From NCBI RefSeq assembly GCF_000332075.2, contig NZ_ALVU02000001.1, positions 806,001 to 870,000 of the forward strand: 64,000 nucleotides of DNA, written 5' to 3'. The DNA is from Synechocystis sp. PCC 7509. GTDB lineage: Bacteria > Cyanobacteriota > Cyanobacteriia > Cyanobacteriales > Chroococcidiopsidaceae. This document shows, piece by piece, positions 1-64,000 of the stretch. A program made the translations under genes and the position numbers. The number at the start of each line of letters is the position of its first letter. Position 1 is the first letter of the stretch. The notes below the pieces were generated by a model that was not told the DNA's origin, ran no database searches, and worked only from the letters and a program-made list of their open reading frames with translations.

Positions 1-506
1 CTCCCGGTTAAATGCTCAATTCCCAAGGGGTCAGTATAACAACTAACTTCAAAGCTTTTAGCTTCCCCCGGCTTCTCGTAGTTAGCTAAATTTGCGAGTA
101 TTTGCGGCAAGTTGGCAAAGACGCGAATTACTGGCGGACCTTGCAAGCTCCCGGCTAAATAACAATACTGACAGTGGGCTGGACAGCCTTCGGCGATGTG
201 AAACTGCCAATCTGCCGAGGGAGGAATAGGACTAAGCTTGAAGGCGCTAGGGGGGGCTGTTACCACTGCTAAAGTACGTTTAGCAATGTTGTAAGTTTCG
301 CGGGGAGTCTCGCCGCGTAAGCCTGTTAAGCGGTTGCGGGGCAACTCCTCAATAGGCAAATTAAAACTTTGCATCCGCTTGTAAAGTTGCTGTCCCCAAG
401 GTTCATCTAGGGCTGCTGGGGTGAAGATAACGCGGTCGGGCATCCACAACTTAGATCGTGGTGTCTCAACAATGGGAGGGTTTTGGACTATAACGCCGGA
501 GTTCAT
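1..506 (-). CDS. SPL-like radical SAM protein (partial)
   Basis: The reverse strand is open from an ATG at 506 to the window edge, giving the first 168 or so residues; the C-terminal part lies outside. A radical-SAM cluster motif Cx3Cx2C is visible in HIAEGCPAHCQYCYLAG, which would hold the [4Fe-4S] cluster that cleaves S-adenosylmethionine. The stretch before it and the following aromatic/GS segment resemble the spore photoproduct lyase (SPL) family, whose Bacillus members repair UV-induced spore thymine dimers. Cyanobacteria do not sporulate, so the substrate here is unknown and a repair role is inference. The start is well placed after a noncoding gap. Confidence 0.75.
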   Translation of the reverse strand, partial: MNSGVIVQNPPIVETPRSKLWMPDRVIFTPAALDEPWGQQLYKRMQSFNLPIEELPRNRLTGLRGETPRETYNIAKRTLAVVTAPPSAFKLSPIPPSADWQFHIAEGCPAHCQYCYLAGSLQGPPVIRVFANLPQILANLANYEKPGEAKSFEVSCYTDPLGIEHLTG

Positions 507-590
507 TTAATTAAAAATCTGTAGAGTGCAAATAAACTAGGACTGAGAAAAAAATAGGCGGCGCAGAATTATCATCCTGCGCCCAAAAGT

Positions 591-947
591 TTAGTTTTCT
601 AAAACTTCGCGGATGCGTTGCTCTAATCGTTCTAAATCTAAACCACCTTCATCCCTTGCAATCCGCCTCACAGTTTTATTGACATTATTGAGGTCTAACA
701 ATAAGTCGTGGAGGATTTCTTGTTGCTGGCGTGACTGGGTAACTTCGCGGGGTTCTTGCACTAAGTCGCGCACGATGGAATCTTCAGCGCGAGAGGCTAC
801 TACCGGGTCTTTTTGACCTTGTACCTGTACAAACGTCCTTCTACCTGGCCCTCTATCTTCTTCGATAGGAATAACGGCGGTAACTTGGTCGGAGCGGACA
901 TACTTACCAAATCCTAAATGTACCAATACCGATGACTGTATTCTCAT
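591..947 (-). CDS. RemA/DUF370-like small regulator with helical tail
   Basis: 118 residues from an ATG. The N-terminal 40 residues (VHLGFGKYVRSDQVTAVIPI) resemble the start of the DUF370/RemA family, whose typical members begin with an INIGFGN motif; RemA of Bacillus is a DNA-binding activator of matrix genes. This protein differs in the second half: residues about 70-118 form a charged helical tail (RIARDEGG, then LERLEQRIREVLEN) absent from the 75-90-residue RemA proteins. It may be an extended paralogue with its own role. The RemA assignment rests on a short match and is moderate; no operon partner is visible. Confidence 0.6.
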   Translation of the reverse strand: MRIQSSVLVHLGFGKYVRSDQVTAVIPIEEDRGPGRRTFVQVQGQKDPVVASRAEDSIVRDLVQEPREVTQSRQQQEILHDLLLDLNNVNKTVRRIARDEGGLDLERLEQRIREVLEN

Positions 948-1077
948 TTAGCTATTGCTTTTATCTTTGACTTATCTCTATTATCGAACATTTAGAGATG
1001 AGCTACAATCAATACTCAACGCGGGTTTTGCTACTTTTTTGTAGGGTTTACCGCTCGGCGATTATGCTGAAAATTTT

Positions 1078-1110
1078 GTTTAATCAACGAACAATTGTCC
1101 GTTGATTAAA
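1078..1110 (-). terminator. Hairpin downstream of tRNA-Arg
   Basis: A perfect 11-bp inverted repeat (TTTAATCAACG and its complement) with a loop of about 10 nt lies just beyond the 3' end of the tRNA on the reverse strand and is followed by a T-rich stretch. It fits an intrinsic terminator. Confidence 0.6.
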
Positions 1111-1115
1111 TTAAA

Positions 1116-1188
1116 CCCCGCCGGAGGGATTTGAACCCCCGTGGTACAACTTAGAAGGTTGTTGCCTAATCCACTCGGCCACGGCAGG
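1116..1188 (-). tRNA. trnR-UCU: tRNA-Arg (anticodon UCU)
   Basis: The reverse strand folds as a 73-nt cloverleaf. The acceptor stem CCTGCCG pairs with CGGCGGG (one G-T pair), the D arm contains AGTGGATTA, the anticodon stem is ACAAC/GTTGT around loop CTTCTAA, and the T arm is GGGGG-TTCAAAT-CCCTC. Loop positions 34-36 read TCT, which decodes AGA and AGG arginine codons. CCA is not encoded and must be added after transcription. The gene stands alone and is followed by a hairpin. Confidence 0.95.
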
Positions 1189-1234
1189 ATGCTTTATTTG
1201 CTGTCATATTATAACATAACTAGCTAACCGCTCA

Positions 1235-1810
1235 TTAAAATGATGAGCCTGGTTGAGTCAGAAATTCTGCTTCTGCGGGTGTATTCTCCCTACCAAGAAT
1301 TTTGTTGCGATGGGGAAAACGCCCAAAACGTTCAATTACCGCCTTGTGACGCAAAGCATAATCGATAGTATTTGCACTATAAGGATCGTCGGCTAACGTT
1401 GCAAATAGTTCAACGCACCGCTCTTGATCGCCAAGGTTTTCGCTATGCTCGAAGGGCAAATAAATAAACCAGCGCTGTACTGGTAGTAAAGAGCGATCGC
1501 ACCCCTTTTCTACTGCATTTTTGGCGACAGACAGCGCTTGAGCGTCCGTAGCAAAGCTTTTCGGCCTTCCCCGAAACATATTGCGAGGAAACTGATCCAA
1601 TAGCAAAACTAGCGCTAAGTAACCAAGGGGAGAATCTTGTAAGTAGTCTAATTCACCCCTAGCGGCTTGTTCGTAATCTAGTAAAAAGTAATCGCTTAAC
1701 TCTTGGTCAAATTCTGGCTTTTTGGTAAACCAGTGCGATCGCTCTTTACCATAATCTACTGACTGAGGATTACCAAACCAAAAATCTAAAATCTCATTTA
1801 CGCTTGTCAT
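1235..1810 (-). CDS. DUF924 family protein
   Basis: 191 residues from an ATG. The protein matches the DUF924 family over its full length: it opens with an EILDFWFG motif, has a tryptophan/lysine-rich block (HWFTKKPEFD), then the conserved LLLDQFPRNMFRG and a FEHSENLGDQE stretch. DUF924 proteins are predicted all-helical, TPR-like and soluble; their biochemical function is unknown. It lies 2 nt downstream of the secreted protein at 1813-2460 on the same strand, so the two may be co-transcribed, though they share no obvious function. Confidence 0.85.
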   Translation of the reverse strand: MTSVNEILDFWFGNPQSVDYGKERSHWFTKKPEFDQELSDYFLLDYEQAARGELDYLQDSPLGYLALVLLLDQFPRNMFRGRPKSFATDAQALSVAKNAVEKGCDRSLLPVQRWFIYLPFEHSENLGDQERCVELFATLADDPYSANTIDYALRHKAVIERFGRFPHRNKILGRENTPAEAEFLTQPGSSF

Positions 1811-1812
1811 GC

Positions 1813-2460
1813 TTAACGCAATGCTAGGTTGGAGTTTAGGGTTATAGCTAAATCTGTATCAGGCTCAATTACTACTACATCAGCCTTTCTGTTTCGTAGT
1901 AAAGCCCCACCTAATGCACCTGCTCCCGTACCTAATAGTATCTCCTCTGTAGCGATCGCGCGATCGCCTGTCAATGCTCCTAAAGCAGCAGAGGCGGCGG
2001 CTCCAATGGCTGCACCTTTTAAAATATTGCCGACTTTAGAACGGCTATTAACGCTAGTTTGGCTAATTACTTGAGATGACGCATCAATGGACTGACGGCG
2101 ATTATTTGTAATTAGTGTTCTAGCTATAAATTGCGAACCATTGGTAGCAGGTTGTAACTCTCCTTCAACGGTGCTTCCGGCGGGAATCAATATAGTACCA
2201 CTGCGATTAACAATATTGCTGGCTACCGTCAAAGTTACTGCCATAGTCTCTTTAGGACTAACAACAATTTTTTCGGCTTTGTCGTAGCGCACGGGAATAG
2301 TTGTTCCCGAAGGAATTGTAATTTGGCTAGGTGTGGTACTTCTTGGCGATGTGGGGAATAGTTGAGCCGAAGCTGACTGTGTTGTAAATATTGGTGCGCT
2401 TATACCTGTTGTAATTGCTAATGCCATGAGGGCGGCAGTTCCAGATTTCCAATTAGCCAT
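1813..2460 (-). CDS. Secreted glycine-zipper protein, unknown function
   Basis: 215 residues. A Sec signal peptide spans about residues 1-33, with a hydrophobic core followed by SASAQ (likely cleavage after ASA). A conserved beta-rich region (residues 45-135) includes ITIPSGTTIPVRYDKAEKI. A glycine-zipper-like segment follows at about 148-190 (KGAAIGAAASAALGALTGD and GTGAGALGGALL). Such segments occur in outer-membrane-associated or amyloid-like proteins. The C-terminus ends in a short strand motif (LAITLNSNL). It is a conserved cyanobacterial hypothetical; an envelope location is inferred from the signal and zipper. The downstream DUF924 gene starts 2 nt after its stop. Confidence 0.7.
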   Translation of the reverse strand: MANWKSGTAALMALAITTGISAPIFTTQSASAQLFPTSPRSTTPSQITIPSGTTIPVRYDKAEKIVVSPKETMAVTLTVASNIVNRSGTILIPAGSTVEGELQPATNGSQFIARTLITNNRRQSIDASSQVISQTSVNSRSKVGNILKGAAIGAAASAALGALTGDRAIATEEILLGTGAGALGGALLRNRKADVVVIEPDTDLAITLNSNLALR

Positions 2461-2593
2461 AAATACCCTTTTTTCTTTAGTAAACTGCTGTGTGCGTGTT
2501 AGTTAAGGAGACTTTTACTCCGCAAAAAAGGTTCCTATCTATTAGGATACACAAAATTAATACTTGACTATTTCTAAGATTAGTGGTATTGAG

Positions 2594-2977
2594 TCAAGGC
2601 TGTTCAAATCCCAAAACTCGCGCCTTTGTCTCCTCTATGCTACGCGGATCGGTTTGAAAAGTTACCCAACCCTCACGCTTAGAGTGACGGGGAAGAAAAC
2701 CAATTTCTAATTGAGCGTTTTCTTGCTCTTTCCCCAAATTTTCGAGGGTTACTTCAATTTGCACGGTTTCGGCAGTGGTGTCGCCGCTATTGGTAACGGA
2801 AACAGGAATTATAAAGCGGTTTGCTTGCGGCTGGGGCTGACCTAACTCTAATTGAATATTAGCCGGGGTTTTGGCGGAGGTTGCACCGTCATACACCAAA
2901 TAGCCCAAAGTACAAAGTACGATCGCCAAACTTATCGCAAAAACCAGCCATTCTAACCAATTTTTTTGTAATTTCAT
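2594..2977 (-). CDS. TIGR02588-like single-pass membrane protein
   Basis: 127 residues from the ATG at 2977, which overlaps the stop of the upstream gene as ATGA; a longer frame upstream (to 3049) has no support. One transmembrane helix lies at about residues 9-30 (LVFAISLAIVLCTLGYLVY). An extracytoplasmic beta domain follows with the pattern IIPVSVTNSGDTTAETVQIEV, resembling a CARDB or Ig-like fold. The order and overlap match the TIGR02587/TIGR02588 pair found together in cyanobacteria and some alphaproteobacteria. Function is unknown; translational coupling suggests a complex with its neighbour. Confidence 0.75.
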   Translation of the reverse strand: MKLQKNWLEWLVFAISLAIVLCTLGYLVYDGATSAKTPANIQLELGQPQPQANRFIIPVSVTNSGDTTAETVQIEVTLENLGKEQENAQLEIGFLPRHSKREGWVTFQTDPRSIEETKARVLGFEQP

Positions 2978-3834
2978 TGTAATAGCAGCCTCCCCGCCGA
3001 AGCGCCTAAAGTAGCCGCAAGTCCTAGTACCACTGTTTCCGACAAGCAAACGATCGCACTTGTATCGTCAAAGCGCCCGAACACCCACAAAATTGCCGCC
3101 GAAACAATTAAGGCGATCGCATAAGTAATTATTGCCCCACCAAATACAGTTTTTATGCCTCTACTTTTACTAAAGCTTTGTGACCTGCTAAAGTCACTAT
3201 AAAACAAGATTAGCGAACCGAAAACCATTGATAGCATTGCCATTGCTACCAATTTTAAAGCTGTCGTTTGAGTCGCAATTATAATAATTTCTTCAGTGGG
3301 TGCAACATTTGCGGCAAATAATACCGCTCCACAAGTTGCGATCGCAACTTGTCCCATTAAGTCGCTATTTTCTGATAAAAATGGCGTTAATTTATCATCC
3401 ATTCCGGTATCGCCATTATCTTCACTACCCCCTAACTGAGCAGTACCCACAGATACACCGATTGCTACAGTCATCGATTCAATAATTATTTTGCCTGCAA
3501 CTTCGCTTCCTGGCATTTCGGTGGTAATTTGGCCCAATAGCCAGAGAACAACGGCAGAAATTACCATCCCTATTCCCATTTCTTCCACCGAATCAACGGC
3601 TATTTCTAAAGGTGTAAAATCGCACCTCAAACCCGCGTAACGGTTATAGCCTAGTAATAAAGTAAAAGTAGCTAAAACGTACATTAGTAGCCGCAAAGGG
3701 TGCATTGTAAAACTTGCCCACCATACTTCCATTGTGTAAAGTAGGGGCAAGCTAAACATTAGCCCCCCAGCAATTCCGCGTAAATATTCTTGAAGACTTC
3801 GCCCCATAGAGCGATCTTTTTGAGAGCGATTCAT
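2974..3834 (-). CDS. TIGR02587-like integral membrane protein
   Basis: 286 residues from an ATG. It contains about seven hydrophobic helices, including residues about 17-60, 90-115, 160-180, 190-212, 228-250 and the C-terminal LGLAATLGASAGRLLLQ. The central NVAPTEEIIIIATQ motif between helices is polar and probably functional. Family members are annotated only as putative integral membrane proteins. The stop codon overlaps the start of the TIGR02588-like gene by 4 nt, so the two are translated together. I cannot assign a substrate. Confidence 0.75.
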   Translation of the reverse strand: MNRSQKDRSMGRSLQEYLRGIAGGLMFSLPLLYTMEVWWASFTMHPLRLLMYVLATFTLLLGYNRYAGLRCDFTPLEIAVDSVEEMGIGMVISAVVLWLLGQITTEMPGSEVAGKIIIESMTVAIGVSVGTAQLGGSEDNGDTGMDDKLTPFLSENSDLMGQVAIATCGAVLFAANVAPTEEIIIIATQTTALKLVAMAMLSMVFGSLILFYSDFSRSQSFSKSRGIKTVFGGAIITYAIALIVSAAILWVFGRFDDTSAIVCLSETVVLGLAATLGASAGRLLLQ

Positions 3835-3912
3835 GACAAAAATTTAGGTACAATTTATACCGTTTTTTCCATCATCTACTTCTAATAGCGCGTTCTTCAT
3901 CCCTCTGCTGAC

Positions 3913-3936
3913 TTATTTACTTTTTTTAGTAAATAA
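3913..3936 (-). terminator. AT-rich hairpin at end of small ORF
   Basis: A perfect 9-bp inverted repeat TTATTTACT / AGTAAATAA flanks a six-base T loop. It overlaps the last codons of the 35-residue gene, so the gene's end and the hairpin are the same DNA. It may be a terminator, although the stem is purely AT-rich and weak. Confidence 0.35.
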
Positions 3937-4020
3937 ATCAGTAAACATCATTAACAAACCGCCGCCAAAAATAGCGACCGCCAGGACCCCAGCAATCAAG
4001 TCCAGTGTATGCGTATCCAT
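3913..4020 (-). CDS. 35-residue single-helix membrane peptide
   Basis: A short frame begins with ATG at 4020, 3 nt after the stop of the corrinoid adenosyltransferase gene, and ends at TAA 3915-3913. The peptide starts MDTHTLDLIAG, has one hydrophobic helix of about 18 residues with a GGG kink, and ends in a basic tail FTKKSK. This is the architecture of small accessory subunits of photosynthetic and respiratory complexes, but I do not recognise it as PetN, PetM, PsaM or PsbX. Coding status is supported by the clean membrane-peptide pattern and tight spacing. Homology would settle it. Confidence 0.45.
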   Translation of the reverse strand: MDTHTLDLIAGVLAVAIFGGGLLMMFTDLFTKKSK

Positions 4021-4023
4021 AGT

Positions 4024-5157
4024 TTAAAAATCCACACCGCGTTTAAGTTCTACCCCAGTATCAGCATAATGTTTATGACAAAATACTTCCGAATGTACTC
4101 CAGCTAAATCAAAATAAGCCGGGGGATTGTGACAGCGCCCAGTAATCACTATTTGCGTATCGCGGGGTTTACGGAGGAGAGATTGCACAATCGGTTGAGG
4201 GTCGAGCAACTCTAAGTCTACGGTAGGATTAAGCTCGTCTAAAATAATGGTCTTATACAAACCCGATGCGATCGCGGCTCTAGCAATTTCCCAACCTCTT
4301 TCAGCTTCTACATAATCAAGCTCTTTTTGCTGTCCCCGCCACACGATCGCATCTTGCCCACAACGTTGATGATCGACTAAATCAGGGTAACTTTGTCTTA
4401 AAGCAGCGATCGCCGCGTCTTCAGTGTAGCCCGTTCCACCTTTGAGCCATTGCATGATTAAAACCCGGTGGGATTTATCTTGACTTATCCCTTTACCAAT
4501 AGCTTGCAGTGCTTTACCCAGAGCGCTTGTAGACTTGCCTTTACCTGCACCTGTATAGATTTCTATTCCGGTAATTCCTTGAGCGGCGGCGGTGGGATGG
4601 TAGTGGGGTTTCATTTCAGAATGCAAATCGGCAATATCTAATAATTGCGGCGGTGCAGCCCTTCCGGTGGCAATGATTTCTAACTCCTCTGGTTTGGATT
4701 TTAGAACTTTGACGACTTCCTCAACCTCCAATAAGCCCAAGTCGAGCATGGGGTTAAGTTCGTCTAAAACTACTACTGAATATAAACCACTAGCGATCGC
4801 ACCTTTTGCCACATCCCAGCCGCGAATCGCTTCTTGGCGATCGAAACGGGTAATTTGTTCTTTATTAAAAAACTCGGCTCTACCGGTGCGGACTTGATCG
4901 ATTAAATGGGGAAAACCTCTTTGTAGCGCTTCAATTGCGCCATCTTCATCATAGGCACGTTCTGAGCCTTTGAGGAATTGCAAGAGCAAAACGCGGGTAG
5001 CAATATTACTATTTATCCCCAAACCAATAGAGCGTAAAACTACCCCTAAAGCCGCTTGAGACTTACCTTTGCCTGCACCGTCGTAGACATGAATTTGACC
5101 TACAACTCGATGGGTTCGTAGTTGGGCTGTGCGAATACCGATACCGTTTCTTGTCAT
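4024..5157 (-). CDS. cobO: Tandem-duplicated cob(I)yrinate a,c-diamide adenosyltransferase
   Basis: 377 residues from ATG 5157; a TTG at 5196 would add 13 residues but lacks a ribosome site. Two CobO/BtuR units lie in series. Each has a P-loop (YDGAGKGKSQ near residue 25 and YTGAGKGKST near 210), a LQFLKG/MQWLKGG strand, an EAIRGWDVAKGAIASGLY/EAERGWEIARAAIASGLY helix, a VVLDELNP/IILDELNP Walker-B-like motif and a IATGRAAPP/VITGRCHNPP end. CobO is normally about 190 residues and forms a dimer, so this looks like a covalent dimer. It transfers the adenosyl group of ATP to cobalt during B12 synthesis or salvage. All key motifs remain in both halves. Confidence 0.85.
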   Translation of the reverse strand: MTRNGIGIRTAQLRTHRVVGQIHVYDGAGKGKSQAALGVVLRSIGLGINSNIATRVLLLQFLKGSERAYDEDGAIEALQRGFPHLIDQVRTGRAEFFNKEQITRFDRQEAIRGWDVAKGAIASGLYSVVVLDELNPMLDLGLLEVEEVVKVLKSKPEELEIIATGRAAPPQLLDIADLHSEMKPHYHPTAAAQGITGIEIYTGAGKGKSTSALGKALQAIGKGISQDKSHRVLIMQWLKGGTGYTEDAAIAALRQSYPDLVDHQRCGQDAIVWRGQQKELDYVEAERGWEIARAAIASGLYKTIILDELNPTVDLELLDPQPIVQSLLRKPRDTQIVITGRCHNPPAYFDLAGVHSEVFCHKHYADTGVELKRGVDF

Positions 5158-5292
5158 TGCTCGTTTTGGGCTTGTGTCAGCTTCCAGCCTAACCAAAAAT
5201 GAGTAGGTAGATATAATGTTAGTTAAAAATTGAAAAGTGCGATCGCAGTATCTAAATACTAATTTCTGCCTTTTACCTCGTAAAACCTGCTA

Positions 5293-6666
5293 ATGTTTGC
5301 CTTTGTTTTCAATATTTTGGCGCTGAATGGTTTTTATCCACTCACCCAGGCAGATATTTGGCTGCGATTATTGTCAGTTTTAGTATTAATTGCCATCAAT
5401 GCGTTTTTCGTGGCGGCGGAATTTTCATTAGTTACCGTGAGGCGATCGCGCATTCATCAATTGGTAGAAGCTGGAGACGTGGAAGCGGTGGCGGTGCAAA
5501 CTCTGCAAAAAAGTATCGATCGCCTGTTATCGACTACCCAGTTAGGAATTACGCTATCTAGCCTTGCTTTGGGATGGATTGGCGAAAGTACGATGGGAAT
5601 ATTGGTTGCTTCAGTAATTGGAAACTTGCCTATAGAGCGAGGAACGCGGAACTTGATCGTTCATTCCATATCTGTTCCCAGCGCGTTTATATTAGTAGCT
5701 TATTTGCAAATAGTTTTAGGCGAATTATGTCCAAAATCTGTAGCTTTGCTTTATCCAGAACAGTTAGCAAGATTTTTAGCGCCTCCCGTAAAAGCGATCG
5801 CGCGGTTATTCAATCCGTTAATTTGGGTAATTAATCATTCTACTCGTTGGCTGTTGCGCTTAGGCGGGATTAACTATACGGGCGTTGGTTGGAGAACCCC
5901 TGTATCGTCGCAAGAATTGCAGCTAATTATTGCCACCGAGCGCGAATCTACAGGATTGAAAGCAAGAGCAAGAGAATTACTAAATAATGTATTTGAGTTT
6001 GGCGATGTCACCGCTTCTGAAGTCATGATTCAACGCAATAATATTGTATCTTTACCAATTGATGGAACTTTTGAATCGCTGTTAGAAGTAGTCACTGCTA
6101 CCGGACATTCTCGCTATCCTGTAATTGGCAAATCTTTAGATGATGTCTGCGGAATTGTTGAGTTTAAGGAATTAGCAACACCTTTAGTTACAGGAAAGCT
6201 GGCGCTAGAAACACCGCTAAAATCGTGGGTGCGTCCAGTTAGGTTTGTCCCCGAACATACGCCACTAAGCGAACTATTGCCCATGATGCAGCGAAGTCAT
6301 TTATCTATGGTGATGATCGTAGACGAGTTTGGCGGCATTGTGGGTTTAGCAACGATTAAAGACTTGGTGGCGGAAATTATTGGAGATACGGGAGAACCCG
6401 GAAGCGCTGACGAACTGATGATTGAACGCTTGGACGACCAAACTTATTTAGTGCAAGCGCAGATGAATTTAGAAGACCTCAACGAGCTATTAAAGTTAAA
6501 TTTGCCTTTGAGAAACGAGTATCAGACTTTGGGCGGTTTTTTGCTATATCAGTTACAAAAAATTCCTGCGGTGGGGACAACTTTAACTTACGAAAACCTA
6601 GATTTTACTGTGATTTCTGTAGATGGAGCGCGTTTGCATCATATAAAAATGCACCGTCAAGCGTGA
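5293..6666 (+). CDS. CNNM/CorC family membrane protein with CBS pair
   Basis: 457 residues from an ATG. The N-terminal half is a DUF21/CNNM transmembrane domain with helices near residues 25-45, 85-115 and 125-155, including the conserved FFVAAEFSLVTVRRSR and LGELCPKSVAL motifs. A CBS pair follows (about 215-340, starting TASEVMIQRNNIVSL and ending MVMIVDEFGGIVG), then a C-terminal CorC_HlyC domain (about 365-455). Such proteins were once called hemolysins and are now linked to magnesium or cobalt efflux. The substrate here is not shown by sequence. It is divergent from the cobO gene, with a 135-nt gap holding both promoters. Confidence 0.85.
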   Translation: MFAFVFNILALNGFYPLTQADIWLRLLSVLVLIAINAFFVAAEFSLVTVRRSRIHQLVEAGDVEAVAVQTLQKSIDRLLSTTQLGITLSSLALGWIGESTMGILVASVIGNLPIERGTRNLIVHSISVPSAFILVAYLQIVLGELCPKSVALLYPEQLARFLAPPVKAIARLFNPLIWVINHSTRWLLRLGGINYTGVGWRTPVSSQELQLIIATERESTGLKARARELLNNVFEFGDVTASEVMIQRNNIVSLPIDGTFESLLEVVTATGHSRYPVIGKSLDDVCGIVEFKELATPLVTGKLALETPLKSWVRPVRFVPEHTPLSELLPMMQRSHLSMVMIVDEFGGIVGLATIKDLVAEIIGDTGEPGSADELMIERLDDQTYLVQAQMNLEDLNELLKLNLPLRNEYQTLGGFLLYQLQKIPAVGTTLTYENLDFTVISVDGARLHHIKMHRQA

Positions 6667-6672
6667 CAAAAG

Positions 6673-7347
6673 TTATTGATAGACAATTGGATCGATTAAT
6701 CTCAATTCAGCAAAAGCTTCTAGTCTTAGCTTGCAAGAATCGCACGCGCCGCAAGCTTTTTCGTTTCCGGCATAACAAGACCAGGTTTTTTCCCAAGGTA
6801 CGCCCAGTTTGTTACCTAATTGGATAATTTCAGTCTTTTTCATATCAATTAGCGGTGCAACTATTTTGATTGCTTCCCCTTCTCTGCCTTGCTTTGTCCC
6901 CAATCTAAAAACTTCCTGCATTGCTTGAATATAATCGGGACGACAATCGGGATAGCCGGAGTAATCTAAGGCATTGACACCTATGCAGACGCGCTCTGCG
7001 CCGATGGTTTCGGCGTAAGCTAGGGCAAAACTCAAAAATATCGTATTACGGGCGGGGACGTAGGTTACAGGGATATTTTCGCCCATTTGGGCAAGACTTC
7101 GCTCTACGGGTAAATCTATCTTGTCATCGGTAAGCGCCGAACCACCCCATGATCGCAAATCAAAGCTAATTACTTTACTATCAACTACACCTGCGGCTTC
7201 ACAAAGCGCGATCGCACTTTTTAATTCTCGTACTTGTCTTTGGTTGTAATCAAAAGATAGCGCGTAACATTCATACCCGGAGGATTTGGCGCTGTAAAGT
7301 ACCGTTGCTGAATCCAACCCACCAGACAATAAAACAACTACCTTCAC
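6673..7347 (-). CDS. queC: 7-cyano-7-deazaguanine synthase QueC
   Basis: 224 residues from a GTG start. QueC converts 7-carboxy-7-deazaguanine to preQ0 using ATP and ammonia, an early step to queuosine in tRNA. The N-terminus has the PP-loop motif VVLLSGGLDSATVLY. The middle carries TYVPARNTIFLSFALAYAE, and the C-terminus has the zinc site CYAGNEKACGACDSC (four cysteines). Length is typical. The gene stops 6 nt from the convergent CNNM gene. No other queuosine genes are nearby. Confidence 0.93.
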   Translation of the reverse strand: MKVVVLLSGGLDSATVLYSAKSSGYECYALSFDYNQRQVRELKSAIALCEAAGVVDSKVISFDLRSWGGSALTDDKIDLPVERSLAQMGENIPVTYVPARNTIFLSFALAYAETIGAERVCIGVNALDYSGYPDCRPDYIQAMQEVFRLGTKQGREGEAIKIVAPLIDMKKTEIIQLGNKLGVPWEKTWSCYAGNEKACGACDSCKLRLEAFAELRLIDPIVYQ

Positions 7348-7414
7348 GTTAGCAACACCTTTTGCATATAGCTTTTGTCAGTTTCCGGGATTCAAGAGTA
7401 ATAAATAAGTGAGA

Positions 7415-7702
7415 TTATCCAGAATTATAACAGGGTTTAAATTGATTCATTGCCGCAATTAAATGATTGAATCCTAGCAATAAATGTGAAGAAGGCAAAA
7501 TATCTAACCAGGGGAGAATTAACCAGAACAGTAAAAGTGGTTGGACAATGAGACGCAGATTATTTAAAGTACTTTTCCATCCGTATTCATGGTTCCATTG
7601 CTTAGGATTAGAAAAATCTATTAAGCTATCCTCTTTTACCTCTAGTTGAATTTGATCAGCTTTGTTTATGCCTAGAAATGTTGATGAATTTAAACTAATC
7701 AT
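7415..7702 (-). CDS. Hypothetical protein with one hydrophobic segment
   Basis: 95 residues from an ATG with no clear ribosome site. The first half is polar (LEVKEDSLIDFSNPKQW) and the second contains a hydrophobic stretch, LIVQPLLLFWLILPWLDIL. I recognise no family. It lies between queC and a truncated HIRAN gene and may be residual DNA rather than a working gene; the opposite strand has a shorter open frame of similar quality. I keep it because it is the longest uninterrupted frame in this interval. Confidence 0.3.
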   Translation of the reverse strand: MISLNSSTFLGINKADQIQLEVKEDSLIDFSNPKQWNHEYGWKSTLNNLRLIVQPLLLFWLILPWLDILPSSHLLLGFNHLIAAMNQFKPCYNSG

Positions 7703-7739
7703 TGTGTAAACAGAAAAAATGATTTCCCACCATCTCTGA

Positions 7740-8135
7740 ATATCCGGAAACTATCATATCCACTTTTTTGCGCACGGGCTACGACACTTACCAAAATGTT
7801 CTATTGAGCAAATTAGCAGCTTTAACCCAGAAGATAAGTTATGGTTAGCTCATGAATTTCAAAATCCCTACGATTCTCAAGCTTTGACTCTAAATACCGA
7901 TGACCATTACATAGTAGGTTATTGTCCGCGTTACTTGAATAACGAAGTATTTGAGCTTCTTTCTACAAATCCTAACCTTGTAAATGTGCGTGTAGAAAGT
8001 GTAAATCAATCTCCAGCACCTTTACAATTTCGCTTGTTGTGTAATTTGATAGCCCAATGGAGCGATAAATTACGCCCCTTTTCTAAAAAAGAGTTTCAAC
8101 CTATTGTCGATGAGGCTGCAAGCGTTGTTAAATAA
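7740..8135 (+). pseudogene. 5'-truncated HIRAN-domain gene
   Basis: The frame read from 7740 runs 131 codons to TAA and encodes most of a HIRAN domain: YHIHFFAHGLRHLP, then HEFQNPYDSQALTL and YIVGYCPRYL. HIRAN domains bind DNA ends or damaged DNA and also occur in small stand-alone proteins. Just upstream an in-frame TGA blocks the frame, and no ATG lies before the conserved core; the first usable start is a TTG at 7884, inside the domain. Cyanobacterial relatives carry extra N-terminal sequence, which I cannot find in any frame here. I read this as the remnant of a gene that lost its 5' part. Confidence 0.65.
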
Positions 8136-8142
8136 GTTACTC

Positions 8143-9084
8143 TCAACCTAAAAGACAAGCTGCTGGAAAAATGAGGTATTCCAGAAAAAATAATTTCCAG
8201 ATAAATTGATAAAAAGAGGCGATCGCAATCTTATCGAGCAAATCTACCTGAAAACTGCGCCACCAAAGCAAAACTAATAAGCCTAAATGAGTGCTAATTA
8301 GAAATATAGAATTAATGCTAGGTAGCCAAAAAACCGCCGCGACGAGCATTCCTACATAGCATATAGTTATTATCCAACGAGCTAGATTAAATACTCGCTC
8401 TTGACCTAAAGCAATTGTAAAAGTAGAAATTTGGTATTGACGATCGCCTTCTAAATCGGGAATATCTTTAAATATAGCGATCGCAACTGTAAACACAATT
8501 ACAAATATAGTTAAAGCCCACACCGTCGCCGGGATAGTGAAACTGCTAGTAAAATGCAGATATAGCCCTAAATTGACTACCGCTCCCCGCACTGTAAAAA
8601 TGCACAAAGCCGCCCAAAAAGGAAACCGTTTTAATCGAATAGGTGGTAAAGAATAAGCCGTACCAATAATTAAACTAATCGCCACCATCCCTAGTAAGTA
8701 AGGGGATTGCAGCCCCGCTAATAGCAACGACAGTATCCCAGTTACTATTACGATTAACTTGCCCGTAGCTAGGGAAAACTCGCCACTAGCTAAAGGTAAA
8801 TCAGGCTTATTAATTTTGTCGATAGCCACATCTTCCAACTGATTCAAGCCAACAATGTAGATATTGCCACACAAACAAGCCAGCCAAGTCGCCAAAATAG
8901 ACAGCACGGAAGTAGTGTTTAAGCTTTGAGAAAGAGCGAAGCTCTGCGAGCGCGCTAGCGCTATCGCATATACGCCCCAGACACTCAAACTCGTACCAAT
9001 AATTGTATGAGGGCGCGAAAATTGCCAAAAAGCCGCCAGCTTGTTACTTTGTAGGCTGCGGTTTGTATCCTTATTTAGTACCAC
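8143..9084 (-). CDS. hpt: Homogentisate phytyltransferase (tocopherol synthesis)
   Basis: About 313 residues from GTG 9084; TTG 9096 is an alternative and there is no ATG near the beginning. This is a UbiA-superfamily prenyltransferase with about eight to nine membrane helices. The first Asp-rich motif is NQLEDVAIDKINKPDLPLASG, which binds the phytyl diphosphate-Mg complex, and the second is DIPDLEGDRQYQISTF. The combination matches cyanobacterial Slr1736-type enzymes, which join phytyl diphosphate to homogentisate to give 2-methyl-6-phytylbenzoquinol. It overlaps the end of the methyltransferase gene on the same strand by about 14 nt, so both pathway genes form one operon. Confidence 0.9.
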   Translation of the reverse strand: MVLNKDTNRSLQSNKLAAFWQFSRPHTIIGTSLSVWGVYAIALARSQSFALSQSLNTTSVLSILATWLACLCGNIYIVGLNQLEDVAIDKINKPDLPLASGEFSLATGKLIVIVTGILSLLLAGLQSPYLLGMVAISLIIGTAYSLPPIRLKRFPFWAALCIFTVRGAVVNLGLYLHFTSSFTIPATVWALTIFVIVFTVAIAIFKDIPDLEGDRQYQISTFTIALGQERVFNLARWIITICYVGMLVAAVFWLPSINSIFLISTHLGLLVLLWWRSFQVDLLDKIAIASFYQFIWKLFFLEYLIFPAACLLG

Positions 9085-9913
9085 ACAATAACCCAAACTT
9101 AATCAATCCGCGATCGTAACCCCGACTCATTAAACCCAAAGATAGCGCCGCCTGAATTGTTCCCCAACCAGAGCGAATTAAGCCGACAAGCGCCTCAAAA
9201 TTGAACGCTGAATCAATTACCACATCCCAAAAAGGCGCTACTGCTTTTGACCAATCGGCGGTGTGGATGTTTTGTAATGATAGATTTTGAGCGATTTTCT
9301 CATACTCCGGTAAAGAGATCACGTAAGGCAAACAATAAACCCGATAAATATCTGCTAAATGCTGCTTTTCGTCGGTAGTTAATGCTTCATTTTCTGTAGA
9401 ACGATGACACCAAGTCACCATAATAAACTTACCCCCAGGCTTTAGCACCCGATAACACTCTTGCATAAACTTAGTTTTGTCTGGCATATGTTCGCCACTT
9501 TCCAGCGACCACACTAAGTCAAAAGAATTGTCAGCAAAGGGCATATTTTGGGCATCGGCGACTTGGAAACTAGCTTCGGCGGCTAAATCCGCTTCTGTTG
9601 CTCGTTCTGCGGCTCTAGAAGCTTGCACGGGGCTAAGAGTAATTCCCGTTACTTTAGCATTGAATTTTTGCGCCAAATATAGAGAACTGCCACCAATCCC
9701 GCAACCAACATCGAGAATATTCTCAGCTTGCTGTACGCCTGACCATTGTAGTAATTCTTCAATTAAATCTATCTGCGCTTGGCGGCGTTCTTTTTTGATT
9801 TTGCCATCTGCGCCATAATAGCCATGGTGCATATGTTCGCCCCATATCTGTTCCCACAGACTTGAAGAAGCATCATAAAATTGCTGGATTTGCTGTTGTA
9901 GTGCCGTACTCAT
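9071..9913 (-). CDS. Tocopherol-pathway methyltransferase (gamma-TMT type)
   Basis: 280 residues from an ATG. The SAM-binding fold shows motif I ILDVGCGIGGSSLYLA (about residues 65-80), a post-motif DAQNMPFADNSFDLVWSLESGEHM, and KPGGKFIMVTWCHR. The N-terminus (YDASSSLWEQIWGEHMHHGYY) and the pattern overall match gamma-tocopherol methyltransferase (Slr0089 type), which methylates gamma- to alpha-tocopherol; methylation of the phytylbenzoquinol intermediate is an alternative. Plant versions have a transit peptide, absent here. It is the first gene of the two-gene tocopherol operon. Confidence 0.85.
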   Translation of the reverse strand: MSTALQQQIQQFYDASSSLWEQIWGEHMHHGYYGADGKIKKERRQAQIDLIEELLQWSGVQQAENILDVGCGIGGSSLYLAQKFNAKVTGITLSPVQASRAAERATEADLAAEASFQVADAQNMPFADNSFDLVWSLESGEHMPDKTKFMQECYRVLKPGGKFIMVTWCHRSTENEALTTDEKQHLADIYRVYCLPYVISLPEYEKIAQNLSLQNIHTADWSKAVAPFWDVVIDSAFNFEALVGLIRSGWGTIQAALSLGLMSRGYDRGLIKFGLLCGTK

Positions 9914-10052
9914 GTTTCTAGCGTCGAAGTAGACCGGAATTAGCGTAGCAGAAGATGCGATTGCTTGACACGACTCTTAAGTTTTAATTGAGGCGTTTTA
10001 TGAGCAAAATTAATCTTAGTTGTTTGAACTTGTTTGAGTTGGGGCTGAAGAT

Positions 10053-11387
10053 GTGACGGTTTCGCGGACAATTTGCCTGGGATTTTTGGCGGTAATTACT
10101 GTTGGCACTATTTTACTGATGATGCCTTTTTCTTTGGCGGCGGGGACTTGGGGCAACTTAATTGTGGCGTTATTTACTTCTACTTCTGCCGTTTGCGTTA
10201 CAGGTTTATCGGTAGTTGACATTGGTACTTACTTCTCTTTTTGGGGGCAATTTTTTGTAGCGGCGCTGGTGCAGATTGGCGGCTTAGGTTATATGACTGC
10301 AACTACCTTCCTTTTGCTGCTGCTGGGGGCTAAATTTGGCTTGCGCGACAAAGTTGCCATTCAACAGGCTTTAGACCGGACGGGAATGCACGATAGCGCC
10401 CAATTAATTCGCTCGATTATTGCGGTTACTTTAATTTTTGAAATTAGTGGAGTATTTTTACTAATACCTGTTTTTACGCCCAAATATCCATTAAATGAAG
10501 CTTTATGGTACGCAATTTTTCATAGTGTAAACTCCTGGAATAACGCGGGTTTTAGTCTATTTAAAGATAATTTTATCGGCTACCAAACTTCGGTACTTTT
10601 AAACCTGGTAGTTACGGGGTTAATTGTTTTTGGTGGGATTGGTTATGGTGTAATTTTGGAGCTATTTATTTGGTTGCGCGATCGCCTACAGCGCAAACCG
10701 GAACGCATGATATTTTCTCTCAACTTCAAAGTTGCCGTTAGCACTACTATAGCTCTATTGATTTTGGGGACAACTGCTTTCTTTTTTATCGAAGTAAAAA
10801 ACCCAGCAACTTTTGGCTCTTTAAGCTTACCCAATCAAATACTTGCCGCTTGGTTTCAATCGGTAACGCCAAGAACGGCAGGATTTAATACTATTGATAT
10901 TGGTAAAATGACAACGGCGGGTTTATTTCTTACTATTGCTTTAATGTTTGTTGGTGCAAGTCCTGGCGGTACAGGTGGCGGTATAAAAACCACTACTTTT
11001 AGAGTGCTAACAAGCTGTACAAAAGCAATTTTGCAAGGGAAAGAAGAAGTATTTTTGTATGAAAGAACTGTAGATATTTCTTTGATTTTAAAAGCAGTGG
11101 GTGTAGCTGTTGGCTCTTTTGCTACAGTCATTTTGGCAACTATTTTAATTGCTCTAACCGATCCAACAGTAAGCTTTATTCAAATTTTATTTGAGGTAGT
11201 TTCAGCTTTTGCTACTGTAGGACTTTCTACAGGCATTACGGCTAGTGTAACCGCCGCCGCCAAACTAATTTTAATTATGACTATGTATATAGGTAGAGTG
11301 GGAATTTTGCTACTAATGGCTGCATTGCTTGGAGATCCTAAACCTAGCTCAATTCGCTACCCTGAAGAAACTTTAATTGTCGGGTAA
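10053..11387 (+). CDS. ktrB: KtrB potassium transporter membrane subunit
   Basis: 444 residues from a GTG; a stop 18 nt upstream in frame limits any extension. It is an SKT-superfamily channel-like protein with four M1-P-M2 repeats. Selectivity-filter glycines are visible in TSTSAVCVTGLSVVD, VNSWNNAGFSLF, TPRTAGFNTID and SAFATVGLSTGIT. An intracellular-gate sequence FVGASPGGTGGGIKTTTF precedes the last repeat. KtrB moves K+ (often Na+-dependent) across the plasma membrane and is gated by KtrA, encoded 78 nt downstream. Ktr supports osmotic and salt adaptation in cyanobacteria. Confidence 0.92.
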   Translation: MTVSRTICLGFLAVITVGTILLMMPFSLAAGTWGNLIVALFTSTSAVCVTGLSVVDIGTYFSFWGQFFVAALVQIGGLGYMTATTFLLLLLGAKFGLRDKVAIQQALDRTGMHDSAQLIRSIIAVTLIFEISGVFLLIPVFTPKYPLNEALWYAIFHSVNSWNNAGFSLFKDNFIGYQTSVLLNLVVTGLIVFGGIGYGVILELFIWLRDRLQRKPERMIFSLNFKVAVSTTIALLILGTTAFFFIEVKNPATFGSLSLPNQILAAWFQSVTPRTAGFNTIDIGKMTTAGLFLTIALMFVGASPGGTGGGIKTTTFRVLTSCTKAILQGKEEVFLYERTVDISLILKAVGVAVGSFATVILATILIALTDPTVSFIQILFEVVSAFATVGLSTGITASVTAAAKLILIMTMYIGRVGILLLMAALLGDPKPSSIRYPEETLIVG

Positions 11388-11465
11388 AATCGCCATACAA
11401 AATTATGCAACAATAGTAATAAAATTTAGTTTAAATAAAGTTAATTAACCAAGGTAACAAAAAGA

Positions 11466-12161
11466 GTGAACCTATCATCTTTAGGGTTTTTACGCAGTTT
11501 ACGCAAAGATAATCGTCAGTTTGCTGTTATTGGTTTGGGGCGTTTTGGGAGAGCAGTTTGTACAACATTTCATAAGTTGGGTTATGAAGTGCTGGGGACA
11601 GATATTAGTGAAAAATTTGTGTCTCAAGTGCTAACAGATCAAATCGTTTCTCATGCAATTCAGCTAGATTCTACTCAACCTGCGGCATTAAAAGAAGCAG
11701 GAATTTTTGAGTTTGACACGGTAATTATTGCGATCGGTAACTATATTCAAGAAAGTATTGTCACAACGCTAAATGTCAAAGAAGCTGGCGTACCTCATGT
11801 TGTTGCCAAAGCATCATCGGAAGTACACGGAAAATTGTTGCAAAAAGTGGGAGCAGATCATGTAATTTATCCCGAATTTGAGGCGGGTTGTGCTTTGGCG
11901 CGGAGTCTTACTAAGCCACATATTTTAGATCGTTTTGACCTTGACCCTGACAACAGTATCGTTGAATTGATTGTCCCGGATGTATTTCATGGTAAAACCA
12001 TTACTGAGCTTCAACTTCGCACTCGCTACGGTTTAAACCTAATAGCTGTAAGTCACGACGGCAAGTTTGAAGTTAATCCCGATCCTAAAAAAAGCTTACA
12101 GCAAGGCTCGGCGATGGTGGTAATTGGCTGCAATAAAGACATTGATCGCTTACCAATGTGA
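11466..12161 (+). CDS. ktrA: KtrA regulatory subunit (RCK domains)
   Basis: 231 residues from a GTG. A RCK/TrkA-N Rossmann domain begins FAVIGLGRFGRAVC (GxGxxG at about 22-28) with an acidic residue at the second strand (LGTDIS) that binds adenine nucleotides or NAD. A RCK-C domain occupies about 140-225, from NSIVELIVPDVFHGKTI. KtrA octamers sit under KtrB and open it on ATP binding. It lies directly downstream of ktrB and is almost certainly co-transcribed with it. Confidence 0.92.
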   Translation: MNLSSLGFLRSLRKDNRQFAVIGLGRFGRAVCTTFHKLGYEVLGTDISEKFVSQVLTDQIVSHAIQLDSTQPAALKEAGIFEFDTVIIAIGNYIQESIVTTLNVKEAGVPHVVAKASSEVHGKLLQKVGADHVIYPEFEAGCALARSLTKPHILDRFDLDPDNSIVELIVPDVFHGKTITELQLRTRYGLNLIAVSHDGKFEVNPDPKKSLQQGSAMVVIGCNKDIDRLPM

Positions 12162-12258
12162 TAAATTTTTCTGTATACGGGTAGAGACTTCGGCAAAGTT
12201 TTAGAATAAAAATAGGAAAGCTAGTCCGATTAGGCATACATTGAGAAAAAAAAGCACC

Positions 12259-13461
12259 ATGCTGGATTTGTTACTGATTCTAGCGGTAGGTTTTTTTGGT
12301 AGCTTTGGGCATTGTGTGGGAATGTGCGGGCCATTGACGGCGGCGTTTTCTTTATCGCAAAAACAAGATACACCGCCAAAAATGCGATCGCTTTTTAGGT
12401 TTCATATTTTGCTCAATGCTGGCAGACTAATAAGTTATGCCTTAGTTGGCGCGGGTATTGGCGCTATAGGTTCGGTGATTTTGGCAAGCGGACAATTAGC
12501 TGGAAGCGGTAGCACTTTGCGTCAAACTATTGCTGTTACTACCGGAGTTTTGCTAATTTGGTTTGGCATTATTCAAATTAACCCCAAGTTTTTACCACCC
12601 ATTCCCTTGTTACACCCTCTAACTCAAGGAAACTGGCATCAGCGCCTAAGTAAAGCAATGGTACAGCTTTCTATGGGTAGCCAATGGTGGACACCAGCTA
12701 TTTTAGGATTCGTTTGGGGTTTAATGCCTTGTGGTTTTTTGTACGCCGCGCAAATTAAAGCCGCCGAAACTGGCAGTATTTGGCAAGGTGCGGCAACAAT
12801 GGCGGCTTTTGGCTTGGGAACTTTACCAACGATGTTAGGGGTAGGCATTTCTACTTCGTTAGTTAGCAAAGATCGGCGCGGTCAATTATTTAGGTTAGCG
12901 GGTTGGGTAACTATTACTGTTGGCGTATTAACTCTCCTACGGGCAATGGGAGAGGAAATGATGGTTTATTTTACAGGTCATGGGGCGCTACTGTGTTTGA
13001 TGTTAGCGCTTGTCAGTCGTCCGATTAGCCGCTTTTGGGCGCAACCATTGAAGTATCGCCGCGCTTTGGGGGTTGGTGCTTTTGTTCTAGCGATCGCTCA
13101 CATTACTAATACTATGCAGCATAACTATGGTTGGAATTTAAACGCGATCGCCTTTTTGCTGCCAAATCATCAAATTGCGATCGTTTTGGGGTTAATTGCG
13201 GTTCTATTGCTGGTTCCCGCAGTTTTTACTAGCAGAGATAAAATACAGAAAAGTTTAGGCACGTATTGGCGACAAATTCATTTACTAAGTATTCCCGCTT
13301 TGCTCCTTGCTGTAATTCATGCCGTACTTATTGGTACTCACTATTTAGGCGGAATTAATGATACGTGGATAAATCAGCTAATGGTAGTTAGTTTGGGGTT
13401 GATAACTTTGGGCGTATTGATATTACGTTGGCAAAATCCACTTAAAACGCGCGGTTTATGA
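12259..13461 (+). CDS. CcdA/UreH-like transporter fused to MsrQ/YedZ-like heme domain
   Basis: 400 residues from ATG 12259 (TTG 12241 would add 6). Residues 1-225 form a COG2836/DsbD_2 transmembrane module with the hallmark HCVGMCG (H18, C19, C23) and a second GLMPCG (C158), as in proteins for copper or thiol handling and metal export. Residues about 265-400 form a second four- to five-helix module resembling the ferric-reductase-like MsrQ/YedZ domain: RRALGVGAFVLAIAH, TYWRQIHLLSIPALLL and VIHAVLIGTH. Candidate heme ligands are H281, H341 and H354, spaced 60 and 13 residues apart. The stop overlaps the next gene by 4 nt (ATGA). The fusion suggests electron transfer linked to metal or thiol chemistry; that is inference. 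Confidence 0.7.
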   Translation: MLDLLLILAVGFFGSFGHCVGMCGPLTAAFSLSQKQDTPPKMRSLFRFHILLNAGRLISYALVGAGIGAIGSVILASGQLAGSGSTLRQTIAVTTGVLLIWFGIIQINPKFLPPIPLLHPLTQGNWHQRLSKAMVQLSMGSQWWTPAILGFVWGLMPCGFLYAAQIKAAETGSIWQGAATMAAFGLGTLPTMLGVGISTSLVSKDRRGQLFRLAGWVTITVGVLTLLRAMGEEMMVYFTGHGALLCLMLALVSRPISRFWAQPLKYRRALGVGAFVLAIAHITNTMQHNYGWNLNAIAFLLPNHQIAIVLGLIAVLLLVPAVFTSRDKIQKSLGTYWRQIHLLSIPALLLAVIHAVLIGTHYLGGINDTWINQLMVVSLGLITLGVLILRWQNPLKTRGL

Positions 13462-14207
13462 AAAGCTTTGGTTTGTTTCAAGAGTTTGTAGCTCGGAGAT
13501 CCCCCCCAACCCCCCTTAAAAAAGGGGGAGAAGATGGAAAGGTCACTATTAAAGCAGGGTGTTTAGAGCAATTTCAAGTTGTTACAACTTTTCTAGCATC
13601 TTTTGATAAAACAATGAGTTTTGGCGGGTTACTGCTAATTGAAACTTTAGTTACTACTCCCGCCAATGCTCACAAAATAGAAATTCACAAAGATGTCGGT
13701 GCAACTATCCATATTGAGCCAAATGATTCTCCCCGCGCAGGTGAAACGGCTTTAACTTGGTTTGCGCTTACTCAAAAAGGAGGGAAAATTATCTCTCTAA
13801 ATGAATGCAATTGTAAGTTGTCGGTTTACTCTCAATCTCGCAAAGAAGATACTTTACAACAGCCACCACTCAAACCTGTATCCCAAGAGCGCTATAGAGG
13901 CATTCCCGGCGCAGAAATTACCTTTCCGGCGGCGGGAGCTTATCAACTACAATTGCAAGGAAGCCCCAAAAACGGGGGGACATTTTCACCCTTTGAACTA
14001 AAATTTGATATTAATGTTGCACCGGGAATTGCTGCACCAAAAAGCAGAGATATTAAGGTGTCACCGGGAGTTGTCGTCCAAAAAAATACCGATCTCATTA
14101 TCAGCCAAACAACTCCGCCTTGGTTGACTCCAGCCATTGTTATCGGGACAATTTTAACAATTGCGATCGCTCTATTAGTTTGGCGCAAATTGCAACGCCA
14201 CGATTAG
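13458..14207 (+). CDS. Secreted, C-terminally anchored CopC-like protein
   Basis: 249 residues. The ATG overlaps the stop of the heme-fusion gene. A hydrophobic signal region (MSFGGLLLIETL) ends in PANA, so the mature protein would begin HKIEIHKD, with an N-terminal histidine as in copper-binding CopC-type proteins. A beta-rich domain (residues about 75-190) has a CxC pair (C117, C119) in LNECNCKL, then a linker and one C-terminal helix near 222-243. Residues about 12-25 read SPPTPLKKGG and are encoded by a dispersed DNA repeat, so the first 50 residues are anomalous; the true start may be Met53. Metal binding is inference. It is convergent with the His-rich protein and overlaps it by 4 nt. 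Confidence 0.6.
   Translation: MKSFGLFQEFVARRSPPTPLKKGGEDGKVTIKAGCLEQFQVVTTFLASFDKTMSFGGLLLIETLVTTPANAHKIEIHKDVGATIHIEPNDSPRAGETALTWFALTQKGGKIISLNECNCKLSVYSQSRKEDTLQQPPLKPVSQERYRGIPGAEITFPAAGAYQLQLQGSPKNGGTFSPFELKFDINVAPGIAAPKSRDIKVSPGVVVQKNTDLIISQTTPPWLTPAIVIGTILTIAIALLVWRKLQRHD
13493..13529. repeat. Dispersed C/G-rich cyanobacterial repeat, copy 1
   Basis: TCGGAGATCCCCCCCAACCC continues into a CCCTTAAAAAAGGGGG core. An inverted-orientation copy with few differences lies at 16230-16262. The element is common in cyanobacteria and here sits in frame inside the start of a coding region. Confidence 0.75.
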
Positions 14208-15340
14208 CTGTTTACTTTGGCGCGAGTTGTTAAGGCGATCGCTAATCCAACTATTACTGTACCTATCAAATAACTAAAACTAATTAATCTAGTTAATAAC
14301 GGTGTTGCAACGGGGGCTACTTCTATTTCTTCGGTAGCAACAACGGGTTTAAACTGACTGTTGGCATTGGGGATAACTTCTACTTCTAGCTGATGCGGTG
14401 CGCCATCAAAAAATTGTTGTTGCCATTTTAACTTGCCTGTACTATCGGGAATACCTTGATAAACAAAAGCTATCCAGTTATTTTCTAGTTGAGTAGTTTT
14501 GAGCTTAAAAGTTACATCTGTTACAGGCTGATTGGTTTTTGGATCGATCGCGCTAACTTGTAAATTAGCTAATTTCCCTACGGTGGCGTACTTGTCGCCG
14601 CTTATTTGGATTTTTAGCTCAGAATCATTAATAGCGTCGGTTTCTAAGGGCGCTGGGTGGGAATGGTGGTGAGATTTGGATACTTCGGCGCTGACATTCA
14701 CGACAACTAAACAAGCGATCGCTACTAACACCGCCCCACTTAACAATAATCGCACTTTCGCCGGGGCAATTTCTCCCCTTTGCGGTAAAGCTTGTTTGCC
14801 CATCACCCAACCGCCACCAATTCCCACCGCTAACAAAACTACAAGTAAAATCGCGTAATTGCGATACTTAACCGGATTTTCTGGCACATCTAAAGTTAAA
14901 GTTTGCTCAATGGGGCTAAATTGATTGGCAATCGGCGTAACATTTACCAATAACTTGTATTTGCCCCGAATTGGTAACATTTGCTGAAATTGTACTTTAC
15001 CTTGTGGGGCGATCGCATTTAATTCTAGTAATTTAGTACCTTCCACAACGGGAAAATCGGTAGCTAAAAACGGATTGCTTGGCGGTGTAAATATTTCAAT
15101 CTTAAATAAACTATTTGCCAACAATTCCCCGGCGGGATTTCGCGCAGTTAAGGTTAATAATGTCGGCGTTTGGGGCGTTGTAGCTTCGGCTTCAAAGGGG
15201 TAAAACTCTCCAACTTGTGGACTTGTAGTTAGCTCAATCCTAGGGATTGGTGTTTGAGATAAGCTAACAATTGCCACCAAAAACAGGCTCATCAAGCCTG
15301 TAACGGTGATGATGAGCGCCGAGCGCTGAAATTTTGACAT
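14204..15340 (-). CDS. Four-helix envelope protein with His-rich loop, riboswitch-controlled
   Basis: 378 residues from ATG 15340, 4 nt after the cbtB stop. Predicted helices lie at about 7-27, 161-180, 198-216 and 348-371, which places two beta-sandwich domains (about 30-158 and 230-345) and the loop HHHSH (224-228) on the periplasmic side. The second domain has a FDGAPHQLEVEV motif recalling YtkA-like folds. I know no named family. Because the gene follows cbtB and a cobalamin riboswitch, a role in cobalt capture or delivery is inferred. It could replace CbtA, the usual CbtB partner, which is absent here. Confidence 0.7.
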   Translation of the reverse strand: MSKFQRSALIITVTGLMSLFLVAIVSLSQTPIPRIELTTSPQVGEFYPFEAEATTPQTPTLLTLTARNPAGELLANSLFKIEIFTPPSNPFLATDFPVVEGTKLLELNAIAPQGKVQFQQMLPIRGKYKLLVNVTPIANQFSPIEQTLTLDVPENPVKYRNYAILLVVLLAVGIGGGWVMGKQALPQRGEIAPAKVRLLLSGAVLVAIACLVVVNVSAEVSKSHHHSHPAPLETDAINDSELKIQISGDKYATVGKLANLQVSAIDPKTNQPVTDVTFKLKTTQLENNWIAFVYQGIPDSTGKLKWQQQFFDGAPHQLEVEVIPNANSQFKPVVATEEIEVAPVATPLLTRLISFSYLIGTVIVGLAIALTTRAKVNS

Positions 15341-15344
15341 TTCT

Positions 15345-15539
15345 TTAATGACAGCTAATTGTCAAGGTGTGGTGGCGCAAGGAGTGCATCGAATCGTGGG
15401 CGGGGGGATAGGTAGAAAAATATACCGTCCACACACTTAAAGCGCATAGGGAAGTATAAAGGGTTAATTGTACGGGTAACGATAAAGTCCAATCAATTGC
15501 CCGATTTTGAACGAAACTAAGACTATTTGTAGCTCTCAC
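15345..15539 (-). CDS. cbtB: CbtB-type cobalt transporter subunit
   Basis: 64 residues from a GTG at 15539, set by an AGGA sequence 9 nt upstream. A longer frame to 15647 runs back through the riboswitch and is spurious. One transmembrane helix (about 25-43, YTSLCALSVWTVYF) is followed by the CbtB-like C-terminal His motif: THYPP-type turn YPPAHDSMHSLRHH, ending in SCH. CbtB normally works with the membrane protein CbtA in cobalt uptake. Here the next gene is a different membrane protein. The cobalamin riboswitch 35 nt upstream agrees with cobalt transport for B12 synthesis. Confidence 0.75.
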   Translation of the reverse strand: MRATNSLSFVQNRAIDWTLSLPVQLTLYTSLCALSVWTVYFSTYPPAHDSMHSLRHHTLTISCH

Positions 15540-15548
15540 AACCAGTGT

Positions 15549-15553
15549 TCCTC
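15549..15553 (-). promoter_or_regulatory. Ribosome binding site of cbtB
   Basis: GAGGA on the reverse strand, 9 nt before the GTG at 15539, decides the start of cbtB. It lies 21 nt beyond the riboswitch 3' end, so sequestration of this site is a possible control mechanism. Confidence 0.6.
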
Positions 15554-15573
15554 GCACATTAATGTAAGTTATT

Positions 15574-15692
15574 TGCGATCGCAGGCATTCTGACTTAAAG
15601 ACTTTAGATAGTCTCATCACAGTTGCGGAACAGCGTCGGAATTGCACCGAACTTTCCCTTCACCTCTAGTGATTTTCACCAAAAGCGATCGA
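15574..15692 (-). ncRNA. Cobalamin riboswitch
   Basis: On the reverse strand the order is AGGTGAAGGGAAAGTTCGGTG, then AATTCCGACGCTGTTCCGC, then AACTGTGATG, a variable stem, and the B12 box AAGTCAGAATGCCTGCG. This matches the conserved cobalamin riboswitch core. The flanks CGATCGC at the 5' end and GCGATCG at the 3' end can pair as P1. Binding of adenosylcobalamin would be expected to repress the cbtB operon directly downstream. The expression platform (terminator or RBS masking) is not clear. Confidence 0.88.
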
Positions 15693-15773
15693 ATAATTAT
15701 CTTATCACTAAGCGCGATCTCTAAAACTAAAGGTAGAATGTAATGCTAATTAGTCTTGAGGATAAGTAACAAT

Positions 15774-16163
15774 ATGTGTACAACTTGTTTACTATTTTCC
15801 GCTTTAATGCTGTTCACTCCCGCAGAAAATGCAGCGCCAGTTAATGGGGTTTCCGTAGCCCAAGAAACTCAAGTAGCCATTACACAAATGGTTAAACAAT
15901 TGCCCAAGTCTTCAGACACAACATTATTACGCAGTGGATTATTAGAATTACATTCGCAACTAGCAACGACAAAAAACGACGCACAAGCCCAACAGATTAT
16001 TGATAGCGAACTAAATGTTTTATCGCAGCAGATAAACAATTCTTCTAGCGGCGAAGAAGTAACAGAGTTACTAGAAGATATGCTGATAGAAGACGAACCA
16101 GAACCGCTCGTAAAAAGTTTAAACAAATCTACTTCTAAACCAACTTGGGGATGGCTGCGTTAA
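15774..16163 (+). CDS. Small exported hypothetical protein
   Basis: 129 residues from ATG 15774, chosen because AGGA lies 11 nt upstream; a TTG at 15756 would overlap that site. The N-terminus (CLLFSALMLFTPAENAAP) looks like a short signal peptide. The rest is polar and helical with acidic patches (EEVTELLEDMLIEDEPEPL). I recognise no family. It is divergent from the cobalamin riboswitch across a gap of roughly 80 nt. Confidence 0.55.
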   Translation: MCTTCLLFSALMLFTPAENAAPVNGVSVAQETQVAITQMVKQLPKSSDTTLLRSGLLELHSQLATTKNDAQAQQIIDSELNVLSQQINNSSSGEEVTELLEDMLIEDEPEPLVKSLNKSTSKPTWGWLR

Positions 16164-16229
16164 CTAAATTGTCTTTCTTATCCATCCCTTCTCAACTCCC
16201 ATAAAAAGATAGACTCTAATATTTTCCTG

Positions 16230-16262
16230 CCCTTTTTAAGGGGGGTTAGGGGAAATCTCCGA
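16230..16262. repeat. Dispersed C/G-rich cyanobacterial repeat, copy 2
   Basis: The reverse complement reads TCGGAGATTTCCCCTAACCC then CCCTTAAAAAGGG, nearly the same as 13493-13529 in the opposite orientation. It is intergenic. Confidence 0.75.
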
Positions 16263-16289
16263 ATATTCCCTAAAACCCATCCCCAAGAA

Positions 16290-16312
16290 GGCGCAATGCT
16301 TTGCGCCCCTAC
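16290..16312. repeat. Palindromic repeat fragment (GGCGCAA...TTGCGCC)
   Basis: Arms GGCGCAA and TTGCGCC around a 4-nt loop are followed by CCTAC. It resembles half-degenerate form of the perfect palindrome at 57063-57090. It overlaps the end of the ABC exporter gene. Confidence 0.6.
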
Positions 16313-18057
16313 TTCAATATTTCTTCTAATTGGTGCTGATTCCAAAGAGTTTGATATAAACCTGGTTTTTGTACCAATTCCCCATGATTACCAGCTTGGA
16401 CAATTTGCCCTTTATCCATCACTAAGATTCTATCGGCGGTAGCGGTGGCGGATAGTTGATGAGAAATAAATACCACAGTTTTGCGTTTAGTTCCTTGGGA
16501 AAGATTGTTTAAGATATCTGTAGCAGTTTGATTATCCACACTAGAGAGGGCATCATCTAGTATTAGTACGGGCGCATCTACGAGCATTGCTCTAGCTAAA
16601 GCGGTACGCTGCCTTTGTCCGCCAGAGAGAGTAATTCCGCGTTCTCCCACGATAGTTTTGTATTCTTGGGGAAAAGTGCGAATTTCTCCGTCTATTTGGG
16701 CAACTTTGGCACTATATTCAACTTCTGCTTGGTCGCTTACCGGATCGCCGTAGCGGATGTTATTTTTAATTGTGGTGCTAAAAAGAAAGCTATCTTGAGG
16801 AACATAAGCGATCGCACTACGCAAGGAATCTAAGTCAAGTTGGGTAATATCTACCCCATCTAAAAATAATTGTCCCGGTTCAATATCTAATAAACGCGGT
16901 ATTGCATTAGCTAGAGTTGATTTGCCCGAACCAATAGCACCAACAATAGCTACAGTTTCGCCCGGAGAAATCGTTAAATTGACATTATCTAAAGCTGGAG
17001 TTTTAGCGCCAGGATAAGTAAAGCTAAGATTAACTGCTTTGAGTTCGCCTTTTACTTGCTCTTTGGGTAAATGGATAACTTGTTCGCAGTTTTGAATTTT
17101 GGGCGTGACAGTTAAAATAGATTCAATGCGATCGATACTAACTTCCCCTCGTTGGTAAGCCGTAATTGTAAAGCCTAAAAGGGCTGTAGGAAATACCAAA
17201 CGCTCTACATAAATTAAGAGTTCGAGAAAATCACCAATCGTAATTTGTCCAGAAATAATTTGACTAGATCCTAGCCACAACAAGATTAGCAAACTTACAT
17301 ACGCAAGTCCGCCCACAAGCGGAAACAAAGTATTGCGGGTTTTGGCTAGTTTTAAGTTAGCAGCTAAAAGCCTTTGGTTATTTTGACTAAAAGCCCGACG
17401 CTCATTTTCTTCTTGAGCGTAGATTTTAATTAAAGCCATCCCGCTCATATCTTCTTGAATCAACTCGCTGACAAGAGAAAGCTCCTCTTGTACCTCTAGT
17501 TGTTCGTTGCGGAGGCGATCGCTAAATAACTGTACAGTAATTAGCATAAAGGGATAAATAGCGATCGTTGCTAAAGTCAGATTGACGCTAATAGCTAACA
17601 TGGCTGGGAGAGTAAGAGCGTAAGCAAATACAGTATTTGCCAAACTCAGCACCGCAAACCCCAACAAGCGGCGGATATTTTCGACATCGCTAGTAGCGCG
17701 GTTAATCAAGTCACCCGCCGTATTAATGGCAAAATAAGCAGGTTCAAGCCTTAGCAAGTGTTGAAAAATCTTTTGTTTCAGGTCAAATTCTACCTGTCTC
17801 CCAACGCCAAATAAAGCGATACGGGAAACCATACGGATTACCCACATGACCGAACTAAGCACAATAATTAGAATAACGTAACGTACAACTTGGTCGAAAC
17901 TGAACGCCGATTGAAATTTATCGACAATTTCGCCAATTAATTTTGGAATATAGACACCAATCGCATTAACAACCAGTAAAGCAACAATACCGACAGTAGT
18001 TGCTTGCCAATGGGGGCGGAGGTAAGAACCGAGTTTAGCAAGTCGAGATTTCGCCAT
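16309..18057 (-). CDS. MsbA-like ABC exporter (fused permease/ATPase)
   Basis: 582 residues from an ATG. The N-terminal half has six membrane helices (first VGIVALLVVNAIGVYIPKL). The C-terminal ATPase has Walker A VGAIGSGKST (about 370-380), Q-loop YVPQDSFLF, signature LSGGQRQRTALARAM, Walker B VLILDDALSSVD and the switch His in VVFISHQLS. This is a half-transporter that acts as a homodimer. The substrate (lipid, peptide or drug) cannot be read from sequence. The last codons overlap a dispersed palindromic repeat. Confidence 0.9.
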   Translation of the reverse strand: MAKSRLAKLGSYLRPHWQATTVGIVALLVVNAIGVYIPKLIGEIVDKFQSAFSFDQVVRYVILIIVLSSVMWVIRMVSRIALFGVGRQVEFDLKQKIFQHLLRLEPAYFAINTAGDLINRATSDVENIRRLLGFAVLSLANTVFAYALTLPAMLAISVNLTLATIAIYPFMLITVQLFSDRLRNEQLEVQEELSLVSELIQEDMSGMALIKIYAQEENERRAFSQNNQRLLAANLKLAKTRNTLFPLVGGLAYVSLLILLWLGSSQIISGQITIGDFLELLIYVERLVFPTALLGFTITAYQRGEVSIDRIESILTVTPKIQNCEQVIHLPKEQVKGELKAVNLSFTYPGAKTPALDNVNLTISPGETVAIVGAIGSGKSTLANAIPRLLDIEPGQLFLDGVDITQLDLDSLRSAIAYVPQDSFLFSTTIKNNIRYGDPVSDQAEVEYSAKVAQIDGEIRTFPQEYKTIVGERGITLSGGQRQRTALARAMLVDAPVLILDDALSSVDNQTATDILNNLSQGTKRKTVVFISHQLSATATADRILVMDKGQIVQAGNHGELVQKPGLYQTLWNQHQLEEILK

Positions 18058-18208
18058 TAGAGCAATTGAGCAACTAAATTACGATTTTAACAACCGAGCG
18101 ATCGCAATAGTTACGCTCAAAAGGTAGGTAATAGCTGTAGAACTAAACTTATACGCCCGTATTGTTGCTTCCACTAAAAACCTATAGCATCAATAAAGAT
18201 GAACCAAT

Positions 18209-18213
18209 AGGAG
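18209..18213 (+). promoter_or_regulatory. Ribosome binding site fixing a TTG start
   Basis: AGGAG lies 8 nt before TTG 18222. It is the only good Shine-Dalgarno near the flavin reductase start and favours this TTG over upstream TTG 18162 or downstream ATG 18249. Confidence 0.6.
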
Positions 18214-18221
18214 AAAAACCC

Positions 18222-18701
18222 TTGCTAGACGAACAAGCTAAAAAAACCATGCTGCGGAAGATTCCTCATGGGCTGTATATCTGCGGTGTCAAGGACGGGG
18301 AAGAAGTCAACGGCTTTACTGTTAGTTGGTTGATGCAAGCTTCTTTTAAGCCGCCTTTAATCGTCAATTGTGTAAAACAAGATTCCAAATCTCACGCCAT
18401 GATTAAAAATAGTAGGGTATTTGCTATTAGCTTCTTGGATGCGGAACAAAAAGACATTGCTCAGAAATTTTTTCAACCCCAGCGCCGAGTTGAAAATAAA
18501 TTTGATGATGTAGAGTTTTATTTGGGAGAAACAGGCTGCCCAATTATTTCTGACTCTTTAGGCTACGTTGAGTGTCAAGTTGTCGGTGCAGTAGAACAAG
18601 GCGATCATACAGTTTATGTTGGGGAAGTGATCGCCGCTGGGATTCATCGCGAAGGCGAATCTTTGAGATTAGAGACTACAGGCTGGCAATACGGCGGTTA
18701 A
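18222..18701 (+). CDS. Flavin reductase domain protein (FMN-binding)
   Basis: 159 residues from TTG 18222, set by AGGAG 8 nt upstream. The protein is a single flavin-reductase-like domain: LRKIPHGLYICGVKDGEEVNGFTVSW at the N-terminus (split-barrel FMN fold), PPLIVNCVKQDSKSH, FAISFLDAEQ, and YVECQVVGAVEQGDHTVYVGEV toward the end. This domain also ends cyanobacterial diiron flavoproteins, but here it stands alone. The likely reaction is NAD(P)H-dependent FMN reduction, or binding of flavin for a partner. It is divergent from the ABC exporter. Confidence 0.8.
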   Translation: MLDEQAKKTMLRKIPHGLYICGVKDGEEVNGFTVSWLMQASFKPPLIVNCVKQDSKSHAMIKNSRVFAISFLDAEQKDIAQKFFQPQRRVENKFDDVEFYLGETGCPIISDSLGYVECQVVGAVEQGDHTVYVGEVIAAGIHREGESLRLETTGWQYGG

Positions 18702-18757
18702 TTAATAGTTTTGCTTTGGAGGTGGCGGGTAAGTTAATATTCCCGTCAACCGCTCCA

Positions 18758-21490
18758 TTACCCATTACTCAAAACTTTTTGTAAAGTATCCAATAATTCT
18801 TTTGCCGTATAGGGCTTGGGCAAAAAAGCTTTAACACCCGTGCCAACATTCTCTGCAAGCTGGCTATTGGAGGCAAGACCGCTAGTAGCAATTACTCTAA
18901 CTTGAGGATTTAGTTCTTGCAAGCGGGCGATCGCAGTTAAACCATCCATTGACGGCATCATAATATCCATTAGCACTACACTAATTTGATTAACGTATTC
19001 AACGTACATGGCGATCGCTTCAAAACCATCACTAGCTACAATAGCCCGATAATTATAGGTTTCTAAAGTAGTTTGAATCACCTGTTGAATCAATGGTTCA
19101 TCATCTACAATCAAAATCAACTCTTGTTGTCCGCTCAAAAGTTCCAACTCTGTAACTTGCGAACTTACAGTTTCGGCGATCGCCGGCAAGTACACTCTAA
19201 ATTGAGTTCCTTTTCCTACCTCGCTATAGACGTTGATAAAACCGCTATGATTTTTAACAATTCCTAGCACCGTAGATAGTCCTAATCCTGTACCTTTGCC
19301 AGGTTCTTTGGTAGTAAAAAACGGATCGAAAATTCGTTCCATTAATTCCGGCATAATTCCCGTTCCCGTATCTGCCACCGTAATCATTACATAGCAACCA
19401 ATACAAGCTTCTACATTCATCCGCGCATAGGCAGAATCAACAACTTGATTTTCTATAGCCAAGCTGAGAGTACCACCATTAAGCATAGCATCGCGGGCAT
19501 TAACGCAGAGATTTAGCAACACTTGATGCAACTGGTTAGCATCCGCAGCCACCGTCCACAGGTTGGGCGAGGAGCTATCGCTGCAAAGCTTAATGTTTTT
19601 GGGAAAAGTCTGACGGGCAACTTGGATTACTTCGGCTAATATATGCTTGGCTTGCAGAGGTACTCGTTTGGCTTCCGCTCCACGAGCAAAGGCCAAAATT
19701 TGCTTAACTAGCCCTGCGCCTCGCTTTGTGCTGTCTTCGATCAATGTCAACAGTCCGCGAGTTTGATCGTCAAGACCCTTAATTTTTAAAGGCAATAGTT
19801 GCACCGCCGCTAAAATTGGCGTGAGAATATTATTAAAGTCGTGAGCAATTCCGCTTGCTAGAGTGCCAAGACTTTCTAGACGTTGAACGCGCATTAATTG
19901 CGCCTCAAGTTGCTTTTTCTCAGTAATATCTGTACTTACCGTCAAAATAGATTTATGATTGCCAGATTCATCGTATACCAACGTCCAGCGACTCTCAATC
20001 ACAACAGTTTTGCCGCTAGAAGTAACATTTTGCAACTCTCCTTGCCACTGTCCTTCCTGAAATAGGATTTTCTGCATTGCGGCAAATTGCGGCAGGGTTT
20101 CCCCTGGTTTGTACAACAATTGAATCGCATTTTTGCCCAAGACTGCCTCGGATTCCCACCCATACAAACGTTCTGCGCCTTTGTTCCAAAAAAGTATGCG
20201 ATGGTCTAGATCCCGGACAAAAATTGCGTCTGTTGTAATATCGAGCAAGGCAGCTTGTTCGCGAATTTTTGCTTCTGCTTGTAAGCGATCGCTAATATCC
20301 CGTCCTTCAGGAATCAGCATCACAACTTTGCCCTCGTGATCAAAAACTGGCTTAATAGAAAAATCTACATAAGCCTTAGTGCCATCTGCCCAAATATGCT
20401 GGGATTCAAAGCGTACAAGCTCACCACCAGCAGCAGTAAAAATCGCCCTTTGCACTTGCACCTGTTGCGAACCAGTCCACCATGGAGTTAGCCAAAATGG
20501 TTGTCCGACAACATCTTTGATTTCCACTCCTACCACCTCTAAGGCGGTGCGATTAGCTTCGACGACTATTCCCTCAGTGGTTAGCAGCCCCATCAATTGA
20601 AAGGTACTATCGAAGATGGCGCGAAACTTTTGTTCGCTGCGTTTTAAATTATCTTCCGCTAGAGCGCGATCGCTAACATCAATTACCACCGAGCGATTCA
20701 TCAAGTAGCTTCCCGTACTATCAATCATTGCTGTGGCGCTCAAGCTCACGGGTAAAATTGTGCCATCAGCGCGTAACATTTGAAATTCTAAGTCGCGCAC
20801 CCAGCCTCGTTGCTGAAATAGGGAGAAGTTTTCCCAAAAAACTTGCTGGCTTTCCTCTGTCAGCAAATCGGCAAACTTTTTGCCGACGATTTGATCGCGG
20901 CTATACCCCAACATCTTGAGTTCGGTATCGTTGATGCGGACAAATACGCCATTTTTGTCTAGAGAGTGATAGCCGCAAGGAGCTTGATTATAAAGTTCTT
21001 CTAACTCCTGTGTATAGTCTCGCAAGACTTGGTTGGCAACAGCTAGGGCATTGGCTTGCAGGCGTACTTGTTCTTCGCTTTCCCGTAAAGCTTGTTCAGC
21101 GCAGCGCCGCAGGTGGCGTTCTTTTGCCTCTCGTAACTCTCGCTCCACTGCCGGCAGCAAACGAGTCAGATTGCCTTTAATAATGTAATCGTGCGCTCCC
21201 GCCTTCATGGCGGCGACGGCAGTTTCTTCGCCAATCGTGCCAGAAACAATAATAAAAGGAATGTCCAACCCCCGACTTTGGAGCAGTTTAAGAGCTTCAG
21301 GAGCGCTAAAAGTGGGTAAAGTGTAATCGGCGATCGCAATATCCCATGTCTGGCAAGCTATAGCTGCCTCCATAGCTGCGGCGGTATCAACTCTTACATA
21401 TTCTAAGGTATAGTCACCCCTCCCTAGCTCCCGCAGCATCAGGAGCATATCATCTTCCGCATCTTCGATAATTAAAACCCGCAAGTTCAT
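18758..21490 (-). CDS. Hybrid histidine kinase: REC-PAS-PAS-PAS-HisKA-HATPase-REC
   Basis: 910 residues from an ATG. An N-terminal receiver has phospho-acceptor D55 (IAIADYTLP). A coiled region then three PAS domains follow (about 165-285, 290-400, 410-525). The kinase core has H-box [12 protein letters not shown] (about 545-557), an N-box [10 protein letters not shown] and G-boxes DTGTGIMPE and [11 protein letters not shown]-terminal receiver has [11 protein letters not shown]. The H-box sequence is of the GIAHDFNN type. The protein is soluble. It follows the Rcp1-like regulator gene by 27 nt and likely belongs to the same operon as the cyanobacteriochrome kinase. Two receivers suggest phosphorelay input and output. 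Confidence 0.9.
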
Positions 21491-21517
21491 GGCTATTACC
21501 TTCTCAATTTTGTTCTC

Positions 21518-21964
21518 TTAAAGGGGTGGTGGTTCGTTCATCAATAGCCAATACATCCCTAGTTGCCTAATTGCTTCAGAAAATTGCACAAAATCTACAG
21601 GCTTGCGGATATAGCTGTTGCAGCCAAGACTATAACTATTGAGCATATCTTGTTCTTCACTGGAAGTAGTTAAAACTACTACGGGCAGAAGTCTTGTGCG
21701 ATCGTCTTCTCGCAAGCGACGCAAAACTTCTAATCCATCAACGCGGGGTAGTTTGAGGTCGAGCAAAATTACTGTGGGTTTGAAGTTAATATCTCGCTCC
21801 GCATACATACCCGTACAAAACAGATATTCCAAAGCTTCAACTCCATCGTGGGCAACTATGACTTGATTGCTAATATGATGGCGTTTGAGGGCGCGGATTG
21901 CCAAAGCTTCATCATCAGGATTATCTTCTACGAGCAAAATTGTTTTGGTTTGTTCATTGCTCAT
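21518..21964 (-). CDS. Rcp1-like stand-alone response regulator
   Basis: 148 residues from ATG 21964; a longer frame to 22033 lies inside the kinase gene and is rejected. It is a single receiver domain with acidic pocket LLVEDNPDDE, phospho-acceptor D69 (VILLDLKLPRVDG), and VVVLTTSSEEQD, YIRKPVDF. The pattern matches Rcp1-type partners of cyanobacterial phytochromes. No output domain is present. Its ATG overlaps the kinase stop by 4 nt (ATGA), so the two are translationally coupled and probably cognate. Confidence 0.92.
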   Translation of the reverse strand: MSNEQTKTILLVEDNPDDEALAIRALKRHHISNQVIVAHDGVEALEYLFCTGMYAERDINFKPTVILLDLKLPRVDGLEVLRRLREDDRTRLLPVVVLTTSSEEQDMLNSYSLGCNSYIRKPVDFVQFSEAIRQLGMYWLLMNEPPPL

Positions 21965-23385
21965 GTTTCTACCTCCTCCGCTACTAAAGTAAAATAGAAT
22001 GTTGCGCCTTGTCCCAAAATTCCCTCTGCCCATACACGCCCGCCGTGACGATGCACAATCCTTTGCACGGTAGCAAGTCCAATGCCATTGCCAGGAAATT
22101 CATGGCTGGCGTGCAATCGCTGAAACGGGCTAAACAACTTGTTGCTATAAGCCATATCAAAACCTGTGCCATCATCGCGCACAAAATAGACGGTAGTCCC
22201 GTTTGTTTCCAGCCTTGTACCCACCTCAATTTTTGCTTGCAGTTGTTTGGACGTAAACTTCCAAGCATTATTTAGTAAATTTTCCAACACGACTTGTAGC
22301 AGGTGACTATCGGCTTGAGCAACTAATCCTGGTTGGAGCGTAAACTCTACCTGTCGCTCTGGCTGTGTCTGCTGTAAATGGGTGCAGATGCGACTAGCTA
22401 ATCGGTTGATATCTACAGATTCTACGTGCATATCAGTGCGCGTCACCCGTGAAAGGGTGAGCAAATCATCGATTAATTGTCCCATTCGTTGGGTAGCTAG
22501 GCGAATCCGCCGCAAATAGTCTTGCCCCGTTGGATCTAGTTGTTCGCCGCAATCTTCTAACACCGCCTGACTAAAGCCATCAATACTACGTAAGGGCGCG
22601 CGCAGATCATGGGATACAGAATAGCTAAAGGCTTCTAATTCTTTATTTACTGCTTTTAGTTCAAGGATAGCTTGCCGCAATCCCTGGTTTAATGCCTGCT
22701 CTCGTTGTTCTGCTTGCTGGCGTTCCTCAATTTCTAGGCGTAAGGTTGTCAAAAGTTCGGCGTGCTGGAGGGCAACTCCCAATTGATTAGCAATTTGGTT
22801 GATAAAATCAATCTCAATATCTTGCCACTGTCGAGGGGCGCTACATTGATGGATGCAGAGCAGTCCCCAGAGTTTTTCCCCTTGTAAAAGTGGTACGACT
22901 AAATTCGCTTTGATTTCAAACTGTGCCAAAATATCGCGGTGACAGTCGCTCAGTCCAGCGTTATAAATATCCGCTACTGCCTGCACCCGTCCTTTTTGAT
23001 AATGGATGGCAAACTGATCGCCAAAGCAATAATCGTGAACTTTTTTTTTCATAGCCGAGGAAAAAGCCGGATCGACATCTTCCGAGACAAATTCGCCATC
23101 ATTCCAGCCAGAATCTGCGTAGAAACGAAACATTCCTACTCGATCGGCGTTTAAAAGTTGACGCACTTCGATCGCTGTGGTACGAAAAATTGTCTCCAAG
23201 TCTATTGGTTCTCGCAGCCGCGCGATCGCCCGATACAGAGTTTCCCGTTGCTCGGCAAGGGAATGAGCTTGACTAATTTCTTGCTTTAAGGGTTGTATTT
23301 CGTCGCTCAAGGTTTGTTTAAGTTGTTCAAACGCGAATTCGTCAATGCAAAAGCTGCGTAGTTTTGCTAAGGTTTCTAAATTCAT
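21961..23385 (-). CDS. Candidate DXCF-type cyanobacteriochrome histidine kinase
   Basis: 474 residues from ATG 23385; the frame upstream to 23538 starts with TTG and is unsupported. A GAF domain (about 55-205) carries both bilin-linked cysteines of DXCF cyanobacteriochromes: DYCF (D118-C120) and the canonical C148-H149 in AGLSDCHRDIL. The flanking signature IKANLVVPLL and LWGLLCIHQC is also typical. A coiled linker leads to HisKA (SYSVSHDLRAPLRSID) and HATPase (NLLNNAWKFTS, RDDGTGFD, GNGIGLATV). The predicted chromophore is phycocyanobilin or phycoviolobilin, so it senses short-wavelength light. The GAF assignment is strong by motif; actual bilin binding is inference. It overlaps the response regulator gene. 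Confidence 0.82.
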   Translation of the reverse strand: MNLETLAKLRSFCIDEFAFEQLKQTLSDEIQPLKQEISQAHSLAEQRETLYRAIARLREPIDLETIFRTTAIEVRQLLNADRVGMFRFYADSGWNDGEFVSEDVDPAFSSAMKKKVHDYCFGDQFAIHYQKGRVQAVADIYNAGLSDCHRDILAQFEIKANLVVPLLQGEKLWGLLCIHQCSAPRQWQDIEIDFINQIANQLGVALQHAELLTTLRLEIEERQQAEQREQALNQGLRQAILELKAVNKELEAFSYSVSHDLRAPLRSIDGFSQAVLEDCGEQLDPTGQDYLRRIRLATQRMGQLIDDLLTLSRVTRTDMHVESVDINRLASRICTHLQQTQPERQVEFTLQPGLVAQADSHLLQVVLENLLNNAWKFTSKQLQAKIEVGTRLETNGTTVYFVRDDGTGFDMAYSNKLFSPFQRLHASHEFPGNGIGLATVQRIVHRHGGRVWAEGILGQGATFYFTLVAEEVET

Positions 23386-23521
23386 AATTAGCAAGTTATG
23401 GCAATAAGTACCAACAGGGGAGAAGGGATTAATTTCTGTTCTTATACGAGCAATATACAACGCTGAGAATAGTATTAAGTAGCAGAGGCAGCGAGTTAAT
23501 ACGATCGCCCAAACAAGATTT

Positions 23522-26500
23522 TTATTCTGCTTCCCCAATTAATGTAAATGCTGCCCAATCTCTAGGGTTGGGGTTTTGCTTCATAGTGTTTAGCATCGCC
23601 TGACGCAGCGCTTGAGCCTTATCGGGATCTTTTTGCATATTTTGATAAAAATTTGTCATCAAGGTAGATGTAGACTCATCTGGCACTAGCCACAAGGACA
23701 CAATTACACTCGATACCCCGGCACTGATCCAAGAACGGGATAAGCCAATAATTCCATCTCCGGTAATTTGCCCCCGCCCAGTATTACAAGCACTCATGAC
23801 GACTAAATCGGCATCCAGTTTCAAGTCGAGGATTTCTTCGGCGGTAAATAAACCGTTATCTTTGCCTGAAGGGGCTAGAGCGATCGCACTTCCTAGTCCC
23901 CGCACATCATCTAATAACCCATGCGTTGCTAAATGTACAATCCGCGAACCCGGCAACTTAGCCACAATCGCCGCTTTAGTGGCATTTGCGCCAGTAATTG
24001 CTTGAGTTTTTAATAGTGGTGCGATCGCCTTTGCTTCAATTTCGGCGGCGGGTAAACTAGCTAATTGTACGGGGGCTAAACCAAGTTCGGGGGCGACTTT
24101 GGGCATAGTTGGATTACCAACTACTGTTGCGCCTCTATTTTGGTTTGACGCTAGTCTTTTCCGCCCGTGAGTCACTGCTAGTAATTGAATTGAGGGCGAT
24201 GTCAAAATAGTATGTTGCTCAATTAAATACTTGCCGTTTGCTTGTTGCAATGCTGGGAAAGGTACTAAAAATAAAGAGCCTTGAGGAATAAAAACTACCC
24301 GCGCTGATGGGTTAGTAGGCAATTGGTCAGCGATGGGTTGAATTAGTAGCTGATATAGTTGCTGTAAACTACTGCGACTCCTACCGGGAATTGCTTGACG
24401 GCTATTATTGACTAAATTGCTGAGAGAATTATTTTTTTGTTGCCATAAAGGTTTCAAGTCGCTGCGTCGGAACACGACTTCCCCTGTAGGTTTAACTACC
24501 CAAATATATAGCTCCGATTCTCTAATTTGAGTTTTTCCTTCTACCTTAAACTCATCAAATATTAGGGAATATTCTACAAGGGTTGCTTTTTGCTGCTGGG
24601 CAATTTGGCGAATTTGCTTAATATTTGGTAAAGGTACAGACTCTGCCGATTGTGGGGCTACTTTTTTGGCGAGTAGTTCCAAAAATGCCCGCGCCCTACC
24701 TCTTTCAGAAGTTTCTAGCGCCGCTTCAGGCTGATTGCGACCCACTAAAATTTGTTGCAAAATACTATATATGCCCGATTGGGTATCAAAGATAGATACT
24801 TTGTTGGCATCGCTCAAACCAGGGCGTAATGATTCAATTATAGCGATCGCTTTTTCTAACGATTGCTGTGCCGCTTCTAGCTTACCAGCCTTAAATAAGG
24901 TATAGCCAATATTAGTTAAAGTTTGTCCTTCCCCGGAGCGATTATTAACTTGTTGCAAAATTGTCAAGGCTTGCTGGTAAGATTTCAGCGCTTGGTCATA
25001 ATTACCTTGCAAGCGGCTAACTTCGCCAATATTATTTAGAGTTGTGCCTTCAATGGCGCGATTGCCTACAACTTTTGTAATTATTAAACCTTTTTCGTAA
25101 GATGCGATCGCTTTTGCATAATCTCCTTGACGGCGGTTAACTTCACCAATATTATTCAAAAGCGTTCCCACCCCGGCGCGATTTCCTACCTTTTCTAAAA
25201 TTGCTAAAGCTTGTTCGTAAGTTTGAAGTGCGCGATCATAATCCTCGTAGCGCAGATAAACATTACCAATATTGGTTAGTATAGTTCCTTCGCTAGAGCG
25301 ATTGCCTAGAACTTGACTAATTTTCAAAGCCGATTGCAGAGATTGCAGCGATTTATCGTACTGACCAATGCTTTCATAAAGTAAGCCAATATTGCCTAAA
25401 CTTACTGATTCTCCAGCTTTATCGCCGATCGCTTTAACTATCTTTAGCGACTGCTCGTAGACTGCTATCGCCTCGGCGTAGCGACTTTGACCTTGATAAA
25501 CCAAACCAATATTATTTAACGTCCTACTCTCTCCGGCGGGGCTACCAACTTTTTTATAGATAGCCAATCCTTGATTAAAAGATTCCAGTGCTTGAGTATA
25601 TTCGCCTCGGTAAGTGTAAACTAAGCCCATTCCGCCATAAATTTGACCTTCTATAGCAGGATTACCCAAAGCTTTTGCTAAAACTAAAGCTTGCTTGTAA
25701 GACTCCAATGCTTGAGCATACTGGCTTTGATTGAGGTAAATATCGCCAATACTGTAGACAATATTTACTTCTATAGCTTTATCGCCAATTTCTTTAGCAA
25801 CTTGTAACCCTTGCTGATAAGAACTTAATGCTTGGGCGTACTGACTTTGATTTGCATAAACTAAGCCTATACTAATTAAAAGTTGAGCAACAGCAGATTT
25901 GTCACCAATAGCCCTAGCGGTTTCTATAGCTGGTTGGTAAGCGGCTAATGCTTGGGCGTACTCTCCGGTAGCCGTATAAGCTAATCCGATATTATTAAGA
26001 CTAATTGCTTCTAAAGAACGATTGCCAAATTCTCTAGAAATTTTCACCGCCTGTTGAAACGAGTCTAGGGCTTGAGGGTATTGGCTGCGACTGTAATAAA
26101 TTAAGCCAATATTATTTAATGTCGTGCCAACAATTGATTTATTTCCTACCGCCTCATGCAAAACTAAAGCTTGCTGATAAGTCTCTAAAGCTTTGGCATA
26201 CTGACCTTGAGATGTGTAGACTAAACCAATATTATTAAGCGTTGTGCCTTCTTCGGCGCGGTTTTTGGTTTCTTTATGAATCGCCAAGGCTTGCTGTAAC
26301 GATACCAACGCGGGAGCATAATCACCGCGACTGTAGTGAATTAAGCCAATGTTATTTAATGTAGTGCCAGCAAGGACGCGGTTTTTAGTTTCTTTGTGAA
26401 TAGCCAAACCTTGCTCTGCAAATTTTAGAGCTTGAACATAATTACCTTGACTTTGATATACAGAGCCAATATTAGTAATTACAATCCCTTCCTCGGACTT

Positions 26501-27349
26501 GTTTTTAAGTTCTCTAGCGATCGCCAATGCTTGCTGATAGTAGTCTAGCGCTTGGACATAATTGCTTTGACCGCGATAAGCTTCGCCGATATTATTTAAT
26601 AGAATGGCGACAAGAGGCTTGTTGTTATTGCGACGGGCGATCGCCAAGGCTTGTTGTAAAGTTGTTAAAGCTGCTTTAAATTCTCCTCGGTTTAGCTGTT
26701 CTCTACTCGTTTGTGCCAAAGTTGTTAAATCTCCACTTCCACCAACGGTAGGAGTTTCTGGACTTTGGGATGCCAGTAATTTAAAGGAATTTAAAAACCT
26801 ATTAGTATCTTGAGCAAGAATTAATTTTGGATTTGGCGATACAACTATTTGCTGATATAAACGTTTTTTTACCCAGTACATTCTCACTTTGTAAGTTAAC
26901 TTGTCCAAGTCTACGAACTCAATTTCTTTACCAACGTAGCCATTTAAGGTAATAGGGCGCTCTTTTAGTAACTTACCTTTGCCTACCACACCATCGCGTA
27001 CAGATTTGAGCAATTCGTCTATTTGCTGAGAATTAAAATCCTTGGGAATATTCGGAAAATCCGCATAACTAACTCCGTAAGTACCCTCTTTCGATTCAAC
27101 AAAAAAATTGTATAAAGTACCAGAAGTTGCTTCCCTACCCACAGACTCTGTAGTTTCTTTAGGTTCACCGGGCAATGAAACTACAAATCCTCCGACTTTT
27201 GCCGTAAATTCTTGCCAATTTGCCGAATTAATATTAGTCTGAGCTTGGGCGCTAGAGTTGTTACTATTTATCAATAAAAAGGAAGAAAAAGACAAAAGTA
27301 AGGTAGTAGCAATAATAGATTTGCTAAATTTATTTATGTAAGGGTGCAT
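23522..27349 (-). CDS. Secreted TPR-CHAT protein
   Basis: 1275 residues from an ATG. A signal peptide (residues about 10-36) is followed by a small beta domain (about 42-180, GGFVVSLPGEPKETTES), then about 15 complete kinesin-light-chain-type 40-residue TPRs (about 215-850; recurring LNNIGLVYxxQGxYxxAL). A CHAT protease domain fills about 900-1275. The catalytic pair is His1143 (ATHG) and Cys1188 (SACNTG). CHAT proteases are caspase-like and include HetF and the craspase effector. The export signal is odd for a protease usually cytoplasmic. Gene order places it just upstream of the cyanobacteriochrome kinase, but 136 nt separate them. Confidence 0.88.
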   Translation of the reverse strand: MHPYINKFSKSIIATTLLLSFSSFLLINSNNSSAQAQTNINSANWQEFTAKVGGFVVSLPGEPKETTESVGREATSGTLYNFFVESKEGTYGVSYADFPNIPKDFNSQQIDELLKSVRDGVVGKGKLLKERPITLNGYVGKEIEFVDLDKLTYKVRMYWVKKRLYQQIVVSPNPKLILAQDTNRFLNSFKLLASQSPETPTVGGSGDLTTLAQTSREQLNRGEFKAALTTLQQALAIARRNNNKPLVAILLNNIGEAYRGQSNYVQALDYYQQALAIARELKNKSEEGIVITNIGSVYQSQGNYVQALKFAEQGLAIHKETKNRVLAGTTLNNIGLIHYSRGDYAPALVSLQQALAIHKETKNRAEEGTTLNNIGLVYTSQGQYAKALETYQQALVLHEAVGNKSIVGTTLNNIGLIYYSRSQYPQALDSFQQAVKISREFGNRSLEAISLNNIGLAYTATGEYAQALAAYQPAIETARAIGDKSAVAQLLISIGLVYANQSQYAQALSSYQQGLQVAKEIGDKAIEVNIVYSIGDIYLNQSQYAQALESYKQALVLAKALGNPAIEGQIYGGMGLVYTYRGEYTQALESFNQGLAIYKKVGSPAGESRTLNNIGLVYQGQSRYAEAIAVYEQSLKIVKAIGDKAGESVSLGNIGLLYESIGQYDKSLQSLQSALKISQVLGNRSSEGTILTNIGNVYLRYEDYDRALQTYEQALAILEKVGNRAGVGTLLNNIGEVNRRQGDYAKAIASYEKGLIITKVVGNRAIEGTTLNNIGEVSRLQGNYDQALKSYQQALTILQQVNNRSGEGQTLTNIGYTLFKAGKLEAAQQSLEKAIAIIESLRPGLSDANKVSIFDTQSGIYSILQQILVGRNQPEAALETSERGRARAFLELLAKKVAPQSAESVPLPNIKQIRQIAQQQKATLVEYSLIFDEFKVEGKTQIRESELYIWVVKPTGEVVFRRSDLKPLWQQKNNSLSNLVNNSRQAIPGRSRSSLQQLYQLLIQPIADQLPTNPSARVVFIPQGSLFLVPFPALQQANGKYLIEQHTILTSPSIQLLAVTHGRKRLASNQNRGATVVGNPTMPKVAPELGLAPVQLASLPAAEIEAKAIAPLLKTQAITGANATKAAIVAKLPGSRIVHLATHGLLDDVRGLGSAIALAPSGKDNGLFTAEEILDLKLDADLVVMSACNTGRGQITGDGIIGLSRSWISAGVSSVIVSLWLVPDESTSTLMTNFYQNMQKDPDKAQALRQAMLNTMKQNPNPRDWAAFTLIGEAE

Positions 27350-27489
27350 ATATCAATTTTCTATGTCTTTAGTTAGAGTTTTAATTATCTAGTTATAGCT
27401 TTTCGTTGGGACAATTCTTAAAAATACATTTAAACGGCTGTAGAAATAACTGATATATTGCAAAAGCAAAGAACACCGGTTTTAAAGCT

Positions 27490-27978
27490 GTGAAAGCAAT
27501 TTATCCTGGAAGTTTCGACCCCATTACCCTAGGACACCTAGATATTATTGAGCGTGGCTGTCGAGTATTTGAGCAGGTAATTGTCGCCGTGCTGAGAAAT
27601 CCCCACAAAACGCCTTTATTTAGCGTCCAAGAACGTTTAGGGCAAATTCGCCAATCTACCCAACATTTGCCTAATGTAGAGGTAGACAGCTTTGAAGGTT
27701 TGACTGTAAACTATGCCCAAATGCGGCAAGCACAAGTTTTGCTACGGGGTTTACGAGCGCTTTCAGATTTTGAAGTTGAGTTACAAATGTCTCACACCAA
27801 CAACACCCTTTCTAGGGAAATAGAAACAGTGTTTCTGGCAACTTCCAATGAGTATAGTTTTTTAAGTAGCAGTCAAGTCAAAGAAATTGCCAGGTTTGGT
27901 GGCTGTGTCGATCATCTTGTCCCCCAGCACGTCGCAATAGAACTCTACCGATGTCACGAAAAGAATCACCTAAAATAG
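27490..27978 (+). CDS. coaD: Phosphopantetheine adenylyltransferase
   Basis: 162 residues from GTG 27490. CoaD transfers AMP from ATP to 4'-phosphopantetheine, the penultimate step to coenzyme A. Signature elements are [21 protein letters not shown] at the N-terminus (nucleotidyltransferase HxGH type, T-x-G-H), [15 protein letters not shown] in the middle and [18 protein letters not shown] near the end. Length is normal. It overlaps the next gene by 28 nt in another frame. Confidence 0.95.
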
Positions 27979-28631
27979 ACTCCAACCAAAACCCTCAAAA
28001 TCCTACCGTAGAACCGCCTTCTACTGGCAGTCAAAGCATGGATATTCAGCAAGAATTAAACCGCGTAGAGGAGATAGTGCTTGCTAGTCCAAATATTCCC
28101 TTAACGCGGCGCACTCTAGTAGATGAAGAACGCTTGCTAGATCAGTTAGATATAGTGCGAGTAAATTTACCAGGGGCTTTCGAGGAAGCCAAAGCCATTG
28201 TCAAACAAAAAAAAGAAATTATTTTACAGGCACAATTAGAAGCGGAGCAAATTGTTGAAACAGCAAAAATTAGAGCCGAGCGGATACTGAATGAAACTGA
28301 GATTTTGCGTCAAGCACACCACGAGGCTACATTGCTACAAAGTCAAGTACAGCAAGAGTGCGAACTTGCTTTAGAGCAAAACCAAATCGAAGTTGAGCAA
28401 GCACGTCTGCAACTAGCTCAAGAATTGGAACAAATGCACAATAAAGCAGTTACTGAAGCGCAAGAAATACAGCAAGGAGCAGATGCTTACGCCGATACCG
28501 CGCTTGAAGGTATCGAGCAACAATTACACGATATGCTACGAGTGATTCAAAATGGACGAAAACAGTTGCAACCAAAAGGAGAGTTGATAGACAAAGAGGA
28601 GATTGAGGCAAAAGAAAATTTTGAATTTTGA
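27951..28631 (+). CDS. DivIVA-like coiled-coil protein
   Basis: 226 residues from an ATG inside the end of coaD. After a disordered polar leader (residues 1-30), a short alpha segment [18 protein letters not shown] precedes a long heptad-patterned coiled coil (about 60-200, [20 protein letters not shown]). It ends in an acidic tail. The arrangement resembles cyanobacterial proteins annotated DivIVA-like or F0-b-like that follow coaD. A structural or cell-division role is possible but not shown. Confidence 0.6.
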
Positions 28632-28648
28632 TTGGTGGAGGGTATCAT

Positions 28649-30073
28649 TTATCGATGCCATTTTGAGCCATCAGCACTATCAATAACAGTAATTCCTTGT
28701 TCTAATAATTGGTTGCGAATTTGGTCAGACTTGGCAAAATCTTTAGACTTACGCGCGAAGTCTCTTTGTACCAACAACTCCTCAATCTCCTTGTCACTCA
28801 AACCTTTAACTACTACATCCTCCTGAGCTTCTAATCCCAAAACCTCCGCCAATTTAACTAAGGTATTCCACATTGCTTGTAGTTGCTTCGGCGGTGTAAC
28901 CGTATTTCCCTGATGAACTAAAATATTGCCTTCTCTCTGCAAATCTTTGGCAATTTCAAACAGCACTGATAACCCGCTAGAGAAGTTAAAATCTTCATTT
29001 ACCGCCGCTTGAAAGCGATCTACAGCCTCCGAAACCGCCACGCCATTACTTGACCAGCCTAATTGTTTGCCGTACCTTGTGCCAAATAGCAGCCCCTCTT
29101 TAAGAGTTTCCCAGCCATTGTTAGCAGATTCTAAAGCGCGATCGCTAAAGTCAATCGGTTTGCGGTAATGTGCCATCAAAACAAATAATCTCACCGCCAT
29201 TGGATCTGTGGGACGATCTAATAATTCTCGGATAGTAATAAAATTGCCCAAAGATTTAGACATTTTTTCATCATCTACCGTCACCATGCCGTTATGCAGC
29301 CAGTAATTTGCTAAAGGCTTACCTGTAACAGCTTCCGATTGAGCAATTTCGTTTTCGTGGTGGGGAAAAATCAAGTCTGCGCCCCCAGCGTGAATGTCTA
29401 TAGTGTCACCTAGGCGATCGCGCACCATTGCCGAACATTCTATATGCCAACCCGGTCTTCCTGCACCCCAGGGCGACTCCCAAGCAGGTTCTCCGGGGTT
29501 TGCAGCCTTCCACAGGGCAAAATCAAAGGGATATTGTTTTTTACTGGCTTCTGCGTCTTCTAATCGCCCACTAGCTCCCGCTTGCGAATCCTCTAACTTT
29601 CGTCCTGAAAGCTTCCCATACTCCGCAAACGAGCGAACTTTGTAATAAACATCTCCCCCAGAAGCGTAAGCATAATCTTTTTGTTCTAGTTCGTGAATTA
29701 ATCTTTTTATCCCGTCTATAGTGTGAGTTGCGCGGGGATACTCATCGGCTTCCTTGATATTTAACCGCGCCATATCTTCAAAGTATGCTTGTATATAGCG
29801 CTCTGCGACCTCCTCCATTGAGGAATTTTCTTTTCTTGCGCGGTTAAGAATTTTGTCATCAATATCGGTAAAATTTTGCACGTACCGCACTTTATAGCCC
29901 AAAAATTGCAGATAGCGGCGCACTACATCCCAAACAATACAAGCTCGCGCATGACCCAGATGGCAGTAATCGTATACTGTTACGCCGCAATAGTACATTT
30001 TAACGGTGTTGGATGCGATCGCCTTAAATTCTTCTTGGCGGCGAGTTAGGGTGTTATATATTTTTAAAGTCAT
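28649..30073 (-). CDS. cysS: Cysteinyl-tRNA synthetase
   Basis: 474 residues from an ATG. Class I synthetase attaching cysteine to tRNA-Cys. Zinc ligand C29 lies in YYCGVTVYDYCHLGHARA, the HIGH-like motif is HLGH (38-41), other zinc residues appear in HIECSAM and HENEIAQSE, and the KMSKS loop is KMSKSLGN. The C-terminal helical domain ends VQRDFARKSKDF and IRNQLLEQGITVID, standard for the family. The stop is 18 nt from the convergent coiled-coil gene. Confidence 0.96.
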   Translation of the reverse strand: MTLKIYNTLTRRQEEFKAIASNTVKMYYCGVTVYDYCHLGHARACIVWDVVRRYLQFLGYKVRYVQNFTDIDDKILNRARKENSSMEEVAERYIQAYFEDMARLNIKEADEYPRATHTIDGIKRLIHELEQKDYAYASGGDVYYKVRSFAEYGKLSGRKLEDSQAGASGRLEDAEASKKQYPFDFALWKAANPGEPAWESPWGAGRPGWHIECSAMVRDRLGDTIDIHAGGADLIFPHHENEIAQSEAVTGKPLANYWLHNGMVTVDDEKMSKSLGNFITIRELLDRPTDPMAVRLFVLMAHYRKPIDFSDRALESANNGWETLKEGLLFGTRYGKQLGWSSNGVAVSEAVDRFQAAVNEDFNFSSGLSVLFEIAKDLQREGNILVHQGNTVTPPKQLQAMWNTLVKLAEVLGLEAQEDVVVKGLSDKEIEELLVQRDFARKSKDFAKSDQIRNQLLEQGITVIDSADGSKWHR

Positions 30074-30212
30074 GGTCGAGCAATAAACAAATCAGCCGAT
30101 AAGCTAATAATAGGGGAGGAGGGCTGTTAGAAAAAAGCTAACATATAATGCTACTCGAAACACTCTCCACGTTGAAGCCTTATTTTTTGCCCTTTAGACA
30201 GCCGACGCAGCT

Positions 30213-31283
30213 ATGCAATCAGCAGTTAGTTCCGACCAATCTCAAGTAATGGATATCCAAAAACGCGGTTTGCCAGTGACAATTATTACTGGTTTTCTCG
30301 GTAGTGGCAAAACAACTTTACTCAATCATATTCTGACTAACCAAGAAGGTGTAAAAACCGCAGTTTTGGTAAATGAATTTGGTGAAATTGGCATCGACAA
30401 CGAGCTAATTGTCACCACTGGCGAAGATATGGTAGAGCTAAATAATGGTTGTATTTGCTGTACCATCAATAACGATTTAGTTGAAGCGGTTTACAAAGTT
30501 TTAGAGCGCCAAGAACAAATAGATTACTTAGTAGTAGAAACAACAGGACTTGCCGATCCTTTACCTGTAGCATTGACATTTTTAGGTACAGAGTTACGCG
30601 ATTTAACTCGCTTAGATTCAATCGTTACAGTAGTAGATGCAGCTAACTATAGTCTGGATTTATTTAACTCTGAAGCGGCTTTAAGTCAGATTCAGTACGG
30701 CGATATTATTTTGCTAAATAAAACTGATTTGGTAGATGAAGCCGATCTAGATTTATTAGAAGTAAAGATTCGGGACATTAAACAAGGTGCAAGGATTCTC
30801 CGCACTACCCGCAGCCAAGTATCGATTCCATTAATTTTAAGTGTGGGTTTGTTTGAATCGGATAAGTATTTTGAGGAAGAATCAAAAGCCGAACACAATC
30901 ACGATCATCATCACCACGATCATAATTGCGACGATCCCAGCCATGACCATTCTCATCACTTAGAAAATGATGGTTTTACGTCAATATCTTTTTTAAGCGA
31001 TAAGCCGCTTTCAATTCGTAAGTTTCAATACTTTCTTGATAACCAATTACCAGAAAATGTCTTCAGAGCCAAAGGAATTATGTGGTTTGAGGAAAGTTCT
31101 AAACGGCATATATTTCACCTCTGCGGTAAGCGGTTTAGTATTGATGACGAAGAATGGACAGGAGAACCTAAAAATCAATTAGTTCTAATTGGGCAAAATC
31201 TAGACCACGATGCTTTATTAGCGCAATTACAAAACTGTGTTGCTGTACCTTCAGCAACTCGCGGTAAAGGTTTCGGTAAGTAA
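30213..31283 (+). CDS. COG0523 (CobW/ZNG1-type) GTPase metallochaperone
   Basis: 356 residues from an ATG. The GTPase has P-loop TGFLGSGKTT (about 26-35), the metal-binding CxCC motif C80-I-C82-C83 in NNGCICCTINND, TTGLADP and NKTD. A His/Asp-rich loop (about 227-250, HDHHHHDHN) likely binds zinc or another divalent metal. A CobW_C domain closes the protein (about 260-345). COG0523 members deliver Zn, Co or Fe; the His loop favours a zinc chaperone, but B12 assembly cannot be excluded. It lies divergent from cysS. Confidence 0.88.
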   Translation: MQSAVSSDQSQVMDIQKRGLPVTIITGFLGSGKTTLLNHILTNQEGVKTAVLVNEFGEIGIDNELIVTTGEDMVELNNGCICCTINNDLVEAVYKVLERQEQIDYLVVETTGLADPLPVALTFLGTELRDLTRLDSIVTVVDAANYSLDLFNSEAALSQIQYGDIILLNKTDLVDEADLDLLEVKIRDIKQGARILRTTRSQVSIPLILSVGLFESDKYFEEESKAEHNHDHHHHDHNCDDPSHDHSHHLENDGFTSISFLSDKPLSIRKFQYFLDNQLPENVFRAKGIMWFEESSKRHIFHLCGKRFSIDDEEWTGEPKNQLVLIGQNLDHDALLAQLQNCVAVPSATRGKGFGK

Positions 31284-31294
31284 CCGTTTATTAA

Positions 31295-31325
31295 TGTGGA
31301 GACGTTGCAATGCAACGTCTCTACA
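31295..31325. repeat. Palindromic repeat (GACGTTGCA...TGCAACGTC)
   Basis: The 9-bp perfect core GACGTTGCA / TGCAACGTC extends to 15 pairs with one G-T. It lies between convergent genes (31283 and 31332) and could act as a bidirectional terminator. The sequence belongs to a palindrome type common in cyanobacterial genomes. Confidence 0.7.
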
Positions 31326-31331
31326 CGGGAT

Positions 31332-32387
31332 TTATGCTTGTTTAGCCAACCGCACGATCGCAACTCCTGCGCGATCGCCCATTATTTTTTCTTGGTCGTA
31401 ACCTAATACCAATTCCCAAGCTCTATCGGGGTAACGCTCGGCTAAAGGTAAAGATACATCAGTAAGCATCCATTGTCCGTGACGCTCATCTTCTCTAATG
31501 TGCAATTCCCAATAACCCATCGCTGCTTGAGACAATTCTAAACGTTGTGCGGCGGCTAAATAGTTGCGATAAGCGGCGGGCCCAGCAACTTCAAAGTACG
31601 TTAAACCGCCGTTGTAGCGCAGAAAATATATTTTCCGCTCCGTCATCAAAAAGTTATGGTTAGCGCAAGCCAAAACTTCCCAGGGGACTAAATCGAAGTA
31701 ATATTCAGGCTGGGTATTCATGCCAAATTCTTCTAGCATCTGAGCAAAATAGGTTGAATGCTTGCGAGACAAACGACCGTTGCCATATTCTTCAATTAGG
31801 ACGCGCATTAAAGTAGCGTGAACTTCATTAGCCGCACCGCCCATAATGCGAGAAAGACGGCTTCCTTCTACTAAGCCATCAAAAGATCCAATCGCTAACA
31901 CGTGACGATAACCAGCTTCGGTCATTTCTTCGCGCAAATAACGGCTATCTTCAGATATGGGCGGATTAAGATCGCCATCGCTTCTTGCAATTAAAGCCAG
32001 CTTTACATCTACTTTTTTAATTGCTTCTACATCTAGCTGGGATAACTCCCAGTTTTGCCAAGGTGTTTCGATTTTGTCGCGAACTTTATTTAAGTAGGGC
32101 GATCGCTCGTTGGTATAATGCCGCAAATCGTCGTACCAAAACAGTTGTAAGCGATTAATGCGGTAGAGGATGCGTTGCAAAAATAAGTGGGCGCGATCGT
32201 CTCCAGAAGCGCCGCTAAAGGCATTTTCTATAGCTTGGGCGATCGCATTATCGACAATACTTGCAAGTTCTGGTTGGGTTTCTAGCTTGCTGTCTAAGTC
32301 TTCTAAGTCGAGCAGGTGGATAAATTGCTGCTCGGCTTCATCGTAATTGATGGTATCAGCAATGGAAGTAACGATGTTGCTCTGCAT
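31332..32387 (-). CDS. Iron-containing redox enzyme (HDO-like)
   Basis: 351 residues from an ATG. The fold is helical. The core from about residue 160 shows a metal-ligand pattern of the heme-oxygenase-like diiron oxidase superfamily: NEVHATLMRVLIEEYGNG, then RKHSTYFAQMLEEFGM, and EDERHGQWM with HIREDERHG near the C-terminus. Members bind two irons and activate oxygen on varied small molecules; the substrate is not evident. N-terminal residues 1-100 are an extra helical region. It stands alone on the minus strand, convergent with the CobW-like gene. Confidence 0.7.
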   Translation of the reverse strand: MQSNIVTSIADTINYDEAEQQFIHLLDLEDLDSKLETQPELASIVDNAIAQAIENAFSGASGDDRAHLFLQRILYRINRLQLFWYDDLRHYTNERSPYLNKVRDKIETPWQNWELSQLDVEAIKKVDVKLALIARSDGDLNPPISEDSRYLREEMTEAGYRHVLAIGSFDGLVEGSRLSRIMGGAANEVHATLMRVLIEEYGNGRLSRKHSTYFAQMLEEFGMNTQPEYYFDLVPWEVLACANHNFLMTERKIYFLRYNGGLTYFEVAGPAAYRNYLAAAQRLELSQAAMGYWELHIREDERHGQWMLTDVSLPLAERYPDRAWELVLGYDQEKIMGDRAGVAIVRLAKQA

Positions 32388-32640
32388 TTAAAACATTTGT
32401 TTGTACTACTAACTACAATTTTGAGCCATTCAAGAAGCTAGTTACATCCACTTTGGAGGTATATACAGGCGACTTTATACACATTTTTCCGTAGAAACAG
32501 CCTTGACAACTGAATCTTTATATAGGGTTCAGTAAATTTTCTCTTGTTTCCAACTAGCAACGTTCGTTAGATTACTCTTTAAATTCTGCTGTCCTCAAGC
32601 TAAAAAATCTAACTGTAATTCGAGGAGACTACATTTTTGT

Positions 32641-32889
32641 ATGAGCGTAAATCAACTAAGTTTCAAAAGAAAGTTTGTAGCCGCCTTGATTGATGGAATT
32701 ATTTTAAATAGCGGCTTAGGCGTTATTTTAGCGATTATTTCAAATATTGCTAGTGATATTGCTTTACTCAATGCCTATGTAGGCAATGTTAATCTGGTTC
32801 TGAGTTTGGTCTACTTCGCCGCCTTAGATAGTATTCCTAAACAATTAAGAATTGGCAGCAGATTAGTTGAAACTAAAGTGTCAAAATAG
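32641..32889 (+). CDS. Short RDD-like membrane protein
   Basis: 82 residues from an ATG; AGGAG lies about 13 nt upstream. FKRKFVAALIDGIIL at the start matches the first helix of RDD-family proteins, and residues 50-72 form a second hydrophobic helix (VNLVLSLVYFAAL) followed by PKQLRIGSRLVETKV, which aligns with the RDD second half. The usual central loop and third helix are missing, so it is a shortened family member or a remnant. Function unknown. Confidence 0.5.
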   Translation: MSVNQLSFKRKFVAALIDGIILNSGLGVILAIISNIASDIALLNAYVGNVNLVLSLVYFAALDSIPKQLRIGSRLVETKVSK

Positions 32890-32940
32890 CAGAGTTTTTC
32901 AGTAGCTACAACCAAAACTAGCGATCGCCCATCAACGTAC

Positions 32941-32962
32941 TACAAGGGGTAAATCCCTTGTA
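32941..32962. terminator. 8-bp hairpin between convergent genes
   Basis: TACAAGGG / CCCTTGTA with a 6-nt loop lies between the RDD-like gene and the topoisomerase gene, which converge. No T-run follows, so function is uncertain. Confidence 0.35.
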
Positions 32963-33054
32963 ATCATAATCCAGCTATACAATCCAAGCCATATAATAGC
33001 CTTTGTCAGCCCGGTTAATTGCTTTTGGTGTTTTTACAAAGCCCATGTCCAAAC

Positions 33055-35538
33055 TTAACTTGATGGTAAAGGCAAAACATTAACGCTAACAATCTTCTCA
33101 TCGCCCTTAAGTTCAGAAATACGACTACCCGTACCTTCTTTACCCGTCACACTAATAGCACTAGCGGGCAATTGCAACAAGCGTTGATTGGTTGTCACCG
33201 CCAACAAGGCCGAAGTTGGAGCTAAAACTAAACTCACCACCCCATCAAACTTACTGGTAAAAGATATTGCTTGAGTGCCAATATCGCCGCGATTAGCCCG
33301 CCGCAGCGATCGCATTGGCATTTGTTTGGCATATCCTAGCTGCGTAAACAGCAATAAATTCTCCTCCGCATCAGCACCAGTAACGCCACCAACTAATTGT
33401 TCATTTTTCCGCAATCGTAAAGCTTGTAAGCCCATCGCCGTCCGTCCTAGAATCGGCAATTGCTCGTCATCAACCCTAAATCGGAGCAAACGCCCCGCCG
33501 CCGTAGCTAAAACTGCATCTTCTCCCGCTCCGGTAATTCGACAAGTCAATAAGCGATCGTCATCCTTAAACTTAATTGCCATCAAACCGCGACTGCTTAA
33601 ACCCGCCAAATCCTCCAAAGCCAAGCGTTTGATGCGCCCCAACTTTGTTAAAAGCACCATTTGCGCCTCATTATCTGGCAAAACAAACTGAGAAACGACA
33701 CTTTCGGTTGTATTAGGTAGCAAATTAATCAAGGGCGTACCTCGTCCCGATAAGCTGCGATTCGACAACAAAGGCACATCCCCCACCTTCACCGGGTAAA
33801 CTTTGCCGCCACTGGTTAGCACTACGAGGTCTTGCTTTGTATTTGCCTGGATTAGCTGCACTACGCAATCATTGTCCATCGTGCCATTAGTTTTTTTTGC
33901 CGTTTTCTGACCAAATACCTGCCTTCTTGCATACCCGCGCAAAGTAAATTCGACGATCGCCTTTTCACCCTGTTCTTCTTTCTGGGCGTTTTCGGCGTTT
34001 AGGCGCTGGTTTTTTTCCTTTTCTGCCTGCAACATCTGTTCGTTGACAAACTTAGTCCGCCGCTCATCCCCATACTTGCGTTTAAGAGTGCGTAAATCTT
34101 TTTTCAACGCCTTCAATAACTCGCGGCGATCACTTAATAGCCTTTGTAAGCCGGTAATTTCTGCACTTAAACGCTCAAATTCTGCCTTTAAATTCTGCTT
34201 TTCTAAACCTGTCAATCGACGCAAAGGCATAGCCAGCACAGAGTCCGCTTGAATTTCACTTAAACCAATAAGACTTTGCAGCCCCATTTTTGCCGTGCTG
34301 CCATCCGCCGCTTGACGCAAAATATCAATAACTTCATCCAATCTTGCCAACGCCTGATTTAACCCTTCAACAATATGAATTCGCCCTTGAGCTTCCTCCA
34401 ATTGGTGGGAGTAGCGACGATTAAGGGTTTGTTCGCGGAACTTTAAAAACTCCTGCAATAGTTGCCTTAAATTTAACTGTCGTGGTTGTCCCTCCACGAT
34501 CGCCAGCATAATCGCCCCAAAATTTATTTGTAAAGCCGTTTGCTGATATAAGCTTTGCAGTACCGCATAAGAGTTGGCATCGCGCCGTAGTTCAATTACT
34601 ACTCTCATCCCTTCGCGATCGCTTTCATCGCGGATATCGGAAATTCCTTCTAGTTTTGCCCCATTAACTAATTCCGCCATTTTCTCAATCCAAGCGGCTT
34701 TATTTACCTGGTAAGGCAACTCGGTAACGACAATTGCTGTCCGCCGCCGAGTATTTTTTGTCGCCGGGATTTCTTCAATTGCCGCCACTCCTCGCAGAAC
34801 AATACTACCGCGTCCGGTGGTGTAAGCTTCTTTAATGCCACCAATACCCACAATTTCGCCCCCAGTGGGAAAATCGGGACCTGGAACTAACTCTAATAGC
34901 TTTTCTTCTGTTAATTCTGGCTGATCGATTAAGGCAATTAAACCATCTACTACTTCCCCCAAATTGTGGGGGGGAATATTTGTTGCCATCCCAACAGCAA
35001 TTCCCGCACAGCCATTTAACAGTAATACAGGCAGTTGGGCAGGTAATACCGTAGGTTCTTGCTGAGAATTGTCAAAATTACTAATAAATTCAACCGTTTC
35101 CTCGCCAATATCCGCCAACATTGCCTCGTGACTCATGGGCGATAACCGAGTTTCGGTATAGCGCATCGCCGCCGGGGGATCGTTATCTACCGAGCCAAAA
35201 TTGCCATGTCCTGCTAACAGTGGATAGCGGCTAGAAAAGTCTTGTACTAGCCTAACTAACGCCTCGTAGACTGATTGATCGCCATGGGGGTGATATTTGC
35301 CCAGTACGTCCCCTACTACCCGCGCACACTTACGATAGGGGCGATCGGGAGTCAAACCCAATTCGTGCATTGCGTACAATATCCGGCGGTGGACGGGCTT
35401 TAAGCCATCACGGACATCGGGCAACGCTCGCCCGACAATTACACTCATGGCATATTCAAGATAAGACCGTTGCATTTCTGTATGCAGGGCGGTGGCGATC
35501 ACCTGTCCCGTTGAGAGAAGGTTTAACTGTTTTGCCAT
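33055..35538 (-). CDS. Type IIA topoisomerase subunit A (GyrA/ParC paralogue)
   Basis: 827 residues from an ATG. The breakage-reunion domain has [31 protein letters not shown] and the catalytic tyrosine Y127 in AAMRYTETR. Beta-pinwheel repeats form the C-terminal third. Cyanobacteria usually carry two subunit-A genes; the position of the GyrA box here reads [13 protein letters not shown], not the QRRGGKG consensus needed for DNA wrapping, so ParC-like (topo IV) activity is more likely. The partner ParE/GyrB gene is outside the window. Confidence 0.85.
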
Positions 35539-35765
35539 GAGGTTTTCCTGTCTAGATATAAAAGAGATGTTGAGACTAAGTTAAGAAGTTGGATGAATTA
35601 CTTTTGACTTTCTACAAGCGTAAGTTGTAGGGTAATCCGCAGGAGGAATTTTGGGGACGCACTTAAAGAAGTAAATTATTCTATTTTTAGGATGCGTTAA
35701 TTTTAGTTATAGCTTCAACATTTTTAACTACGAGCATTTGATAGCTTGCTTGCGCCCAATAAAGT

Positions 35766-36164
35766 ATGAAAACTGTTTTGATTGTGGAAGATGATCCGAT
35801 TAACGCGCGTGTTTTTGCCAAAATTTTGACCAAACGTGCAGGCTTAAATGTTAAGCATACTGAAAATGTAGAGGAGGTAATGCAAATTGCCTTGGATAAA
35901 TTAGCAGACATTATCTTGATGGATGTTTCTCTTTCTCGCAGTGTTTACCAGGGTAAATCTGTAGATGGGATTAAAATTACCCAACTGTTAAAAGCCAACC
36001 CCGCCACGGCTTGTTTGCCAGTTATTTTGGTCACGGCTCATGCTATGGAAGGCGATCGCCATAGTTTTCTCTCTCTTAGTGGTGCTGATGGCTATATTTC
36101 TAAGCCTGTAGTTGACCATCAAGAATTTGTTGACCAAATTATGGCGTTATTGCCCTCCGATTAA
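35766..36164 (+). CDS. Single-domain response regulator
   Basis: 132 residues from an ATG. A lone receiver domain has acidic pocket VEDDPINARVF, phospho-acceptor D53 (IILMDVSLS), a long loop SVYQGKSVDG, VILVTAHAMEGDR and the conserved lysine in ISKPV. No output domain is present. Similar DivK/CheY-like proteins relay phosphate between kinases. No kinase gene is adjacent. It is convergent with hemL, separated by hairpins. Confidence 0.88.
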   Translation: MKTVLIVEDDPINARVFAKILTKRAGLNVKHTENVEEVMQIALDKLADIILMDVSLSRSVYQGKSVDGIKITQLLKANPATACLPVILVTAHAMEGDRHSFLSLSGADGYISKPVVDHQEFVDQIMALLPSD

Positions 36165-36173
36165 TACTGCCTC

Positions 36174-36197
36174 GCTATAGTGCAACTGTACTATAGC
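36174..36197. terminator. Hairpin after response regulator gene
   Basis: Perfect 8-bp stem GCTATAGT / ACTATAGC with an 8-nt loop lies 10 nt after the response regulator stop, in the gap shared with hemL. It may end one or both transcripts. Confidence 0.45.
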
Positions 36198-36234
36198 AGG
36201 AAATAGGTAAAGTCTCTTGCTAGCAAAACTAAAA

Positions 36235-36278
36235 TTAGTTCTAACCCTTAGTGGGCAGAGATTGGGGGTTAGAACTAA
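36235..36278. terminator. 13-bp hairpin after hemL
   Basis: TTAGTTCTAACCC and its exact complement GGGTTAGAACTAA are separated by 18 nt and lie just past the end of hemL on the reverse strand. The long stem suggests a terminator or an RNA-stability element. Confidence 0.5.
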
Positions 36279-36298
36279 CTAAGACTATTGGCAAAATC

Positions 36299-37597
36299 CT
36301 AAAGACTAGACATAACTTCCCGTGCGGCGGCTAAAGTCTGGTCAATATCAGCCTCGGTATGGGCGACAGAACTAAACCCAGCTTCAAATTGGGAAGGGGC
36401 TAAATAAATACCGCGCTCTAACATTCCGCGATGGAAACGGCTAAACTTACTGAGGTCAGACTTTTTCGCATCTTCATAGTTATGCACTGGCCCGGCGGTG
36501 AAAAATAAACCAAACATCCCGCTAATTTGACCGACACAAACATCGTGACGAGTTTCTTTAGCAATCTGCAATAAGCCATCGGCTAATTTTTTGGTAATTC
36601 GGTCTAGATACTCATAAGTACCAGGCTTTTGCAATAGTTCCAAAGTTTTGATTCCCGCCGTCATTGCCAAAGGATTCCCTGAAAGCGTCCCCGCTTGATA
36701 CATAGGTCCCGACGGTGCAACCATCAACATAATATCTCGACGACCGCCATAAGCTCCTACAGGCAACCCACCGCCAATAACTTTACCCAAAGTTGTCAAA
36801 TCTGGCGTAACCCCAAACTTTTCTTGAGCGCCACCGTAAGCAATCCGAAAGCCTGTCATTACTTCATCAAATACCAGTAATGCGCCATTTTCTTTGGTCA
36901 GTAAGCGTAAACCTTCCAAAAATCCCGCATCGGGGGCGATAAAACCCGCATTTCCTACCACTGGTTCTAAAATTACCCCAGCAATTAAGTCTGGATGTTC
37001 GGCAAATAAAGCTTTAACGGCTTCCAGATCGTTGTAAGGCGCAGTTAAAGTATCCGCCGTGGTGGATTTAGGTACGCCGGGAGAATCGGGTAAACCCAAA
37101 GTCGCCACCCCTGACCCAGCTTTGACTAAAAACATATCCGCGTGACCGTGATAGCAACCCTCAAACTTGATAATTTTATCGCGCCCGGTAAAGGCTCGCA
37201 TCAAGCGCAGGACTGCCATACAAGCTTCCGTGCCAGAATTTACAAAACGTACCATTTCAATGCTGGGAACGGCATTAATTACCATCTCTGCCAGGACGTT
37301 TTCGAGGACGCAGGGCGCACCAAAGCTAGTACCTTTTTCTAAGGCGGCTTGCAAGGCGCTGATTACTTCTGGGTGGGCGTGACCACAAATAGCAGGGCCC
37401 CAGCTACCCACGTAGTCAATATACTGATTGCCATCCACATCCCAAACATTTGCACCCTTGACGCGGTCAAAAACAATCGGTTGTCCGCCTACGGATTTGA
37501 ATGCTCTTACTGGAGAATTTACGCCTCCCGGCATTAAGTTTTGAGCGGCGGCAAAGATTTCCTCGGATTTGGTAGTTTTGATGGTGGTATTAACCAA
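36299..37597 (-). CDS. hemL: Glutamate-1-semialdehyde 2,1-aminomutase
   Basis: 432 residues. HemL converts glutamate-1-semialdehyde to 5-aminolevulinate for heme and chlorophyll. The protein starts [15 protein letters not shown], has [14 protein letters not shown] near the N-terminus, [10 protein letters not shown] for the aldehyde pocket, [13 protein letters not shown] and the PLP lysine in [17 protein letters not shown]. The start is a TTG with AGGAG 6 nt upstream (37604-37608), which is unusually good for a TTG gene. Length is normal. It is divergent from hisIE, with about 300 nt between. Confidence 0.95.
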
Positions 37598-37603
37598 AGT
37601 TGT

Positions 37604-37608
37604 CTCCT
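37604..37608 (-). promoter_or_regulatory. Ribosome binding site of hemL
   Basis: AGGAG on the reverse strand, 6 nt upstream of TTG 37597. It supports the TTG start of hemL. Confidence 0.6.
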
Positions 37609-37895
37609 AAAAATGTATCTGTAAATAGTTGCGTGCCTGGTTTAGAATTCTTATAGTAATCAATTACGCCAAGCATAAAAATAAAATTATGTAATCTCGA
37701 ACCGCGATTTACCAGATATAAATTTCACATTTCTCCGGTTTATAGCGATACAAAGGCTTACGGTATTGCGGTGGGAACTAAAAAAATGAATTTTGGTTAG
37801 AAAAATAGCCTGACGCTTCACTTATAGAAAATAGGCGCTCGTTCGTTCCAATGGTATCGTAAACAAATAAGTTATTGCCTGGAATACCAGCAACT

Positions 37896-38525
37896 ATGTC
37901 ACCTCAAACTATTTTGGCTCAACTGCGTTATGACGATCGCGGTTTAATTCCAGCTATTGTACAGGACTATTTAGACGGCACGGTTTTAATGCTGGCATGG
38001 ATGAACGTTGAATCAGTGCAAAAAACTCTAGATAGTGGGGAAACATGGTTTTGGAGTCGTTCGCGCGGGGAACTATGGCATAAAGGCGCAACTTCTGGGC
38101 ATATTCAAAAAGTAAAAAGTTTTCGTTACGATTGCGATCGCGATGCCTTACTTGTGGGAGTAGAACAAATTGGCGATATTGCCTGTCATACCGGGGAACG
38201 CAGTTGTTTTTACGGGGACACCGACGGGCAAAAAGTCGATCCTCCTGGAGATACATTATCAGAATTATTTAAAGTAATATGCGATCGCCGAGACAATCCT
38301 ACCGATAATTCCTATACTTGCCAATTATTTGCTGATGGCGATAACAAAATCCTCAAAAAGCTGGGGGAGGAAACCGTTGAGTTGGTAATGGCTTGTAAAG
38401 ATGACGAAAAAGAGGCGATCGCCTCAGAAGCTGCGGACTTGCTGTATCATACTCTCGTTGCTTTAGCTCATCATCAAGTTGATATTAAAGACGTTTATCG
38501 CAAATTACAAGCCCGTAGGCGCTAA
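37896..38525 (+). CDS. hisIE: Bifunctional phosphoribosyl-AMP cyclohydrolase / phosphoribosyl-ATP pyrophosphatase
   Basis: 209 residues from ATG 37896; TTG 37875 would add 7. The HisI half has [14 protein letters not shown] and the zinc/metal motif [12 protein letters not shown]. The HisE half has [14 protein letters not shown] and [16 protein letters not shown]. The two activities are steps two and three of histidine biosynthesis and are commonly fused. The gene has no neighbours from the same pathway, typical of cyanobacteria with scattered his genes. Confidence 0.93.
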
Positions 38526-38570
38526 TTTTCTCTTTTTAGGGGCGTATTTGCAAGAGTACACCCCCATACT

Positions 38571-40334
38571 TTAAAAAGTAAACGTAGTCCGAAGTAAACC
38601 TACTACGGTTGTTTCATTATTGCTATTAGATTCTGGGTTAAACAATACAAAAGCTCCTGGAGTAACGCTGATATGGTCGTTAACTCTAAAGCGATAATAA
38701 CCCTCCAAATGGTAAGGAGTTGCTCTTTCTTGCCCTGGTAGCGATGTCACTGCATCGCCACTAGCACTAGAGCGATATAGGGGTTGTCCAAACAGCAACC
38801 CCGCATTGTTGCCTTCAGCAAACAAATCTCGAAAATGCAAACCTACCATCCAACTTGTAAAAGTAGAACTAGCATCTACCGCTCCCGAAGCCGCGTCAAC
38901 AAAAATTGCTGCTCCATACCCAGAAATAGCCACCTTGGGAGCAAATCGCCAAGTTAAAGTTCCCCCTACAGAATTAAGTTTAACTGGTGTCCCGGCGGCA
39001 AGTCCGCCCAATGCTCCAATATCTGCATTTACTAATCCCGTGCCTAAAATGTTGATTTCGTGGTAGCTGTTGGCATAGTTAAGCCCAATATCTATACTTT
39101 TGCTAGGTCTAATTGTCAACTGCGCCGCCGCTACGGTACTACCGCTAAATAAACCTGCTCCCAAAGGTGTACCCGAAACTCCCGGAAGTATATCAGGAGC
39201 TTTCCCCGGAATTGCGGCGTTGACGCTACCATACAAAGCCGTCAAATTGATCGCTTCAGAGATATTCCAAATAAAGCCCCCCGCCGAAGCTAAACCAGAA
39301 CCCGAAGAACCCCCCGATACGCGCACTACAGGGTTGTAGCCTGCAAATCGAGAAATTGCTTCTTGTCCTTCACCAGCAAAAGGAGTAATGGCGGGAAAAG
39401 CATCTGTTGTCTCTGCTGCTGTTCCCGCAAACAAAGTTACTTTACTAGCCACGGGAAAAACATACAGCAGCTTGTACAAAGAAAAACTATTAGCATCAAT
39501 TGCCGACAAGTTTTGCGGATTCACCCCAGGAAACTGCGGTTCAAAGCTAAGTTTGGCGCTGCTACTGCTCAATCCTAGCCCATCGGCTAAACCTAAAGCA
39601 CCCCCTGTACTGTTGTCGCCTCCAAGCAGGTTGTAAGCTTGTAAGCCTGTAATTAAAGCGTCTTTGCCTGTAAAGCTGCTAGTGAGATTTATTCGCGTGC
39701 GATTAGCCAAAATAATATTCGGATCGCTGTCATTTGCTCCACCTGTAGCACCAATAGCGGCTACAATCACCTCTCCGCTTAACTTGGTGGTAGTAGAAAA
39801 CTGATTTGCTTCTAATTCGGCGGTATTTGCTTCTAAAGAGTCTACACGCCCCCTTAGTGCAGCGAGTTCGCTGGCAAATTCTGTTTGCAGTCTTTCAATA
39901 GTCGTTAAATCTTCTCTTTTGGCTAAGTCGCTGGTGGCGGTAGCAATTAATTCATTTACTCGGTCTAAACAGGCATTTAAGCCCGCCGCAAATTCGTAAC
40001 GAGTTAGCGCCCGATTACCCCGGTAAGTACCGTCTGGATATCCGGCAATACACCCGTAGCGTTCGACTAATGATTGCAGTGCTTGAAATGCCCAATCTGT
40101 CGGCTGTACATCAGATAATTGCGATACTGATGTTACTTGCTCCATTGACTGAGATAAAACGATTGGTTCGTTTTTAGGCTTATTTGCGGTGTCAATTGGG
40201 CGATCGCCATCTATCTGTTCTGACAATAACTCTAAACTACTAGCTTTAGCAGGGGTTACTACGGATGACAAAAACCCAGACAGCAAGCACAGTAGAGCTA
40301 ATTTGCTCGAACAACTCAGCAAATTACTATTCAT
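38571..40334 (-). CDS. Iron-uptake porin with SLH domain
   Basis: 587 residues from an ATG. A signal peptide (to about residue 31) precedes an SLH segment (about 72-130: QPTDWAFQALQSLVERYGCIAGYPDG). A helical coiled region follows (DLAKREDLTTIERLQTEF), then a beta-rich OprB-like barrel to the C-terminal F (LLRTTFTF). SLH porins sit in the cyanobacterial outer membrane and anchor to peptidoglycan. Several relatives import inorganic iron or other small solutes. The terminal phenylalanine is typical of outer-membrane barrels. Confidence 0.9.
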   Translation of the reverse strand: MNSNLLSCSSKLALLCLLSGFLSSVVTPAKASSLELLSEQIDGDRPIDTANKPKNEPIVLSQSMEQVTSVSQLSDVQPTDWAFQALQSLVERYGCIAGYPDGTYRGNRALTRYEFAAGLNACLDRVNELIATATSDLAKREDLTTIERLQTEFASELAALRGRVDSLEANTAELEANQFSTTTKLSGEVIVAAIGATGGANDSDPNIILANRTRINLTSSFTGKDALITGLQAYNLLGGDNSTGGALGLADGLGLSSSSAKLSFEPQFPGVNPQNLSAIDANSFSLYKLLYVFPVASKVTLFAGTAAETTDAFPAITPFAGEGQEAISRFAGYNPVVRVSGGSSGSGLASAGGFIWNISEAINLTALYGSVNAAIPGKAPDILPGVSGTPLGAGLFSGSTVAAAQLTIRPSKSIDIGLNYANSYHEINILGTGLVNADIGALGGLAAGTPVKLNSVGGTLTWRFAPKVAISGYGAAIFVDAASGAVDASSTFTSWMVGLHFRDLFAEGNNAGLLFGQPLYRSSASGDAVTSLPGQERATPYHLEGYYRFRVNDHISVTPGAFVLFNPESNSNNETTVVGLLRTTFTF

Positions 40335-40584
40335 AAATTACTCCTCACAAACCTATTATTTTGATTCCTAGATAAAACTCTAATACCGAGCATTTTTCTA
40401 GTTTTTTAAAAAAGCATTAATTCAACAAAACACTCTGGACTAGAGTTAACAGATCCTACTTGAAAATATTGAAATGTTTGCACGAAACGGAGAGATTTAC
40501 ATAATTTCTTAATTATTGCTATTTTTAATTATTAAATTTGTCTGTGTAATACAGCTTGACAATAAAATATTTGTCTCGTCGCAG

Positions 40585-41847
40585 TTAAGGCTTAGGAGAT
40601 AACATTTGCTCTAAATAATACAAAATTGAGATTAATATACTTACGCTTAAAGCTAAACCTAGCCAAAAATTGTCGGCAAATACGGGAGTTTGATCTAAAG
40701 CCCAGCCACCTAAGGGCGGCCCAATAAAATAGCCTGCTGCCCAACATAAAGAACTGATGGAAAAGTATACGCCTAATTGGGATTTGGGCGCTAGTTCGGT
40801 AATTAAAGCTGAAGCTGAGGGGGTATAAGAAACAATAGCGATCGCAAATACACTTAATGCGCCAATTGCCCACCATAATTGATAATCCGTAGCAACTCCT
40901 GTCACCCACATTAAAATAAATCCAATCGCCCACATTACCGCTGAGAAAATCAAGGATTGGGGATGAGTAAAGCGCTTTAAACCACGAACTACAGGTAATT
41001 GAGTAAATATAGCGATCGCCAAATGCCAACCAAAAATTACACTAATAGTGCCTTCGGTAAATTCTGCTCCCGATGCGTTTAAAGCCACGAAGTTTTTTAA
41101 ATAAAGTGGTAAAGTGCTTTGCAATTGAGAAATATAAGTAGTAAAAATAATATTGACTAAAACGTAAATTAATAATCGGCGATCGCTTAGGGCTATTTGC
41201 CAGCTAGATTTTAGAGATATAGCTGCTTTAGCATCTACAGGTTTGTAAGTTTCTTTAATAGCAAAATACACCACGCCAAAAAATACCACAAAAGAAACAG
41301 CATCAACTATAAATAGCGTCCTATAAGCCCCCGTAGCGCTAATTAATGCCCCACCTAATACAACCCCCATACCTAGCCCTAGATTATCTGCAAGTCTGGT
41401 AATGGCATAAGCTTCATGACGTTGTTCAGGGGCGGTTAAATCGGCTACTACTGATTCGTTGGCGGGCCAATACAAGCCTTGTCCTAAGCCCACTAATAAG
41501 TTACCGATAACTAAGATTGAGAAGTTATTAGCACTAGCCAAAACTAGAGATGCGATCGCACTAATGGCGGCTGAAAGCAGCAAAGTCTTACGTCGTCCCC
41601 AATCCTGCGAATCGGAAAACGCACCGCCCAAAATTCGCCCCACAACCCCAGATATAGATGCACTACCTAAAGCAAACCCTACCGCCGTTGCCGATAATCC
41701 TACCTGATTGACAAAAAATATTGGAGCGTAAAATAAAGTAAACCCCGTCCCGACTTCCGATAAAAAACGCCCAAATGCCAAAATCCAAACTTGAGGATTT
41801 AGTTGCGGCATCCAGGAAAATAAGCTATTTTTTTTAGAAAAATTCAT
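40585..41847 (-). CDS. MFS transporter, unknown substrate
   Basis: 420 residues from an ATG. Twelve predicted membrane helices and the MFS A-motif region GRILGGAFSDSQDWGRRKTLLL between helices 2 and 3 are evident. A gap of polar residues (about 190-215) splits the two six-helix halves. The N-terminal leader is short. The family is probably DHA1-like drug/metabolite export, but no substrate can be named. It is convergent with nothing nearby and lies 250 nt upstream of the SLH porin gene on the same strand. Confidence 0.85.
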   Translation of the reverse strand: MNFSKKNSLFSWMPQLNPQVWILAFGRFLSEVGTGFTLFYAPIFFVNQVGLSATAVGFALGSASISGVVGRILGGAFSDSQDWGRRKTLLLSAAISAIASLVLASANNFSILVIGNLLVGLGQGLYWPANESVVADLTAPEQRHEAYAITRLADNLGLGMGVVLGGALISATGAYRTLFIVDAVSFVVFFGVVYFAIKETYKPVDAKAAISLKSSWQIALSDRRLLIYVLVNIIFTTYISQLQSTLPLYLKNFVALNASGAEFTEGTISVIFGWHLAIAIFTQLPVVRGLKRFTHPQSLIFSAVMWAIGFILMWVTGVATDYQLWWAIGALSVFAIAIVSYTPSASALITELAPKSQLGVYFSISSLCWAAGYFIGPPLGGWALDQTPVFADNFWLGLALSVSILISILYYLEQMLSPKP

Positions 41848-41951
41848 TAAATCTTTAGATCAATACGGAATTTACTGAGTAACTCAAACAACTAATTAGG
41901 GAATCTTAAATACAGAGATACTTACTCGACTCCCTTAGTCTGTATTACCTG

Positions 41952-42242
41952 ATGACCCTTTTAATTCTCAAGCTACTAATTTCAATTGCAATCTTGTATG
42001 GGTTATATCTTCTGTATCAGGGTAAAGATCCAACCAAGCAGCGATGGCAATTTACAGATCGAGGTAGCAAGCAACAGCCTTCTAAACATCTGCAAATAAA
42101 ACTCTTACAGCTACTAAATGGCGATCGCAATACGGCAAATAGACTAATCGCCTCAGCAAAGGCTAGGAATCCTGATAGAACGATAGATTGGTGTGTGGAG
42201 AAGGTAATTTTTGACTTGCAACGCGATCGCGGTAGGTATTAA
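41952..42242 (+). CDS. Small N-anchored hypothetical protein
   Basis: 96 residues from an ATG. One hydrophobic helix at residues 3-22 (LLILKLLISIAILYGLYLLY) is followed by a basic soluble region. Its end (LLNGDRNTANRLIASAKARNPDRTIDWCVEKVIFDLQRDRGRY) is helical, suggesting a small membrane-anchored domain. I recognise no named family, although such proteins are common in cyanobacteria. The stop overlaps the Rpn gene's stop by 4 nt on the other strand. Confidence 0.6.
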   Translation: MTLLILKLLISIAILYGLYLLYQGKDPTKQRWQFTDRGSKQQPSKHLQIKLLQLLNGDRNTANRLIASAKARNPDRTIDWCVEKVIFDLQRDRGRY

Positions 42243-43069
42243 TTTTCACTTTGCAGCCAAGTAGTTACATCTGTAATTGCCACAAAATCTAGTAACGCTA
42301 CAGCTAATTGTTCTAGGCGATCGCTTGTTAAGCTGCGAATTTGTTCTAAAGTGGTAGCGTCAATGCTGCCAAAACGGCGTTCTAATTGACGGATAACTAA
42401 AGTTGATTCTCCTAATTGTTGTCCTTGTCTAACTCCTTCTTGGAGGATTTGTTGATAAATAACGGATTCCTTCATGATGTCCTCTCTAAATAATTGATTA
42501 ATTAAATTTTGCTCGAATCTCAAACCCGCTAATATTTCTACACTAGCGGCTAAATTTTGCCTCTGCTGTGCTGATTCAATCCTAGCGACTTGCGCGGCTA
42601 CTTGCTCTAGTAAAGTTCTAGGCGTTTCTGCCCTTGTAAGAGTTGCTAGGGGTAGCAAAGCATTATCGGCGAGAAAAGGGGCGGGATCTTGCTCCCACAG
42701 GCGAATTACTCGGTAACGATGCCAAGTGTTAGCGGCGGTAAATTCGTTAATAAATGCTGCTTGGGAAGTTGTGGATTTGAGAAAAATAATAACTTGCTCG
42801 ATGGGACATCGATATTGCCGATATAGTCGCAACCAATAATCGAGCATTCGTAAAGGTAATGGCGGTTCTAATACGGGTAGAGTTTGAAACTCTAGATGTA
42901 AGATTTGGTTGGAACTTTGCACTAATGTCACCGAATCCGCGCGGATTGGTTCTAGGCTTAATTCAGTTTTTAGTACCTCAACTTCTGTTGCTTGGTTGGG
43001 AAGTAGCCAACGGGCAAAATTTTCTGGGTATTCTTCAGCGAGATATTTGCAGATATTGTCGTAAGTCAT
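42239..43069 (-). CDS. Rpn-family recombination-promoting nuclease (DUF4351)
   Basis: 276 residues from an ATG. The N-terminal two-thirds follow the Rpn/PD-(D/E)XK pattern: an early acidic segment, ILHLEFQTLPVLEPPLPLRML (E and Q of the nuclease core), and RQYRCPIEQVIIFL. The C-terminal domain is DUF4351 (VIRQLERRFG, IRSLTSDRLEQLAVALLDF). Related proteins are reported to raise recombination through DNA nicking and are widespread in cyanobacteria. It is divergent from the sucrose-phosphate phosphatase gene. Confidence 0.75.
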   Translation of the reverse strand: MTYDNICKYLAEEYPENFARWLLPNQATEVEVLKTELSLEPIRADSVTLVQSSNQILHLEFQTLPVLEPPLPLRMLDYWLRLYRQYRCPIEQVIIFLKSTTSQAAFINEFTAANTWHRYRVIRLWEQDPAPFLADNALLPLATLTRAETPRTLLEQVAAQVARIESAQQRQNLAASVEILAGLRFEQNLINQLFREDIMKESVIYQQILQEGVRQGQQLGESTLVIRQLERRFGSIDATTLEQIRSLTSDRLEQLAVALLDFVAITDVTTWLQSEN

Positions 43070-43124
43070 GGCGAAATCTATTGCTTTTGCTAACCTTAAA
43101 AATTGTTAGCTATAACGAGTCATC

Positions 43125-43874
43125 ATGAAATCATTTTTATTTGTAACCGATTTAGATCATACCCTTGTGGGAGAACGTCGCGCTTTGGCTGTGCTTAATG
43201 AGAAGCTACAACAGCATCGAGAAGAACACGGTACAAAAATAGTTTATGCCACTGGGCGATCGCCAATCCTATTTGCCGAACTCCAAAGCCAACAGCAACT
43301 TATAGAACCAGATGCTTTAGTTGCTTCCGTTGGTACAGAAATTTATTTCAAAGGTAGCGATACTGCTGATAATGGCTGGTCAGATAAACTATCGCCAGGA
43401 TGGAATCGAGAGCATATTTTGGCAACTACGGCTCATTTTGCCGATTTAGTCATGCAACCAGATTCCGAACAGCGCCCTTACAAAGTTAGCTTTTTGCTAA
43501 CCGAAGACTCCGCCCAAGAAGTTTTACCACAACTAAAATTATATTTGCAACAGCAAGGCTTGGATACCAAGTTAATTTACAGTGCTGGTGTAGATTTAGA
43601 TATTTTGCCCCGTCATGGCGATAAAGGTTTAGCTGTGCAATATCTGCGCTCTCTATGGGATATAGAAGCACAGCAAACGGTTGTTTGTGGAGATTCGGGT
43701 AATGATATTTCGCTATTTTCCCAAACAGAAGAACGCGGTATTATTGTTGGCAATGCCAAATCTGAACTATTGCAATGGCATAACGAAAACGGTGCGGACT
43801 ATCATTATTTAGCTCAAGCTTTTTGCGCGGGTGGTATTCTTGAAGGCTTAAATCATTTTGGTTTTATTGAATGA
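43125..43874 (+). CDS. spp: Sucrose-6-phosphate phosphatase
   Basis: 249 residues from an ATG. A HAD phosphatase with motif [12 protein letters not shown] (D9 nucleophile, D11), motif [10 protein letters not shown], the cap, and motif [15 protein letters not shown]. Pattern and length match sucrose-phosphate phosphatase, which dephosphorylates sucrose-6-P to give sucrose, a compatible solute in many cyanobacteria. No sucrose-phosphate synthase is nearby. Its stop overlaps the ruvA start by 4 nt. Confidence 0.88.
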
Positions 43875-44494
43875 TTAGCTATCTTAAAGGCATTGTTGCA
43901 GGCATTTCTAAAACTACTACTAATCGCATTACTTTGACATTAGAAGTAAATTTTTGCGGCTACGACTTGCTAATTCCCGCCCGATTGGTGCAACAATTAC
44001 CGCCAATTGGCGAAACGGTACAGATTTTTACGCATTTGCAAATTAGAGAAGAACAGCCTTTACTCTATGGATTTAGCACTTTAGCAGAACGAGATTTATT
44101 TAGACAATTGATTAGCGTTACCGGGATTGGATCTGCAAATGCGATCGCACTACTTGATACTTTACCTTTACCCGATCTAATTCAGGCGATCGTTACTAGC
44201 AATACGCAGTTATTAATTCAAACTCCTGGCGTGGGGGGGAAAACTGCCGAGCGGATTTGCTTAGAATTGCGGAAAAAACTGGCAGATTGGACAGATATTC
44301 CGGGCTTAGTTGCCCCTACCGATGGCCCAAGTCCTACCATTTTAGAAGATGTGCAGATGACCTTACTAGCTTTAGGTTATACCCCTAGTGAAGTTTCTAA
44401 GGCTTTGCAAGCGGTGAGTCAACAAGTGGGGTTGGCAAAAAATGCTAATGCGGAAGATTGGATTCGTCAGGCGATCGCTCATCTCAGCAATTAA
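43871..44494 (+). CDS. ruvA: Holliday junction branch-migration protein RuvA
   Basis: 207 residues from an ATG overlapping the previous stop (ATGA). The N-terminal OB-like domain is followed by two helix-hairpin-helix motifs, [19 protein letters not shown] and [18 protein letters not shown], that bind the junction backbone. The C-terminal RuvB-binding helices contain [14 protein letters not shown]. RuvA tetramers hold Holliday junctions for RuvB. Coupling to a sucrose phosphatase gene is a cyanobacterial oddity without functional link. Confidence 0.94.
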
Positions 44495-44659
44495 GCTGAT
44501 TTTTAGCCTTTATTCGCCAAATTTTACTTTAATTAGCTTTTATAGCTAGTTAGCTAAGATCCGCAACCATTAACCTAAGTTATCTCCCTAGAACGATTAC
44601 AGAATAGAGGACACGCTGAGAAAATATGAATGTTGTGTTTTTATACTTGACTTACTTAT

Positions 44660-46309
44660 ATGGCAACTCCCATAGAATTTAATTTATTTGCACCATATAT
44701 AAAAGGCGCTGCATTAGTTGGCGAATTTTCTGATTGGAAAGATGTACCAATGAAAAAAGGCGAAGATGGTTACTTTCGTACTCTAGTAGAACTAGAAGAC
44801 GGAGTTTATCAGTATAAATTTCGCGTTCAATCTAAGTCGTGGTTTTTTGAACCGGATCAATGGGTAGAAGTTGTAGATCCTTACGCGGTAGATATTGATA
44901 ACGCTAGTCAAAATGCGATCGCCCGGATTAAAGACGGGGAAAAAATCGTTGATACTTATGTATGGAAACACGACGATAAACCCTTACCCGCCGATAGCGA
45001 ATTAGTTATATACGAGTTGCACGTAGGCGACTTTTCGGGGGGAGAAGATGACCCCTTTGCACGGGGTAAATATAAACACGTAGTCGAAAAATTAGATTAT
45101 CTGTGCGAATTGGGTGTAAATGCGATCGAAGTTATGCCTGTAAAAGAATACCCCGGCGACCATAGTTGGGGCTACAATCCTCGCCACTTCTTTGCTACAG
45201 AGTCAAGTTATGGCCCTACCGAAGGATTAAAACAATTAGTAGATGAATGTCATGGTAGAGGGATGCGGGTAATTATGGATGGTATTTACAACCACTCCGA
45301 AGCCGAAGCGCCCTTAACTCAAATCGATCACGATTATTGGTATCATCACGCCCCCCGCGATCCTGACAACAACTGGGGTCCAGAATTTAACTATGAGTTT
45401 TACGACGAAAAACTAGAAACCTACCCCGCACGTAAGTTTATCGGCGATAACGTGCGTTTTTGGGTAAGTGAATATCATACCGATGGCATCCGTTTTGATG
45501 CTGCGCGGCAAATTGCCAATTACGACTTCATGCACTGGATTGTCAAAGAAGCCAAAGATACAGCCAGCATGAAGCCCTTTTATACCGTTGCCGAACATAT
45601 TCCCGAAACTGCCAGTATTACTAATGTAGATGGGCCGATGGATGGTTGCTGGCACGATAGTTTTTATCACTGCATTTTAGAGCATATCTGCGGCGATACC
45701 TTCGATCTTGAACGCTTGAAAGATGTAATTGATTGCAAACGTCAAGGGTTTATGGGCGCTACGAATGTTGTAAATTACCTAACAAATCACGATCATAATC
45801 ATGTCATGGTGGAATTAGGCGATCGCGAAATCTTTGACGAAGCAGCTTTTACTCGTGTCAAATTAGGCGCAGCTATTCTGTTAACCGCCGTTGGTGTCCC
45901 TCTCATTTGGATGGGTGAAGAATTTGGCGAATACAAACCTAAAACCCCAGATTCTGCCAAAATTGATTGGACTTTATTAGGTAATGACTTAAATCGCGGT
46001 TTGTTTGAATCCTACAAAGGCTTAATCAATCTGCGTAAAAGCAATCACGCTCTTTATACAGAAAATATCGAATTTTTCCACGAAAACCCCGAAGCAAAAG
46101 TTTTAGCTTACACCCGTTGGAATGATGAAGGTTCGCGCGTGGTTGTAGTTGCCAATTTCTCGGAAAACTTCTTAGCTGGCTATCAAGTTTCTGGTTGTCC
46201 CGCCGGAAGATGGCACGAATGGACAAAGGACTACGATTTAGAATCTGGCGAAGAAGGTTTAATGACAGACTTAGGCGCATACGAAGCCAAAGTATTTGTT
46301 TGGCAGTAA
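44660..46309 (+). CDS. GH13 alpha-amylase-family enzyme with CBM48
   Basis: 549 residues from an ATG. A CBM48-type domain (about 1-100, LFAPYIKGAALVGEFSDWKDVP) precedes a TIM-barrel GH13 domain. The catalytic nucleophile lies in TDGIRFDAARQ, the acid in YTVAEHIPE and the stabilising aspartate in YLTNHDHN. A beta-sandwich C domain closes the protein. It resembles glycogen branching and trehalose-type GH13 proteins but lacks the fingerprints I need to choose. It probably acts on glycogen or maltodextrins. A strong hairpin follows. Confidence 0.8.
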   Translation: MATPIEFNLFAPYIKGAALVGEFSDWKDVPMKKGEDGYFRTLVELEDGVYQYKFRVQSKSWFFEPDQWVEVVDPYAVDIDNASQNAIARIKDGEKIVDTYVWKHDDKPLPADSELVIYELHVGDFSGGEDDPFARGKYKHVVEKLDYLCELGVNAIEVMPVKEYPGDHSWGYNPRHFFATESSYGPTEGLKQLVDECHGRGMRVIMDGIYNHSEAEAPLTQIDHDYWYHHAPRDPDNNWGPEFNYEFYDEKLETYPARKFIGDNVRFWVSEYHTDGIRFDAARQIANYDFMHWIVKEAKDTASMKPFYTVAEHIPETASITNVDGPMDGCWHDSFYHCILEHICGDTFDLERLKDVIDCKRQGFMGATNVVNYLTNHDHNHVMVELGDREIFDEAAFTRVKLGAAILLTAVGVPLIWMGEEFGEYKPKTPDSAKIDWTLLGNDLNRGLFESYKGLINLRKSNHALYTENIEFFHENPEAKVLAYTRWNDEGSRVVVVANFSENFLAGYQVSGCPAGRWHEWTKDYDLESGEEGLMTDLGAYEAKVFVWQ

Positions 46310-46327
46310 TTCACTGAGTTTTGACAT

Positions 46328-46362
46328 AAAAAACCCCTCTCTGGTATAGAGAGGGGTTTTTT
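46328..46362. terminator. Bidirectional intrinsic terminator
   Basis: A 14-bp perfect inverted repeat (AAAAAACCCCTCTC and complement) with a 7-nt loop gives a GC-rich stem flanked by A and T runs. It separates convergent genes at 46309 and 46367 and would work in both directions. Confidence 0.9.
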
Positions 46363-46366
46363 GATT

Positions 46367-47644
46367 TTAAGCTTCCTCAACTTCTGGCGCAGATTGACCA
46401 AACTTTCTACGGCGGCTAGTTATCAATTTCTCGTAACGATTCATCAGTGGCGTTGTGCTAATACCGTGCAAAATGACCGACAGCACAATAGTAATGTAGG
46501 TAATCCAGGCAACTTGTTCGCCCAAAGACCCTTTCAAGCCATGCCCAAACGCATAACATAAGTAATAAATAGAACCGACCCCGCGCACCCCAAACCAGCC
46601 AAATAACAAGCGAGTAATGGGTTTGTAATGACCGCCGATGGTACTAATCCAAGCCCCCACCGGGCGAATTACAAATAGCAACAAGCCGCCAATTAACAAA
46701 CCAACGCTTAAATATTGCCAAATTGCTTGGACGCGCAACAGCGAACCTAAAATTAAAATTGTCGCTACTTCCATCAATTTCTCAATTCGTTCTGTAAATT
46801 CAAGTTGAGAATGATGTTTTTCTTCGTCTGTATATTGCCTTTGTGCTGCTATAGCCGCGACAAAAACCGCTAGAAATCCGTAGCCGTAGACAACTTCTGT
46901 TAGAGAATAAGTAAGCAAAATTGTGGCGATCGCAATAAAATCTGCCATCAAATCATCTACAGGTGTATACTTTTCTAGCTTTTGTTGTAGCCAAACGACG
47001 GATTTAGCAACAATAATTCCCATTCCTATACCCGCAACTACTGCCCAGATTAGGTCTACCGCCACCCATTCTTTAAACCAGTCTTGCCAGTTATTACCTT
47101 TTTCTAGCCAATGAATCCCAAAATAGACAAAGGGGAAAGCTAAAGCATCGTTTAAGCCACCTTCGGAAGTTAAGCCAAAACGCAATTCATCTTTGTCATC
47201 GGTATCGGCTAGCTGAACTTCTGAAGCTAGTACGGGGTCTGTAGGCGCAAGAATTGCCCCTAGTAATATCGCAATTCCCCATTCCATTTTTAAACCCCAA
47301 TGGGCAACTGCTGCGATCGCAAAAATGGTAATAGGCATCAAAAAGCCAATTAGCCGCACCGTTGAACGCCAAGCCCAAAAGTTTAGCTGCCGATTCATTT
47401 TCAATCCGCAACTATATAAAGATACCAGAACAACAAATTCTGTTAATCTCTCCAGAAAGTTAGCATCTGGTCGCAATTGAACAATATTAAATCCATAAGG
47501 GCCAAGAGTAATACCGACAACTAGATAAATTAAGGCAAAAGAAAGCGGTAATTTAGCAATCCAGCCCGATCCTAAAGTCACGAAAAGTAGCAAAAAACCA
47601 ATCACAAATAGATCGATAATATATATATCTAAATCCAAACCCAT
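46367..47644 (-). CDS. Cation:proton antiporter (CPA1, NhaP-like)
   Basis: 425 residues from an ATG. About twelve membrane helices are seen. The ion-binding pair is in LAPTDPVLASEV (an aspartate with unwound TDP motif) and GLTSEGGLNDALAFPFVYF (ND motif), as in NhaP-type Na+/H+ antiporters. The segment DLMADFIAIATILLTYSLTEVV lies in the C-terminal half. No RCK tail is present. Likely roles are Na+/H+ or K+/H+ exchange for pH and salt balance; the ion is inferred. Confidence 0.85.
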   Translation of the reverse strand: MGLDLDIYIIDLFVIGFLLLFVTLGSGWIAKLPLSFALIYLVVGITLGPYGFNIVQLRPDANFLERLTEFVVLVSLYSCGLKMNRQLNFWAWRSTVRLIGFLMPITIFAIAAVAHWGLKMEWGIAILLGAILAPTDPVLASEVQLADTDDKDELRFGLTSEGGLNDALAFPFVYFGIHWLEKGNNWQDWFKEWVAVDLIWAVVAGIGMGIIVAKSVVWLQQKLEKYTPVDDLMADFIAIATILLTYSLTEVVYGYGFLAVFVAAIAAQRQYTDEEKHHSQLEFTERIEKLMEVATILILGSLLRVQAIWQYLSVGLLIGGLLLFVIRPVGAWISTIGGHYKPITRLLFGWFGVRGVGSIYYLCYAFGHGLKGSLGEQVAWITYITIVLSVILHGISTTPLMNRYEKLITSRRRKFGQSAPEVEEA

Positions 47645-47765
47645 AGAAATCGCCTAACAAACAACAAGCCGCTTCCGCAAGCTTACAGCGAAGTTCCTTT
47701 ACCCTAAATCCACCTCAGACAGATTACGGCAATAAAAAGTTAAAAATCATCTTAATTAGCGTTTT

Positions 47766-49136
47766 ATGAAATTACCTGATGGCCCTAAAACTTTGCCTTT
47801 TATCCAAATGCTGCAATGGATTAGTAACCCTTTAGAATTTATGGATAATTGCAGCCAGCGTTACGGCGACTGTTTTACAGTCCGGTTGGCTAACTTTAAA
47901 CCGATGGTGTTTTTTAGCAATCCTCAAGCCATTGAGCAGATTTTTACAAGCAATTTAGGGCAATTTGACTCTGGTAGAGCAAATTCTGTTTTACAGCCTT
48001 GGGTAGGCGATAAATCTTTGCTATTACTCGATGGGCGCAGCCACCAAAGGCAAAGAAAGCTACTTACACCGCCCTTTCATGGCGATCGCATGAAGTCTTA
48101 CGGCGAGATGATTTGCAATATTACCGAACAAGTAATTAGCACTTGGCAAATTGACAAACCTTTCTCTGTGCGATCGGCTATGCAGGAAATTTCTCTATCA
48201 GTTATTTTACAAACAGTGTTTGGCTTGCAAGAAGGCGATCGCACAGAGAAACTTAAGCGGCTTTTAACCTCACTCCTTGATATGACTTCTTCGCCACTAA
48301 GTTCTAGCTTAGTTTTCTTTAAAGCCTTACAGCAAGATTTGGGTGCGTGGAGTCCTTGGGGGCGTTTTGTTCGCCAAAGAGCGCAAATAGATGAGATTAT
48401 TTATGCTGAGATATGCGATCGCCGTCAACACCCCGATTCGTCGAGGGTAGATATTCTGAGTTTGCTAATGTCAGCTATTGACGAAAACGGCGAACCAATG
48501 AGCGATGTAGAATTACGCGACGAGTTGCTAACTTTACTGGTTGCAGGTCACGAAACTACAGCTTCAGCTTTAACTTGGGCGTTGTACTGGATTCACCATT
48601 TACCAGAAGTCAAAAGTAAACTATTGGATGATTTGGCTACAGTAGGAAATTTAGATTTTAATGCAATTGCCAAACTTCCCTATCTAAATGCCGTTTGTCA
48701 AGAGACGCTGCGAATTTACCCGATCGCTATGCTGGCATTTTTCCGCATTGCTAATGCTCCCATCAATATTATGGGGCAAGAGTTTGAACCTGAAACTGTG
48801 CTTACTCCCTGCATTTACTTAACTCACCACCGCCTAGACCTTTACCCAGAACCCAACCAATTTAAGCCAGAGCGCTTTTTAGAGCGGCAATTTTCTAAGT
48901 CAGAATACATCCCCTTTGGTGGTAGCAATCGGCTCTGTATTGGCATGGCATTCGCCTTATACGAAATGAAATTGGTGCTGGCAACGGTAATGTCCCGCTA
49001 TAGTTTGGCGATTTCTGGAAATCAAACAGTAAAACCTGTACGTCGCGGGATTACCTTAGCGCCTTCCGGCGGTAAGTGGTTGGTAGCAAAGCAGCGTCAT
49101 ACTTCTAGAGAACTTGTTAGTAGCCAAAAAACTTAG
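47766..49136 (+). CDS. Cytochrome P450 (CYP110-like)
   Basis: 456 residues from an ATG. P450 hallmarks are AGHETTASALTW in the I helix, ETLRIYP for the K-helix ExxR, the PERF motif in FKPERFLERQFS, and the heme-thiolate loop FGGSNRLCIGMAFA. The protein starts KLPDGPKTLPFIQMLQWISN, typical of CYP110 enzymes of cyanobacteria, which oxidise fatty acids or terpenes. A separate ferredoxin and reductase are required. No terpene synthase is adjacent. The stop overlaps the next gene's stop by 4 nt. Confidence 0.9.
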   Translation: MKLPDGPKTLPFIQMLQWISNPLEFMDNCSQRYGDCFTVRLANFKPMVFFSNPQAIEQIFTSNLGQFDSGRANSVLQPWVGDKSLLLLDGRSHQRQRKLLTPPFHGDRMKSYGEMICNITEQVISTWQIDKPFSVRSAMQEISLSVILQTVFGLQEGDRTEKLKRLLTSLLDMTSSPLSSSLVFFKALQQDLGAWSPWGRFVRQRAQIDEIIYAEICDRRQHPDSSRVDILSLLMSAIDENGEPMSDVELRDELLTLLVAGHETTASALTWALYWIHHLPEVKSKLLDDLATVGNLDFNAIAKLPYLNAVCQETLRIYPIAMLAFFRIANAPINIMGQEFEPETVLTPCIYLTHHRLDLYPEPNQFKPERFLERQFSKSEYIPFGGSNRLCIGMAFALYEMKLVLATVMSRYSLAISGNQTVKPVRRGITLAPSGGKWLVAKQRHTSRELVSSQKT

Positions 49137-49609
49137 ATTTGGATGGAGTTAGGAAAATTTGGCACAATCACTGAATTTATCATCTGTCCATCTTTACTAT
49201 AAAAACTCATTTCCCCCTTTTCGTTACATAACCAAAATTCTGTCGCACCAGCTTTAAAATAAAGCTCTTTTTTAAACTTCATTTCTTCCAATGTATTGCT
49301 AGATGATTTTATTTCAATGCAAATTTCTGGCGCAATTGAACAAACATCATCATTTTTGATTTGTTGATATCGCTTTTTAGAAATCCATATCACATCAGCT
49401 ACTTTTACATTATCTTCCGTTTGAATTGGACACGCTGGATAAGTTAAACCTTCTTTAACCAGTGATTGAATTAAAGACTGAATTAAACCTTGATAAATTG
49501 AATGCTTGTTTTTCGCTGGACTCATTACAATTTGTCCCCAACGATTAAGCTCAATTTTATAAGGGATATTTTGCAATGCTGTATCTGCACAAACTTCTTG
49601 CCAGTTCAT
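49133..49609 (-). CDS. Uma2 family nuclease-like protein
   Basis: 158 residues from an ATG. PD-(D/E)XK-type core: KVADVIWISKKR (acidic D), PEICIEIKSSSNT (E-x-K) and YFKAGATEFWLC. Uma2 (DUF820) proteins are highly expanded in cyanobacteria; function is unknown, and many may be endonucleases or vestigial. This copy lacks the usual variable coiled-coil tail of the 63295-63999 member. It lies directly downstream of glcF with a 3-nt gap, an unusual neighbour. Confidence 0.82.
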   Translation of the reverse strand: MNWQEVCADTALQNIPYKIELNRWGQIVMSPAKNKHSIYQGLIQSLIQSLVKEGLTYPACPIQTEDNVKVADVIWISKKRYQQIKNDDVCSIAPEICIEIKSSSNTLEEMKFKKELYFKAGATEFWLCNEKGEMSFYSKDGQMINSVIVPNFPNSIQI

Positions 49610-49612
49610 AAG

Positions 49613-50965
49613 TTATTTTTGTAACTTTATTCCCCGAATTGAAAAATCTAATAATTCTATTGGGTGAATTACATCTATTTTTTTACCTTGCATTTTTAAA
49701 TGTTTATTTATTTGCAAAGTACAGCCAGGATTAGCTGAAGCAATTAAATCTGCACCAGTATTAAGGAGATTTTCAACTTTTTGGTTTCCCAACTCCTCCG
49801 CAATTTCCGGTTGCAGCATATTATAAACTCCCGCACTACCACAACATAAAGCCGCATCAATAGGTTCAACTAGCTTGACTTGAGGAATTTGTTTTAATAA
49901 TTGACGCGGCTGGACGCTAATTTTTTGACCGTGCAGTAAATGACACGCATCTTGATAAACAAGTGTTAATGTTTCCTCAGTAATTGGCAGCAATTTCGCC
50001 GTCAATCCTACTGTTACTAAAAACTCTTGAACATCTTTAACTTTACTTGCAAATTCTTGAGCTTTTTCTTTGTATTCTGCGTCATCTTCTAAGATATGTC
50101 CGTATTCTTTTAAAGTATGTCCGCAACCAGCAGCGTTAATAATTATCGCATCAACTTCCGTATCTGCAAAACTATCAATCATTTGTCTCGCCAAGCTTTG
50201 CGCCTGCTGCTTTTGTCCTTGATGTTCGGGAAGTGCGGCGCAACAACCTTGACTTTCAGGAATTACCACTTCACAACCATTAGCCGTTAAAACTCTCACT
50301 GTCGCCTCATTAACTGGCGAGAAAAATAAGCGTTGTACGCAGCCTAAAATCATCCCTACACGATAACGTTTTTTACCTTGGGCGGGAATAACTGTAGGTA
50401 AGTTATTTTGAAAGGCTTTAAAAGTAACTTTTGGTAAAATTGATTCCATCGCAGCTAGGCGAGGAGATACTATTTTAAGTAAGTTTGTAGCACGGACAAT
50501 TTTTTGTAAGCCTAGCTTTTGATACACCAATAAAGGCGCAAGCAAAAAGCGCAATCTATCAGGGTAAGGAAATAAAGAAAAAATGATTTGTCTAATTAGT
50601 TTATCGGGCAAACTTCGGGGGTAGTTTCGCTCAATTTGCGGACGAGTTGCAACTAATAATTTGTCATACTGTACCCCCGATGGGCAAGTTGTCACGCAAG
50701 CAAGACAACCTAAGCAAGAATCAAAATGTTCTACGGTAGCTTCGTTTAAAGAGATTTCCCCTTTGTTGATAGCATCCATTAAATAAATTCTACCTCTGGG
50801 GGAATCCATCTCTTTACCAATTACTCTGTAACTTGGACAGGTAGAAAGGCAAAAACCACAATGAACGCAAGTATCAATTAGTTTAGGATTGGGTGGGTTT
50901 TGTTCGTCAAAACCATTAATACTACTTAGAGTTGCAATGTTATTATTAGTATCTTCGGTTTGCAT
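49613..50965 (-). CDS. glcF: Glycolate dehydrogenase iron-sulfur subunit GlcF
   Basis: 450 residues from an ATG. Two [4Fe-4S]-type motifs are near the N-terminus (CVHCGFCLSTCPSY and CLGCLACVTTCPSG). Two CCG domains follow (about 215-300 and 335-430, SQGCCAALPEHQG and ALCCGSAGVYNM). GlcF passes electrons from GlcD/GlcE to the quinone or other carrier during photorespiration. The gene is immediately downstream of glcE on the same strand with 15 nt between. Confidence 0.93.
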   Translation of the reverse strand: MQTEDTNNNIATLSSINGFDEQNPPNPKLIDTCVHCGFCLSTCPSYRVIGKEMDSPRGRIYLMDAINKGEISLNEATVEHFDSCLGCLACVTTCPSGVQYDKLLVATRPQIERNYPRSLPDKLIRQIIFSLFPYPDRLRFLLAPLLVYQKLGLQKIVRATNLLKIVSPRLAAMESILPKVTFKAFQNNLPTVIPAQGKKRYRVGMILGCVQRLFFSPVNEATVRVLTANGCEVVIPESQGCCAALPEHQGQKQQAQSLARQMIDSFADTEVDAIIINAAGCGHTLKEYGHILEDDAEYKEKAQEFASKVKDVQEFLVTVGLTAKLLPITEETLTLVYQDACHLLHGQKISVQPRQLLKQIPQVKLVEPIDAALCCGSAGVYNMLQPEIAEELGNQKVENLLNTGADLIASANPGCTLQINKHLKMQGKKIDVIHPIELLDFSIRGIKLQK

Positions 50966-50980
50966 AAATTAAAAAATTAT

Positions 50981-52285
50981 CTAAATTCCGCCAACAAAAC
51001 GGTGAGGATTAAATACATTCTTGGGGTCAAATTGATGTTTGATTTTACGCATCAATTCCAAAGAGTTACCAGAGTAACCCCACACATCTAGCTGTTGCTT
51101 GCAATTAATGGGTGCTTCTAATATTGTAAGAAAACCGCCGTTGCTTTGACAGTGCGATCGCATTTTTAAAATCTCTGCTACGGTAGTATCGGCTGCACAT
51201 TTCCACATCCCTAACCCACTAAGTGCGTGAATTAAGCTTTTCCCCCCACTGATACTATCAAGTTGCAGCAATACTTCTACAGCCGCAGATGGTAACACGC
51301 CGATTTTACAAGTAATTTGCTCTACATCAGATTGGCGCATTTGCTGCTGTAGTCTATCCCAGAGGCTAACTTCCTCTTTATCTGCATAAACAGCACTTTG
51401 CAAACCTAACTGTTTCCCAACTTCTACAAGAGTTGCTGACTGTTGTTTTACGCTTTCCTTTAAGCTGGCAAAACTAGCAATTAATCCCATCCCCTCCCCT
51501 AGTTGCAAATTGGTGACTAACTGGGGTGACAATAAATCGAATTTAGCAGGGGTTAAAGCCGAAGCGCGGAGAGTTTTTGTTGCTTGGGTAAGATTTGCTA
51601 CGTCTCCTGTCAATACAACGGTTTCTGACGCTTCTGGTAACGGATAAACTCGCAAAGTTGCTTGACAAATCGCCCCTAATGTACCGTAAGAACCAGTAAA
51701 TAGCTTCATTAAGTCGTATCCGGCAACATTTTTTACTACCTGTCCTCCCGCCGTCGCAATCTGTCCATCGGCGCGCACAAAGGTAATACCTAGTAATAAA
51801 TCTCTGACTCCACCGTAGCGTTGGCGCAGCGAACCAGTGTCCGCCGTAGCGATAATACCTCCAATAGTAGCTGATTCGGGGCTGGTGGGGTCGAGGGGGA
51901 GAAATTGCCCAGATTTTGCTAAAACAGCCTGCAAGTCAGCAAATTTAGTTCCAGCTTCTACTGTTACTGTTAAATCGCCTATAGCGTGTTCAATAATTTG
52001 GTTTAAGCCTTCGGTACTCACAACTATATCCGCATTTTGTACCAACCCACCCCAGCCAAGTTTGCTACCACCGCTACAAAGTAAAATTTTTCTGTTGTTA
52101 TTGTATGCATAGGCAATAACTGCGGCTAGTTCTGGCGGATTTTGGGGATAAATAATACAGTGTGGATTATGAGAAGATGCAAAAGCTTGAGTTATTTCTT
52201 TTTGTTTGGTAAAGTCTAGGTTTTCCCACTGGCAACAATTTTTTGGGCTAACTAGAGTGTTTATTTGAGAATAAGTCGCATTCAT
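50981..52285 (-). CDS. glcE: Glycolate dehydrogenase FAD-binding subunit GlcE
   Basis: 434 residues from an ATG. A PCMH-type FAD domain is visible: IIYPQNPPELAAVIAYAYNN, GGSKLGWGG and ESATIGGIIATADTGSLRQRYGG. The C-terminal half is the usual variable region. GlcE is the smaller FAD subunit that acts with GlcD and GlcF to oxidise glycolate to glyoxylate. It is upstream of glcF and divergent from a large sensor kinase gene, with 127 nt between. Confidence 0.9.
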   Translation of the reverse strand: MNATYSQINTLVSPKNCCQWENLDFTKQKEITQAFASSHNPHCIIYPQNPPELAAVIAYAYNNNRKILLCSGGSKLGWGGLVQNADIVVSTEGLNQIIEHAIGDLTVTVEAGTKFADLQAVLAKSGQFLPLDPTSPESATIGGIIATADTGSLRQRYGGVRDLLLGITFVRADGQIATAGGQVVKNVAGYDLMKLFTGSYGTLGAICQATLRVYPLPEASETVVLTGDVANLTQATKTLRASALTPAKFDLLSPQLVTNLQLGEGMGLIASFASLKESVKQQSATLVEVGKQLGLQSAVYADKEEVSLWDRLQQQMRQSDVEQITCKIGVLPSAAVEVLLQLDSISGGKSLIHALSGLGMWKCAADTTVAEILKMRSHCQSNGGFLTILEAPINCKQQLDVWGYSGNSLELMRKIKHQFDPKNVFNPHRFVGGI

Positions 52286-52412
52286 CCTAATTCATTTAAT
52301 ACTAGCAACAGTAAAATTACTGATTTAATTTATATTATAGGGACTTACGCCATGAGCAAAACAATTATATTTATAATTAGTTTTTTAAATCTGCAACCAT
52401 AGTTAAGGCATA

Positions 52413-55223
52413 ATGTTTTCTCCCTTTATTAATAAAAGAGCCTTTTTAGCCTTAGTTTTTCTCACTCTAGCAGCCTTAGCAGGCAACTATTTTACCCTCG
52501 ATTTATTTTGGGGTATATCTTTCCTGTTTGGTAGTATTGCTAGTTTGGTGGTTTTGTACCTTTTTGGTACTCCTTGGGGTGTTTTAGTAACTCTTATTTC
52601 TAGTATTCAAACTATAGTTTTATGGCATCATCCTTATGCCGCAATTCTTCTTGGTTTAGAAATTTTATTTATAGGGTTATTCCGTCGCCAGCCTTCAAAT
52701 ATTCTCTTAGTAGATATACTCTACTGGCTGATTATTGGTATGCCTTTAGGTTGGTTATTTTATGCTTTAGTTTTAAACTTAAATAATACGCAAGTTTTAC
52801 TTTTATTACTTAAAAAAGCAGTAAATGGAATTGCGAATGCTTTAATTGCCAATTTAATAATTACCTACCTACCTCTTAACAAATGGCTGCATCGTCCACA
52901 AGCTGACAAAAAAATATCTTTGCAATCAAACATCTTAAATCTATTAATTTGTTGTTTATTTTTACCTTTATTAGTATTGACGCTTTTGGATAGCAATCGC
53001 GTTGTAAATCATCTGGTTAGTGATATACAAGCCGATCTTGAACTCACTTCCAGCTTTCTATCTACTGAATTGCAAGCTTGGCATCAAGCTCACTTAGATC
53101 GATTTAATAAGTTAGCTCAAATCGCTGTAAAAAGCAACGTTAAGTCTTCGGCAAATTTGCAGCTTAGTACAGATTTAATGCAACAACTATTCCCAGACTC
53201 TTACAGTATTAGCATTGAAAATAATCTAGGAAATCAAGTTGCATTTTCTGGAAACAACCAAAATAAAATAATTGGCAACTCAGACAATAAATTACTTATA
53301 GAAAAGGCAAAAAATACTTTAAAGCCTATACTTAGTAGCGCAATCAGTGATTCCAGCTTACCCGATTCCATAGTAAACTTAATAGTTCCAATAGTTAGAA
53401 ATAAAGAATTTTTGGGTACAGTCAATAGTAATTTGGATCTGCGTTACTTCAGCCAATTACTTAAAATAAACAATAGCAATAAATCTTGGCAATTTACTAT
53501 TCTTGATTCTCAACAACGCATTATTGCTAGTACGGGGACGGAAATAGAAACAAGTTTTGCCCGCCGCCAAGAAGGAGAATTTAGATATATAAACTCAACA
53601 ATGTATAACTGGTTGCCATCTAAACCAAATTTGACACCTATTAATCGTTGGCAACAATCTTTATACGGTCAAAAAATTAGTATTAATGATACTATTCCCT
53701 GGAGCATAGTTGTAGAATTGCCTGCAAAGTCTTATATTAATTACTTAAATTCTCTATACATCAATAACTTTGGTATTGTTTTAATTGTCGGAGTTTTAGC
53801 AATAGAGTCAGCAATAATTGTCAGCAGAAAAATATCTAAACCTTTAGCCAAGCTAACCGATTTAACTAATAATTTACCTCATAAACTTACTACTAGAGAA
53901 GATATTGAATGGTTTTATAGCCCAATAATTGAAATTGACTCTTTAATAAATAATTTTAGGTTAATGGCGATCGCATTAAATAATAAATTTACCGAAATTC
54001 AAAATATTAACAAATCTCTTGAAGAACAAGTGCAAGAGCGGACAAAGGTCGCCCTGCGTGTAAAAATGAATTTGATAAACGTAATCAATCAACACCAACA
54101 AACCGAAGTAGCACTACACGAAACTGAAGCAAGGTACTGGGATTTATTTGAAAATGCTAACGATTTAATTCAAAGCGTTACCCCAGAGGGTAAATTTATT
54201 TATGTTAATCGTGCTTGGCGAGAAGCTTTAGGTTACAACCAAACAGAAATTGATAATATATCTATGCTAGACATTATTGATTGCGATAGCCATGCTCACT
54301 GTATAGAAGTGTTTGAACAGGTAATGTCAGGAGAAAAAATTGATAAAGTTGAAACTACATTTATTACTAAGTTTGGCAGAAAACTTATCGTTGAAGGTAG
54401 CGTAAATTGTAAAATTGTGCATGGCAAACCTGTGTCTACTCGGAGTATTTTTCGCGACATTACTGAGCGCAAGCAAGCAGAAGCTGAAATTCAACACGCC
54501 TTACAAAAAGAAAGAGAACTTGGCGAACTCAAATCCCGCTTTATTAATACCGCTTCTCATGAGTTTCGCACACCTTTAACTATTATTCTCATGTCTGCTA
54601 GGTTGCTAGAACAATTTAATCAGCAAGCCAGCGAACAACAAAAAAACTTATATTTTGAACGCATCAAAGCTGCTATTAAGCGCATGAATGAATTACTAAA
54701 TGATGTTTTACTTGTGGGTAAGTCAGAATCAGGGAAAACTGAACTTAATTCAACTCGCCTAGCTTTAATCAAGTTTTGCCAGCAATTAATAGAAGAAACA
54801 CAAATGAGTACAGGTAGCCATCATATTATTAATTTTATTAGTCAAGGTGATGATACTAGCGCTTATTTAGATGAAAAACTCCTCCGTCACATTTTAAGTA
54901 ACTTACTTTCCAATGCTATTAAATATTCTCCTCAAGGTGAGGAAGTTAATTTTAAGTTAACTTGCGAAACTAATCAAGCAACCTTTGAAATTAAAGATAG
55001 TGGTATTGGCATTCCTGTTAAAGATATAGAACAGTTGTTTAACTCTTTTCACCGAGGTAGCAATGTTAAATCAATTCCCGGTACGGGATTAGGATTATCA
55101 ATTGTGAAACAATATGTAGAATTGCACGGCGGCACAATTACTGTTAATAGTGAATTAGGAGTAGGAACTACATTTACAGTTGTATTACCTTTTATTTACA
55201 ATCATCAGTTTCATAAGAATTAA
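52413..55223 (+). CDS. Large membrane sensor kinase with MASE-like domain
   Basis: 936 residues from an ATG. The N-terminal 165 residues hold about six to seven helices (MASE1-like), then an eighth helix near 174-195, a long extracytoplasmic sensor (about 200-450, dCache-like, DSNRVVNHLVSD), a helix near 455-475 and a HAMP-like linker (SRKISKPLAKLTDLTN). A PAS domain (about 575-690) precedes HisKA (NTASHEFRTPLTIIL) and HATPase (NLLSNAIKYSP, DSGIGIP, GTGLGLSIV). Two sensory modules in one membrane protein suggest integration of signals. It sits between glcE and a DUF3352 gene; control of glycolate metabolism is only speculation. Confidence 0.85.
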   Translation: MFSPFINKRAFLALVFLTLAALAGNYFTLDLFWGISFLFGSIASLVVLYLFGTPWGVLVTLISSIQTIVLWHHPYAAILLGLEILFIGLFRRQPSNILLVDILYWLIIGMPLGWLFYALVLNLNNTQVLLLLLKKAVNGIANALIANLIITYLPLNKWLHRPQADKKISLQSNILNLLICCLFLPLLVLTLLDSNRVVNHLVSDIQADLELTSSFLSTELQAWHQAHLDRFNKLAQIAVKSNVKSSANLQLSTDLMQQLFPDSYSISIENNLGNQVAFSGNNQNKIIGNSDNKLLIEKAKNTLKPILSSAISDSSLPDSIVNLIVPIVRNKEFLGTVNSNLDLRYFSQLLKINNSNKSWQFTILDSQQRIIASTGTEIETSFARRQEGEFRYINSTMYNWLPSKPNLTPINRWQQSLYGQKISINDTIPWSIVVELPAKSYINYLNSLYINNFGIVLIVGVLAIESAIIVSRKISKPLAKLTDLTNNLPHKLTTREDIEWFYSPIIEIDSLINNFRLMAIALNNKFTEIQNINKSLEEQVQERTKVALRVKMNLINVINQHQQTEVALHETEARYWDLFENANDLIQSVTPEGKFIYVNRAWREALGYNQTEIDNISMLDIIDCDSHAHCIEVFEQVMSGEKIDKVETTFITKFGRKLIVEGSVNCKIVHGKPVSTRSIFRDITERKQAEAEIQHALQKERELGELKSRFINTASHEFRTPLTIILMSARLLEQFNQQASEQQKNLYFERIKAAIKRMNELLNDVLLVGKSESGKTELNSTRLALIKFCQQLIEETQMSTGSHHIINFISQGDDTSAYLDEKLLRHILSNLLSNAIKYSPQGEEVNFKLTCETNQATFEIKDSGIGIPVKDIEQLFNSFHRGSNVKSIPGTGLGLSIVKQYVELHGGTITVNSELGVGTTFTVVLPFIYNHQFHKN

Positions 55224-55311
55224 ACATTTATAAAAAATTAAAGGGTTTTTAATATATTTAGCTAACTAAGGTAGAATACAAATTGATATTTTAAAACCCA
55301 GGTAAAAAAAA

Positions 55312-57027
55312 TTGTTATCATTTTTGACCTCATCAATAATAGCAGTAAATACTGTTCCAATTAACTCTCAATCTCTACCGCAAAAACTATCCTCACCTGC
55401 ACCAGTTACCCAGTTTTTACCCACCGACACAACGCTTATAGGAATAGTTAATACCAAAACTGAAAAATGGCAAAGCTTAACTAAATTTGAACTATTTGCC
55501 CAGATTTTCAATGCTGTAGAAAAGCAACTTCCTACTCAAATGGGCTTAAATTACCAAACAGATATTAAACCCTGGTTGGGAGAACAAGTAGCTTTTACAC
55601 TTTTGCCTCAAAAAGATATAAAACCAGGCAGTTTAGAGGGTAGTTTTCTACTTTTAGCGACGGTAAAAGATGAGCAATCATTACAAGTATTAATAGATAG
55701 ATTAAAAAGTAGTAACGCGCAAGAAGTAACCGAAAGACAATACAAAGGTGTAAAAATTTTGGAATGGAAACCGTCTGCACCTATTGCACCAGTTTCTACT
55801 TTGCCTAAATCGTCTGTAGCCGCAGTCCCAGGTATACCCAATTTACCTATGCCTAACCGAAATAGTATCAAAAATCGAGGCATGGCGATCGCACTCCTAC
55901 CAGGATATATAGTCACAGCCAGCACAGCTAAACCCATTGAACAGTTACTAGACAAGCCTCCAGGTAGTGCTAATTTAGCCCAAAACCCCAATTTTAAACA
56001 GCTAACCCAGCATCCTCAATATAATCAAGCCCTATTTACCCTCTACGAAGACCCGACTAAGGTTCTTTCTTTATTCAAGTCTTTAGCTCAAGATCCTAGC
56101 TTACCCTTTCCCATTGCTCCCAGCGCCATTACTTCCGCCCAAGTAGAGCAATATAGTTCAATAGATGGTTTAGTGTGGGAACAACCAGAAGGCTTACGCT
56201 TGCAACTGTTCGCCCACCGCAAAACACCCAGTTTAGCTAATATCCTAACTCCCAATACCGCGCAATTACTCCCGCGCATCCCCGCACCCGCGTACTCTGC
56301 AACTACTGGAAGCAATATTTATCTGCAATGGCAAATGCTAGAAACGGCGCTAAATGGATATCCACAATTTAAAGATGGACTTGCCAAGTTGAATCAAACT
56401 ATTACTAGCACAACTGGATTAGACCTCAATAAAGATATTCTAGGTTGGATGGATGGCGAGTATGCTTTGTTTTCTTATCCTACCGAACAAGGCTTAATAA
56501 GTAGCCAGTTAAAGATGGGTTTAGGCTTTTTTGTCCAAACAACAAATCGTAGCAAGGCTGAATCTACTTTAAATAAATTAGGTCAATCTCTCAAGACTCT
56601 TTCTGGCGGCGCATTATCTACTAATACTTACAATGATATTGATGGTTTCAATGTCAATAGTTGGAACTTTGGAGAACAAAGTATATTTGCTTACAGTTGG
56701 GTAGATGATAAAACTCTATTAATTTCAACGGGATTAGGCGCAGTTACAGAATTGTTACCCCAGCCTCAAAAACAACTAGAAAAAGATTACAACTTTGCTA
56801 CAGCTATAAGTTCCTTGCCATTTCCTAATCAAGGTTATTTTTATATCAATATGGGTTCTTCTTTGGCGTGGGTATATAGTCTTGCACCGGAAACATTTAA
56901 TACTCCAAGCTTTCAAGTCTTCAAGCAAGTTATTGGTAGTGTGCGTAGTTTTAGTACCACAACAACTACTACTAGCAAAAAAGAGCAATATGACGGCTTA
57001 GTTGTACTAGCACCTGCTAAAAAGTAA
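55312..57027 (+). CDS. DUF3352 domain protein
   Basis: 571 residues from a TTG with AGG 9 nt upstream; no ATG is nearby. The N-terminus is a short hydrophobic segment (SFLTSSIIAVNTVPI), a possible signal. The rest fits DUF3352: PVTQFLPTDTTLIGIVNT, LGEQVAFTLLPQKD, GMAIALLPGYIVTAST, and DILGWMDGEYALFSYP. Members are secreted or envelope proteins of unknown function, many in cyanobacteria. It follows the sensor kinase on the same strand, 88 nt downstream. Confidence 0.8.
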   Translation: MLSFLTSSIIAVNTVPINSQSLPQKLSSPAPVTQFLPTDTTLIGIVNTKTEKWQSLTKFELFAQIFNAVEKQLPTQMGLNYQTDIKPWLGEQVAFTLLPQKDIKPGSLEGSFLLLATVKDEQSLQVLIDRLKSSNAQEVTERQYKGVKILEWKPSAPIAPVSTLPKSSVAAVPGIPNLPMPNRNSIKNRGMAIALLPGYIVTASTAKPIEQLLDKPPGSANLAQNPNFKQLTQHPQYNQALFTLYEDPTKVLSLFKSLAQDPSLPFPIAPSAITSAQVEQYSSIDGLVWEQPEGLRLQLFAHRKTPSLANILTPNTAQLLPRIPAPAYSATTGSNIYLQWQMLETALNGYPQFKDGLAKLNQTITSTTGLDLNKDILGWMDGEYALFSYPTEQGLISSQLKMGLGFFVQTTNRSKAESTLNKLGQSLKTLSGGALSTNTYNDIDGFNVNSWNFGEQSIFAYSWVDDKTLLISTGLGAVTELLPQPQKQLEKDYNFATAISSLPFPNQGYFYINMGSSLAWVYSLAPETFNTPSFQVFKQVIGSVRSFSTTTTTTSKKEQYDGLVVLAPAKK

Positions 57028-57062
57028 TATAGCAATCCTATGCAGATTCATAAACATTAACC

Positions 57063-57090
57063 GTAGGGGCGCAATGCATTGCGCCCCTAC
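57063..57090. repeat. Perfect 28-nt palindromic repeat
   Basis: GTAGGGGCGCAATG and its complement form a perfect 14+14 palindrome between convergent genes (57027 and 57103). A related partial copy lies at 16290-16312. It is a frequently dispersed type in cyanobacteria and could terminate both transcripts. Confidence 0.8.
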
Positions 57091-57102
57091 AACTAAAAAT
57101 AT

Positions 57103-58575
57103 CTAAAATAACTCTACCTTCTCAAATTGCTTTAGATTTTGAGCATTTGCTGCTTCTCCGCAAGTACGGGGTGTGGGAAATATTTTATCGGGATTAGCTA
57201 AACCTTTCGGGTTAAATGCTGTGCGAATATACTGCATAGTTTCTAAATCTACTTCTGTAAACATATTCGGCATATAACACTTTTTATCTGCGCCAATCCC
57301 ATGTTCTCCCGAAAGACTACCGCCGACTTGGACGCAAAGTTTGAGAATATCGCCGCCTAATTCTTCGACTTTTTCAAAAGCCCCAGGAACAGCATTATCG
57401 TAAAGAATTAGCGGGTGCAAGTTGCCATCTCCGGCGTGAAATACGTTAGCAATTTTGTAACCGTATTTTTTACTCAAGTTTTCAATTTCTTGCAATACAA
57501 ATGATAACTTAGTGCGAGGAATTACCCCATCTTGGACGTAATAATCGGGGCTGAGATGTCCCGCCGCCGCAAAAGCTGCTTTACGCCCTTTCCATAATTT
57601 ATTGCGCGTTTCTATATCCTTTGCAGAAGTAACATTTCTCGCGCCGTTTTGTTTACAAATAGCTGCAATTCTCTTTTTCATTTCGTCTACTTCTACTTGC
57701 AAACCATCTACTTCTACAAGTAAAATTGCCTCGGCATCGCGGGGATAGCAATTTGTTGCTAATACATCCTCTACAGCGTTAATGCTGAGATTGTCCATCA
57801 TCTCCATTCCCGCCGGAATTATCCCTGCGCTGATGATATCGGAAACCGCCGCCGCCGCCGCTTCAATGCTGGTAAAGTCTGCTAGTAAAACGCAAATTGA
57901 TTCGGCAGTTTTGAGGATTTTTAAAGTAATTTCTGTAGCAATTCCTAACGTGCCTTCCGAACCAACAAATACTCCGGTAAGATCGTAACCAGGCATCTCT
58001 GGTATTTGTCCGCCTACATCAGTGATAGAACCATCGGGCAATACTAACTTTAGTCCCAAAACGTGGTTAGTTGTTACGCCGTATTTCAGGCAATGTACGC
58101 CCCCGGAGTTTTCCGCGACGTTACCACCAATAGAACAAATAATTTGACTAGAAGGGTCGGGGGCATAGTAAAACCCCGCACCGCTTACAGCTTGCGTTAC
58201 CCAGTTGTTAATTACCCCAGGCTGTACAGTAACTCGCTGATTTTCTAAATCAATATCAATAATTTGCCGCATTAAAGCTGTAACAATTAGTACGCAATTT
58301 TCTGTAGGCAGTGCGCCACCTGATAAGCCCGTACCCGCACCCCGCGCAATAAATGCTATAGAATTGCGATCGCATACCTTAACTATCTCTGCTACTTGTT
58401 CGGTGGTTCTTGGTAATACCACAACTTCCGGGCGCTGCCGATAGCTAGCTAATCCGTCGCACTCATAGGTTATCAATTCTTCCCGGCGCTGCACTACGCC
58501 CTTTGTACCTACAATTGCCTCAAATTGCTTAATTATTGGCTTCCAGTTGCGTTGCTTGCTTGCTTCAACTAACAT
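57103..58575 (-). CDS. glcD: Glycolate dehydrogenase FAD-linked subunit GlcD
   Basis: 490 residues from an ATG. FAD-PCMH motifs are GAGTGLSGGALP (near residue 80) and VGGSLSGEHGIGADKK near the C-terminus, and the substrate region contains PDYYVQDGVIPRTKL and NVFHAGDGNLHPLILYD. This is the glycolate oxidase-type large subunit. It lies 5 kb from glcE and glcF on the same strand, separated by two opposite-strand genes, so the subunits are not in one transcript. Confidence 0.92.
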   Translation of the reverse strand: MLVEASKQRNWKPIIKQFEAIVGTKGVVQRREELITYECDGLASYRQRPEVVVLPRTTEQVAEIVKVCDRNSIAFIARGAGTGLSGGALPTENCVLIVTALMRQIIDIDLENQRVTVQPGVINNWVTQAVSGAGFYYAPDPSSQIICSIGGNVAENSGGVHCLKYGVTTNHVLGLKLVLPDGSITDVGGQIPEMPGYDLTGVFVGSEGTLGIATEITLKILKTAESICVLLADFTSIEAAAAAVSDIISAGIIPAGMEMMDNLSINAVEDVLATNCYPRDAEAILLVEVDGLQVEVDEMKKRIAAICKQNGARNVTSAKDIETRNKLWKGRKAAFAAAGHLSPDYYVQDGVIPRTKLSFVLQEIENLSKKYGYKIANVFHAGDGNLHPLILYDNAVPGAFEKVEELGGDILKLCVQVGGSLSGEHGIGADKKCYMPNMFTEVDLETMQYIRTAFNPKGLANPDKIFPTPRTCGEAANAQNLKQFEKVELF

Positions 58576-58794
58576 TAAAGGCTTTCCAGTATTAATCTTT
58601 ATATCTATGATGAATTAAATTTTTGTGTATTTTTGTAAAAATTTTTAATTCTTATTAGACTTTTGCTTGTGTATTTTTGCCTATTGACATACAATTATAT
58701 AATCGAGATATCAGCAAAAATATTATTAGGGCAAATATTTCCCATTATAACATAAATTTTAAACCAAAAAGCCGCCCAAGTCAAGCCCCATACC

Positions 58795-59685
58795 TTATTT
58801 AATCAACTTTTTTGCCAGTAAAAACTCGCTGACAACTTGTTTAACATTTTGCTTTTCGCCTTCGACTAGGTAATTCAAGCGCTGCATTTGTTTTTCATCA
58901 ATTAAACCGCTTAGTTGCGCGATCACACTTTGCAATTCTGGATGTTGTTTTAAAACAGATTGACGCACAATTGGCGTAGCTTCGTAGGGTGGAAAGTATT
59001 GCTTATCGTCCGTTAGCACCACCAAATCTAAGCGGGGAATTGCGCCATCGGTAGAGTTTCCGGCAACTATATCTACTTGCTTTTGCTGCAATGCTTGGTA
59101 AAGTAAACCTAAGTCAATAATTTTAGGTGGCTTTGTAAACTTGAGATTATAGGTTTTGCTAAGTCCTGGTAAACCGTCTTCTCTTTCACTAAACTCATAA
59201 CCAAAACCTGCTTGCCATTGGGGAGTATATTTAGCCGCTTGAGAGATTGTTTGCAGGTTTTTTGCTCTAGCCTCATCGCCGCGAATAATCATGGCAAAAG
59301 TATTTTGAAAACCCAAAGGCGGCATAACTTCTAACTGAAACTGCTTTGCATAATCTTGTTTTAATTGCTGATAAACTTTTTGGGGATCGGTAATTGCTTT
59401 TTGCTTCAAAATAGTAGTAAAAGCTGTACCTGTATACTCAACATAAGCATCAATTTGTCCGGCTTTAATTGCTTCGTGACAAATAAACGTGCCGCCAAGA
59501 TGCAGGCGACGATTGACTTTGAGCTTAGTATTGGCTTCAATATGCTGCACTAAAAGTTCGCCTAAAATATCTTGCTCGGTAAAATCTTTAGAGCCAATGG
59601 TAATAGTATTGCTAGGAGCAGAACAACTATAAATCCCAATAATTAAAGCAAAACTTACCAAGCATAACGCCAAAAACCTTTTCAT
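58795..59685 (-). CDS. Glycine betaine/choline-type substrate-binding lipoprotein
   Basis: 296 residues from an ATG. An SPII signal ends at the lipobox (ALIIGIYSCSAPSN, Cys21), so the protein is membrane-anchored outside. The OpuAC/QAT fold is seen in ITIGSKDFTEQDILGELLVQH and DAYVEYTGTAFTTIL, typical of OpuC/OsmF-like binders. It is the third gene of the three-gene importer, overlapping the permease gene by 4 nt (ATGA). Confidence 0.85.
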   Translation of the reverse strand: MKRFLALCLVSFALIIGIYSCSAPSNTITIGSKDFTEQDILGELLVQHIEANTKLKVNRRLHLGGTFICHEAIKAGQIDAYVEYTGTAFTTILKQKAITDPQKVYQQLKQDYAKQFQLEVMPPLGFQNTFAMIIRGDEARAKNLQTISQAAKYTPQWQAGFGYEFSEREDGLPGLSKTYNLKFTKPPKIIDLGLLYQALQQKQVDIVAGNSTDGAIPRLDLVVLTDDKQYFPPYEATPIVRQSVLKQHPELQSVIAQLSGLIDEKQMQRLNYLVEGEKQNVKQVVSEFLLAKKLIK

Positions 59686-60326
59686 CTTCTACTTACCTTT
59701 GTAAACCGCCCTTCCAGCCAACCAATAGCTACATCTAACAATAAAGCGATCGCGGCGGCGGGAACAGCACCCGCTAAAATTAGATCGTTATTTAACGTTG
59801 CAATCCCTCTAAATACAAATTCGCCCAAACCCCCCGCACCAATCGCCGCCGCAATAGTCGCCACCCCAACGCCAATTACCGCCGCTACTCTCACTCCTGC
59901 CAAAATTACCCCCAAAGCTAAAGGAATTTCTACTTGCAATAATAACTGGCGGCTAGTCATTCCCATCCCTTTACCAGCTTCCCGAATCGCCGGATCGATA
60001 TTAATAATCCCTGTATAAGTATTGCGAATAATCGGTAAAAAAGAATATAAAGTTAGGGCAATAATTGCCGTGCGATCGCCAATCCCGCCAATATAGGGAA
60101 TAGGTAGCAAAAAACCAAACAGCGCCAAGCTAGGGATAGTTTGCAGGATATTAGCAATCCCTAAAATTGGTTGACGCAGATTTGCTTGACGAGTAATAAC
60201 GATTCCCAAAGGAATACCGATAATTGTGGCAAAAAATATCGCTGTACCAACTAAAAATAAATGTTTACCTGTAGCTGCAAAGATATCAGAACCATATTTA
60301 ACTAAGAAAAAATCGCTAATATTCAC
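59682..60326 (-). CDS. Osmolyte ABC transporter permease (OpuC type)
   Basis: 214 residues from a GTG that overlaps the ATPase stop (GTGA). Five to six helices are predicted. The binding-protein-dependent transport signature EAGKGMGMTSRQLLLQVEIPLALGVILAG (the EAA loop) is clear. The family moves glycine betaine, choline or related osmolytes. Only one permease is present, so it likely forms a homodimer. Confidence 0.88.
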   Translation of the reverse strand: MNISDFFLVKYGSDIFAATGKHLFLVGTAIFFATIIGIPLGIVITRQANLRQPILGIANILQTIPSLALFGFLLPIPYIGGIGDRTAIIALTLYSFLPIIRNTYTGIINIDPAIREAGKGMGMTSRQLLLQVEIPLALGVILAGVRVAAVIGVGVATIAAAIGAGGLGEFVFRGIATLNNDLILAGAVPAAAIALLLDVAIGWLEGRFTKVSRR

Positions 60327-61075
60327 GGTTTGAACATCCCTAAACAGTCTAAAAAAGCGATCGCTTCGCTTTGAGAAGATTTTAAAAATTCTGTGGGGGT
60401 TTCTAATACTACCAAGCGTCCGGTTTCCATTAAACCAATGCGAGACGCAAGTACAAAAGCTTCTTGGATATCGTGAGTTACAAAAATCACAGTTTTATTT
60501 AATTGCTGTTGCAGCTTGCGAAACTCTTGTTGCAACTCTAAGCGCGTAATTGGATCTAATGCGCCAAAAGGTTCATCCATTAATAATATCGGCGGATCGG
60601 CAGCTATAGCCCTTGCTACGCCTACTCTTTGGCGTTGTCCTCCCGATAATTCGTGGGGATAGCGATCGCTAAACTGTACCGGATCTAACCCAACCAACTG
60701 CAATAACTCATGAACCCGCGCTTTAATCTGTTTGGGATTCCAGCCTTCTAAAGAGGGAACTAAACCAACATTGCGGGCGATCGTAAAGTGAGGAAATAAG
60801 CCAATTTCTTGAATTACATAGCCAATAGTACGCCGCAACTTAATTAAATCCCAATCCTTTGTCGATCGCCCATTTACCCTAACTTCCCCTCCAGTAGGCA
60901 TAAATAAACCATTAATTAGCTTCATCGTAGTAGTTTTGCCGCTACCACTGCGCCCTAAAAGTATTAAAGCTTCTCCTTGATGGACGGAAAAATTGAGATT
61001 GGAGACTAGAGAGCGATCGCCCACGCTAAAAGTAACATTATCAAATTCAACAGCAATTTCTCGATCTTCTGGCAT
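60323..61075 (-). CDS. Osmolyte ABC transporter ATP-binding protein (OpuC type)
   Basis: 250 residues from an ATG. Walker A LGRSGSGKTTTMKLI, Q-loop YVIQEIGLFPHF, signature ELSGGQRQRVGVARAI, Walker B PILLMDEPFGALDP and the switch His in IFVTHDIQEAF are all present. Unlike ProV it lacks long CBS C-terminal domains, so regulation by ionic strength is not predicted. It is the first gene of the three-gene operon and lies divergent from the AAA ATPase gene. Confidence 0.9.
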   Translation of the reverse strand: MPEDREIAVEFDNVTFSVGDRSLVSNLNFSVHQGEALILLGRSGSGKTTTMKLINGLFMPTGGEVRVNGRSTKDWDLIKLRRTIGYVIQEIGLFPHFTIARNVGLVPSLEGWNPKQIKARVHELLQLVGLDPVQFSDRYPHELSGGQRQRVGVARAIAADPPILLMDEPFGALDPITRLELQQEFRKLQQQLNKTVIFVTHDIQEAFVLASRIGLMETGRLVVLETPTEFLKSSQSEAIAFLDCLGMFKP

Positions 61076-61133
61076 GGTTGGCTAGAACAATAATAGGTCT
61101 ATGAACGGGCGATCGCGGGATACAGGGAAAAAT

Positions 61134-62303
61134 ATGATAATGCCTGGTAAGGGCTTAAATCTTCCTAAACCAACTGTAAATATAGAAGACAATACTATGA
61201 ATTCCTTTGAATCTATCAAAATCGAGGGCTACCGTCGCTTATTTGACGTTGAAGTTGAGATGCGACCCTTGACAGTGATGATTGGTGCTAATGGTGTAGG
61301 TAAAACTTCATTACTAGAAATATTCTCGCTTCTCGCAGCCTCCGCTAAGGGTCAATTGCAGTCAAAAATATCTGATATGGGCGGTTTAAGCGAGATGATG
61401 ACTCGTGACAAAGCTGATAGTTTAGCGATCACATTAGCCATGAGTGTAGCAGGTGGATATGCACCGTTAGATTATTACCTTAAACTCGAGCCCAAAGGTC
61501 AGTTTTATGAAATTGGCGTAGAAACCTTAACCCAAAAGAATAATCCTAATGCTCATGAATATCTCAAGCATATAGATTCTCACAGAGCAGATGTTAAGTA
61601 TTTTGAGCCGCCAGATCAACATTATGTATTACGTCCAAATTGGGAACACAATCCTTATGAAACATCACTCTATCAAGTTCCTAAAATGTACCAAGAGCCA
61701 GAGAATCTTCGCAAGCGGTTGGCTTCCTGCACATTTTATGGGGCGTTAAATGTAGCGGCAAAAAGCCCCGTCCGTCTACCGCAATCAATGAGTCCTGCAA
61801 CTTTACCAGGTGCGAATGGGGAAGACTTAGTATCTTGCCTTTATTATCTACGCGAAACAGAGTCAGAACGATTTGAAATCATAGAAGATACACTTGCGGC
61901 GGCTTTTCCAGATTTTGACCGTTTAGGATTTCCCCCCGTAGCCGCCGGAACATTGGCTATGACTTGGAAAGACAAAAATTTTTCCAAACCTTTGTATATG
62001 CACCAATTATCTGAAGGTACATTAAGGTTTTTGTGGCTAATAACACTTCTACAAAGTCCTAGTTTAACGGCTGTAACTTTAATTGACGAGCCGGAAGTTA
62101 GTTTACATCCAGAATTATTACGACTATTAGCCGATTCAATGCGAGAAGCTTCTCAAAGAACTCAACTAATTGTAGCAACTCACTCCGATAGACTAATTCG
62201 GTTTTTAGAACCCAAAGAAGTGTTAGTTTGTGATGCTGAAGATGGATTAACAACTATGAGTTGGGCTGATTCTTTTAATTTAGATAACTGGTTGCAAGAA
62301 TGA
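61134..62303 (+). CDS. AAA/ABC-type ATPase (AAA_21, COG4637-like)
   Basis: Start choice is open: ATG 61134 has AGGGA 5 nt upstream, whereas the conserved domain begins near ATG 61197 (61101 is also possible). From 61134 it is 389 residues. Walker A is MIGANGVGKTSLLEIF; near the C-terminus are HQLSEGTLRFLWL (signature-like), VTLIDEPEVSLHPELL (Walker B) and LIVATHSDRLIRF (switch His). This architecture is that of a RecF/OLD-like ATPase without a TOPRIM domain, often a subunit of defence or DNA-repair systems, but its role here is unknown. Its stop overlaps the next gene by 4 nt. Confidence 0.78.
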   Translation: MIMPGKGLNLPKPTVNIEDNTMNSFESIKIEGYRRLFDVEVEMRPLTVMIGANGVGKTSLLEIFSLLAASAKGQLQSKISDMGGLSEMMTRDKADSLAITLAMSVAGGYAPLDYYLKLEPKGQFYEIGVETLTQKNNPNAHEYLKHIDSHRADVKYFEPPDQHYVLRPNWEHNPYETSLYQVPKMYQEPENLRKRLASCTFYGALNVAAKSPVRLPQSMSPATLPGANGEDLVSCLYYLRETESERFEIIEDTLAAAFPDFDRLGFPPVAAGTLAMTWKDKNFSKPLYMHQLSEGTLRFLWLITLLQSPSLTAVTLIDEPEVSLHPELLRLLADSMREASQRTQLIVATHSDRLIRFLEPKEVLVCDAEDGLTTMSWADSFNLDNWLQE

Positions 62304-62832
62304 CTACAAAACGCTTTACTATTGAGTTTAATCAGATAGCTCAACTTCCTCAAATTTTGCATAGACTTGTAAAGCTCAAGTCTTTGGAATCTCTTAAGAT
62401 TAATTGTTGCGATCTCGATTATCTACCGGACACAGTTGCTGACTATCTGGTTTAAAACATCTATCATTGTGTGACAATTACTTTTCAGAAATACCATTAG
62501 TAATCCAAGAGCTAAAAAACTTGGAGCAACTACTTATGCGTCGAAATAAGATAAGTTGTATAACTTCTAATATAGTCCAACTCAAAAATTTGACCCTATT
62601 AGATTTAGGTGAAAATGAAATAACTAAAATTCCTAATGAAATTGGAGAGTTGAGAAAGTTACAGCGGCTTTATTTAGATGAAAATCCTATTTCATACGTC
62701 TCTCCATCTATTCAGAATTTAATTAACTTAGAATATCTTTCCATAGACCACGATATGAGAATTACGTCAAGCATTAGTCTATTACCAAAAACAGTAGAAG
62801 TTGATATGCCTATCGATACTTCTTTCACGTAG
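62300..62832 (+). pseudogene. Leucine-rich-repeat gene broken by a frameshift
   Basis: An ATG at 62300 overlaps the ATPase stop (ATGA). Its frame reads about 47 residues of LRR (LKSLESLKINCCDLDYLPDTVAD) then meets a TAA at 62453. One frame over, from about 62443, the repeat resumes without a break: LSGLKHLSLCDNYFSEIP and onward through four or five further repeats, to a stop at 62832. A single deleted base near 62443 would join LPDTVAD to LSGLKHLSL and restore the LRR register. The frameshift is real in this sequence; it could be a mutation or an assembly error. The ATPase-LRR coupling implies a paired system. Confidence 0.8.
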
Positions 62833-62876
62833 AGTCATTAGATGTGCAGCTTATACAGTTTCGCTCTGTAAGAATA

Positions 62877-62909
62877 GACCTCTTACAAAAGTTCCTTTTG
62901 CAAGAGGTC
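62877..62909. repeat. 15-bp imperfect palindrome (GACCTCTT...)
   Basis: GACCTCTTACAAAAG and CTTTTGCAAGAGGTC are complementary except for one A-C pair, with a 3-nt loop. The element precedes a short C/T-rich tract and resembles dispersed cyanobacterial repeats. Confidence 0.55.
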
Positions 62910-62973
62910 GGGAAAAGGTAAGAATTTTCCTTTAACCCTTCCCCCTTACCCTTTAACCTATTTCTGCAAGAAG

Positions 62974-63210
62974 TCTAACAAGTCTGCACCAACTGGAGCG
63001 CCAGAGCAAGTTAATCATCATAATCCGCCGTCCTATCGGATTAAAGAAGTATTTGAGAGTGGTAAATGCGATCGCAGTTATAGCAAAATCCGCGATGCTC
63101 AACGCATTCTAAAAGACAATGATTTGATGGTAGCTGTCAAAGCCTGTCCTGAATTAAAGGCTTTTGTAAATACAATTTTATTACTTTGTGAAGGCGATTT
63201 GATTATTTAG
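62974..63210 (+). pseudogene. Coding remnant, unrecognised
   Basis: One frame is open through to TAG 63208-63210 and reads like protein near its end (YRIKEVFESGKCDRSYSKI, AQRILKDNDLMVAVKAC), but has no ATG or ribosome site at its start and continues 5' into repeat-like sequence. It may be the tail of a lost gene. I cannot name it. Confidence 0.3.
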
Positions 63211-63294
63211 TGGTACAAAGCGCAGAAATTGCGATCGCCGTTTTTCCCGTCTACAGTTAGCTAAACTATAAGCAACCCAACGACTGCAACTATT

Positions 63295-63999
63295 ATGGTA
63301 CAAAGCAGCGAAACTAATGCCCCAATATTTCCCCCTAGCGACTTATTGAGCGACGAACCACCCTGGGAAACTTACCGCCACCTCAAACAAATCATTTTGT
63401 TACTAACTAGCCTAGAACGCCTGTGGCAAGACCGTCAGGACTTCTTTGCTGGGGCTAACTTAAGCATTTATTACAGCGATCGTCAACCCAAATCTGAAGA
63501 TGTCCGAGGTCCAGATTTATTTGTAGTGCTAGACACTGAGCGTAAAGAGCGCAAAAGCTGGGTAGTTTGGGCGGAAGATGGCAAATATCCCAACTTTATT
63601 TTAGAAATTCTTTCTGACTCCACCGCTAAATGCGATCGCGGATTGAAAAAGCAACTGTATCAAGATATTTTTCGTACTCCCGATTACTTCTGGCTTGACC
63701 CTTATAGCTTAGAGTTTGCGGGGTTTAAACTTAATTATCGTCAGTATGAGGCGATCGCGCCTAACGATCAAGGCTGGCTGTGGAGTAATGAATTACAGCT
63801 ATATCTAGGCATTCTTAACGAACAGTTACGGTTTTTCACGCCGGAAGGAGATTTAGTTTTAATCCCAGAGGAAGCCGAAGTAATCAGCAATCAAAGAGCA
63901 GATACCGAACGTCAACGCGCCGAAACCGAACGTCAAAGAGCAGACTTCTTGCGGCAAAAACTACAAGAATTAGGCATCGATCCAGATGAAATAATGTGA
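63295..63999 (+). CDS. Uma2 family protein with coiled-coil tail
   Basis: 234 residues from an ATG; the gene ends one base before the window edge. PD-(D/E)XK-type core elements: VRGPDLFVVLDTERKER (acidic D), PNFILEILSDSTAKCDR (E-x-x-S) and YFWLDPYSLEFAGF. The C-terminus is a heptad tail with repeated RADTERQR units and ends in LRQKLQELGIDPDEI, which is common to cyanobacterial Uma2 proteins. Function unknown; possible endonuclease. Confidence 0.85.
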   Translation: MVQSSETNAPIFPPSDLLSDEPPWETYRHLKQIILLLTSLERLWQDRQDFFAGANLSIYYSDRQPKSEDVRGPDLFVVLDTERKERKSWVVWAEDGKYPNFILEILSDSTAKCDRGLKKQLYQDIFRTPDYFWLDPYSLEFAGFKLNYRQYEAIAPNDQGWLWSNELQLYLGILNEQLRFFTPEGDLVLIPEEAEVISNQRADTERQRAETERQRADFLRQKLQELGIDPDEIM

Positions 64000-64000
64000 T

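Follow-up and report, generated by a model that had tools for sequence, protein, structure and literature searches.

A candidate cobalt uptake system in cyanobacteria that pairs CbtB with an unnamed membrane protein

What does CbtB work with when its usual partner, CbtA, is missing? The question is raised by a two-gene operon on the minus strand of the window, a 64,000-nucleotide stretch of the Synechocystis sp. PCC 7509 genome, in which a cobalamin riboswitch is followed by cbtB and then by a gene for a 378-residue protein. We call this protein fam378, as it has neither a Pfam nor an NCBIfam model. The operon shares with CbtAB, the predicted B12-regulated cobalt transporter of proteobacteria, its CbtB subunit, its control by a B12 riboswitch and the leading position of cbtB, but CbtA (PF09490) is replaced by fam378, which the CbtA model does not detect. 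From the genomic context we predict, with confidence slightly better than even, a two-component system for cobalt uptake in the inner membrane of cyanobacteria, in which fam378 fills the place of CbtA.

The riboswitch aptamer (15563–15705, minus strand) is a full-length match to the covariance model RF00174, at 39.9 bits against a gathering score of 31.5 (E=1.3e-6), and contains the usual elements, the AAGTCAGAATGCC box and TTCCGCAACTG. The gap between the 3′ end of the aptamer and the start of cbtB is 24 nt, too short for a terminator hairpin; translational control is therefore likelier than termination, and the sequence suggests that the riboswitch probably acts on the translation of cbtB. 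This gene (15345–15539, minus strand, GTG start at 15539) has 64 codons and fam378 (14204–15340, minus strand) follows 4 nt later, so that both the riboswitch and the gene order given in the preliminary description were borne out. CbtB is assigned by an alignment of 29 homologues and by a match to the Pfam CbtB model (PF09489, E=2.7e-5) that scores 24.7 bits, slightly under the curated cut-off of 27. It has the single transmembrane helix and His-rich tail of the CbtAB subunit, the tail being of His/Cys type (HDxxHSLRHHTxxxSCH; C-terminal pattern HDSMHSLRHHTLTISCH), and H48, H52, R55, H56, C63 and H64 are invariant in the 29 cyanobacterial sequences (pattern HxxxHxxRH...CH). Convergent to fam378, on the plus strand, lies another gene pair (12241–14207). 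Its first gene encodes a fusion of a DsbD_2/UreH-like protein (GHCVGMCGP) with a ferric-reductase-like domain, its second a periplasmic protein without a name (AHKIEIHKDVGATIHIEP). The two genes neighbour fam378 in close relatives and at locus L040 only; at L060 the second one is present. The only other cobalamin riboswitch of the genome precedes a CbiX-like chelatase (L002, 478–1666), which bears a His-rich stretch, HGHHHHHHDHSH.

What kind of protein is fam378? Hydropathy and AlphaFold2 agree on four helices, and the order along the chain is helix, beta sandwich, helix, helix, beta sandwich, helix, in line with the four helices and two beta domains first described. Helix 1 spans residues 3–27 (15260–15334, minus strand, as for all parts of fam378), helix 2 residues 158–179 (14804–14869), helix 3 residues 194–222 (14675–14761) and helix 4 residues 348–377 (14210–14299). 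The first beta domain, placed by AlphaFold2 and conservation at residues 36–151 (14888–15235), carries the invariant residues D95-F-P, E100-G-T, P123, R125-G and Y128; the second, placed by the same evidence at residues 243–342 (14315–14614), carries invariant W306, F311 and H316 (FFDGAPH). The full-length model, built from five close sequences, is of moderate confidence (pLDDT 65), and the second sandwich modelled alone reached a pLDDT of 90. Both sandwiches and the HHHSH loop (residues 224–228, 14657–14671) would lie on the periplasmic side, since positively charged residues are found at either end of the protein and in the loop joining helices 2 and 3. The two halves of the protein are homologous by profile comparison (95% probability, E=2.4e-8, 163 columns), with column-shuffled controls (n=20) never exceeding 1.5% probability; this profile evidence makes fam378 a helix-Ig-helix unit duplicated within one protein.

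Profile searches place fam378 in no family of Pfam or NCBIfam, whose models gave only noise, with no match to HupE/UreJ (PF04955). Among the ORFs of the fetched loci it showed no link to PDGLE or NikK/NikL-like proteins. A PDB sequence search returned only weak transthyretin matches (E about 0.05), and Foldseek found generic Ig/macroglobulin sandwiches only, a macroglobulin domain being the best match of the second beta domain, so that the fold is uninformative on function. Across 58 homologues 23 positions never vary, among them D95, E100, R125, E154, K158, W306 and H316. Most conserved residues are periplasmic; the helices of these homologues hold no conserved His, Met or Asp as an obvious ion path. 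The HHHSH loop that had drawn attention to the protein is present but only loosely conserved, with at least one His in 55 of the 58 sequences, at least two in 39 of the 58 and some Met-rich variants, and the invariant His, H316, lies outside it.

A profile built from five relatives detected fam378 in 55 of 390 cyanobacterial genomes, representing 40 of 160 genera, and at each of the 59 distinct loci fam378 directly follows a cbtB on its own strand. At one of these (L058, 4116–4964) an insertion of about 600 nt splits cbtB into two halves that are still recognisable. The reverse search of the same 390 genomes, with 29 CbtB sequences as the query, found strong cbtB in 56 genomes; 55 have fam378 and the 56th (G341) has a truncated fam378 after cbtB and then DUF1636 and CobW, with the riboswitch kept. 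Second cbtB-fam378 copies in two genomes (G095 and G127) are decayed, the former with a riboswitch above the gathering score and the latter with a weak match only (loci L126, L127 and L125 cover the cases of G095, G127 and G341). The fam378 sequences are diverse (median pairwise identity 45%, minimum 28%), and by a mirror-tree comparison (r=0.76; permutation maximum 0.21) fam378 and CbtB co-evolve. As for CbtA, it is absent from the operon, as first noted, and also from the whole PCC 7509 genome; no CbtA scored over the cut-off in any of the 56 genomes with strong cbtB, which leaves no cbtA with a riboswitch of its own to work with this cbtB.

Of 55 loci from other genomes, 42 have a cobalamin riboswitch ahead of the pair, in 41 cases above the gathering score and in one with a weaker match; the distance is about 1 kb at L093. 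Beyond these 55 the riboswitch is found at the PCC 7509 locus, at L006–L008 and in G341. Homologues thus do not occur mainly without cbtB or riboswitch, and the expectation that they always follow both held for cbtB, whereas a riboswitch on every homologue had to be rejected, as 13 of the 55 loci have none at gathering score, one of them (L055) retaining a B12-box remnant. Four riboswitch-less loci of Nostocales (L062, L066, L067 and L072) have a divergent multicopper oxidase upstream, and several of these upstream regions contain a Fur-like palindrome, TTGCAAATnATTTGCAA.

Which metal, then, would the pair serve? At three riboswitch-less loci (L053, L057 and L090) its neighbour is a nitrile hydratase that carries the motif CTLCSC and whose genes run in the order beta-alpha. 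Cobalt-type enzymes are distinguished by CTLC in place of CSLC. The beta-alpha-activator gene order is likewise typical of cobalt nitrile hydratases (PMC7193024). No nitrile hydratase occurs within 5 kb of the riboswitch-bearing loci (Fisher p=0.011), and since L053 and L057 belong to the same genus the association amounts to about two independent events. In two genomes (G144 and G179) it is HupE that carries the B12 switch, and cbtB-fam378 lies beside the nitrile hydratase. CobW, a demonstrated supplier of Co(II) (PMC7689651), and DUF1636 are same-strand neighbours of the pair at 9 and 8 loci respectively, a total of 13 loci. At two further loci, both riboswitch-less (L061 and L072), the gene order is cbtB-fam378-CbiM-CbiQ-CbiO. 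These neighbours support cobalt as the likely cargo, as the preliminary description supposed, and make it very probable that cbtB-fam378 is part of cobalt supply; its constant company of CbtB and its repeated position beside cobalt-using genes suggest that fam378 is probably an unrecognised cobalt importer. Cobalt import by the pair is what we infer from this genomic context, and to that extent the proposal of a distinct uptake arrangement, with an unnamed partner in place of CbtA, is supported.

The pair is usually not the sole candidate in its genome and could assist another permease, as CbiM is encoded in 47 of 56 genomes with the pair and HupE in 32 of 55. Strict mutual exclusion of fam378 and HupE, which we considered, is unsupported (32/55 against 233/335, p=0.12). 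The main alternative to an importer is a periplasmic accessory that captures cobalt for a separate permease such as CbiMNQO, rather than a channel, on the model of NikK/NikL or CbiN serving ECF transporters; we regard it as a somewhat unlikely reading. Such a role would fit the periplasmic position of the conserved residues, which, with the lack of conserved ion-path residues in the helices, counts against an importer. It would also fit the loci where the pair lies directly upstream of CbiM-CbiQ-CbiO; with a third at which CbiM is about 3 kb away, three loci are near CbiM against 0.12 expected by chance. In PCC 7509, which has CbiD and so makes B12, a riboswitch-free CbiM-PDGLE-CbiQ-CbiO set could be the partner; this genome also has a weak NicO-type ORF and lacks HupE. 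However, CbiM lies within 5 kb of the pair at only 3 of 55 loci, so that co-encoding with CbiM/NikM, Q and O is not the rule and CbiM is not near at the other 52. Nine of the 56 genomes have no CbiM. Two of them, G025 (a finished genome) and G061 (94% complete), both B12-making (by CbiD in G025), carry the pair, in G025 with its riboswitch, and lack all the transporters searched for, namely HupE, CbiM, NicO-family proteins and CbtA. G025 argues for an autonomous pair, short of proof.

A second alternative is that the pair deals with a metal other than cobalt or with heavy-metal stress in general (Cu, Zn, Ni), the B12 switch reflecting only cross-talk. Some plasmid-borne copies (L171, L173 and L174) lie in heavy-metal islands with P-type ATPases, ArsR, NRAMP and multicopper oxidases, which counts against a cobalt-specific importer, and CbiM-PDGLE types can carry nickel, Ni and Co branches having been described (PMC2667541). 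B12 riboswitches, nitrile hydratase and CobW are, in contrast, cobalt-related contexts that recur across clades, and we find this reading improbable. In public plasmid records fam378 appears as a hypothetical protein, sometimes adjoining a "CbtB domain-containing protein". Import of cobalamin or corrinoids rather than Co2+ is more doubtful still, to the point of being very improbable: B12 riboswitches do govern genes for corrinoid uptake, for example in Anabaena (PMC10878165), but we set this reading aside because three riboswitch-less copies adjoin nitrile hydratase, a non-corrin cobalt enzyme, and a cargo of Co2+ would lead one to expect the loss of the switch there. In addition, we recognised no Btu gene among the neighbour clusters, and the His/Cys tail of CbtB is of a metal type.

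Under the favoured reading of the operon as a cobalt uptake system, plentiful (pseudo)cobalamin would lead the riboswitch to stop translation of cbtB and hence of fam378, and both proteins would be made when it is scarce. Co2+ would be collected in the periplasm by the His/Cys tail of CbtB together with the His-bearing loop and invariant residues of fam378, H316 for example, and would then pass through a membrane core formed by the helices of fam378 and CbtB, fam378 taking the role that CbtA has in CbtAB. Tentatively, and at somewhat less than even confidence, fam378 may represent a new class of metal permease that with CbtB makes up the whole Co2+ path, requiring no CbtA, HupE, ECF or NiCoT partner.

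Three more known systems resemble this arrangement in part. HupE/UreJ has six helices and, to our knowledge, no periplasmic Ig domains, and it is unrelated to fam378 by profile search; it shares with our operon the role of B12-riboswitch-controlled cobalt uptake in cyanobacteria (PMC4284471, PMC7689651). The ECF systems CbiMNQO and NikKMLQO also place small membrane proteins (CbiN, NikK/NikL) beside Co/Ni capture, and two fam378 loci adjoin CbiMQO, but fam378 usually occurs without M, Q and O, and in G025 and G061 without CbiM, HupE and NicO. NhlF/NiCoT of Rhodococcus is likewise a cobalt transporter beside a cobalt nitrile hydratase; it belongs to another protein family, and here CbtB-fam378 holds that position. 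Reviews list HupE and CbiMNQO as the cobalt systems of cyanobacteria (PMC4284471, PMC7689651), and a 2009 survey that distinguished types CbtA-G/X, then-predicted Cbt transporters, found none in 16 cyanobacteria (PMC2667541). Among open-licence papers we found none that names the fam378 family. The unnamed protein family is new; its setting, with CbtB in an operon for cobalt uptake under B12 control, is of a known kind.

A review describes the regulation of cobalt in cyanobacteria as unknown (PMC4284471). For the route by which many of these organisms obtain the cobalt for pseudocobalamin, the operon offers a specific candidate that can be put to the test. It is present in about a quarter of the cyanobacterial genera sampled, and its main protein still carries the annotation "hypothetical". 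CbtB, moreover, can occur without CbtA, and its own role thereby becomes accessible to experiment.
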